DNA from: Methanocella sp. PtaU1.Bin125
GTDB taxonomy: Archaea > Halobacteriota > Methanocellia > Methanocellales > Methanocellaceae
Direction: 5' to 3'
DNA length: 32,171 nucleotides
Assembly: GCA_002067315.1 (NCBI GenBank)
Contig: MVRA01000104.1
Span: 1-32,171 of the forward strand
Shown one piece after another: positions 1 through 32,171 of this stretch. The position numbers and the translations under genes were made by a program. The first letter of the stretch is position 1; every line of letters starts with the position of its first letter. The notes beneath the pieces are model-generated. The model saw only the letters and a program-made list of their open reading frames with translations. It did not search any database and was not told the DNA's origin.

Positions 1-219
1 GTGAAGCCTGCGCGCTGGCATGTGTCGCAAGCCGCCTTCAGCGGGCCATTCGTACTGCCCGCCCTCCCGCTAATACGGGACGCCTGCGCGTCGATTACAT
101 GGGACGCCTGCGCGTCGGTCGCGCGCGCGAGCGCTCGCCCGCCGACGACGATGGTCCTTCCTGGTTTTCATTATTCCATACCTGACCAAAACCCCGGTCA
201 TCGACATACTCTTATGAAA
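1..219 (+). repeat. Intergenic repeat R, copy 1 (cut by window edge)
   Basis: GC-rich intergenic sequence that opens with GAAGCCTGCGCGCTGGC and closes with CCTGACCAAAACCCCGGTCA followed by TCGACAT...TTATGAAA. The same opening and closing blocks recur near 10.9, 11.1, 17.9, 18.1, 30.4 and 30.6 kb, always on this strand. The stretch can be read through as a 75-codon open frame, but the peptide resembles only other copies of the repeat, so I do not call a gene. It contains a short direct duplication of GGGACGCCTGCGCGTCG near 80-117. Confidence 0.7.
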
Positions 220-287
220 CGCCGATGAGCTTGCTGCACAGGCATATACGATGAAAATTCCGAGAGTCTTTCATACGAAAAAGTCAG

Positions 288-453
288 GAAAAAGTCGGGC
301 ATTTCGGCGATCCCGGCGGCCGGGGATACGTGCAGCCTGCGCTGCGGTCGCGCGCGTGCGGATGCTCTGGCTGAACATGCCGCAATAGCCCTGCCCGTTT
401 TTCGTCATTAATACCTGGCCAAAACCCCGGCCATCGATCGACTTCCATGAAAA
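288..453 (+). repeat. Intergenic repeat R, copy 2
   Basis: Starts with AAAAAGTCGGGCATTTCGGC, has a central CGCGCGCGTGCG block and CCCTGCCCGTTTTTCGTC, and ends with TACCTGGCCAAAACCCCGGC then CATCGATCGACTTCCATGAAAA. The order of blocks matches the copy at 10851-11011 and the one at 30624-30767. Positions 220-287 between copies 1 and 2 hold nothing recognisable. Confidence 0.7.
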
Positions 454-473
454 TTTTCCTTGTACAGGTTAAG

Positions 474-594
474 CGACTCCTGTCACGCTCGCCAGGGGCG
501 CCAGGGACTGGTTAGAATAGACACATATCGTCATTAATAGAAACGCTTGGCGCCCTTGGCCCCATGGCGCTCCTGGCGAGCGTGACAGGAGTCG
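474..594. repeat. Long inverted repeat, family 2, copy a
   Basis: Left arm 474-507 begins CGACTCCTGTCACGCTCGCC. Right arm 544-594 is its reverse complement and is longer, ending GAGCGTGACAGGAGTCG. The loop is about 36 nt. The right arm is a run of roughly 9-bp units (GGCGCCCTT, GGCCCCAT, GGCGCTCCT, GGCGAGCGT). The arms match those of the element at 16829-16968 but in the opposite topology: there the GAGTCG ends face the loop, here they face outward. Transcribed RNA would fold into a strong hairpin. Confidence 0.85.
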
Positions 595-654
595 GATTGC
601 ATGGACAATGCCAAATTTTCATTAGCCTTAACATGAAAATACCCATTTATCATA

Positions 655-795
655 CGCCGAGTTCTTTGCGGCCTTTTACCGTGCTGCCGTTCCTTCACGC
701 ATAGCAGGGCAATGGTCCGGTTGTCATCATTATATACCTGACAGAGGTGCCTGTCACCAGCCGACTTCCTGCTTAATCCGTCCGGCCTTTAACCG
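655..795. repeat. Fragments of two repeat families upstream of the first gene
   Basis: Positions 669-702 (GCGGCCTTTTACCGTGCTGC onward to CCTTCACGC) match the outer right flank of the inverted repeat at 1993-2166, so this is an isolated half element. Positions 722-775 (CATTATATACCTGAC ... CAGCCGACTTCCTG) match the degraded tail of repeat R. At 783-795 GGCCTTTAACCG again resembles a family 1 arm end. No gene is evident between 1 and 882. Confidence 0.5.
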
Positions 796-810
796 TTGGT
801 GAGAGAACCT

Positions 811-818
811 TTTTATAA
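811..818 (+). promoter_or_regulatory. TATA-like box for the first peptidase-like gene
   Basis: TTTTATAA lies 72 nt before the ATG at 883. A similar box (TATTTATA) lies 63 nt before the paralogous gene at 2731. The parallel spacing supports starting the first gene at 883 rather than at the upstream TTG (796) or GTG (799). It is a pattern match only. Confidence 0.35.
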
Positions 819-882
819 GCACGCGTCGATTTTTCAAAGGCTGTTCCGGCACGTTCCGGATGTGTATGCGGGGCCATTGAGA

Positions 883-1884
883 ATGCGGCGCACTATTACG
901 TTTGAGATGATCGTCCCGTTCGCGATAGCGGCGATCGCTGTGGTCGTCATCGCGACAGTCGCGGCCCTGGCTATCCCGGCCTTTTCCGGCCCCGGGGCCG
1001 TCCCTTCTGCAGTCGACGTTCCCGTGAAAGACACGGGCAACGGCACGGCGGTTAATGCGTCAGCAAACGATGGCATCGCCAATGTCACTGACGCCACGCC
1101 GACGCCCACGCCCGTCCCGCACAGGCTGCGGGTCGTTACCGGCGCGGACGCGACCCCGGCACCGGACGAATTTGTGCAGGGTCCTGACACGGGCGCCTCA
1201 GTGATCGACGGCAAGTCCGCCCGGCACATCGCGTATGCTTACCATACCGGCGTCAATGGCATCGCCGACTATGTCGCGTACTGGACCGTTCCCCGCAGGC
1301 CGGCCTACGACGGCATCCAGAACCACACGATCTTCCTCTGGACCGGCATCCAGCAGGGCGACGCCGGCCTGATCCAGGCCGTACTCGAGTGGGACCATGA
1401 TCACACGGGCCGGTACTGGACGCTGGCCTGCTGGATCGTCAACAAGCGGGACGGGACCTACCGCGTAAGCCCCCGCGTATACGACGTCTACCCGGGCGAC
1501 CGGATACGGGCGGAACTGCGTTACGAGGAGGACGCCGAAAATCCCGGCTGTAAAGTGTGGCACATCATCATGACCGATGAGACCTGCGGCGGCACGATCG
1601 AGCTGTTCGACCGCGGCCGGGCGGTCGACACCAACCGCGACGTCATCCTGTTCAGCGGCGTCCTCGAGGGCATCGGCTACGTATACGACCCCATCGACCT
1701 CCCCGGCGACGTGACCTTCTTTAATATGACCTATTGGGACGAGGCTGGCAGGAGCATGCCCGTATACCTGGCCGGCTACGTGGACCCGGCCTTCCCGGGG
1801 GTCGCCGTGGAATACGAGGACCGCGAATGGGGCACGCCGGTGACCATCTATACAGACTATACCCGGCCGGAGGCCAGCCAGTAG
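883..1884 (+). CDS. Putative membrane-anchored G1 (eqolisin)-like glutamic peptidase, paralog 1
   Basis: Residues 7-34 are a hydrophobic signal anchor. A Thr/Pro linker (TPTPTPVP, ~72-79) leads to a conserved domain (~115-322), placing the domain outside the membrane. The domain carries, in order, the landmarks of family G1: YWTVP (W134), FLWTGIQQG, GLIQAVLEWD (Q165), YPGDRIRAELRY and FSGVLEG (E262). By ungapped comparison with scytalidoglutamic peptidase from memory, Q165 and E262 fall on the catalytic Gln (ILQTG) and Glu (AEFIIE). The WYEWYP segment of the fungal enzyme is replaced by ACWIV. If active, it would be an acid-type endopeptidase outside the cell; a carbohydrate-binding or structural role of the same beta-sandwich fold is possible. 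The start is uncertain: the frame is open back to TTG 796, but ATG 883 begins directly before the anchor. A paralog lies at 2731-3657. Confidence 0.7.
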   Translation: MRRTITFEMIVPFAIAAIAVVVIATVAALAIPAFSGPGAVPSAVDVPVKDTGNGTAVNASANDGIANVTDATPTPTPVPHRLRVVTGADATPAPDEFVQGPDTGASVIDGKSARHIAYAYHTGVNGIADYVAYWTVPRRPAYDGIQNHTIFLWTGIQQGDAGLIQAVLEWDHDHTGRYWTLACWIVNKRDGTYRVSPRVYDVYPGDRIRAELRYEEDAENPGCKVWHIIMTDETCGGTIELFDRGRAVDTNRDVILFSGVLEGIGYVYDPIDLPGDVTFFNMTYWDEAGRSMPVYLAGYVDPAFPGVAVEYEDREWGTPVTIYTDYTRPEASQ

Positions 1885-1992
1885 CATGGTACAGGCTGAA
1901 TACGTCATGCAACAATAAGCCCATTGCCAGATGTCGTTTTAAGTACATAATCTCGTGCCGCAGGACACAAGGCGTGATTAAAGGCCACAAAG

Positions 1993-2166
1993 AAGCGTGA
2001 CGGAACGCCCGGCGCGGTTAAAGGCCGCAGAGAACGCAGAGGAGCGCAGAGAACGCAGTTTCCTTTTTGGTTTAACGCTATACAATATCTAAAAAGGAAA
2101 CTGCGTTCTCTGCGGCTCTCTGCGTTCTCTGCGGCCTTTAACTGTGCTGCAGTTCCTTCACGCTGT
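1993..2166. repeat. Long inverted repeat, family 1, copy a
   Basis: Core arms are 2017-2068 and 2091-2142, about 52 bp each and almost perfectly complementary, with a 22-nt loop. Each arm reads GTTAAAGGCC, then ~9-bp units of the type GCAGAGAAC, then TTTCCTTTTT at the loop. The match extends weakly outward (GCGTGACGGAAC on the left, GTTCCTTCACGC on the right). A further half arm (ATTAAAGGCCACAAAG) precedes it at 1977-1992. The element sits between the convergent genes ending at 1884 and 2168, so it could act as a two-way terminator. Confidence 0.9.
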
Positions 2167-2167
2167 G

Positions 2168-2551
2168 CTACCGGAGTAACTCGTTGTGCCTGCGCTGCAC
2201 GATCTCCCGGGCCATCTCGAAGAAGACGTCGACGTCGGCGTCCTCTTTGTTCGGCAGGTGCCGGGTCACGATCTGCTCGAAGGTGTCAAGGAAGTCCATG
2301 GTCGTGTCGATCTTCTTACCTTCCTTGCGGATCAGGTTGTACAACCATTCCATGTATAGCTTCACGGTCTGGTAATCGCGTGACTCCCCTTCCTCCAGCA
2401 GGTCCATCAGACCCTCGCTGACGGTCCCGGCCAGGCCTTCCGCGGGCTGGCCCCGGCCCTGAAAATAGCTCGCCGTCTTGAAGGTGTTCACGGCTTCCCG
2501 GATGATCCGGCCCCTGTTTTTCGACAGGTCTTTACTGGTCGACTCCATCAT
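2168..2551 (-). CDS. Small helical protein of unknown function
   Basis: A 127-residue product that I do not recognise. It is charged and predicted mostly helical, with no signal peptide, membrane segment or cysteine. Residues 55-110 (LYMEWLYNLIRKEGKK, TTMDFLDTFEQIVTRHLPNK, FFEMAREIVQRR) alternate hydrophobic and charged positions as in a helical bundle. Two ATG codons are adjacent (2551 and 2548), preceded by GAGGACC about 8 nt upstream, a reasonable ribosome-binding site. It lies between the two peptidase-like paralogs, on the opposite strand and divergent from the second. The only functional hint is this position, for example a cytosolic regulator of one of them. Codon use fits its neighbours, so it is probably a real gene. 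Confidence 0.7.
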   Translation of the reverse strand: MMESTSKDLSKNRGRIIREAVNTFKTASYFQGRGQPAEGLAGTVSEGLMDLLEEGESRDYQTVKLYMEWLYNLIRKEGKKIDTTMDFLDTFEQIVTRHLPNKEDADVDVFFEMAREIVQRRHNELLR

Positions 2552-2598
2552 TAGCGGTCCTCGCGCCTTTTTCTTACCAGCATATTGGCTGCGGTGTG

Positions 2599-2605
2599 TA
2601 TAAAC
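2599..2605 (-). promoter_or_regulatory. TATA-like box for the gene at 2551
   Basis: On the minus strand GTTTATACAC lies about 50 nt before the start of the small helical protein. Together with the plus-strand box at 2668-2675 it makes 2552-2730 a divergent promoter region. Confidence 0.35.
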
Positions 2606-2667
2606 GTAACTAATTTTTATGCCCGTAGGTCCGGCATCCCGGACAGTTCTACGATCTTGCGATAACG

Positions 2668-2675
2668 TATTTATA
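2668..2675 (+). promoter_or_regulatory. TATA-like box for the second peptidase-like gene
   Basis: TATTTATA, 63 nt before the GTG start at 2731. A transcription start about 25 nt downstream would leave a leader of ~30 nt. Confidence 0.4.
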
Positions 2676-2730
2676 GGCAGGCCGGGAATGACAACATGTC
2701 CTGGCCTGAGGGTTCCGGGCTAATGACAGC

Positions 2731-3657
2731 GTGGGGATTGAGTTGAGACCGTGGCGGGTCCGGGTGAAGCCCGGCTTCATCAGCATGGGTATCGTGATTA
2801 TGGCCCTTATCATGGCAGCCATTGCTGTCATCTCCCCGGCCGGCGATGCCAGCGGAGATGCCGGTGACGCGACTGGCGTAACTCCTGTTCCGGACCGCTC
2901 CCATTTTCCCCCTGAAGTGCCTTCCCGGGATGACCTGCAGGTCACTTCGCAGGAGGACACGGCCATCGATACAACGCCGGGCGACGGCATGGGCAGGACC
3001 GCGAAGCATATCGCTTACGCTTACCAGCCCAACGTCAGCGACGTCGTCGTGTTTACCTCGTACTGGACCGTGCCCGAACGCCCGGCTTACGACGAGTACA
3101 TCAAGCACACCGTGTTCCTCTGGTGCGGGCTCCAGCAGGGTAACCTCGGGCTGATCCAGCCGGTCCTGGAGTGGGACCACGACGACACGGGGAAGTACTG
3201 GACGATCGGCTGCTGGATCGTCAATAAGCGGGATCACACGTACGAGGTCAGCCGGCGGTTCCGGGCGTATCCTGGCGATCGCATCCGGGCCGACCTTCGA
3301 TACATCACCGACCCGGCGAACCCGGGAAAGAAAGTCTGGTACATCGCGATCTCCGACCTGACCCGGCAGAGCATGACATATATGCTCGATCACCGCCGGG
3401 CCGTCGACACGAACCAGAACCTGACCCTGTTCAGCGGCGTCCTGGAAGGGACCGACCTGGTCCGGTATGACGTCGACCTGCCCGGGGACGTGACGTTCGA
3501 AGACGTGATCTGCAAAGCCGAGGGCGGCGTCGACGTGCCATTGAGCCTCACGGGATACGTCCACCCGGACATGGGACAGGTGGCCATCGAGTTCGAGGAC
3601 GGGCCTACTGGGACGTCTGTAATCATAAACACGCAACGCAATACTGGAAACAGTTAA
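2731..3657 (+). CDS. Putative membrane-anchored G1 (eqolisin)-like glutamic peptidase, paralog 2
   Basis: A 308-residue product. Residues 15-36 are a hydrophobic anchor after a basic N-terminus; residues 37-88 are a low-complexity Asp/Gly/Pro linker. The domain from ~92 to 300 is closely similar to paralog 1 along its whole length, with identical blocks such as LEWDHD, CWIVNKRD, PGDRIRA, RAVDTN, LFSGVLEG and LPGDVTF. Candidate catalytic residues are Q143 (GLIQPVLEW) and E239 (FSGVLEG), both kept in the two paralogs. The start is GTG at 2731; Met19 falls inside the anchor and is less likely. The two copies have diverged most in the anchor and linker, which suggests that only the domain is constrained. 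The last codon and stop overlap the left arm of an inverted repeat (3653-3769), so the end of the coding region may have been shaped by insertion of that element. Confidence 0.7.
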   Translation: MGIELRPWRVRVKPGFISMGIVIMALIMAAIAVISPAGDASGDAGDATGVTPVPDRSHFPPEVPSRDDLQVTSQEDTAIDTTPGDGMGRTAKHIAYAYQPNVSDVVVFTSYWTVPERPAYDEYIKHTVFLWCGLQQGNLGLIQPVLEWDHDDTGKYWTIGCWIVNKRDHTYEVSRRFRAYPGDRIRADLRYITDPANPGKKVWYIAISDLTRQSMTYMLDHRRAVDTNQNLTLFSGVLEGTDLVRYDVDLPGDVTFEDVICKAEGGVDVPLSLTGYVHPDMGQVAIEFEDGPTGTSVIINTQRNTGNS

Positions 3658-3769
3658 AGGCCGCAGAGGGGCGCAGAGTACGCGGTTTCCTTTTTAGCTT
3701 AACACGTTGCCATGTCAAAAAAGGAAACTGCGCTCTCTGTGCCCCTCTGCGCTCTCTGCGGCCTTTAAC
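3653..3769. repeat. Long inverted repeat, family 1, copy b
   Basis: Left arm 3653-3695 and right arm 3717-3769 share GTTAAAGGCCGCAGAG and TTTCCTTTTT with the copy at 1993-2166, and the loop is related (TTAAC with C, T, C and AT at matching places). The right arm has one ~9-bp GCAGAGAGC-type unit more than the left, showing that unit number can change. It lies between convergent genes (stops at 3657 and 3838). Confidence 0.9.
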
Positions 3770-3837
3770 CGCGTCCTGTTTTACGCTTCACTTTACATAG
3801 AAACGGCAGGAGAGGGCATGCTAAAAAGTAATGAGGC

Positions 3838-5016
3838 TTATGACGCCGTTTTCGGGATGACCGTCATCACCGGGTAGGTGATCTCGATGTTCTCCGCCCT
3901 GAACCGCGTGAGGATCTGCCGGTAGATCTGGTCCGACACGCTGTAGTCCTGCCGGTACTCGCCGATCCAGACCAGCATGGTGATGCCGATGGCGAAGTCC
4001 CCGAGCTCGTTCACGTAGGCGGCGGGTTTTGGCTCCTGGGCCACAGTGGGGCATGCACGCGCGATCTCTTCCATGATGGCGCAGGCCCGGTCGACGTCGG
4101 ACTTGTAGCTGATGCCCACCTTGATCTTCAGCCGCAGATGCGAGTCGGGCATGGACAGGTTGATGATCTCCGAGCCGGCCATCTGCTGGTTCGGGATGAC
4201 GAGGACCTCGTTGTTGCGGGTCACGATGCGGGTACTGCGCAGCCCGATGTCCGTGACGTCGCCCTGGCCGATGCCCGGGATGAGCAGCCGGTCGCCGACC
4301 TTGTACGGCCTGTCTGTCAAGATGGCTATCGCGCCGAACACGTTCGAGAGCGTCTCCTGCGCTGCGAGGGCGACCGCGATGCCTGCCACCCCCATGCTGG
4401 CCACCAGCGCCGTGATCTCGATGCCGAAGCGGCTCAGGATCATCAGCAGCGCGAGTATGTAGATGGCCGCCGTGATCACCTTACCGAAGAACGGTATGAG
4501 CTGGTCGTCCAGCTGTGAGTCGGTATGCGGGGCCACGTCCCTGGAGTACCATCTCAGCGCGGCGTTGATGAGGTTGCTGACGAAGTAGGCCGCGACAAGG
4601 ATGAGCGCGATAGTGGCGACCATGTCGAGCGTCTCGACGATCGACAGGGACATGTTATCCAGCGTCTTAAGCGCGAGGTACACGCCTATCAACAGGATGA
4701 GGACTCTGATCGGGCTGCGTATCGCCTTGAGCACTTCGTCGTCCAGCGAGGACTTCGTGCCTTTGACCAGCCGGGGCGCGACGGAGGTGACAAAGTACCT
4801 CGCCGCTTCGGAAAGGACTAAAAAGAACGCGATGATCAGGACGGCCGTAATCACGTCCGCATAGAAACTGTTGAGGCCAGTGTATGTGGAAATCAGGTCC
4901 TGTATGTTGTTGACCAGCGGGTCGACAGTCCCGCTGGTTATCACCGGCGTCGGGCTTGTGGCGTTGCTGATCTCCTGCATCCAGAGAGAAAGTGCGCTGA
5001 CTATATTTAAAAGCAT
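3838..5016 (-). CDS. MscS-family small-conductance mechanosensitive channel
   Basis: A 392-residue membrane protein. Hydrophobic helices lie at ~57-80, ~104-120, ~130-152 and ~183-200. They are followed by the pore-lining helix of the MscS family (ALVASMGVAGIAVALAAQET, about 204-223) and the adjoining NVFGAIAIL and DRPYKVGDRL of the beta domain. The C-terminal alpha/beta domain (~280-385) includes VGISYKSDVDRA. In the cell it would open on membrane stretch and release solutes. It is the last gene of a six-gene operon whose five upstream members are CBS-domain proteins; its start is 21 nt after the stop of the nearest one. I infer that channel activity or expression is tied to whatever the CBS proteins sense. 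It has more membrane helices than E. coli MscS. Confidence 0.9.
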   Translation of the reverse strand: MLLNIVSALSLWMQEISNATSPTPVITSGTVDPLVNNIQDLISTYTGLNSFYADVITAVLIIAFFLVLSEAARYFVTSVAPRLVKGTKSSLDDEVLKAIRSPIRVLILLIGVYLALKTLDNMSLSIVETLDMVATIALILVAAYFVSNLINAALRWYSRDVAPHTDSQLDDQLIPFFGKVITAAIYILALLMILSRFGIEITALVASMGVAGIAVALAAQETLSNVFGAIAILTDRPYKVGDRLLIPGIGQGDVTDIGLRSTRIVTRNNEVLVIPNQQMAGSEIINLSMPDSHLRLKIKVGISYKSDVDRACAIMEEIARACPTVAQEPKPAAYVNELGDFAIGITMLVWIGEYRQDYSVSDQIYRQILTRFRAENIEITYPVMTVIPKTAS

Positions 5017-5037
5017 CGTGCCCTTTGTGTCCAGTGC

Positions 5038-5799
5038 TTAGATGGCGCGGACGATGTCGCGGCGGGTGACGATGCCCACGAGGTGGCGCTGCTCGTTCAG
5101 CACCGGCAGCGCGCCGATGCCTCTGTCGATCATCAGCTTTGCGGCGTCCCGGATGCTGGTACCCACAGGGACGGTGACGACGTCGGCTCTCATGATGTCG
5201 AACGCGAGCATGCGCTCGACGTTGTTGTCCTGGTGGTTCTGCGATGAGCGGCGCTTGACGCCCCGGAAGGCCGCGGCGACGTCCGTCTCCGAGACGATGC
5301 CCACGAGCGTGGCGCCGTCCATGATGGGCACCCGGCTGATCCCTTTGTCCATCATCAGCTTCCTGATAAAGGAGACGCGGGCGTCCGGGGGCGCGATCTG
5401 CGGCATCTTCATGATCGCTTCCACGGGGCCGTCCGGGGTGACGCGGCGGATGACGTCCGAGGTGGAAACGGCCCCGAGTATCCCGCCGTCCTCGACGACT
5501 ACCGTATCGACCTGCTTGAGCGCCTCGATCGCCTGCTGTGCGTCGTCCTCCGGGCCGAGGACCGCGTAATTGTTGCTGACCGCGTCGGCCACGTGAAACA
5601 GCGACGGCGGGTGGTTGTACTTCCGGCGCGAGCCCAGCGACCCGCAGATGCTACGCAGCGATATGATGCCCATGAGCACACCGTTCCGCCTGACGATCAG
5701 CCGGCGCACGTGCTGCTTGTCCATCAGGTCCAGCGCTTCCGAGACGCGGTCCGACTTGTCGATCGTCACGGGCTTCGACATGATGTCCTTCACTTTCAT
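5038..5799 (-). CDS. Four-CBS-domain protein (operon gene 5)
   Basis: A 253-residue product made of four CBS motifs at about 1-56, 65-123, 125-182 and 198-253, with no other domain. Each shows the usual pattern of a DIM/AIM-type opening, a Val/Pro strand, a helix, a G-x-L/V-P or related strand and a closing GIVSETDV/GIVTRRDI-type strand. CBS pairs form Bateman modules that generally bind adenosine nucleotides, SAM or metal ions. Its start overlaps the stop of the gene before it by 4 bp (ATGA), and GGAGG lies about 8-12 nt upstream, so translation is probably coupled. Nothing shows a catalytic role; a regulatory or sensor role is inferred. Confidence 0.9.
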   Translation of the reverse strand: MKVKDIMSKPVTIDKSDRVSEALDLMDKQHVRRLIVRRNGVLMGIISLRSICGSLGSRRKYNHPPSLFHVADAVSNNYAVLGPEDDAQQAIEALKQVDTVVVEDGGILGAVSTSDVIRRVTPDGPVEAIMKMPQIAPPDARVSFIRKLMMDKGISRVPIMDGATLVGIVSETDVAAAFRGVKRRSSQNHQDNNVERMLAFDIMRADVVTVPVGTSIRDAAKLMIDRGIGALPVLNEQRHLVGIVTRRDIVRAI

Positions 5800-6686
5800 T
5801 CAGGAGCCTCCGTCAGCCATTGTAAAATATTCTCGAAGTTGAACTGCCCGACCAGCGTTTCGTCGATGACGGGCAGCATGTCAAAGTTGTGGTCGACCAT
5901 GATCTGCGCCGCTTCCTCGGCCATGGTCTTCTGCTGCACCGAGATGAGCGGCGTGGCCATCACGTCTTCCGCCACGGCCGGCAGCTCGACGATCTTGCGC
6001 AGCCGTTTCTTGCCCGCCGGCACCTCTCTCCGGCTCTCCTTCACGTCCTCCAGGCCCCGCGGGTTAATCTCGACGAAGCCCAGGTCGTCCAGCGTCACGA
6101 TGCCGGAGCAGACCTTTTCGTTGTCCGCGTCCCTGACTACCACCCGGTCGACGCCGTGCTCTCTCATGACGTCGAGGACACTGTTGATCGTGTTCAGGCC
6201 GCTCACCGTCGGCGGCGGCGCAGACATCATATCGCCTACCCGCAGGGAGCAGCCGACCAGCGTGAAGTATTTGACCATGTCGTGCTTGGTCACGATGCCC
6301 AGCACGCTGTCCCGGTCGTTATACACCAGCAGGCCGGAGATGTCGCGATCGAGCATCGTCTGCGCCGCAGATTGCACCGGCTCGTCGGGACCGACGGTGA
6401 CCGGGTCGGGCGTCATGATCAGGTGTATTGGAACCTGGTCGAGCGGGCGCCGGCGCCACTGCGGCCCGGCCTGGTTCAGCCGCATCCCCAGGTCCTTCCG
6501 GGTGACGATGCCTTTGATATCGTTGCCGTCCATCACGACCAGCCGGGAGACGTTGTTGCGTAGCATCAGGTTCCGCGCCCGGGCCAGGTTGTCGCGGATC
6601 GAGATGGCGTACACCGGCGTCGACATGATATCGCCCAGCGTGGTCGCCCTGCCCTGACGGGCGACCGCCGAAGATCCGCGGGTCAT
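5796..6686 (-). CDS. Four-CBS-domain protein with basic linker (operon gene 4)
   Basis: A 296-residue product. CBS motifs lie at about 17-72, 88-145, 148-208 and 240-292. CBS3 and CBS4 are separated by a ~30-residue strongly basic stretch (KESRREVPAGKKRLRKIVEL) absent from the sister proteins; it might contact a nucleic acid or an acidic surface. The fourth CBS motif is degenerate at its end (LVGQFNFENILQWL rather than GIVTxxDI). The start overlaps the preceding stop by 4 bp with GGGGGT just upstream. The ligand is unknown. Confidence 0.88.
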   Translation of the reverse strand: MTRGSSAVARQGRATTLGDIMSTPVYAISIRDNLARARNLMLRNNVSRLVVMDGNDIKGIVTRKDLGMRLNQAGPQWRRRPLDQVPIHLIMTPDPVTVGPDEPVQSAAQTMLDRDISGLLVYNDRDSVLGIVTKHDMVKYFTLVGCSLRVGDMMSAPPPTVSGLNTINSVLDVMREHGVDRVVVRDADNEKVCSGIVTLDDLGFVEINPRGLEDVKESRREVPAGKKRLRKIVELPAVAEDVMATPLISVQQKTMAEEAAQIMVDHNFDMLPVIDETLVGQFNFENILQWLTEAPE

Positions 6687-7666
6687 TTTACCCCCCGGAG
6701 CGACAGGAGCACGTCCCGCTCGGTGACAATGCCGGCAAGCCCGCTGTCGCCGATGACCGGCAGGCAGCCGATGCGGTTCCGGGACATGAGCCGGGCCACC
6801 TCGCTCAGCTCCTGGTCAGGCTTCGCGGTGATGATGTCGGTCTTCATGATCGTGCTGATCGGCGCGCTCATCGCCTCGCGGATGTGGCCGGTGACCAGCT
6901 TTTTGAACGCGTCGCCGCTGCCGAGATACCGCATGATGTCCGTCGCCGTGATGATGCCGCAGACGAAGGCGTCGGTGACCACGGGCAGCCTCCGGAAGCC
7001 GCTGGCGATCATCGTCTTCGCCGCCGCCTCGATGGTCGTGCCGGGCGGCGCTGTAATAACGCGGGTGCTCATGCTGTCGCTGACCTTCTTTCCCGTGACC
7101 GTCTCGCTCATCAGGTACATGATGTCTCGCTCCGTGATGATCCCCTGGATGCGCCCGTCCCCGTCCACCACCGGCAGCCCGCCCACGGACTTCTCGATCA
7201 TGACGGAGATGGTCTGCTCCAGCGATGCGTCGTCCGGGACGGTGATCACCGACTCTTCCATGATCTCGGTGATCGGGGCGTTGATGGCCAGGATCATGTT
7301 GCCGTCGTACTTGCGGCTGATGATCTTGCTCTTGTCGCCCCCGCCCAGGAAGTTGATGATGTCCAGCACCGTGCAGATCCCCTCGATGCGCTTCGTGCCC
7401 GGATCGGCGACGGGGAGCCGCCGGTAGCCGTAGCCCACCATCGTGCGGGCCGCGCCCATGATCGTGGTCGTGGGCGGCACGGTGACGACCTCCCGGTGGC
7501 AGGCGGCCATGATGCCGCTCTCGTGCTTCGCCGGGCGCTGCTTGAAGTTCAGGTCCCGGGTGACCTGGCCGCGCTGCAGGTCGCTCTCGAAGCGGCCCGA
7601 GTTGTAGTTCCGGCTCCGGCGGTTTTCCCCGAGCTCGCCTACCGGCTCGTGGCTGCGCTTACTCAA
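6683..7666 (-). CDS. Four-CBS-domain protein with polar N-terminal extension (operon gene 3)
   Basis: A 327-residue product. A polar, probably disordered N-terminus of ~45 residues rich in Arg, Asn and Glu precedes CBS motifs at about 48-108, 130-186, 193-250 and 262-325. These contain clear ITERDI, ITATDI and VTERDV closing strands. The start is TTG. It is supported by a good ribosome-binding site (AGGAGG on the minus strand at 7677-7682, 10 nt before the start), and the next Met (53) would cut into the first CBS motif. The gene overlaps the stop of the preceding gene by 8 bp. In related proteins such tandem CBS modules bind nucleotides; here no partner domain is attached. Confidence 0.88.
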   Translation of the reverse strand: MSKRSHEPVGELGENRRSRNYNSGRFESDLQRGQVTRDLNFKQRPAKHESGIMAACHREVVTVPPTTTIMGAARTMVGYGYRRLPVADPGTKRIEGICTVLDIINFLGGGDKSKIISRKYDGNMILAINAPITEIMEESVITVPDDASLEQTISVMIEKSVGGLPVVDGDGRIQGIITERDIMYLMSETVTGKKVSDSMSTRVITAPPGTTIEAAAKTMIASGFRRLPVVTDAFVCGIITATDIMRYLGSGDAFKKLVTGHIREAMSAPISTIMKTDIITAKPDQELSEVARLMSRNRIGCLPVIGDSGLAGIVTERDVLLSLRGVK

Positions 7667-8441
7667 CGGCGACCAGCCTCCTGCACAGCGAAAGAATGTC
7701 GTAGCGATCGACGATCCCGGTCAGCCTGTTGTTTTTAACCACCGGCAGCCGCCCGATCTGGCGCTCCATGAAGATCCGCGCGGCTTTCCGGGTGCCGTCC
7801 GTCTCGTCGACCGTGATGGCCGGCGTGGACATGATCATCTGCACGGTGCTTGGCGGCTTTTTCATGAACTCGCTCTCACGCTCGAACCGGACGTAGCCCC
7901 GACGGGTGACGTCTTCCCGGGTGATCATGCCGACGACCTCCTGATCGGGCCGGACCACCGGGAACCCGAAAATGCCGAACGCGGTCATGTTCCGCCAGAC
8001 GCGGGAGATCTCGTCCCGGGGCTCGCAGACGATAACCTTTCGCGTCATCACCTGGCTAACCGGCACGTCGGGCAGGTCCAGGTCCCCGATGCCCTTGAAA
8101 ATGTCGATGATGCTCAGCACGCCGACGACCCGGCCGTTCTCGTTCAGGACCGGCATCCGGCCTTCATCCGTCCTGAGGATGTCCCGGGCGGCCTTCGCCA
8201 GGCTCGTCGAAGGAGTAACCGTCGACGCCTCCCAGCGGACGTAGCCTTTCAGGGTGACGTTCGACTTCGTCGATGTCACGTTGATGATGTCCTGCATCGT
8301 CACCATGCCCTCGTATCTGCCTCCCTTGACCGCAGGCAGGCTCTGGACGTTGTTCTCTCGCATGATCTCGCGCGCATGGGTGACAAACTCGTCGACGTCA
8401 ACGGTGAGAGGATTAATGGACATAACATCTTCGACTTTCAC
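7659..8441 (-). CDS. Four-CBS-domain protein (operon gene 2)
   Basis: A 260-residue product with CBS motifs at about 1-55, 64-118, 125-183 and 198-255. Two of the junctions carry the near-repeat GYVRWEAST / GYVRFERES, suggesting that the protein arose by doubling of a two-CBS unit. The start is GTG (8441), 15 nt after the stop of the preceding gene; the open frame begins directly at the first CBS motif (KVEDVMS), as in operon gene 5. No catalytic, DNA-binding or membrane part is present. A sensor or scaffold role is inferred from the family. Confidence 0.88.
   Translation of the reverse strand: MKVEDVMSINPLTVDVDEFVTHAREIMRENNVQSLPAVKGGRYEGMVTMQDIINVTSTKSNVTLKGYVRWEASTVTPSTSLAKAARDILRTDEGRMPVLNENGRVVGVLSIIDIFKGIGDLDLPDVPVSQVMTRKVIVCEPRDEISRVWRNMTAFGIFGFPVVRPDQEVVGMITREDVTRRGYVRFERESEFMKKPPSTVQMIMSTPAITVDETDGTRKAARIFMERQIGRLPVVKNNRLTGIVDRYDILSLCRRLVAVE
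7677..7682 (-). promoter_or_regulatory. Ribosome-binding site that sets a TTG start
   Basis: AGGAGG on the minus strand ends 10 nt before TTG 7666. It lies inside the last codons of the upstream CBS gene and argues for the TTG start and for coupled translation. Confidence 0.6.
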
Positions 8442-8456
8442 GGTATCACGACCACG

Positions 8457-9059
8457 CTACTGAAAGAAAGGCAGCTCGTCCCGGCAGCGGTTGCACACGT
8501 ACGTGCCGTCGACGTTGACGAGCTCTTCCTGAAAGCTGTTACAGACCTCACAGATGCCCTGCCGGAACTGCTCCGGACGGGTGCCGCTTTCGTCCCTGTC
8601 CGAAAATTCTCCCTGGGGATTGTTCTGGCGGATGAGGTCCCTCAATATGTTGCTAAGCTCGGACGAAATGACCAGCAGATCCGAATCGGTCACGAGGCCG
8701 ACTAGCTTCTTGCCCTGGATGACGGGCAGCCGCCGTATCCTGTGCCGGATCATTTCCCGCGATGCAAGCTCCACGCTCTTGTCCGGGCCGATGGTGATCA
8801 GCGGCCGGGACATAAGCTCCTCCGCCTTTGCGGCCGACGGCTTGATGTTCCTGGAGACGACTTTGACGACGAGGTCCCGCTCCGTCACGATGCCTACCGG
8901 ATGGGTGTCGCTGGTAATAATAATGCACCCGACCCTGCCGGCGGCCATCCTTTCGGCCAGCCGGTCCGCAGTCTCCGATACGTCCGCCGTGATGAGCCTG
9001 CGCGACATGACGTCGCTTACTGACATATCCGTCTCCATATGGCCTGCACCTGTTTTCAT
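8457..9059 (-). CDS. CBS-pair protein with C-terminal zinc ribbon (operon gene 1)
   Basis: A 200-residue product: two CBS motifs (~12-68 and ~78-133), a polar linker, then a treble-Cys type ribbon with C170-x2-C173 and C189-x2-C192. The same CBS plus zinc-ribbon arrangement is known from archaeal proteins such as Thermoplasma Ta0289. The ribbon could bind Zn or Fe, or contact nucleic acid or a partner protein. It is the first gene of the operon and the only one with a metal site, so it may be the input or DNA-contacting member. The start is uncertain: ATG 9059, 9038 and 9026 are all possible, and an AT-rich box overlaps the first of them. Confidence 0.88.
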   Translation of the reverse strand: MKTGAGHMETDMSVSDVMSRRLITADVSETADRLAERMAAGRVGCIIITSDTHPVGIVTERDLVVKVVSRNIKPSAAKAEELMSRPLITIGPDKSVELASREMIRHRIRRLPVIQGKKLVGLVTDSDLLVISSELSNILRDLIRQNNPQGEFSDRDESGTRPEQFRQGICEVCNSFQEELVNVDGTYVCNRCRDELPFFQ

Positions 9060-9292
9060 ATATTTTAGATATTAATATGGCATGCGACATTAAAATATTA
9101 TCTTATAATAATGGGTGTCCTTCTCAATATATCAAGGCTTACCAATTTTTCTGTGGAGCAGGGCCCCGGCTGGCAACGATTGTACAGCGGCTGTCGAGCC
9201 GTTCGCGTATCGCGCAGGGGCCGCACAGGCTTCCGTTGCGCCGGCCGGCCCCGTTCCGGGCAGCATATGCTTAATATAGTTAAAAAGGCATA
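9060..9292. promoter_or_regulatory. Divergent promoter region between the CBS/MscS operon and the Era-like operon
   Basis: On the minus strand TTATAAGATAATATTTTAAT (around 9090-9110) and CTAAAATATATG (9056-9067) are TATA candidates for the CBS operon. On the plus strand CTTAATATAG (9270-9279) is the candidate for the GTPase operon. Between them lie a small hairpin (CGGCTGTCGAGCCG, ~9189-9202) and a GC-rich pair (GGGGCCG ... CGGCCCC, ~9218-9253). No open frame here is convincing. Confidence 0.35.
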
Positions 9293-9952
9293 ATGGAACA
9301 CTGGCAGGGGAAATGGATGGCACTTATTGCGAGGCTCAAGGGTAGCCTGTCAAAAATCAAGGCACTGTTCATCCGGCGCAAGAAGGCCCGGATCGGCATC
9401 TACGGGCCGCCGAACGCGGGCAAGACCACGCTGGCTAACCGCATCGTGTCCGACTTTACGGGGGAGACGATGGGTGTGGCGTCGCACGTGCCGCACGAGA
9501 CCCGCCGGGTCAAGAAGCGGGAAGGCGTCACCATACGCGGCAACGGCGCGTCGATCACCCTCGACGTGATCGATACCCCCGGGCTGGCGACCCGCATCGA
9601 TTTTCACGACTTCATGCAGATGGGCATCCCGGAGGACGAGGCCCGGCGCCGGGCCAAGGAAGCCACCGAGGGCGTGATTGAAGCTATCAAGTGGATGGAC
9701 AACCTCGACGGCGTGCTGCTGGTGATGGACGCGATGGAGGACCCATACACACAGGTCAACGTCACCGTCGTAGGGAACATGGAAGCGCGGCACCTGCCCA
9801 TGCTAATCGTAGTCAACAAGATGGACCTGGACGGCGCGTCGGTGGACCGCATCAAGGGCGCGTTTCCCCAGCACACGGTCGTGCCCATCTCCGCCCTGAA
9901 CGGGACGAACATGGAACTGCTCTACGAGACGATCGCACACAGGTTCGGGTGA
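9293..9952 (+). CDS. oapA: Era-like GTP-binding protein (OapA type)
   Basis: A 219-residue soluble GTPase. After a basic N-terminal helix it shows G1 GPPNAGKTT (38-46), G3 DTPG (94-97), G4 NKMD (175-178) and G5 SAL (200-202), in Era/Obg order. Residues 100-150 carry a helical insertion (FMQMGIPEDEARRRAKEATE). It lacks the KH domain of bacterial Era. It is followed by a DUF2073 gene (4 nt) and a zinc-ribbon gene (10 nt). This trio is conserved in euryarchaea and was named oapABC in haloarchaea because it lies beside a replication origin there; the molecular role is not known to me. ATG 9317 (residue 9) is an alternative start, since CAGGGG precedes it and the TATA candidate is close to 9293. 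Confidence 0.88.
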   Translation: MEHWQGKWMALIARLKGSLSKIKALFIRRKKARIGIYGPPNAGKTTLANRIVSDFTGETMGVASHVPHETRRVKKREGVTIRGNGASITLDVIDTPGLATRIDFHDFMQMGIPEDEARRRAKEATEGVIEAIKWMDNLDGVLLVMDAMEDPYTQVNVTVVGNMEARHLPMLIVVNKMDLDGASVDRIKGAFPQHTVVPISALNGTNMELLYETIAHRFG

Positions 9953-9956
9953 ACGC

Positions 9957-10304
9957 ATGGCCGGCGAAGTACAGATTAATATGATCTCCGAGCGCAAGCT
10001 CAAATCGCTCTCCACCATGGAGAAGGTCTCTATGATCCTCGAGGACGTGATGCGCGGCCGGGTAGTCATCCTCGAGCACGGCCTGGACCCCTTCGAGGAG
10101 GCCCGGCTGATCGAGACTACGATGGCCCGGGTGGACGAGGAGTTTACCGGCATCGAGATCCAGAGCTATCCGCACGGGCAACAACGCCCGCTGCTGGAGC
10201 GGCTCCTCAACGGCAACAAGCGGCGCATGACCGTCATCGGCCCGGCCGATCGCATGAAGACGCTGTGCCGGGAGAACGATCTGATCAGCGCGATGATCAC
10301 CTGA
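9957..10304 (+). CDS. oapB: DUF2073 / OapB-type protein
   Basis: A 115-residue soluble protein of the DUF2073 family. Recognisable stretches are LSTMEKVSMILEDVMRGRVV (19-38) and a C-terminal RMTVIGPADRMKTLCRENDL with an alpha/beta look. There is no metal or nucleotide motif. It starts 4 nt after the GTPase stop, and its own stop (TGA) forms part of GAGGT, the ribosome-binding site of the next gene, so the three are translated as a unit. The constant neighbourhood suggests that it is a partner or effector of the GTPase. Confidence 0.85.
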   Translation: MAGEVQINMISERKLKSLSTMEKVSMILEDVMRGRVVILEHGLDPFEEARLIETTMARVDEEFTGIEIQSYPHGQQRPLLERLLNGNKRRMTVIGPADRMKTLCRENDLISAMIT

Positions 10305-10314
10305 GGTCGATGGG

Positions 10315-10827
10315 ATGCCGCACAAATGCCTGGACTGCAAAAATCTCATCGAAAGCGGCACGATCGATCTCCAGAAAGGATGCCCCGTCTGCGGGGGCAA
10401 AAAGTTCCAGTACATCCGTCCTCCGTCTCAGCCCGAAGAGCGGAAACAGACAGTCTCCGAATACGTGGCCCGGGCCGCGCTCCGGGAGCCCCAGGTCGAG
10501 GCCCGGGAGTCACCCGTTTCCCGCATCCCCGGCCGGAAGCCGAAGGAAGCCCCGCACGATTATGCCCGCGACGAAAAGGCGCCAGCCAGGGCTGCAGAAC
10601 CCCTGTCAACCGCAAAGGCGAAGCCGGCCCCCCGGGATGATATCACGAAGGGCGAGCACATCGAGAGTATCCGGATCATCGAGAACGGCACTTACGACAT
10701 TAACCTGCCCATGCTGCTCAGTCGCAAGGAACTGGTCATGTCTAAAGAAGAGGGCAACTACATGGTCGACCTCAGCTCGGCCCTGAAGCCGGGGAAAAAG
10801 AAACGTAAAGGCCGCAAAGGGCGTTAA
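10315..10827 (+). CDS. oapC: Zinc-ribbon protein (OapC type)
   Basis: A 170-residue product. The N-terminal ribbon has C5-x2-C8 and C23-x2-C26. A long polar, Pro/Arg/Glu-rich linker (~38-110) is probably disordered. A conserved C-terminal part (~112-160) includes ESIRIIENGTYDINLPMLLS and MVDLSSAL. The end is a strongly basic tail (KPGKKKRKGRKGR) that could bind nucleic acid. It is the third gene of the GTPase operon. The bases encoding the tail (CGTAAAGGCCGCAAAGGGCG, 10804-10823) resemble the arm of the family 1 inverted repeats, so the tail may derive from such an element, or the likeness may be chance. Confidence 0.85.
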   Translation: MPHKCLDCKNLIESGTIDLQKGCPVCGGKKFQYIRPPSQPEERKQTVSEYVARAALREPQVEARESPVSRIPGRKPKEAPHDYARDEKAPARAAEPLSTAKAKPAPRDDITKGEHIESIRIIENGTYDINLPMLLSRKELVMSKEEGNYMVDLSSALKPGKKKRKGRKGR

Positions 10828-10850
10828 GGTCATTGATATCTGCTCCTCAT

Positions 10851-11011
10851 GAAAAGGTCGGGCATTCCGGCGGTTGCCGCAGTCGTTACCGGGCCCGGCG
10901 GCCGCTCGCGCGCGCGTGCGCATGCCCTGGCCGGGCATACGATGGCAGCCCTGTCCGTTTTTCATTGTCGATACCTGATCAAAACCCCGGTCATCGACCG
11001 GCTCTCATGAA
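10851..11011 (+). repeat. Intergenic repeat R, copy 3
   Basis: Begins GAAAAGGTCGGGCATTCCGG, contains CTCGCGCGCGCGTGCGCATG and CCCTGTCCGTTTTTCATTG, and ends CCTGATCAAAACCCCGGTCA plus TCGACCGGCTCTCATGAA. Closest to copies 2 and 10. Confidence 0.7.
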
Positions 11012-11045
11012 TCGTGTTCATATGTCGATCAGGCCTGCGATGTAA

Positions 11046-11220
11046 ATGCTTGCGCGCTGGCTTTCGTCGGATTCCCGCCTATCGGCGGAGGCTGCGTACT
11101 GCCCGACATCCCGTTAACAAGGGACGCCTGCGCGTCGGTCGCACGCGGGCACTCGCCGGCTGACGATGACTCTTCATCTTTTTCATCGTCATATACCTGA
11201 CCGGGATCATGGTCCTTCGT
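11046..11220 (+). repeat. Intergenic repeat R, copy 4
   Basis: Begins TGCTTGCGCGCTGGC, contains GCGTACTGCCCGACATCCCG and GGGACGCCTGCGCGTCGGTC (as in copy 1), and ends TTTTTCATCGTCATATACCT. The last ~30 bp are degraded. The rest of 10828-11287 holds no gene and no recognisable origin element. Confidence 0.65.
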
Positions 11221-11287
11221 GTATAGTGATTTGTATCACTACTGATAAAAAAGTTACAGGAATGACGATCATTTTATGGCCTGCGTG

Positions 11288-11749
11288 TTACGGCCGATAG
11301 AAGAATGTCGGTATGCCGATCGTGTTGTTCTGCGTGATCGGGCGGTCGACGGTGCGGCCTTTGATCTCCAGCGTATCGACGGGCACTAAGAACTTCGAGT
11401 TTTTATCGTAGACGAACATCCCGCCGGACAGGTGTCCCTGGTCTCTGGCCACCAGCTTAGCCGTCTGGGCCGAGGTGTCGATGCTGACCAGGCTCACGTT
11501 ACCCAATACGGATACCTGCTCGACGATGGCCGGTTCCACGACTCTTGCGCCGAACAGCAGCGAGAAGATCCGGGTCATGAAGCTGGAACTATAGCTCACG
11601 GTTACGTTAAAGTCAGGGCCGTCGGGCTCGATGCTCATCTTCGTAATGTGGACCCCGGGCTCGCCGGGTGCCGCGGCCGTCGCCGGCGTGGCGGCAAGTA
11701 ATATGACTGCAACTGCAATTATGGCCAGTCTATATCTGCCAGTCATCAT
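11288..11749 (-). CDS. Secreted protein of unknown function
   Basis: About 153 residues. The N-terminus has a classical signal peptide: MMTGRYR, hydrophobic LAIIAVAVILLAATPA, then a TAAA cleavage region. The mature part looks all-beta, with alternating Val/Ser/Thr strands (FNVTVSYSSSF, SVLGNVSLVSIDTSAQ), and has no cysteine or known motif; I do not recognise the family. Several N-x-S/T sequons fit an exported, N-glycosylated archaeal protein. I chose ATG 11749 because it starts directly at the signal peptide; GTG 11761 in the same frame is possible. A minus-strand TATA-like box lies at 11791-11800. The gene stands alone, divergent from pyrH. Confidence 0.75.
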   Translation of the reverse strand: MMTGRYRLAIIAVAVILLAATPATAAAPGEPGVHITKMSIEPDGPDFNVTVSYSSSFMTRIFSLLFGARVVEPAIVEQVSVLGNVSLVSIDTSAQTAKLVARDQGHLSGGMFVYDKNSKFLVPVDTLEIKGRTVDRPITQNNTIGIPTFFYRP

Positions 11750-11790
11750 AATTCCGGGCACTTACCAAATTTCCGCTTATAGTCTTTCGA

Positions 11791-11800
11791 GGATATAAAA
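11791..11800 (-). promoter_or_regulatory. TATA-like box for the secreted protein
   Basis: TTTTATATCC on the minus strand, about 45 nt before ATG 11749. Confidence 0.4.
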
Positions 11801-11862
11801 CTTATCAGCCACATGCCGATTTTTTACAGATATATGTCACAAATATGCCAGAAAACCTCACA

Positions 11863-11870
11863 TTTATATA
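11863..11870 (+). promoter_or_regulatory. TATA-like box for the pyrH operon
   Basis: TTTATATA, a near-consensus archaeal box, about 93 nt before the pyrH start. A start site near 11895 would give a leader of ~70 nt. GAGGTACAGGGT just before the ATG holds the likely ribosome-binding site. Confidence 0.45.
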
Positions 11871-11963
11871 CTGTCATCGCTATTTTGTATCAGCGCGCCT
11901 CAGTATACACGAAGGACCATTCGGGCATCGTTCTCCTGAAGCGCATACGAGGTACAGGGTATT

Positions 11964-12635
11964 ATGAAGATCGTCGTCAAGGTCGGCGGCTCGGCCATCG
12001 TGCAGGGGCTTGATGCCCGCCGCTTCAAGGAGTACGCCGACGTGATAAAGAAGCTGGCGAAGGACCACACCGTTCTCATCGTCATCGGCGGCGGCAGCCC
12101 GGCAAGGGACTACATTAACGTATCGAAGGAGCTCGGGGCCAACAACTCGATCCTGGACTACGTCGGCATCGGCGTGTCCCGGCTGAACGCCCGGCTGCTC
12201 ATCTCCGCGCTGGGCGACATCGCATACCCGCAGCCTCCCTACGACTACGAGGAGGCGGGACTCGCCATGTACACGGGCAAGGTCGTCGTCATGGGCGGCG
12301 TGGTGCCCGGCCAGACGACTGACGCAGTAGCGGCCATCCTGGCCGAATATGTGCACGCGGATCTCCTGCTGCGGACGACGTCCGTCGACGGCGTCTACAC
12401 GGCGGACCCCAAGATAGACAGGACGGCGAAAAAGATCGACCGCATGACGCCGGACGAACTGGTGACCATGGTCACCCGCATCGAGATGACGGCAGGCGCG
12501 AACAACATCTTCGACCCGCTGGGCGCCCAGATCGTCAAGCGCTCCCGGATACCGATGATCGTCATCGGCGGCGCTCACCCCGACAACCTCATCAAAGCGG
12601 TCAGCGGCGAGCCCATCGGTACGCTGATCAAGTGA
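11964..12635 (+). CDS. pyrH: UMP kinase, archaeal type
   Basis: A 223-residue amino-acid-kinase-fold enzyme, the usual length of archaeal UMP kinase. It transfers phosphate from ATP to UMP, giving UDP for nucleotide and UDP-sugar synthesis, in the cytoplasm. Visible landmarks are KVGGSAI (N-terminal phosphate loop), VIGGGSPARDYI, SRLNARLLISALG, GGVVPGQTTDAVAA (UMP/acceptor region) and SVDGVYTADPKID (nucleotide-binding region). It is followed after 4 nt by a hydrogenase maturation protease gene, an unexpected partner that suggests one transcript. Confidence 0.93.
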   Translation: MKIVVKVGGSAIVQGLDARRFKEYADVIKKLAKDHTVLIVIGGGSPARDYINVSKELGANNSILDYVGIGVSRLNARLLISALGDIAYPQPPYDYEEAGLAMYTGKVVVMGGVVPGQTTDAVAAILAEYVHADLLLRTTSVDGVYTADPKIDRTAKKIDRMTPDELVTMVTRIEMTAGANNIFDPLGAQIVKRSRIPMIVIGGAHPDNLIKAVSGEPIGTLIK

Positions 12636-12639
12636 TCGC

Positions 12640-13098
12640 ATGAAGAACATCAAAGTCCTCGGAGTCGGCAACGCCCTCGTGGGGGACGACGGCTTTGGCC
12701 CCCGTGTTATCGAGGAGCTGCAGAAGCGGGAGCTGCCGGCTAACGTCGAGCTGATCGACGCTGGCGTCGGCGGCATGGCTATTTTAAGCTGGATCGAGGA
12801 CGCGGACAAGATCGTCATCGTCGACTCGGTGCAGACGGGCAACGAGCCGGCGGGCACGGTCTACCGTTTTACCGATAAGGAAATGCCGCCCTCGGACATG
12901 TTCATGCTCTCCCTGCACGACCTGAACCTGGTCGATACCATCAACATCGGCAAGGTCGTCCAGAAGATGCCGGACGAGATCGTCATCTACGGCGTCGAGG
13001 TCCGGCGCGTCGCCGAGTTCACCCGGGAGATGACGCCCGAGGTCGAGGCGGCCATTCCCGAAGTCGCCGACCTCGTGATGAAAGAGATCAGTCAGTAG
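12640..13098 (+). CDS. Hydrogenase maturation protease (HycI/HybD/FrhD family)
   Basis: A 152-residue product. Family members clip a C-terminal peptide from the large subunit of [NiFe]-hydrogenases once nickel is inserted. The three Ni-binding positions are present: D16 (in VGDDGFGPRV), D62 (VIVDSVQTG) and H93 (LSLHDLNL), the same numbering as in E. coli HybD with Asp for Glu at 16 as in HycI. The opening LGVGNALVGDD is typical. No hydrogenase subunit genes are in the window, so the substrate cannot be named; a methanogen would offer F420-reducing, methyl-viologen-reducing or membrane-bound hydrogenases. It is co-directional with pyrH, 4 nt apart. Confidence 0.9.
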   Translation: MKNIKVLGVGNALVGDDGFGPRVIEELQKRELPANVELIDAGVGGMAILSWIEDADKIVIVDSVQTGNEPAGTVYRFTDKEMPPSDMFMLSLHDLNLVDTINIGKVVQKMPDEIVIYGVEVRRVAEFTREMTPEVEAAIPEVADLVMKEISQ

Positions 13099-13132
13099 CC
13101 CGGCGCAGCCGGCCCGTTTTCTGTTGAAAGGG

Positions 13133-13151
13133 TTTATCCGTTCCCCCGCGA
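13133..13151 (+). promoter_or_regulatory. Shared promoter motif, copy 1
   Basis: TTTATCC (13133-13139) and CCCGCGA (13145-13151) precede the ATG at 13162 by 10 nt. The same two blocks, with nearly the same spacing, precede the paralogous gene at 14114. TTTATCC may be the TATA-like box of a short-leader transcript. Confidence 0.45.
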
Positions 13152-13161
13152 ATGTCGTTTC

Positions 13162-13527
13162 ATGCCTCTTTTCGAGTGGACCGAGGGCGTACGCTATTAT
13201 AAAATGACCTTCACCGCGGCAGAGCTGGAAGTGATCAAGGTCGCCTGCACGTCGAAGGCCGATTCCGAGTACGGCCGGATGGACGCCGCGGCCGGCGAAG
13301 GGCTGGACCGCTTCGTGGCCCAGGCGCAGAAGGTCCGGGACTACGAGGTGGCCGGGGAGATCGTCGCCGGGCTCAAACCCGGCCAGCCCGTGCTGCTCGC
13401 CGCGGTCGATATCAGGCCATTACAGGAGTGCCTGCGGGCGTATTGCCAGGAGGCCGCCGGAGATCGGCTCGCAATAGCGAAAAGTGCGCTCAAAAAGATT
13501 GACGAGGCCTGTCAGACAAAGGGGTAA
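13162..13527 (+). CDS. Small protein of unknown function, paralog 1
   Basis: A 121-residue soluble product, mostly helical; I do not recognise the family. It aligns along its length with the product of 14114-14467: both start M-x-LFE...G-x-RY-x-K, then F-x-A-x-EL-x-VI-x-x-AC, RM, GL, QA, L-x-PGQ, and P-x-x-x-CL-x-AY. The shared Cys residues (C29 in VIKVACTS and the Cys of LQECLRAY) could be metal or redox sites, but there is no C-x-x-C. The ATG is well defined by the promoter motif just upstream. It starts 63 nt after the hydrogenase protease gene with its own promoter-like box. Its function is unknown. Confidence 0.75.
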   Translation: MPLFEWTEGVRYYKMTFTAAELEVIKVACTSKADSEYGRMDAAAGEGLDRFVAQAQKVRDYEVAGEIVAGLKPGQPVLLAAVDIRPLQECLRAYCQEAAGDRLAIAKSALKKIDEACQTKG

Positions 13528-13561
13528 TACACCCTGCGGGGACCGGGCCGGAACTGTTACC

Positions 13562-13927
13562 TTACATTACATGGCTCACGAGCAGGACATCGCCAGTGGC
13601 GGCGTCGATATATACCTGTCCTCCCTGGAGCCACTCTTTTGGCTTTCCTTCGACAGTCACTATCCAGACAAGCTTCCCTGCGCCGTCAACGGTGCCGGGA
13701 AACCTCAAGTATACGCTAGAGTTTACTGTCTCAAGCCTGGCGCTGGAATTGACTGCCTCGATATCCTTAAACTGTGCGACGGCAATCTCGACGGCCTTCT
13801 CGCCGGAAACGGCCGGCTCGGGCTCACCGGGCGATGGATATCGTTCGATCGTCACAATGACCGCCACTGCCCCAATGGTAAACAGTGCCACGATCAGGGC
13901 TGGTATGACAAGGTGTCTTGTTTTCAT
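13562..13927 (-). CDS. Secreted or anchored PepSY-domain-like protein
   Basis: A 121-residue product. Residues 6-28 form a hydrophobic signal or anchor. The rest (~38-121) has the PepSY layout: SGEKAVEIAVAQFKD (helix), a variable strand region, KLVWIVTVEG, then QVYIDAATGDVLLV. PepSY domains often inhibit or chaperone secreted peptidases, or are stand-alone envelope proteins. No peptidase gene is adjacent, though two peptidase-like genes lie 10 kb away. It sits on the opposite strand between two paralogous small genes, as if inserted between a tandem duplication. A minus-strand TATA candidate lies at 13959-13969 (ATTATTATATC). Confidence 0.75.
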   Translation of the reverse strand: MKTRHLVIPALIVALFTIGAVAVIVTIERYPSPGEPEPAVSGEKAVEIAVAQFKDIEAVNSSARLETVNSSVYLRFPGTVDGAGKLVWIVTVEGKPKEWLQGGQVYIDAATGDVLLVSHVM

Positions 13928-13958
13928 TACTCTGGTCCTGTTATCATAGTGCCGGGCC

Positions 13959-13969
13959 GATATAATAAT
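13959..13969 (-). promoter_or_regulatory. TATA-like box for the PepSY-like gene
   Basis: ATTATTATATC on the minus strand, ~32 nt before the ATG at 13927, implying a very short leader. Confidence 0.35.
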
Positions 13970-14083
13970 TATCTCCCGATCGTTGAATCGATGTCAAAAA
14001 TCGGCGATTGCTATGTGATCTGGCGATTGAGCCGGTGTAACGCATCAACGCAGCCGCTATTATCGTATTATTTCAGTCGAACC

Positions 14084-14103
14084 TTTATCCTTTTGTCCCG
14101 CGA
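14084..14103 (+). promoter_or_regulatory. Shared promoter motif, copy 2
   Basis: TTTATCC (14084-14090) and CCCGCGA (14097-14103), followed after 10 nt by the ATG at 14114. Nearly the same arrangement as upstream of 13162. Confidence 0.45.
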
Positions 14104-14113
14104 GACTTAAAAT

Positions 14114-14467
14114 ATGTCGTTATTCGAGATGGCCGCCGGCTCGCGCTACATCAAACTGTCCTTCAACGCCAGGGAACTGGGCGTGATCCGTGCCGCGTGC
14201 GCTTCCGTTTCGGAAAAAGAGCATGAGCGAATGGGCGGCATGACCTCGGCCGGGCTGGAGCAGGCCGCCCGGCAGGCGAAGAGAGCGACCGACTCCGCCA
14301 TGGCCGACCGGCTGGTCATGCTGTTCCGGCCCGGCCAGGAGATACTGATCGAGCGCGAAGACCTGGAGCCGGTGCTCGATTGCCTGAAAGCATACGAAGA
14401 TGGCATCCGGGAAGAGCAGGCCGTGCAATTGAGGCTGGTCCGGGATAAGATCGAGCGATGCCTGTGA
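14114..14467 (+). CDS. Small protein of unknown function, paralog 2
   Basis: A 117-residue soluble helical product, paralogous to 13162-13527. Shared positions include LFE, RY-x-K, F-x-A-x-EL-x-VI, AC, RM, GL, QA, PGQ and CL-x-AY. It differs from paralog 1 in charge and in the middle helix (QAARQAKRATDSAMADRLVM). The ATG is fixed by the promoter motif at 14084-14103. It is probably the result of a local duplication including the promoter, with the PepSY-like gene now between the copies. The family is not recognised. Confidence 0.75.
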   Translation: MSLFEMAAGSRYIKLSFNARELGVIRAACASVSEKEHERMGGMTSAGLEQAARQAKRATDSAMADRLVMLFRPGQEILIEREDLEPVLDCLKAYEDGIREEQAVQLRLVRDKIERCL

Positions 14468-14573
14468 GTACCCTGCCCGGCGGCGGCCGATCGCGCGCGG
14501 GCGCATGCCCGGGCCGTACAGGCGACGATTATTCTGGCCGATTTTCATCGTCCCGGCCATTAGAATAGCATAG
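14468..14573 (+). repeat. Degraded copy of intergenic repeat R
   Basis: CCCGGCGGCGGCCGATCGCG, GCGCGGGCGCATGCCCGGGC and GATTTTCATCGTCCCGGCCA keep the block order of repeat R, but the closing block is incomplete. Nothing else is visible between 14468 and 14629. Confidence 0.4.
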
Positions 14574-14629
14574 CTGTGCCTTTCAGAGCCGGATTAAATA
14601 CGGGGGATCATATCTGACTGTAGCTATAC

Positions 14630-15760
14630 CTACAACCCGTGCGGCAAAATGGCGATCACTTCGAACGCGATGAGCAGGATGATGATGATCTCGGTGATCA
14701 GCGCGACCTTGCTGTACGAGATCTCCTGCGCCGTGGAATAGAGATCCTCCAGCGCGTCGATCTTGTGGGTGACGATGTTCTCGTAGTCCTTGACCTTGAG
14801 CAGCTTCAGCATGTGCTCGTAGGCACCCTGGTAATACCAGTCCGAGGTCACCTTCAGCGGGTTCATCAGGTCCTCGATGTTGTCAAGGATGTCCAGCTTG
14901 AACTCGCTCACCTTGAGCAGCGACCGCTCGAGGCGCCGGGGCGCCTGGGTGAAGATCGTGGACTTCTGGGCGGTTTTTATCGCCTTGAACGCCTGGGATA
15001 TCTCGCCGTCGATCTTCCAGTCGTATATGTGATACAGGAACGACAGGGCCAGGCTCAGCTCCAGGTAGAGCCGCAGGTCGTTGAAGTAGTCGTCGCAGCC
15101 ACTGACGAACGCCGCCTCATAGGAGATGAGGAACAGGTCTTCGTCGTAATACGAGATGTCACGGGACATCTTGTCGGCGATTTCCTTCCCGTGCAGCCGC
15201 CGGGGGGAGGACTCGCCGGACAGGAACCGGGTGATCTCCGCGCCGAACTGGCTCTTCAATCCGCCCTGGTCGATGGCCGGCTCGTACCGGTCCAGCCGGA
15301 GCAGGCTGAACTTTTTGGTGTTGGGGAAGTATGCCCGCGCCTTCGTGATGCCCGGGCGTATCTGGTCCCGGATCTCGCCCATCTTCCGCGCGATGTACAC
15401 GTTCAGGTCCAGGCCGTCCACGAAGATGCCGTTGACGTGCATGGCGGTGATCGTCTCGCTGACCGTCATCCCCTCCGGCACCTCGAACTCCAGCCGGATG
15501 ATGCACACGCCCATGGCGTACACGTCGGCAAAGGCCTGGACTCTGGTGATCTTGTTCACCTGTTCGGCTACGATCAGGCCGGTCAGCCCGGTGCCCAGCG
15601 CCACTTCCACGGGTTTGCTGTACTCCGCGCCCGCCTGCACCTTCAGGATGCCGGACAGGGTCGTTTTGTCGACCTCGCCGCCGATGTCGAATGACACGAG
15701 AAAAGCGAGCTTGCCCTTAATGACGGTCAGGCTCGGGTTGGGCTGGGGCACGAATATCAA
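14630..15760 (-). CDS. DUF155 / RMD1-like membrane-anchored protein
   Basis: A 376-residue product. The N-terminal part is alpha/beta. Residues ~215-345 are long helices (LFLISYEAAFVSGCDDYF, LYLELSLALSFLYHIYDW, SLLKVSEFKLDILDNIEDLM). A hydrophobic tail (VALITEIIIILLIAFEVIAI, ~351-370) comes just before the C-terminus. This tail after a helical domain is the layout of the DUF155 (RMD1/Sif2) family; the match is from memory and not certain. The role in archaea is unknown; the eukaryotic relatives are mitochondrial membrane proteins. The start is TTG 15760 or GTG 15751, since an in-frame stop lies four codons upstream of TTG and AAGGAAGA precedes it. The gene is divergent from the TatD-like gene. 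Confidence 0.65.
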   Translation of the reverse strand: MIFVPQPNPSLTVIKGKLAFLVSFDIGGEVDKTTLSGILKVQAGAEYSKPVEVALGTGLTGLIVAEQVNKITRVQAFADVYAMGVCIIRLEFEVPEGMTVSETITAMHVNGIFVDGLDLNVYIARKMGEIRDQIRPGITKARAYFPNTKKFSLLRLDRYEPAIDQGGLKSQFGAEITRFLSGESSPRRLHGKEIADKMSRDISYYDEDLFLISYEAAFVSGCDDYFNDLRLYLELSLALSFLYHIYDWKIDGEISQAFKAIKTAQKSTIFTQAPRRLERSLLKVSEFKLDILDNIEDLMNPLKVTSDWYYQGAYEHMLKLLKVKDYENIVTHKIDALEDLYSTAQEISYSKVALITEIIIILLIAFEVIAILPHGL

Positions 15761-15810
15761 TCTTCCTTGTTATCATTGTCAAAGGTTGAAGGTAATATGG
15801 CAAACATACC

Positions 15811-15820
15811 GTATATATCT
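15811..15820 (-). promoter_or_regulatory. TATA-like box for the DUF155-like gene
   Basis: AGATATATAC on the minus strand, about 50 nt before the TTG start. Confidence 0.35.
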
Positions 15821-15934
15821 TTTGTTTTTTCATAAAAACGGCATATGTAAGCCATGTGTAAAAATACGTGAAACGGGCCCGACTGACGGTGGCATGCCGG
15901 GCACGCGTACGCGCGAGGCGGTGCCACTGAGAAT

Positions 15935-15943
15935 AAAATATAA
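15935..15943 (+). promoter_or_regulatory. TATA-like box for the TatD-like gene
   Basis: AAAATATAA, 27-35 nt before the ATG at 15970. At this distance the transcript would be leaderless or nearly so. Confidence 0.4.
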
Positions 15944-15969
15944 CCTGTATCCCGGCATCTCTGTATCTG

Positions 15970-16815
15970 ATGAACGACAGCAGGCTGCCGATCACCGATG
16001 ATCACATGCACCTGAATCCCGGGAGGGGCCGGGGCATCGAGGCGATCAAGGAGTTCCGTAACGCCGGAGGCACCCACGTGCTCATCGTCTCGCTGCCGGC
16101 CGACGAGTACGGCATGACCATCCGATCCGCACAGGACTACTATGTCCTGTACGACCGTACCATCGACACGGTAAGGCAGGCGAACGAGTACGTCCATGCA
16201 TACGGCGTAATCGGCGTCCACCCCGCGGAGTTCATCGGGCTGGCGGGATCGATGGGCATCGAGCCGGCGTACGCTGTGGTCCGCGAGGGCCTGGAGATCG
16301 CGGCGAAATACGTGGCCGAAGGCAAGGCCATCGCCCTCAAGTCCGGGCGGCCGCATTACCCCGTCTCTCCCGAACTATGGGAGCGGTCGAACCGCCTGAT
16401 GCGCTACGCCATGGACCTGTGCGTGGACCAGGACTGCGCGCTGCAGCTGCACACGGAAAGCGAGCCCGGGACGTTCGCGTCCATATCCGCGATCGCCAGA
16501 GAGCAGAATCTCCCGCCGTGGCGGACGATCAAGCACTTCTCGCCGCCCGCGGTCAGAGAGTGTGAATCGCTGAACGTGTTCCCTTCGGTTATTGCGGGTA
16601 AGGGCGCGCTGGAACAGGCGCTGTCCGAGGGAACAAGGTTCATGCTGGAGACCGACTACTGCGACGACCCTGTGCGACCCGGCGCCGTCCTGGGACCGAA
16701 GACGGTGCCGCGCAAGACGAAAGAGGCCATCCGCAACGGGGTGCCGGAAGAGGTCTTTTACAAGATACACAAAGAAAATCCCGAGAAGTGCTACGGGATA
16801 AAAATTGATCTATAA
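15970..16815 (+). CDS. TatD-like metal-dependent hydrolase
   Basis: A 281-residue TIM-barrel type hydrolase of the amidohydrolase superfamily. Metal-site motifs in order are DDHMHL (residues 10-15, the H-x-H pair), GVHPAEF, LQLHTE, IKHFSPP and LETDYCDD (the late Asp). These fit the TatD / archaeal TatD-related group, whose members are metal-dependent nucleases or phosphoesterases. The true substrate here is unknown. It is monocistronic: a TATA-like box lies just upstream and a strong hairpin with a T-run follows 14 nt after the stop. The product is soluble and cytoplasmic. Confidence 0.85.
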   Translation: MNDSRLPITDDHMHLNPGRGRGIEAIKEFRNAGGTHVLIVSLPADEYGMTIRSAQDYYVLYDRTIDTVRQANEYVHAYGVIGVHPAEFIGLAGSMGIEPAYAVVREGLEIAAKYVAEGKAIALKSGRPHYPVSPELWERSNRLMRYAMDLCVDQDCALQLHTESEPGTFASISAIAREQNLPPWRTIKHFSPPAVRECESLNVFPSVIAGKGALEQALSEGTRFMLETDYCDDPVRPGAVLGPKTVPRKTKEAIRNGVPEEVFYKIHKENPEKCYGIKIDL

Positions 16816-16828
16816 ACTATAACTAGTC

Positions 16829-16976
16829 TTGGCGCTCTTGGCTACCTGGCGCCCTTGGCGAGCGTGACAGGAGTCGCTAGCATAGACAACAATAACGACG
16901 CATTCTCGATATACGTTATGCGACTACTGTCACGCTCGCCAAGGGCGCCAGGTAGCCAAGAGCGCCAAAATTTTTT
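16829..16976. terminator. Long inverted repeat, family 2, copy b, ending in a T-run
   Basis: Arms 16829-16876 and 16921-16968 are 48 bp each with one mismatch, and the loop is 44 nt. The plus-strand transcript from the TatD-like gene would fold into a very stable hairpin followed by a T-run (16971-16976). Convergent genes end at 16815 and 17102, so two-way termination is plausible. The arms match those at 474-594, with reversed topology. Beyond the element, 16977-17101 shows nothing recognisable. Confidence 0.8.
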
Positions 16977-17101
16977 ATGCTCTCATGGCTAATCATTCAG
17001 TACCTGCACGCGAGGCAGCCCGGCGTCGGGCTCCGTTAAACAGCCCCCGCTATGCGTAGCAAAAACGATATAAAATGGGAAAAGTAACCGGAAACCCCCG
17101 G

Positions 17102-17716
17102 TTACTGCTTGGACGCGAACGCCAGGTTGCCGTCGATCTTGTTGATCTTGGCCTTAACGATCTCGCCCGTGCGCGCGTTCGGCACGAAGATCGTGAACTT
17201 GTCGATCCTGGCGATGCCATCGCCTTTCTTGCCCTGGGTCTCGATCTTCATCTCGTAGATCTTGCCTTCCTCGATGGAGGCGACCTGTGCCGTCTTGGTG
17301 GACATCTGGCGGCGCTTCTGGATGGAGCGCTGGGCCCCGCAGGCGTCGCATTTCAGCGTGGTGACGCGGTCGTACTTGACCAGCTTGGTGTCCGGCCGGC
17401 CGCATTCCGCGCAGCGGACGTACTCGCTGACGTAGTCGTCGACCAGCGCCGCGATCGTGTCGGACGTGAAGCGGCCCTGCAGCACGAGACGGTTGCCCTC
17501 GACCTTGCCGGCGGTGCCCATTTCCCGCAACAGGTGCTTGACGAAGTGGTCCGCGTCGCGGTTCAGCTTCTCGCGGATCTCGTTAAAGTTATCCCAGACC
17601 GTGGTACGGCCCTCGATAAAAGTCTTCGGCCGCGGCACAACGAACCGCTCGCCGCTCGTCTCTTTATTCGGCGTCTTTTCAATCGCCCGGTTTAACAATG
17701 AGTCGTATCCTACCAT
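17102..17716 (-). CDS. Translation initiation factor aIF2 subunit beta with C-terminal TRAM domain
   Basis: A 204-residue product. It is the beta subunit of the heterotrimeric factor that brings initiator tRNA to the ribosome. Residues 1-20 (MVGYDSLLNRA) are the usual N-terminal helix. The core ~25-100 includes FVVPRPKTFIEGRTTVWDNF and GRFTSDTIAALVDDYV. The zinc ribbon has C102-x2-C105 and C123-x2-C126. Residues ~148-204 form a TRAM domain (GDGIARIDKFTIFVPNARTG), an RNA-binding addition not present in the standard ~140-residue subunit. I chose ATG 17716 over GTG 17722 because the family starts M-x-x-Y. A minus-strand box TTTTTAAATGA lies at ~17755-17765. L10e, encoded upstream on the same strand, is separated by ~600 bp of repeats. 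Confidence 0.93.
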   Translation of the reverse strand: MVGYDSLLNRAIEKTPNKETSGERFVVPRPKTFIEGRTTVWDNFNEIREKLNRDADHFVKHLLREMGTAGKVEGNRLVLQGRFTSDTIAALVDDYVSEYVRCAECGRPDTKLVKYDRVTTLKCDACGAQRSIQKRRQMSTKTAQVASIEEGKIYEMKIETQGKKGDGIARIDKFTIFVPNARTGEIVKAKINKIDGNLAFASKQ

Positions 17717-17771
17717 TATCACACATCTTGAGTTAGATACACTATAGACGGGTCATTTAAAAAGATTTTGG

Positions 17772-17819
17772 TTAAAAAAGAGGACACTAAGGGCACGATG
17801 GACACAATGGGCATAATGG
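17772..17819. repeat. Left arm of inverted repeat, family 4
   Basis: Tandem ~9-bp units GGACACTAA, GGGCACGAT, GGACACAAT, GGGCATAAT. The reverse complement is found at 18292-18335. The two arms enclose ~470 bp that contain repeat R and a 20-bp tandem array. Confidence 0.75.
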
Positions 17820-17867
17820 CGGCTTTTTATTGGCCGAATCGACGGCTTCTACGAAAAATTCATCCGG

Positions 17868-18000
17868 TTGGCGCGCTGGCATGGGTCGTATGCCGCCTCC
17901 GGCGGGCCACTTGTACTACCCGCCCTCCCGCCCTGTCGCGCAGCGCTGTACGGAATGACGATACGACGGGGCAGTCATTCATCGATCGACTATCATGAAC
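17868..18000 (+). repeat. Intergenic repeat R, copy 5
   Basis: Begins GGTTGGCGCGCTGGCATGGG, contains CTACCCGCCCTCCCGCC as in copy 1, and ends CATTCATCGATCGACTATCA followed by TGAAC. Confidence 0.65.
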
Positions 18001-18030
18001 AAGTAGAGCTTCGTGGTTGCGGCAGGCGTA

Positions 18031-18110
18031 GACGGGCCCTGGCGGGCGTTGATGGGCCCTGGCGGGCGTTGATGGGCCCTGGCGGGCGTTGATGGGCCCT
18101 GGCGGGCGCC
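18031..18110 (+). repeat. 20-bp tandem repeat, four copies
   Basis: Four head-to-tail copies of GATGGGCCCTGGCGGGCGTT, with changes only at base 3 of the first unit and the last two bases of the fourth. The near identity implies recent slippage or unequal exchange. It lies inside repeat R, within the loop of the family 4 inverted repeat. Confidence 0.95.
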
Positions 18111-18215
18111 ATCGCACGCGCGTGAATGCCCTGGCCGGGTATACGACTACAGTGATGCCCGTTTTCATTGTTAATGCCTGGCCACAATTCCCGTCATCGA
18201 ACGACTCATATTGAT
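18101..18215 (+). repeat. Intergenic repeat R, copy 6
   Basis: CGCACGCGCGTGAATGCCCT, ATGCCCGTTTTCATTGTTAA, TGCCTGGCCACAATTCCCGT and CATCGAACGACTCATATTGA follow the usual block order. The 5' part is replaced or expanded by the 20-bp tandem array. Confidence 0.65.
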
Positions 18216-18291
18216 ATAGTGGAGCATATCCACTACATCGCGCAATAGTCCCCAAAAAAGATGAAAGAAAGACAACGGGCTAAAACAACGG

Positions 18292-18335
18292 GATAGTGTC
18301 CGTCGTGCCCATTGTGTCCGTTATGTCCTTTATTT
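18292..18335. repeat. Right arm of inverted repeat, family 4
   Basis: TGTCCGTCGTGCCCATTGTG then TCCGTTATGTCCTTTATTTTA, complementary to 17772-17819. It overlaps the stop codon of the L10e gene (18330-18332). Confidence 0.7.
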
Positions 18336-18848
18336 TACCAGTTCGGCGCCCTTCTCGACGACCAGCCGGTGCGGGGTGGGAAGCTTGTGGCCGGCGCGGC
18401 GGAGCGCTTCCTTGGCCTTCTCGAAGTAAGCGGGGGTCGTCCAGATGGTGAAGATGCCCTGGCCCTGGTAAACGCGTGCGGCGGTGCCGACGGCCTTGCC
18501 GAACGCCCTGCGCATGCCGTCAGACACACGGTCTGCGCCTGCGCCGGTCGCCTGCTTGTTCTCCCGGAGGACCTGGTGCGGGTACACCCTGACCTTGAAC
18601 CGGTAGTTCAGCCTGCCGACGTCGTTCATCAGGTACCTGTTAGCCGAAATGCGGGCCGACTCGAGGGCGTCGTGCCTCACCTGGCAGGTCTCGTTGACGA
18701 CTAAAGTGATTGCTACGGGTAACTCGTCCGTCAGGTTGCCCATGTCGAACTGGGCCACCTTGACGCCCGGTACACCGCCCATGTATTCGCGCCTGGTGTA
18801 CGACGGGCCCGAGAAGTTTTTGTACATTCTTCCTGGTTTTCTCGCCAT
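18330..18848 (-). CDS. rpl10e: Ribosomal protein L10e (uL16)
   Basis: A 172-residue large-subunit protein, of the expected archaeal length. The N-terminus [12 protein letters not shown] and [20 protein letters not shown] are hallmarks. Further blocks are [42 protein letters not shown] and [15 protein letters not shown] chose ATG 18848 over TTG 18854 because the family starts MARKPG and GGAG precedes it at suitable spacing. A minus-strand TATA-like box (CCTTTATATGCC) lies at ~18905-18917. It acts near the peptidyl-transferase centre and 5S RNA. The stop codon overlaps an inverted-repeat arm. Confidence 0.97.
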
Positions 18849-18906
18849 GATCAAATCTCCATTAAATGTATGAGCATGTAGTTGCGGAAATAAGATGTCT
18901 TAGGGG

Positions 18907-18915
18907 CATATAAAG
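18907..18915 (-). promoter_or_regulatory. TATA-like box for L10e
   Basis: CTTTATATG on the minus strand, ~60 nt before the ATG, close to the archaeal consensus. Confidence 0.45.
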
Positions 18916-18948
18916 GTTATGATACACTCTGTCTCTGGCAGCCCGGGG

Positions 18949-19071
18949 AATCACAGAGGGCGCAGTGAATACAGATGCTCATAGAGGTTGATTATTGTAA
19001 AGCTCTTCATGAGCCATTCTCTAAAAATGTCCTCTGTGCGCCTTTGTGCCCTGAGTGGCCTCTGTGATTTA
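18949..19071. repeat. Long inverted repeat, family 3, copy a
   Basis: Left arm begins AATCACAGAGG; right arm ends CCTCTGTGATTT. The right arm (19029-19070) is built of ~9-bp units CCTCTGTGC, GCCTTTGTG, CCCTGAGTG, GCCTCTGTG; the left arm is more decayed. The loop holds a small hairpin (GCTCTTCATGAGC) and CTAAAAA, both recognisable in copy b at 24940-25062. Confidence 0.8.
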
Positions 19072-19099
19072 GACGTGAAGCCTGATGACAGTAATAAAT

Positions 19100-19870
19100 T
19101 CAGGTCTTGATGATCTCGTTCATCGCGGTGATCATGTACCTGATCCGCTCGAGCGTCTGCTTGTCCTGCTCCAGCTTCTCGTTCACCGAGGCCTCGAACT
19201 CGGCCTGGGCGCTCTTGAGCGAGCCGACGAGCCGTTCGATGTCGGCGGCGGTCGCCTTACTGATCTCCTTGAGGTTCGCCTCGGCCCGGTCGCTCGACTC
19301 CTTGATGCTCTTCTCGGACCGTTCACTGGCCTGGCGCAAGTTCTGCTCGGCCTGCCCGGCGATCTCCTTGAGGTTCTTTTCCGACTGGCTGCTGGTATCT
19401 ATCAGGGCTTTCTCCGACTTGCTGCCGGTGTCGATCAGGGCCTTTTCGGCCTTGCTGCTGATCTCCTTCAGGTTCCGCTCAGCCGTCTCTATGCGCTGGG
19501 TAAGCTGGGCGTTACGGGTCTCAAACGCAGCCATCTCCCTGGCCATCGCCGACATGACTTCCGAGTAGCGGGCGTCGAACTTCGTCTCCCACTCGGTGAC
19601 GCGCTTCAGGAACGCCTCGTTCCGGGCGCTGGCGTCGCCCTCGATCTGCCTGAGCTGTGACATCCGTCCGTCCAGCGCCACGATCGCTTCACCGGCCGTC
19701 TCAGTTGCGGTGTTGACGTAGTCGCCGGCCTTCAGGAGCTTGATCTCGTCTGCCGCAAGCCTGTAGTTGCCCTCCCACGCGTCGGGCTCGTGGGAGTTCA
19801 GCTCGGTCCGCTCCTTCTCGATCCTGCCCAGCAACTGGCGCTCTTTGCCGATGTAGCTTTCGAAGTCCAT
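19100..19870 (-). CDS. Coiled-coil protein with hendecad repeats, partner of the giant coiled-coil protein
   Basis: A 256-residue, entirely soluble, helical product. Residues 1-130 are heptad-like coiled coil. Residues ~131-208 form 11-residue repeats (EKALIDTGSKS, EKALIDTSSQS, EKNLKEIAGQA, EQNLRQASERS, EKSIKESSDRA, EANLKEISKAT), the hendecad spacing of right-handed coiled coils or amphipathic surface helices. The last ~29 residues (SVNEKLEQDK, then ERIRYMITAMNEIIKT) match the last residues of the protein encoded just upstream (SINKKLESDK, EKIKQIMKTMNELIRA). The gene starts 12 nt after that gene's stop, so the two form an operon. There are no cysteines and no catalytic motif. A structural role with its large partner is inferred. 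Confidence 0.85.
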   Translation of the reverse strand: MDFESYIGKERQLLGRIEKERTELNSHEPDAWEGNYRLAADEIKLLKAGDYVNTATETAGEAIVALDGRMSQLRQIEGDASARNEAFLKRVTEWETKFDARYSEVMSAMAREMAAFETRNAQLTQRIETAERNLKEISSKAEKALIDTGSKSEKALIDTSSQSEKNLKEIAGQAEQNLRQASERSEKSIKESSDRAEANLKEISKATAADIERLVGSLKSAQAEFEASVNEKLEQDKQTLERIRYMITAMNEIIKT

Positions 19871-19882
19871 GCGCTACGCCTC

Positions 19883-22800
19883 TTACGCCCTGATCAGTTC
19901 GTTCATCGTCTTCATGATCTGCTTGATCTTCTCGGTGTTCTCCTTATCCGACTCCAGCTTCTTGTTGATGGAATCTTCGACATCTTTCTGTGTCTTCCGC
20001 ATCTGGGCCAGCGACTCGTCGCGGACCGACAGCATCGCGGTCTTGCTTGTGTTCACCGAGGCGATCACCTCGTCGCGGGCCTTGAACATCGACTCGAGGG
20101 CGGTCTCCTTCGAGTTGTTCGCCGCGGAGATCACGACGTCCCGGGTGTCGAGCAGCTTCTTGATGGTCTCTTCCCGGGTGCTCCGGATGTTCTCCAGGAT
20201 CTCGTCCCGCGTCTTCGCCATCGACTTCTCGGCGACGATGCGGGCGTTCTCCGTGGACGAGAGGACGATGGACTCGGTCTGCCGGAGCGCCACGATCAGG
20301 TCGTCGCGGACCTTCGTCATGCTGTCGATAGTTTCCTTCCGCTGTGCGTCGACGATCCCGTGCAGGCCCTTCTTTTCCTCCTTCACCATGTTGGCGATCT
20401 CGGCTTTGGCCCTGCCGACCGTGGCCGTGGTCTCGTCGTGCACGTTAACGATAATAGCCGACGCTTCTTCGCGGGCCCGCTTGGTCGCCATGCTCAGATC
20501 GCCGCTGACCTTCTGGGTCTCCTCCCGGATCGCGCCCATGTCGCGGAACGTGACGTCCTTTGTCGCGCTGATGTCACGGAGGATGGCTTCCTTGGTGGAG
20601 CTTACCTCGCGAAGGACCGTCTCCTTCATGGCGCTCATGTCCCTGATGGCGGACTCACTGGCGGCATCCATGTCGCCGAGCACCGACTGCTTGGTCTCCA
20701 TCATGTCCCGGATGGCAGACTCGCGGGTCTCGCCGATCTCGCGGACCGCCGAGTCGGTCGTCGTGTTAACTTCGCGGAGCACGGAGTCTTTGGTCTCCTC
20801 CATGTCTTTCAGCGTCGAGCTGCTGACTGTGTTCAGTTCGCGGAGGACCGATGCTTTCTTCTCCTCCAGGTCGCTGATCGTCGTGCTGCCGATCTCGTTC
20901 ACTTCGCTGAGCACCGATTCCTTATTCGCGAACATTTCCCGGAGCACGGACTCTTTCGTATCTCCGAGGGCTTTCAGCGTCGAGCTGCTTGCCGTGTTCA
21001 GTTCCCGGAGCACCGATTCCTTTGACTCGTCGAGGAATTTGATGGTCGAGTTGCCGATCGTGTTCACGTCGTAAAGCACCGATTCCTTGTTCGCGTTGAC
21101 CTCGCCGATCACCGATGCCTTTGTCTCCTGAAGATCCTTCACTGTCGAGTTCCTGACCGCGTTGACTTCGGCCAGGACCTCGTCGCGGGTGGCCAGCAGC
21201 GAATCGCTGGCTTCCTCCGTGCTCTTTACGGCTTCGCCGGCAGTGTCCTTGATCGTCTTGATGGTATCTGCCTTAAGCGTTGAGACCGACCGTACCACGT
21301 CCGTGCGGATGCCTTCCAGCTCTTTGGCGACTTCCGCGCGGGCTGCGGTCAGCTCGCGGGTGACCGTGTTGCGGGCGTCGTCCAGCTCCCGGGTGACCTC
21401 GGTCTTCGCCTCCTGCAGCTCGGTGGTCACCCTGTTCCGGGCCTCGTCCAGCTCCCTGGTGGCGTTGGTGCGGATCTCTTCCACTTCCGCGCTCACCTCG
21501 TTGCGGGTGCCCTCCAGCTCCTTCGTGGCGGTCGTCCGGATATCCTCGACCTCGCGGGCGACCTCGGTGCGGGTCATCTCCAGCTCTTTGGTGACGTTGC
21601 TGCGGGTGTCCTCCAGCTCTTTGGTGACGTCCGTGCGGATTTCGTTCAGCTCCCTGGTGACCTGCTCGCGGGTCTCGTCCAGCTGGTTGAGCAGGTCCTT
21701 GGCGCTGCGGCTGGACTCGGTAATGCTGGCCTCGACCTCGGCGATGCGGGTGACCAGCTCGCTCTCGGCTTCCCGTACCCGGGTGATCATCTCGACCTCG
21801 ATCTTGTTCTCGAGGTTGCGCTCCATGGCGTTAAGGTTGTCCTCCAGCGCCCGGTACCGGTACTCGATGTTGTTGAGGTTGATGAACTCCTTGCGGATGG
21901 CGGCCAGCCGCTCGTCGAGGTCGGTGAACGTCTTGTTGACCTGGTCGATCTGGGTCTTCAGGTACTGGCCCGTCTTGATCAGCTTGGCTTCCTGCGGCGT
22001 CACGCGCTCGGAGTCGCCCTTGAGGCTCTCCAGCGCCTTCTTGACCGCCTCGACCTGGTCCTTGTTGTCGCCTGCGATCTCGCGCATGGCCTTCAGGTCG
22101 TTGGTGTACAGGCGCAGGTCTTCTCTGATGTGCTCAATCTCTTCCCTGCCCTTAGTCAGCTCGCGGGCGTTCTTTACGTCCTCGTTGAAACGGTCCATCA
22201 TGCTCTTGACCGACTTCAGCTCGCTGCGGTAGTCCGTGACTGCCTTGGCAAGCTGGCCGACCTGCTCCAGGCTCCCGCGGAGCCGGATGAGGTCGTCACG
22301 GTAAGAGGTGACTGACTTGAGGTCTGCCTGGATCGAGTCCTTGTAGGATGTCATGTCCGAGGCGACGTAGTCCCTGATCGCGGAGACTTCTTTCCGGACC
22401 TCTTCTATGCCGGAGACCGCAGCCTCGCGGATCTCCTCGACATCGCCCCTCGACGCGAAGTTGCTCCTGATGCGGCTGATGTCGGATGAAAGGGAATCTT
22501 TGCTGCTTTCCAGCGTCTCGCCGATCGCGCCCATCCGGACCTCGATGGCGTACATCTTTTGCTCCACCGCGCCGATGGTATCCTTCAGCGAGGTGATGTC
22601 CGAGTACAGCGACTGCCTTGTCGCGCTGATCTCGGATACTGGCGCCGAAGAGTCCCGGATCGTCGCCAGGTCGTACTTAATATTGTTGACGTCCTCGTTT
22701 ACTGCTTTTCTGACGCTGTCGATTTCTGCAGCCGCGGCGGTGACCGATTCTTTGACCGGGGCGATCTCGGTTGCGATGGCTTCCCTGACGCTGGCCACTT

Positions 22801-24700
22801 CCGCCGTCACGGCGGTGACCGATTCTTTGACCGGGGCGATTTCTGCGGCCATGGCTTCCCTGACGCTGGCCATTTCGCCGGCCGTCGATTCTCTGATGCC
22901 CTCGACTTCTGCTGCGATCGCCGCCACTGATTCTTTGACCGGGGCGATCTCGGTTGCGATGGCTTTCCTGACGCTGTCGACTTCAGCGGCGACTGCGGTG
23001 ACCGATTCTTTGACCGGGGCGATCTCGGTTGCGATGGCTTCTCTGACGCTGTCGACTTCAGCGGCGACTGCGGTGACCGATTCTTTGACCGTGGCGATCT
23101 CCGTGGCCACCGTCTCCTTCACGGCCGTGATATCCGAAGCCATTGCCGCCTTCACCGCGGCAATCTCCGAAGCAACGGACTGGCTCAGCACGGACATTTC
23201 GCCGGTCAGCGATGCCTTCACCGTCTCGATCTCGCCGGCGCTGGTGACCGGGATGTTCTCCACCCTGCCGCTGATCGCGTCGACCGACTCGTGCAGCGAC
23301 CTGATCTCGCCGCTCCAGCCGCTCATCTCCGCCTTAAGGGCCTCGACCTCTTCCGCGATCTTCTCGGCCGGGCCGGTGACGACACTGTCCCGGAGCGAGT
23401 TCAATTTGCTGTCCATGATGGAGACCGAGTTCTTCATCTGCTCGACGCCGGCGGTCTGCTCCGCGATCGTCGTCTTGAAGGACTCCAGGGTCTTCGTGCA
23501 CTCGTCCACGGACCTCCTCGCGGCAAAGGCGTCCTGCTCGATGTTCTCGGTGCGGTCCTTCGTGGCGGCAAGCTCGGTCCCGACGGCGCCCACTTTGCCT
23601 GACAGCTCGTTGAAGCGGTTGTCGAACTCGGCGACCGTGGTCTTGAGCCCCTTGAGCTCGATGGCGATCTTCTGCAGGATCTGCTTCTCCTGCGTCGCGT
23701 AGTCCTCGAAGTCGAACGCCTTGATGCTCTCCAGATCGTTCTCCAGGCGGGCGATCGTGTCTTTCTGCACCTCGAAGTTCAGCTTCTGGGCGTCGATCAT
23801 CGTCCGGTTCTCCCGGATTTGCTCCTCCAGCCGGTTCGTGTCAGGTATGACGACGGGCTGTGGCGCGGGGGCTGGCGCGGGGGATGCCACAGGCATCGCC
23901 ATTCGTTCGGCTTCCATCCGGTCCAGCTTCGCCTGCAGGACCATGACGAGGCTCGCCAGGTCGTCCTGCTGCTTCAGGCGGTTGCGGTACTCTTCGATCT
24001 CCTTCCGCTGCTTCTCCTGCTCCGCGGTCTGTCTCTCGATCTGGGCTTTAAGCTGGCTGATCACCAGCATGTCCACGGCCGGCTGGGCTGCCGCGGGCCC
24101 GGGCATCGGTTCGGCTTTGACAGGCTCGGGCTTCGCCTCTGCCTTTACCGGCTCTGGCTTCGCCTCTGCCTTTACCGGCTCGGGCTTCGGCTCGGGCTCG
24201 GGCACGACTTTAACGGGCTCCGGCTGTCTGGGCGCCTCTCTGGCTTCGGCCTTCTCCGGAGCCCGGGTTGGGACGGACTGCGGTTCAGGCTTTGGCTGGG
24301 CAGTGTGTAAAATGCTGGGCTTTAAAATGGGCTTTTGCACGGGCGGCACCGGCGGCTTGGCCTGGGGCCTCATCTGCACCTTTTCCATCTTCTCTGCGGG
24401 CTTTTCCACAGGGATTTTAGCGGCCTGGGGCCTGGGCACGGGGACCTTTCCGACCGACGGACCGGGCTTCTCCGGCGCCTTTTCCGCGGCCTTCGCGGGC
24501 CTCGCCGGCTGCACCTTCTCGGCCGGCTTCTCCGGCGCCTTCGCAGCCGCCTCCGGCCTGGAGGTTTCGATTTTGCTCACGTCGCTCTTCTCGAGAATAG
24601 ACTGGAGCGTTTCCAGCTCCTTTTTCATTCTTTCCTCTTCTTCCCTGGTTTTTTGCGCCCTGGCATCGTCTTTCTTAGGTTTCCTGTCAAATAAACCCAT
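19883..24700 (-). CDS. Giant coiled-coil protein (1605 residues) with 25-residue and 11-residue repeats
   Basis: The N-terminus (1-30) is charged, with no signal peptide. Residues 48-205 are a Pro/Ala/Lys/Glu-rich tether with KPEPVKAEA repeats. Coiled coil runs over ~210-262, a Pro/Ala linker over 268-286, then almost unbroken coiled coil to the end. Residues 541-665 are ~25-residue repeats (SVTAVAAEVDSVRE + AIATEIAPVKE, i.e. 14 + 11). Residues ~1010-1135 and 1160-1400 are hendecads (RNRVTTELQEA, KTEVTRELDDA, RNTVTRELTAA; later SVLREVN and AIRDM types). The last ~29 residues match the C-terminus of its operon partner. No membrane segment, ATP site or SMC head is present, so it is not an SMC or Rad50 protein. 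A cytoplasmic filament, scaffold or membrane-surface protein is the likeliest class, by inference. Two TATA candidates lie upstream, at 24726-24736 and 24761-24771. Confidence 0.88.
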   Translation of the reverse strand: MGLFDRKPKKDDARAQKTREEEERMKKELETLQSILEKSDVSKIETSRPEAAAKAPEKPAEKVQPARPAKAAEKAPEKPGPSVGKVPVPRPQAAKIPVEKPAEKMEKVQMRPQAKPPVPPVQKPILKPSILHTAQPKPEPQSVPTRAPEKAEAREAPRQPEPVKVVPEPEPKPEPVKAEAKPEPVKAEAKPEPVKAEPMPGPAAAQPAVDMLVISQLKAQIERQTAEQEKQRKEIEEYRNRLKQQDDLASLVMVLQAKLDRMEAERMAMPVASPAPAPAPQPVVIPDTNRLEEQIRENRTMIDAQKLNFEVQKDTIARLENDLESIKAFDFEDYATQEKQILQKIAIELKGLKTTVAEFDNRFNELSGKVGAVGTELAATKDRTENIEQDAFAARRSVDECTKTLESFKTTIAEQTAGVEQMKNSVSIMDSKLNSLRDSVVTGPAEKIAEEVEALKAEMSGWSGEIRSLHESVDAISGRVENIPVTSAGEIETVKASLTGEMSVLSQSVASEIAAVKAAMASDITAVKETVATEIATVKESVTAVAAEVDSVREAIATEIAPVKESVTAVAAEVDSVRKAIATEIAPVKESVAAIAAEVEGIRESTAGEMASVREAMAAEIAPVKESVTAVTAEVASVREAIATEIAPVKESVTAAAAEIDSVRKAVNEDVNNIKYDLATIRDSSAPVSEISATRQSLYSDITSLKDTIGAVEQKMYAIEVRMGAIGETLESSKDSLSSDISRIRSNFASRGDVEEIREAAVSGIEEVRKEVSAIRDYVASDMTSYKDSIQADLKSVTSYRDDLIRLRGSLEQVGQLAKAVTDYRSELKSVKSMMDRFNEDVKNARELTKGREEIEHIREDLRLYTNDLKAMREIAGDNKDQVEAVKKALESLKGDSERVTPQEAKLIKTGQYLKTQIDQVNKTFTDLDERLAAIRKEFINLNNIEYRYRALEDNLNAMERNLENKIEVEMITRVREAESELVTRIAEVEASITESSRSAKDLLNQLDETREQVTRELNEIRTDVTKELEDTRSNVTKELEMTRTEVAREVEDIRTTATKELEGTRNEVSAEVEEIRTNATRELDEARNRVTTELQEAKTEVTRELDDARNTVTRELTAARAEVAKELEGIRTDVVRSVSTLKADTIKTIKDTAGEAVKSTEEASDSLLATRDEVLAEVNAVRNSTVKDLQETKASVIGEVNANKESVLYDVNTIGNSTIKFLDESKESVLRELNTASSSTLKALGDTKESVLREMFANKESVLSEVNEIGSTTISDLEEKKASVLRELNTVSSSTLKDMEETKDSVLREVNTTTDSAVREIGETRESAIRDMMETKQSVLGDMDAASESAIRDMSAMKETVLREVSSTKEAILRDISATKDVTFRDMGAIREETQKVSGDLSMATKRAREEASAIIVNVHDETTATVGRAKAEIANMVKEEKKGLHGIVDAQRKETIDSMTKVRDDLIVALRQTESIVLSSTENARIVAEKSMAKTRDEILENIRSTREETIKKLLDTRDVVISAANNSKETALESMFKARDEVIASVNTSKTAMLSVRDESLAQMRKTQKDVEDSINKKLESDKENTEKIKQIMKTMNELIRA
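22708..23080 (-). repeat. 75-bp tandem repeats inside the giant coiled-coil gene
   Basis: Units of 75 bp encode SVTAVAAEVDSVRE plus AIATEIAPVKE. Neighbouring units near 22930-23100 are almost identical at DNA level (GACGCTGTCGACTTCAGCGG recurs 75 bp apart). More distal units have diverged or lost a 14-codon part. Confidence 0.85.
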
Positions 24701-24780
24701 TCAAAATCCCAACCTTTGATTTTTTAGCTATATAAGATATCGATTATATTCAAAAATCCATCGATATATACTTTGTTCTT
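24701..24780 (-). promoter_or_regulatory. AT-rich promoter region of the coiled-coil operon
   Basis: Minus-strand boxes CTTATATAGC (24727-24736) and GTATATATCGA (24761-24771) are TATA candidates. AAAGGTTGGG just before the ATG is the possible ribosome-binding site. The region 24781-24939 beyond is AT-rich at first and holds nothing recognisable. Confidence 0.35.
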
Positions 24781-24939
24781 TGAACAGTAACTCTGCTTTC
24801 GCTCTACTAAGTCGTGATCATAAATAATTTTTTGTGTCTTTTACCGGGTTATTTTCGCCCGCGGGGAATTAATTAACTTTCCGGAAGCCGTGGCCGGTAT
24901 TCGGGGGTTTCGGGAGATTTGTTAGATAAATCGTACGGG

Positions 24940-25062
24940 AATCACAGAGGCCGCAGAGTGCATAGAGGAACACAGGGGTTTGTGTAAGGAAACAGCTTCG
25001 TGAGCAATCTTTAAAAAAATTTCCCTGTGTATCTTTGTGCGCACTGTGGCCTCTGTGATTTC
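24940..25062. repeat. Long inverted repeat, family 3, copy b
   Basis: Left arm AATCACAGAGGCCGCAGAGT onward; right arm complementary, ending GGCCTCTGTGATTT. The loop CAGCTTCGTGAGCAATCTTT plus AAAAA matches the loop of copy a. It is located between the cfbB stop (25083) and the coiled-coil operon, all reading leftward, and could terminate the cfb transcript. Confidence 0.85.
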
Positions 25063-25082
25063 CAAAGAAAAAAGCAGATAGA

Positions 25083-26480
25083 CTACGTCCCCTTCTCTTT
25101 AAACACCGCGCAGGACTCCACGAGCTTCGTCGCGAAGGGCACGTACGAGGCGGCGTGCAAATGCGTATAAGACCCGAGGGTGTTATCCTTGATCATGCCG
25201 TCCAGGCCGTTACTGATGCCGGCGCCCCGGTCCAGCCGGTAGGCGAACCGCGCGTTATAGGGGACGTTCGTGATCAGCGAGTGATGGAACTCGTGGCCCT
25301 TGAACATGCCGTCCTCCTGCCCGATCGGGGTGTCCATCGCGAACCGGCCGGCGACGTAGCCGATGGTGCGGACGTGCTTCATGGCCGCGAGGCCCTCGAA
25401 AACGCCCGCCATGTCGTGGCGCCTGCCGTCCTCGGTCTCCAGCTGTTGCATCAGGTACATGAGGCCGCCGCACTCGGCGTAAACGGGCATGCCCTGCGCC
25501 GAAGCCTCGCGGATCGAGGCCCGCATGCCTTCGTTCGCGGCCAGCTCGGCGGCGAAGATCTCCGGGTATCCCCCGCCGATGATCAGCCCGTCGACCTCGG
25601 GCAGCTTCCGGTCGTGGACCGGGCTGAAGTATACCAGCTCGGCGCCCTTCAGTTCCAGCAGGTCCAGGTTGTCTTTGTAGTAAAAGTTGAACGACTCGTC
25701 CATGGCGACGCCTATCCTGACGCCGGCATCGTTGCCCTTGATGAAAATACCCGGCTTCGTCGTCCTGATCGCCGGGGCTTCGGCCGCGATGGCCGCGATG
25801 CGGTCGATGTTCAGGTTTTCGCTGATCGTCTCCTCGATCTTCTCCAGCTTCGCCCCGAAGCCGTCCACCCTCGACGCCCCCTCGCGGGCCGGGATGAGCC
25901 CGAGGTGCCGCATGGTCAGCTTCATCGCGTTCGTCCGGGGGATGGCGCCCAGGACCTCGACGCCAGTGTACTTCTCGATGGCCATCCGCGCCTTATCGGC
26001 GTGGCGGACGCTGCCGATCTTGTTAAGGATGACGCCCCGGATGCTGACGCTCCGGTCGAAGTCCTTGTAGCCCTTGACGATGGCCGCCGCGCTCCGGGTG
26101 ATGCTCTGCGCGTCGACGATCAGGATGACCGGCGCCTTGAGGGTTTTAGCGATCTGTGCCGTGGAGCCCACGTCCGACAGGCTTTCCAGCCCCTCGTACA
26201 GGCCGCGAACGCCCTCGATGACGGCGATATCCGCTCCCTGTGCCGAGTGCACGAACGCCTCGATCACGGCCTTGTCCGGCATCAGGAAGCCGTCGAGGTT
26301 CTCGCCCTGCTTGCCGGTGATCATGGAGTGATAGCTCGGGTCGATGTAGTCCAGGCCCACCTTGTAAGGCTGCACGCTCCGGCCCTTCTCGCGCAGGAGC
26401 GCCATGATGCCGACCGATATGGTCGTCTTGCCCGCCGAGCTGCGATCGCCGGCCAGGATGATCCTCGGTATTTTTATCAT
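25083..26480 (-). CDS. cfbB: Ni-sirohydrochlorin a,c-diamide synthase
   Basis: A 465-residue product of the CobB/CbiA family. It uses glutamine and ATP to amidate the a and c acetate side chains of Ni-sirohydrochlorin in coenzyme F430 synthesis. The N-terminal ATP-binding domain has [11 protein letters not shown] (10-20) and [12 protein letters not shown]. The C-terminal class I glutamine amidotransferase domain has GGGYPE (302-307), the nucleophile C337 in [10 protein letters not shown], and H440/H442 in SYTHLHA. CobB-type enzymes of cobalamin synthesis are close relatives; assignment to F430 rests on its place directly after cfbC, with a 4-bp overlap. It is the last gene of the operon. Confidence 0.93.
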
Positions 26481-27280
26481 TGGCGTGTGAGATCCCTCAG
26501 GTATCCGTCGTCTAACGCTTCTGGAACCTTATTGTCCTTTTCAGTTAAAACTTTCGCTGCCAGTTGCCGATAGACGTCTGCGATATCTGAGGACGGGGCC
26601 GCTTCCAGGACGCTTTTGCCTTCGCGCTCGCACTGCTGTACGATCGGGCTGCGCGGGATACAGGCCAGCAGCGGCACGCCCAGGGCTTCGGCAAATCGTC
26701 CCACGATCTCCCGCTCGTTGGCCGCCTCGCGCTCGTTGCAGATGATACCGCCCAGCGGCGTCTTAAGCGTGTTCAGGCCCCGGCAGATGTTATTCGCCGC
26801 GTAGACGGGCATATACTCGCCCGATGTGATGATGTACGTCTCCCGGACCATTTTCTTCGTGATCGGCACCGCGAAGCCGCCGCAGACGATATCGCCAGGG
26901 ACGTCGAACATGAGCACGTCCGCTTCTCTGATCGACGGCGATACCTTTTGCAGGAGCTGGATGGCGATGATGATGCCTCTCCCCGCGCAGCCCACCCCCG
27001 GCTCCGGGCCGCCGACCTCGGCGCACTTCACGCCCCGGAAGCCCTCGAACACGATCTCGTCCTCGCGAACGCCGTCGGGGTTGCCCAGCCGGCGCACCAC
27101 GTCCATGATCGTCGGTATCCGGCGGCCGCCCAGCAGCGTGATCGACGAGTCGCTCTTCGGGTCGCAGCCGATGAGCATCACCTTCTTCCCCGCCTCGCCC
27201 AGCGCCGCCGCGACGTTCGACGCGGTGGACGACTTGCCGATGCCGCCCTTGCCGTAGATGGCGATCTGTTTCTGCGTCAT
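26477..27280 (-). CDS. cfbC: Ni-sirohydrochlorin a,c-diamide reductive cyclase, reductase component
   Basis: A 267-residue NifH-like iron protein. It passes electrons with ATP hydrolysis to CfbD during the six-electron reduction and ring closure that yields 15,17(3)-seco-F430-17(3)-acid. The P-loop is GKGGIGKSS (10-18). CDPKSDSS is the switch region. C98 (GVGCAG) and C133 (DIVCGGF) are the ligands of the 4Fe-4S cluster at the dimer interface. Only two ligand Cys per monomer are expected and both are present. It overlaps cfbD and cfbB by 4 bp each. Nitrogenase NifH itself is excluded by the neighbourhood. Confidence 0.94.
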
Positions 27281-28392
27281 AGCATACTCCTCAGGGTTTC
27301 GCCGAACTCCGACTCCACGATGCGGTCCACGCCCAGCGTCTTCGGGTGAAGGTCGACCTCCACCATGACGTGCCGGTGCCCGGCCTGCTTCAGCGGCGCC
27401 ACGGTCCGGGGCCCGTTGGTGATCGAGAAGACCTCCATGCCCTGCAGCGCTTCCGCGGGCACGCCATGCGGCACTCCCGAGATCACCGCATAGTCGCAGT
27501 CCGCGTAGCGTTCCCTGATGATCGCTGCAGCCGCCTCTCCCGCCGCCGGGTACTCGTCCAGGCCGCCGGTAATGTGGTCGATGGCGAAGCCTTTGCTGCG
27601 GAACGCCTCCGTGATCGTGCGGGCGTACTTCCTTATGCGCGGCAGGCCCACCCCGGTGTCGAGGTTGGCGATGGTCGGGGGCAGCGGCGCGCCCAGCGCC
27701 CGGGCCGCCTCGCTGACGGCGAGGTTGTCGTCGGCAAACATGTAGGCGGTCTCCTTTTTGGCGTTGATGATAGAGACGCCTTTCCTGCCCTGCCTCATCA
27801 GATCGATGAGCCGACCGGCCGCTTTGTATTTCAGATCGCCGCGCGACGGCGCGATGTAGCCTGCGCTGGCCGCCCCGGCGCGCTTCTCCAGTTCGGTGGC
27901 CATCAGCAGCATCTTCTTTTGCCGTTCCACCTCGGCCGCGTCCAGTATCCCCGCGGCGTGTGCCGCTTCCAGCGTGACGATGGCCCCCTGCGTGTTGTCG
28001 CCGAACCCCGCGTGGATCTCCACCTCGACCACCGGCACGCCGGGCTGCGCCTCCTCGACGGCCCGGTGGAAGTTTTCGCCGATGATCATGCTGGCGCAGG
28101 TCCCGACGATTCCGACGCTCTTCGGCTGAAACATGTCCATGGCCTTGCGCAGCGTCGCCACGAGCAGCGCGTGCCCGCCGAACACATAGTCCGAGTCACA
28201 CATCGCCGTGGTGATCACGCGTATCCCGTCTTCCTCCAGCAGCCGCGAGTGCTTGAAGCAGCACCCCGGGGGTCCGTGAAGGATAGCCACGTCGACGTCA
28301 AGATCTCTCAGCGTATAGAGCGCCGCCACGATGGCGCTCGGCCTAGGCTGGATGATGCGCATCGGCTCGGCGATGCGGTCGGATTCTCCCAT
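27277..28392 (-). CDS. cfbD: Ni-sirohydrochlorin a,c-diamide reductive cyclase, catalytic component
   Basis: A 371-residue product, homologous to NifD/BchN but shorter, as expected for this family (formerly NflD). Cluster-ligand cysteines are C44/C45 ([10 protein letters not shown]), C65 (TTAMCDSDY) and C99 (GTCASM). It forms the site where the Ni-tetrapyrrole is reduced by electrons from CfbC. There is no NifK-like partner gene, consistent with CfbD acting as a homodimer. Its start is 4 nt after the cfbE stop and its end overlaps cfbC, so the complex is made in one transcript. The C-terminus ([19 protein letters not shown]) is typical. Confidence 0.94.
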
Positions 28393-28396
28393 TGCT

Positions 28397-29689
28397 CTAC
28401 CTCCAGGTCTTCACACAAGATATGATCAGGTCGCCGGGCGCCGTCCTCGAAAGGGCCGCTGCGAGGCCGCCCTCAAGATCGGGCGCGTACAGGTATCCCT
28501 TCCCGGCCCCGGCCGTACGCAGCCGTTCCCCGACGAGGACGATGCTGTCAGCGCAGGCGCCTGCGGCGATCGTCAGCACCTGTTCCGGGTCGAGCCCCTC
28601 GCAGACGTTATATTTCTCTTCCCCTAGCACGAGCACTCGCCTGCCGGCATGGCGTTTGCCGGCGGCCAGCGCCTGCAGGGCACGGGCAGCCGTCAGGCCG
28701 GAGCTGGAATTGTCCAGCAGCACCCGCCCGTCCAGCGACCCGTACTTCATCCGTCCCGGGACGCCATCAAACCCTTCAAGCCCCGTGTTGATCGCGTCCG
28801 GCTTTGCTCCCAGGGCCATCGCCGCAGCAACCGCGCAGAGGATAGGTTCCGCGTAAGCTGCCTGATCGAGGTCTGCTCCCGGTTGGGGGTTTATTTGAAT
28901 GCCAGGGTTTAAACGGCTCTCGATCAGGCCGTTTTTTTGATAGTAAACGTCGCCGCCCGGGCCGAACGTCACCTGTCTGACTTCTGTGACTGCGGTGTAA
29001 GTGGCATCGTGCACGATCGTGCTGCCCGCGGGGGCGTACTCGATCATCTGCATCTTGGCGACCGATGAGCGGGCAGCCCCGCCGGCGATCGGGTAATCGT
29101 CCTTCAGCGTGGTAATCACTCCGACGTCGGCGGTGCCGCATCCGCCCAGCGAGACCTCGGCGATCAGCACGGTCGGTCGCAGGCCCGCGTACCGCGCCGC
29201 ATCCAGCGCCGCCAGGAGGCTGGCCGGTGTGACGCTCAGCTTTTTCCCCGACGGCCGGCCGTCGAAGAAGAGGCCGTGGCTGGTATGCAGCAGGACGCGC
29301 TCCCCCGCGGCTGCCAGGATGCCCGCAAGGGCGAACGCTGTCGTGGTCTTTCCGTACGTGCCGGTGATCTCCACGGACCTGATGCCGCGCAGCCGCCCCG
29401 TCTCTTTCGCGATCATCCCGGCTATGCGGTGGTGGGTGAAGACCGGTACGCCCTTTTTTCGCGCCTCCTCCAGGAGGACGCCCGGGGGCAGGTGTACCGG
29501 CGCCACCAGCGCGTCATAGCGGCCGGCATCCTCCGGCCCGACGACCTCGACCGCGGCATCGCGCAGTTCCCGCGTGCCGTAGACGTCCACGGCGAAGGCG
29601 TCGTACCCCAGCGAGATCAGCTCTTTCGCGAGGGTCAACCCTCCGTGGTTCACGTCGGCGACGGCTACCCGGGACGCCCGCAGTTCCAT
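28397..29689 (-). CDS. cfbE: Coenzyme F430 synthase (Mur-ligase-like)
   Basis: A 430-residue product. It closes the last carbocyclic ring of F430 in an ATP-dependent step. The N-terminal Rossmann-type domain (1-100) starts [14 protein letters not shown]. The Mur-ligase central domain has the P-loop GTYGKTTTA (110-118), AEVSLGGCG and [12 protein letters not shown]. The C-terminal domain contains [10 protein letters not shown] and [10 protein letters not shown]. MurC/D/E/F for cell-wall synthesis is unlikely, because methanogens lack murein and the gene is embedded between cfbA and cfbD. It is separated from cfbA by 9 nt and from cfbD by 4 nt. Confidence 0.92.
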
Positions 29690-29698
29690 GGCACGACC

Positions 29699-30100
29699 TT
29701 AGCTGCCGTTTACCTCGATCGCCTGCTTGATGCGCCGGCAGGAAAGCTCGGCGATCAGGTCGTCAGGCCCCAGCGGGTCGGCGTATATGATGTCGTACCC
29801 GTTGTAAGCGATCCTCTTCTGGCCTTCCTTGAGCCCGATCAGGCGGGGCACGTCCTCGGTGGTGTGCACGCCCCGCGCGAGGAACAGGGGAAAGACGACG
29901 ATCTTCCGGACGCCGGTGCCTTTGAAGCTGTCGATACCGTCCTTGATGGTCGGGCTGTTGATGTTCATGAAGCCGGTCCTGGTCACCGCATCGGGCAGCC
30001 TGCGGGATATCTTACCCGCGATCTCTTCAATCAGTTCCTTATTATATGGCATCGAGCTGCCGTGGCCTACGACCAGAAGGCCGAATTTTTCTCTCTCCAT
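29699..30100 (-). CDS. cfbA: Sirohydrochlorin nickelochelatase, short CbiX type
   Basis: A 133-residue product, the size of archaeal CbiXS/CfbA homodimers. It inserts nickel (or cobalt) into sirohydrochlorin, the first step of F430 (or cobalamin) synthesis. Metal-binding histidines are H13 (VVGHGSSMPYN) and H79 (FPLFLARGVHTTED). NSPTIKDGIDSF is also characteristic. It is the first gene of the operon, which keeps the order of the pathway only in part (A, E, D, C, B). The same enzyme may also serve the cobalamin route if no separate CbiX exists. Confidence 0.94.
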   Translation of the reverse strand: MEREKFGLLVVGHGSSMPYNKELIEEIAGKISRRLPDAVTRTGFMNINSPTIKDGIDSFKGTGVRKIVVFPLFLARGVHTTEDVPRLIGLKEGQKRIAYNGYDIIYADPLGPDDLIAELSCRRIKQAIEVNGS

Positions 30101-30176
30101 ACGATAGACTCCTGTAAACTCCAGTGTGCCGGCAAGCGCAATCCCGCCGGACTTCTGTCTAGTAACTTCTCTTGAT

Positions 30177-30188
30177 AGTATAAAAAAT
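30177..30188 (-). promoter_or_regulatory. TATA-like box for the cfb operon
   Basis: On the minus strand AATTTTTTATACT lies about 80 nt before cfbA. Further upstream (~30199-30220) is an imperfect palindrome (GTTACC ... TTAAAC) that could be an operator, but the match is weak. Confidence 0.35.
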
Positions 30189-30283
30189 TTTACGTTCGTG
30201 TTACCAAATGTGATTAAACTAATTATTTTTATATCATAACCAGTAAATTATTGCCGGGGCTAAATATGATAGTCACAGGTGTG

Positions 30284-30426
30284 TGTAGCGGCAAACCTGG
30301 CACGTGTGCGACCGCAGGCAGGCTGCCCGTACCCCCGGGCCTATTGGCCAGCGACGCAAGCCCGGCGCGTTTTTCATCGTCTCTGCCTGACCGGGGTTCC
30401 GGCCATCAGCCGATTCTCGTGAAAAC
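30284..30426 (+). repeat. Intergenic repeat R, copy 7
   Basis: GTGCGACCGCAGGCAGGCTG, GCGCGTTTTTCATCGTCTCT, GCCTGACCGGGGTTCCGGCC, then ATCAGCCGATTCTCGTGAAAA. The first half has diverged from the other copies. Confidence 0.6.
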
Positions 30427-30457
30427 GTCCTCATGAGCCGGCAGGATCGGCTACTGC

Positions 30458-30629
30458 GAAGCCTGCGCGCGAGCTCTACCGCAAGCCGCCTATCGGCGGA
30501 AGAATACGCGGCCCGCCCTCCCACCCCTGGCGCGCAGGCGCGCAACAAGTATATTGACGATTGACCGGTCCCGTTTTCCATCATTAATACCTGGCCAGAA
30601 TCCCGGTCATTCACCGATTCTCGTGAAAA
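30458..30629 (+). repeat. Intergenic repeat R, copy 8
   Basis: Begins GAAGCCTGCGCGCGAGCTCT and CCGCAAGCCGCCTATCGGCG as in copies 1 and 4, and ends TACCTGGCCAGAATCCCGGT plus CATTCACCGATTCTCGTGAAAA. Confidence 0.7.
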
Positions 30630-30767
30630 AGTCGGGCATTTTGGCGATTTCGGCTGCCGCTCGCCCGCGCGTGAGGACGCTCTGGCCAAAAATGCGACTA
30701 TGGCGATGCCCGTTTCTCATCGTCATTACTCGACCGAAACACCGGTCATCGACTGACTTCGATGAAT
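30624..30767 (+). repeat. Intergenic repeat R, copy 9
   Basis: Begins GAAAAAGTCGGGCATTTTGG as in copies 2 and 3, sharing its first bases with the end of copy 8, and ends CGAAACACCGGTCATCGACT followed by GACTTCGATGAAT. Copies 7-9 fill the region between cfbA and aglB, where I see no gene. Confidence 0.7.
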
Positions 30768-30778
30768 ATCCGGCTATT

Positions 30779-32171
30779 TCAGGCCACGTCTACTGAACCG
30801 CCGCTCATGACCGCCTGCTCCGGCACGGCCACCGACTTCGTGGTCTCGCCATACTCGATCGTATACAGGGCCCGGGGCGTCACGTCATACGAGTACCCGT
30901 CGCCTTTCATGGCATCTGTCGGGTAGGGGACGATCATCGCGTACGTGCCGTCGGCGCCCGTGACGGCGGTCTGCGTGTAAGTGAAGTTGTGGTCGCCGAT
31001 GCTGAGCGGCAGGGACGCCGTGACGTTGCTGCCCGCAGGCGCGCTGCCCCTGATGGTGGCGCCTTTCACGACCTCGTAGGTCTTCACGTACTTGACCGGG
31101 GGCCGGCTGTCGTACAGGAATTTCGCGATACTGCCCTGGCCGACGGGCAACGGGTTGACGCTGGCGATATACCGGTTATACATTTCCGTGTAGTTCTCCG
31201 AAGGCTCGAAGGTCTGCTCCGAGAACGGGACGTACGGGTAGCCTTCGGCATAGGCCGAGAGGTCCGCCAGCTTCGTGGACACGTAATATACGCCAGGGCT
31301 CTCGTAGATGAGCCGGAAGTGGCTCAAGCCGTTACAGTCGTCATAGTACAGGCGGCTCATCATGGAATTCTCGTACTTCGGGCTGTCCCGGACGATGTCG
31401 ACGCTGACGTTCTGCGAAAGCTGGAGTGGCGACGTGGTGTACCAGCCTCCCTTATCGTTTGCCCAGACAGTAATCGCATAGAACTTGCCCGTGGCCATCG
31501 CGTTGTCGATCATCACGTACCGGCTGCCCATGGCCTGCAGGTTCCGGTATCCCTCTGCCTCGTCCGTGGCCAGGAAGAACCGGGCGCTGCCGTCGGTCCC
31601 GCTGTTTTCCAGGATACCCGCCTGGAACGGGTTGGCGTTGGGGATGCGGTGGGCGACGTAGGTGATGATGTGCCCGTAGTCCCACCAGCTCATCACGCCG
31701 TAGGCGCTCTCCGGGTATTTCGCCCAGGTGCCATTCTCGTTGAAGGCCTTTTCATACGTGCCGGCGGAATAGTCGAAGTCCTTCTGGACGACCGTTCCCT
31801 GCGGGTCAGGCGTGTTGTCGCGCAGCCAGGTCAGCGCGTCGAACCACTCGCTGCCCATGCCCTGGTTGCCGCTGACGTAGGCCAGGGTGTAGCCTCCCGG
31901 GAACAGGCTGCCGCCTCCCGTGGCGAACGAAGTCGCCGGGTAGGCGATGATCAGCAGGAACATAACGCCGATCAGTCCCATCAGCATGGCAAAGCCCGCG
32001 TTTTTCGACATGAACGGCCCCAGGTCGCCTATCCCCTTGACTCCTGCCCGGAGCTTCTGTGCGAATCCGTTTGAGTCGAAGGCCCTGAAGGTTGCCACGG
32101 CCAGGTAGCCGGTCAGCAGCGCGGCGTTGATCGCGAAGTAATAGGTGAACCGGATCTGGCTGATCATGGCC
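30779..32171 (-). CDS. aglB: Oligosaccharyltransferase AglB (STT3 family), 3' part
   Basis: The reading frame runs off the window edge, so only the last ~463 residues are seen. AglB moves a lipid-linked oligosaccharide onto Asn-x-Ser/Thr sequons of exported proteins such as the S-layer. The visible part starts with the end of the membrane domain (QIRFTYYFAINAALLTGYLA; second helix GFAMLMGLIGVMFLLIIAYP). The extracellular domain follows, with the family signature WWDYG (residues 161-165 of this part) in MSWWDYGHIITYVAHRIPNA, then NPFQAGILE. YVMIDNAMATGKFYAI corresponds to the second conserved motif region of STT3 proteins. The last ~90 residues (VKGATIRGSAPAGSNVTASL) form a beta-sandwich like a carboxypeptidase regulatory domain. 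Confidence 0.93.
   Translation of the reverse strand, partial: AMISQIRFTYYFAINAALLTGYLAVATFRAFDSNGFAQKLRAGVKGIGDLGPFMSKNAGFAMLMGLIGVMFLLIIAYPATSFATGGGSLFPGGYTLAYVSGNQGMGSEWFDALTWLRDNTPDPQGTVVQKDFDYSAGTYEKAFNENGTWAKYPESAYGVMSWWDYGHIITYVAHRIPNANPFQAGILENSGTDGSARFFLATDEAEGYRNLQAMGSRYVMIDNAMATGKFYAITVWANDKGGWYTTSPLQLSQNVSVDIVRDSPKYENSMMSRLYYDDCNGLSHFRLIYESPGVYYVSTKLADLSAYAEGYPYVPFSEQTFEPSENYTEMYNRYIASVNPLPVGQGSIAKFLYDSRPPVKYVKTYEVVKGATIRGSAPAGSNVTASLPLSIGDHNFTYTQTAVTGADGTYAMIVPYPTDAMKGDGYSYDVTPRALYTIEYGETTKSVAVPEQAVMSGGSVDVA

Follow-up and report, generated by a model that had tools for sequence, protein, structure and literature searches.

The window analyzed here is a 32,171-nucleotide stretch of Methanocella sp. 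PtaU1.Bin125 in which two minus-strand genes, encoding a large and a small coiled-coil protein, lie 12 nt apart. The initial annotation had described these genes as a two-gene operon. Both open reading frames were found at the positions and sizes it gave (Table 1), and the genes were adjacent in all four Methanocellaceae genomes examined, including those of M. arvoryzae MRE50 and M. paludicola SANAE, with spacings of 5 to 13 nt; that they are co-transcribed is suggested by this spacing. The annotation had also considered that the pair might be absent from all related genomes, which was not the case, as each of the four family members carries it. The local order of a CobB/CobQ-like gene, the large gene, the small gene, and the gene of ribosomal protein L10e (rpl10e) is kept in the three other genomes, and in the window rpl10e is followed by the gene for aIF2-beta. 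The same-strand genes upstream were read as the coenzyme F430 (cfb) set, including a CobB/CobQ-like amidotransferase, a NifH-like protein, and a nitrogenase-component-like protein. This cfb-type cluster (window 25083-29689) immediately precedes the pair and is retained beside it in the relatives, with no evident functional link; neighbors devoted to F430 synthesis and translation give no hint of what the pair does. Elsewhere in the window (3838-7666), three tandem CBS-domain proteins, each with four CBS matches, are encoded beside a same-strand gene for an MscS-type mechanosensitive channel. Where amino acids of the pair are identical between species, the codons differ at 30-66% of sites, which together with segments of 79-92% protein identity indicates purifying selection on the coding frame.

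Table 1. Coordinates of the two genes and of the modules of their products (identities are means or values over the four Methanocellaceae species)
Feature	Residues	Window position	Strand	Basis or conservation
Large coiled-coil protein, 1605 aa		19883..24700	-	ORF; orthologues at the equivalent gene position in 3 other family genomes
N-terminal module, MGLFDRKPKKD...KKELETLQSIL	1-37	24590..24700	-	71% mean identity, 4 species
Pro/Ala/Lys/Glu-rich tether and linker	38-287	23840..24589	-	41% identity, heavily gapped
QKPILKP motif, within the tether	122-128	24317..24337	-	invariant in 4/4 species
Helix A, with FDFEDY..QEKQILQK	288-353	23642..23839	-	44% identity
Rod 1, mainly heptad and 18-residue periodicity	354-898	22007..23641	-	27% identity (354-814)
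Conserved island, VTPQEAKLIKxGQYL...NLENKIEVEMITRVREAE	899-980	21761..22006	-	92% mean identity; also in the ANME-2 homologue
Rod 2 (~476 aa), ~43 hendecads, proline-free	981-1455	20336..21760	-	11/3 periodicity
Conserved C-terminal module, RQTESIVLSST...KKLLDTRDVVI	1461-1550	20051..20320	-	79% mean identity
Tail, INKKLESDKENTEKIKQIMKTMNELIRA	1560-1605	19886..20023	-	80% mean identity; common to the small protein and the ANME-2 homologue
Small coiled-coil protein, 256 aa		19100..19870	-	ORF, 12 nt after the large gene; 4/4 family genomes
Island-like start of the small protein, EIKLLKAGDY...ALDGRM	28-75	19646..19789	-	island profile match; alignments
Tail of the small protein	214-256	19103..19231	-	hhalign to the large-protein tail

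Alignment of the four large orthologues (1605, 1628, 1744, and 1494 residues) revealed conserved modules that alternate with drifting sequence. The island is conserved to a degree comparable to that of L10e (88-91%), and the island and C-terminal modules are as constrained as L10e or the neighboring F430 enzymes; this near-invariance implies contacts with partners. Toward the N-terminus, the Pro/Lys/Glu tether proposed from the sequence was confirmed, with 49 of the 57 prolines preceding residue 330. In each of the four orthologues the last proline falls at an equivalent position within the island and is followed by 703-799 proline-free residues, a stretch that would measure 105-120 nm if it formed one helix.

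Periodicity analysis was performed on the rods. Apolar residues of rod 2 follow an 11/3 periodicity and hold a single register through about 43 repeats; the power is 41.8, whereas none of 500 shuffles exceeded 11.0. Rod 2 of the three orthologues gave powers of 31.0, 58.8, and 29.3 against a shuffle maximum of 10. Self-identity of the large protein peaked at lags of 11, 22, 33, 44, and 55 residues in all four species. Rod 2 is only 26% identical and just 4% gapped among the orthologues, with a length of 458-546 residues; drift of sequence with length and register retained is the pattern that would be expected of a spacer. The large protein differs from this picture in its first half: residues ~690-960 are heptad-like and residues ~500-690 follow an 18/5 pattern. 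The latter region (window 22200-22800) holds 18- and 25-residue repeats (TEIAPVKESVTAVAAEVDSVR) that are not recognizable in the relatives and are a recent local expansion in the window species. Thus, the long hendecad runs ascribed to both proteins in the initial annotation were found in rod 2 of the large protein, whereas its first half is of heptad and 18-residue type and the hendecad signal of the small protein is modest. The accompanying view that hendecads wind right-handed needs correction, as these repeats form nearly straight bundles, with a difference of 0.03 residues per turn, and not clearly right-handed ones (PMC9858780).

Comparison of the two proteins supported the earlier description of a long and a short subunit. 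By hhalign, the C-terminal 43 residues of the small protein matched the end of the large protein with a probability of 96% and an E-value of 2.7e-9. A profile built from the islands of the large protein and of an ANME-2 homologue (see below), with no small protein included, recovered the small protein of one relative (6e-5), and the similarity at the island start is weaker than that at the tail. The reading that best fits these two matches is that the small protein is a short paralogue with a common tail. Its residues 75-225 gave a hendecad power of 11.3 (shuffle maximum 8.6), and this segment is absent from two of the four orthologues, each of 208 residues. The small protein of M. arvoryzae (L009:7436-8404) is longer, at 322 residues, and has its own hendecad array, while two other species are without one; the array is subject to rapid repeat turnover between species.

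Structure prediction was consistent with the claim that both proteins are almost wholly helical. AlphaFold2 returned only helix, both for the small protein (mean pLDDT 82) and for the modeled part of the large protein (residues 288-1010), the latter at low confidence (mean pLDDT 55, mostly 60-81 in the island); the models speak to helix content rather than to helix arrangement. Foldseek found no match to the small-protein model, and all matches to the large-protein model had E-values above 0.1. Profile matches in the PDB to polyubiquitin constructs (6e-5) were dismissed because they cover 21 residues and no stretch passes alone; by sequence or fold, no convincing solved relative of the pair was found. 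In Pfam, no domain scored above its cut-off apart from a borderline match to Baculo_PEP_C (38.1 compared with a cut-off of 38), which was taken as an artefact of the repeats. The scans of all orthologues detected neither a Walker A motif nor an ABC signature, and no hydrophobic segment of membrane length (highest 19-residue hydropathy 1.21). Pfam, NCBIfam, motif, and hydropathy scans thus agree with the absence of a motor, ATPase, or membrane part noted from the sequence. Likewise, an SMC, chemoreceptor, or S-layer fold, which would have spoken against a new kind of assembly, was not found in sequence, profile, or Foldseek searches. A methyl-accepting chemotaxis protein was rejected, since Pfam gave no MCP domain and no hydrophobic stretch is long enough to span a membrane. 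An archaeal S-layer or tetrabrachion-type surface coil was rejected as well, since the protein begins MGLFDRKPKKD, with no signal peptide or anchor, and its hydropathy stays within the maximum given above.

The distribution of the family was examined in a limited set of genomes, one per species, with whole-genome searches within the phylum. Profile searches identified a homologue of 434-492 residues in one ANME-2 genus (loci L053, L054, and L044). Among eight genomes of this genus, six gave a full core match, one a tail fragment only, and one no match, with the last two genomes being 81% and 65% complete, respectively. The homologue belongs to the same family as the large protein and has the same module order: an M(S/T)LFKKxK start, an Ala/Pro tether, helix A, the island, and the tail. 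Helix A aligned without gaps except for one 7-residue insert in the window species, and the islands of the two lineages are 30-31% identical with 22 invariant columns of 95. The ANME-2 protein differs from the large protein in that rod 1, also missing from the small protein, is absent and a short linker takes the place of rod 2. Helix A runs directly into the island both in the homologue and in the small protein. It is a single gene in a different neighborhood, and no small paralogue was found in ANME-2. At two of the loci (L053:10811-14909 and L054:10811-14910) it is flanked on one side by genes for two coiled-coil proteins (one of them DUF7121), a DUF424 protein, and the MCM helicase, and on the other by mptA (GTP cyclohydrolase). 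No credible match was found elsewhere in the class (238 genomes) or in a sample of the phylum (393 genomes). Weak profile matches outside the two lineages, to SMC, Rad50, chemoreceptor, haloarchaeal acidic coil, PIN/KH ATPase, and other proteins, were read and dismissed. A scan of genome contigs with the island alone confirmed nothing and, having missed the known orthologues too, carries no information; a scan of viral contigs gave no match, and genes starting with MGLF-x-(R/K) amounted to a handful of scattered matches per genome without pattern. The suggestion that the pair is lineage-specific therefore holds as far as the restricted distribution is concerned, but a rod-less homologue extends the family beyond the Methanocellaceae. 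The presence of the same modules without long rods in ANME-2 indicates that the rods were either gained in the Methanocellaceae or lost in ANME-2, and gain seems the simpler course, given that rod 1 is missing from the small paralogue too.

Among named systems, the closest in design is Scy/FilP of the DivIVA-like superfamily, found in Streptomyces and other Actinobacteria, a long and short pair of paralogous hendecad proteins whose genes lie close together. The pair interacts with the machinery of polar growth (PMC9858780), and FilP assembles into filaments and meshes (PMC6599971). The archaeal pair resembles Scy/FilP in (i) the closely spaced genes of a long and a short paralogous coiled-coil protein; and (ii) heptad and hendecad rods whose lengths vary widely between relatives, with no catalytic domain. 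It differs in having its own island and tail modules and, in the large protein, a long Pro-rich tether. We found no sequence homology to Scy/FilP. A long hendecad rod, which is a trait of the FilP/Scy branch but alone does not define the family, is present as rod 2 in all four species; the GYDxxEVD motif had no match in the eight proteins, and membership in the DivIVA-like superfamily was rejected because this defining motif is missing. No DivIVA domain was found above the cut-off, with a weak Wag31 match at 20.1 bits compared with a cut-off of 260. A common working principle with Scy/FilP is thus offered as a hypothesis by analogy. The remark that no named archaeal system of this design is known is in keeping with the literature covered, which gave no description of the pair; in bacteria, Scy/FilP shares the design (PMC9858780).

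Tentatively, with a probability that we place somewhat short of even, we propose that the pair is a putative two-subunit cytoplasmic coiled-coil scaffold or filament. The chains would oligomerize through their rods, and the common 43-residue tail would let large and small subunits co-assemble. Rod 2 with its flanking modules would form a near-straight rod, free of proline and about 100-120 nm long, that spaces the island from the tail, and the N-terminal tether, disordered and bearing invariant motifs, would recruit the assembly to a partner or surface. By analogy to Scy/FilP, the overall role may be mechanical or organizing, in cell shape, the cell cortex, or intracellular spacing. In favor of a scaffold, the proteins are all-helical and soluble with no catalytic or membrane domain; the rods have diverged to 26-27% identity, yet rod 2 has retained its length and register and stays devoid of proline; and long and short adjacent genes with a common tail occur in all four species, with rod-less modules in ANME-2 and the precedent of Scy/FilP. 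Against it, sharing of the tail could instead mean competition for one partner, there is no sign of pairing between small and large proteins in a helix bundle, the AlphaFold2 model of the large fragment is of low confidence, and the neighboring genes, which differ in ANME-2, offer no clue to function.

These same features bear on other explanations. Conserved modules at the ends and middle, joined by drifting rods of conserved length, would also suit a solitary tether or ruler of the golgin type, in which the unpolymerized large protein holds the partner of its tether at a fixed distance from the partner of its island or tail and the small protein serves as a short-range version or competitor. 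The disordered N-terminal tether, which bears the invariant MGLFDRK and QKPILKP, fits such a role; however, the tail common to the adjacent paralogue suggests mixed assembly, and we regard this explanation as unlikely. Clearly more doubtful is an SMC-like protein that lacks ATPase heads and serves a structural role on the chromosome. The large protein resembles the arms of SMC, Rad50, and ASRP in its long helical rods, with heptads and weak profile matches to these families in rod 1, and the ANME-2 gene lies near MCM. Furthermore, if helix A and the island, which are adjacent in ANME-2 (as in the small protein), pack together, rod 1 (~500 residues) would fold back on itself as an antiparallel arm. 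Yet the large protein lacks ATPase heads and a hinge, and its second half is hendecad; membership in the SMC/Rad50 family was rejected, as the Walker A and ABC heads are missing and the NCBIfam SMC, Rad50, and ASRP scores fall far below cut-off and cover coil only. The best Foldseek match, to Rad50, has an E-value of 0.28 and a TM-score of 0.13, and a net charge of -43 to -80 makes direct DNA binding unlikely.

Similarly improbable is a coat on a lipid surface, with the hendecad helices lying flat on a membrane or lipid particle as in apolipoproteins or perilipins. Residues 1052-1209 match the apolipoprotein A1/A4/E profile (PF01442) with an E-value of 1e-22, and the large protein shares with these proteins the 11/22-residue amphipathic repeats, lags 11 and 22 being strong and dominant. 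Nevertheless, the score of 81.2 bits is below the Pfam gathering score of 90, and this family was rejected. There is no secretion signal, and with a narrow apolar face of 3 of 11 positions, strongly charged flanks, and net acidic rods, a coiled-coil core fits better.

A further reading, which we consider rather unlikely, is an archaeal cytoskeleton of intermediate-filament-like type, outside the actin, tubulin, and DivIVA lineages. Here, ANME-2 would have kept a rod-less ancestral contact protein, to which two long rods were added in the Methanocellaceae, rod 2 would act as a ruler of ~70 nm within a rod of at least 100 nm, and the short paralogue would cap or interleave. Intermediate-filament-like proteins have a rod between a non-helical head and a non-helical tail; here a disordered head is present, but the tail is helical.

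Long coiled-coil proteins are a known kind; to our knowledge, very few cytoskeletal systems built of coiled coils are known from archaea. The pair is undescribed in the literature that we covered on Methanocella coiled-coil and cytoskeletal proteins and on archaeal hendecad proteins (including few subscription papers), and the modular architecture and the ANME-2 relative were likewise not found described in the searchable literature. Overall, the analysis defines a pair present in every examined genome of a methanogen family with cultured species, together with a minimal homologue in ANME-2, and its near-invariant islands and drifting rods are handles for probing assembly, partner binding, and ruler function. 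If the intermediate-filament-like reading is true, selection in this family would preserve the length of the rods, their lack of proline, and the hendecad register rather than their sequence.
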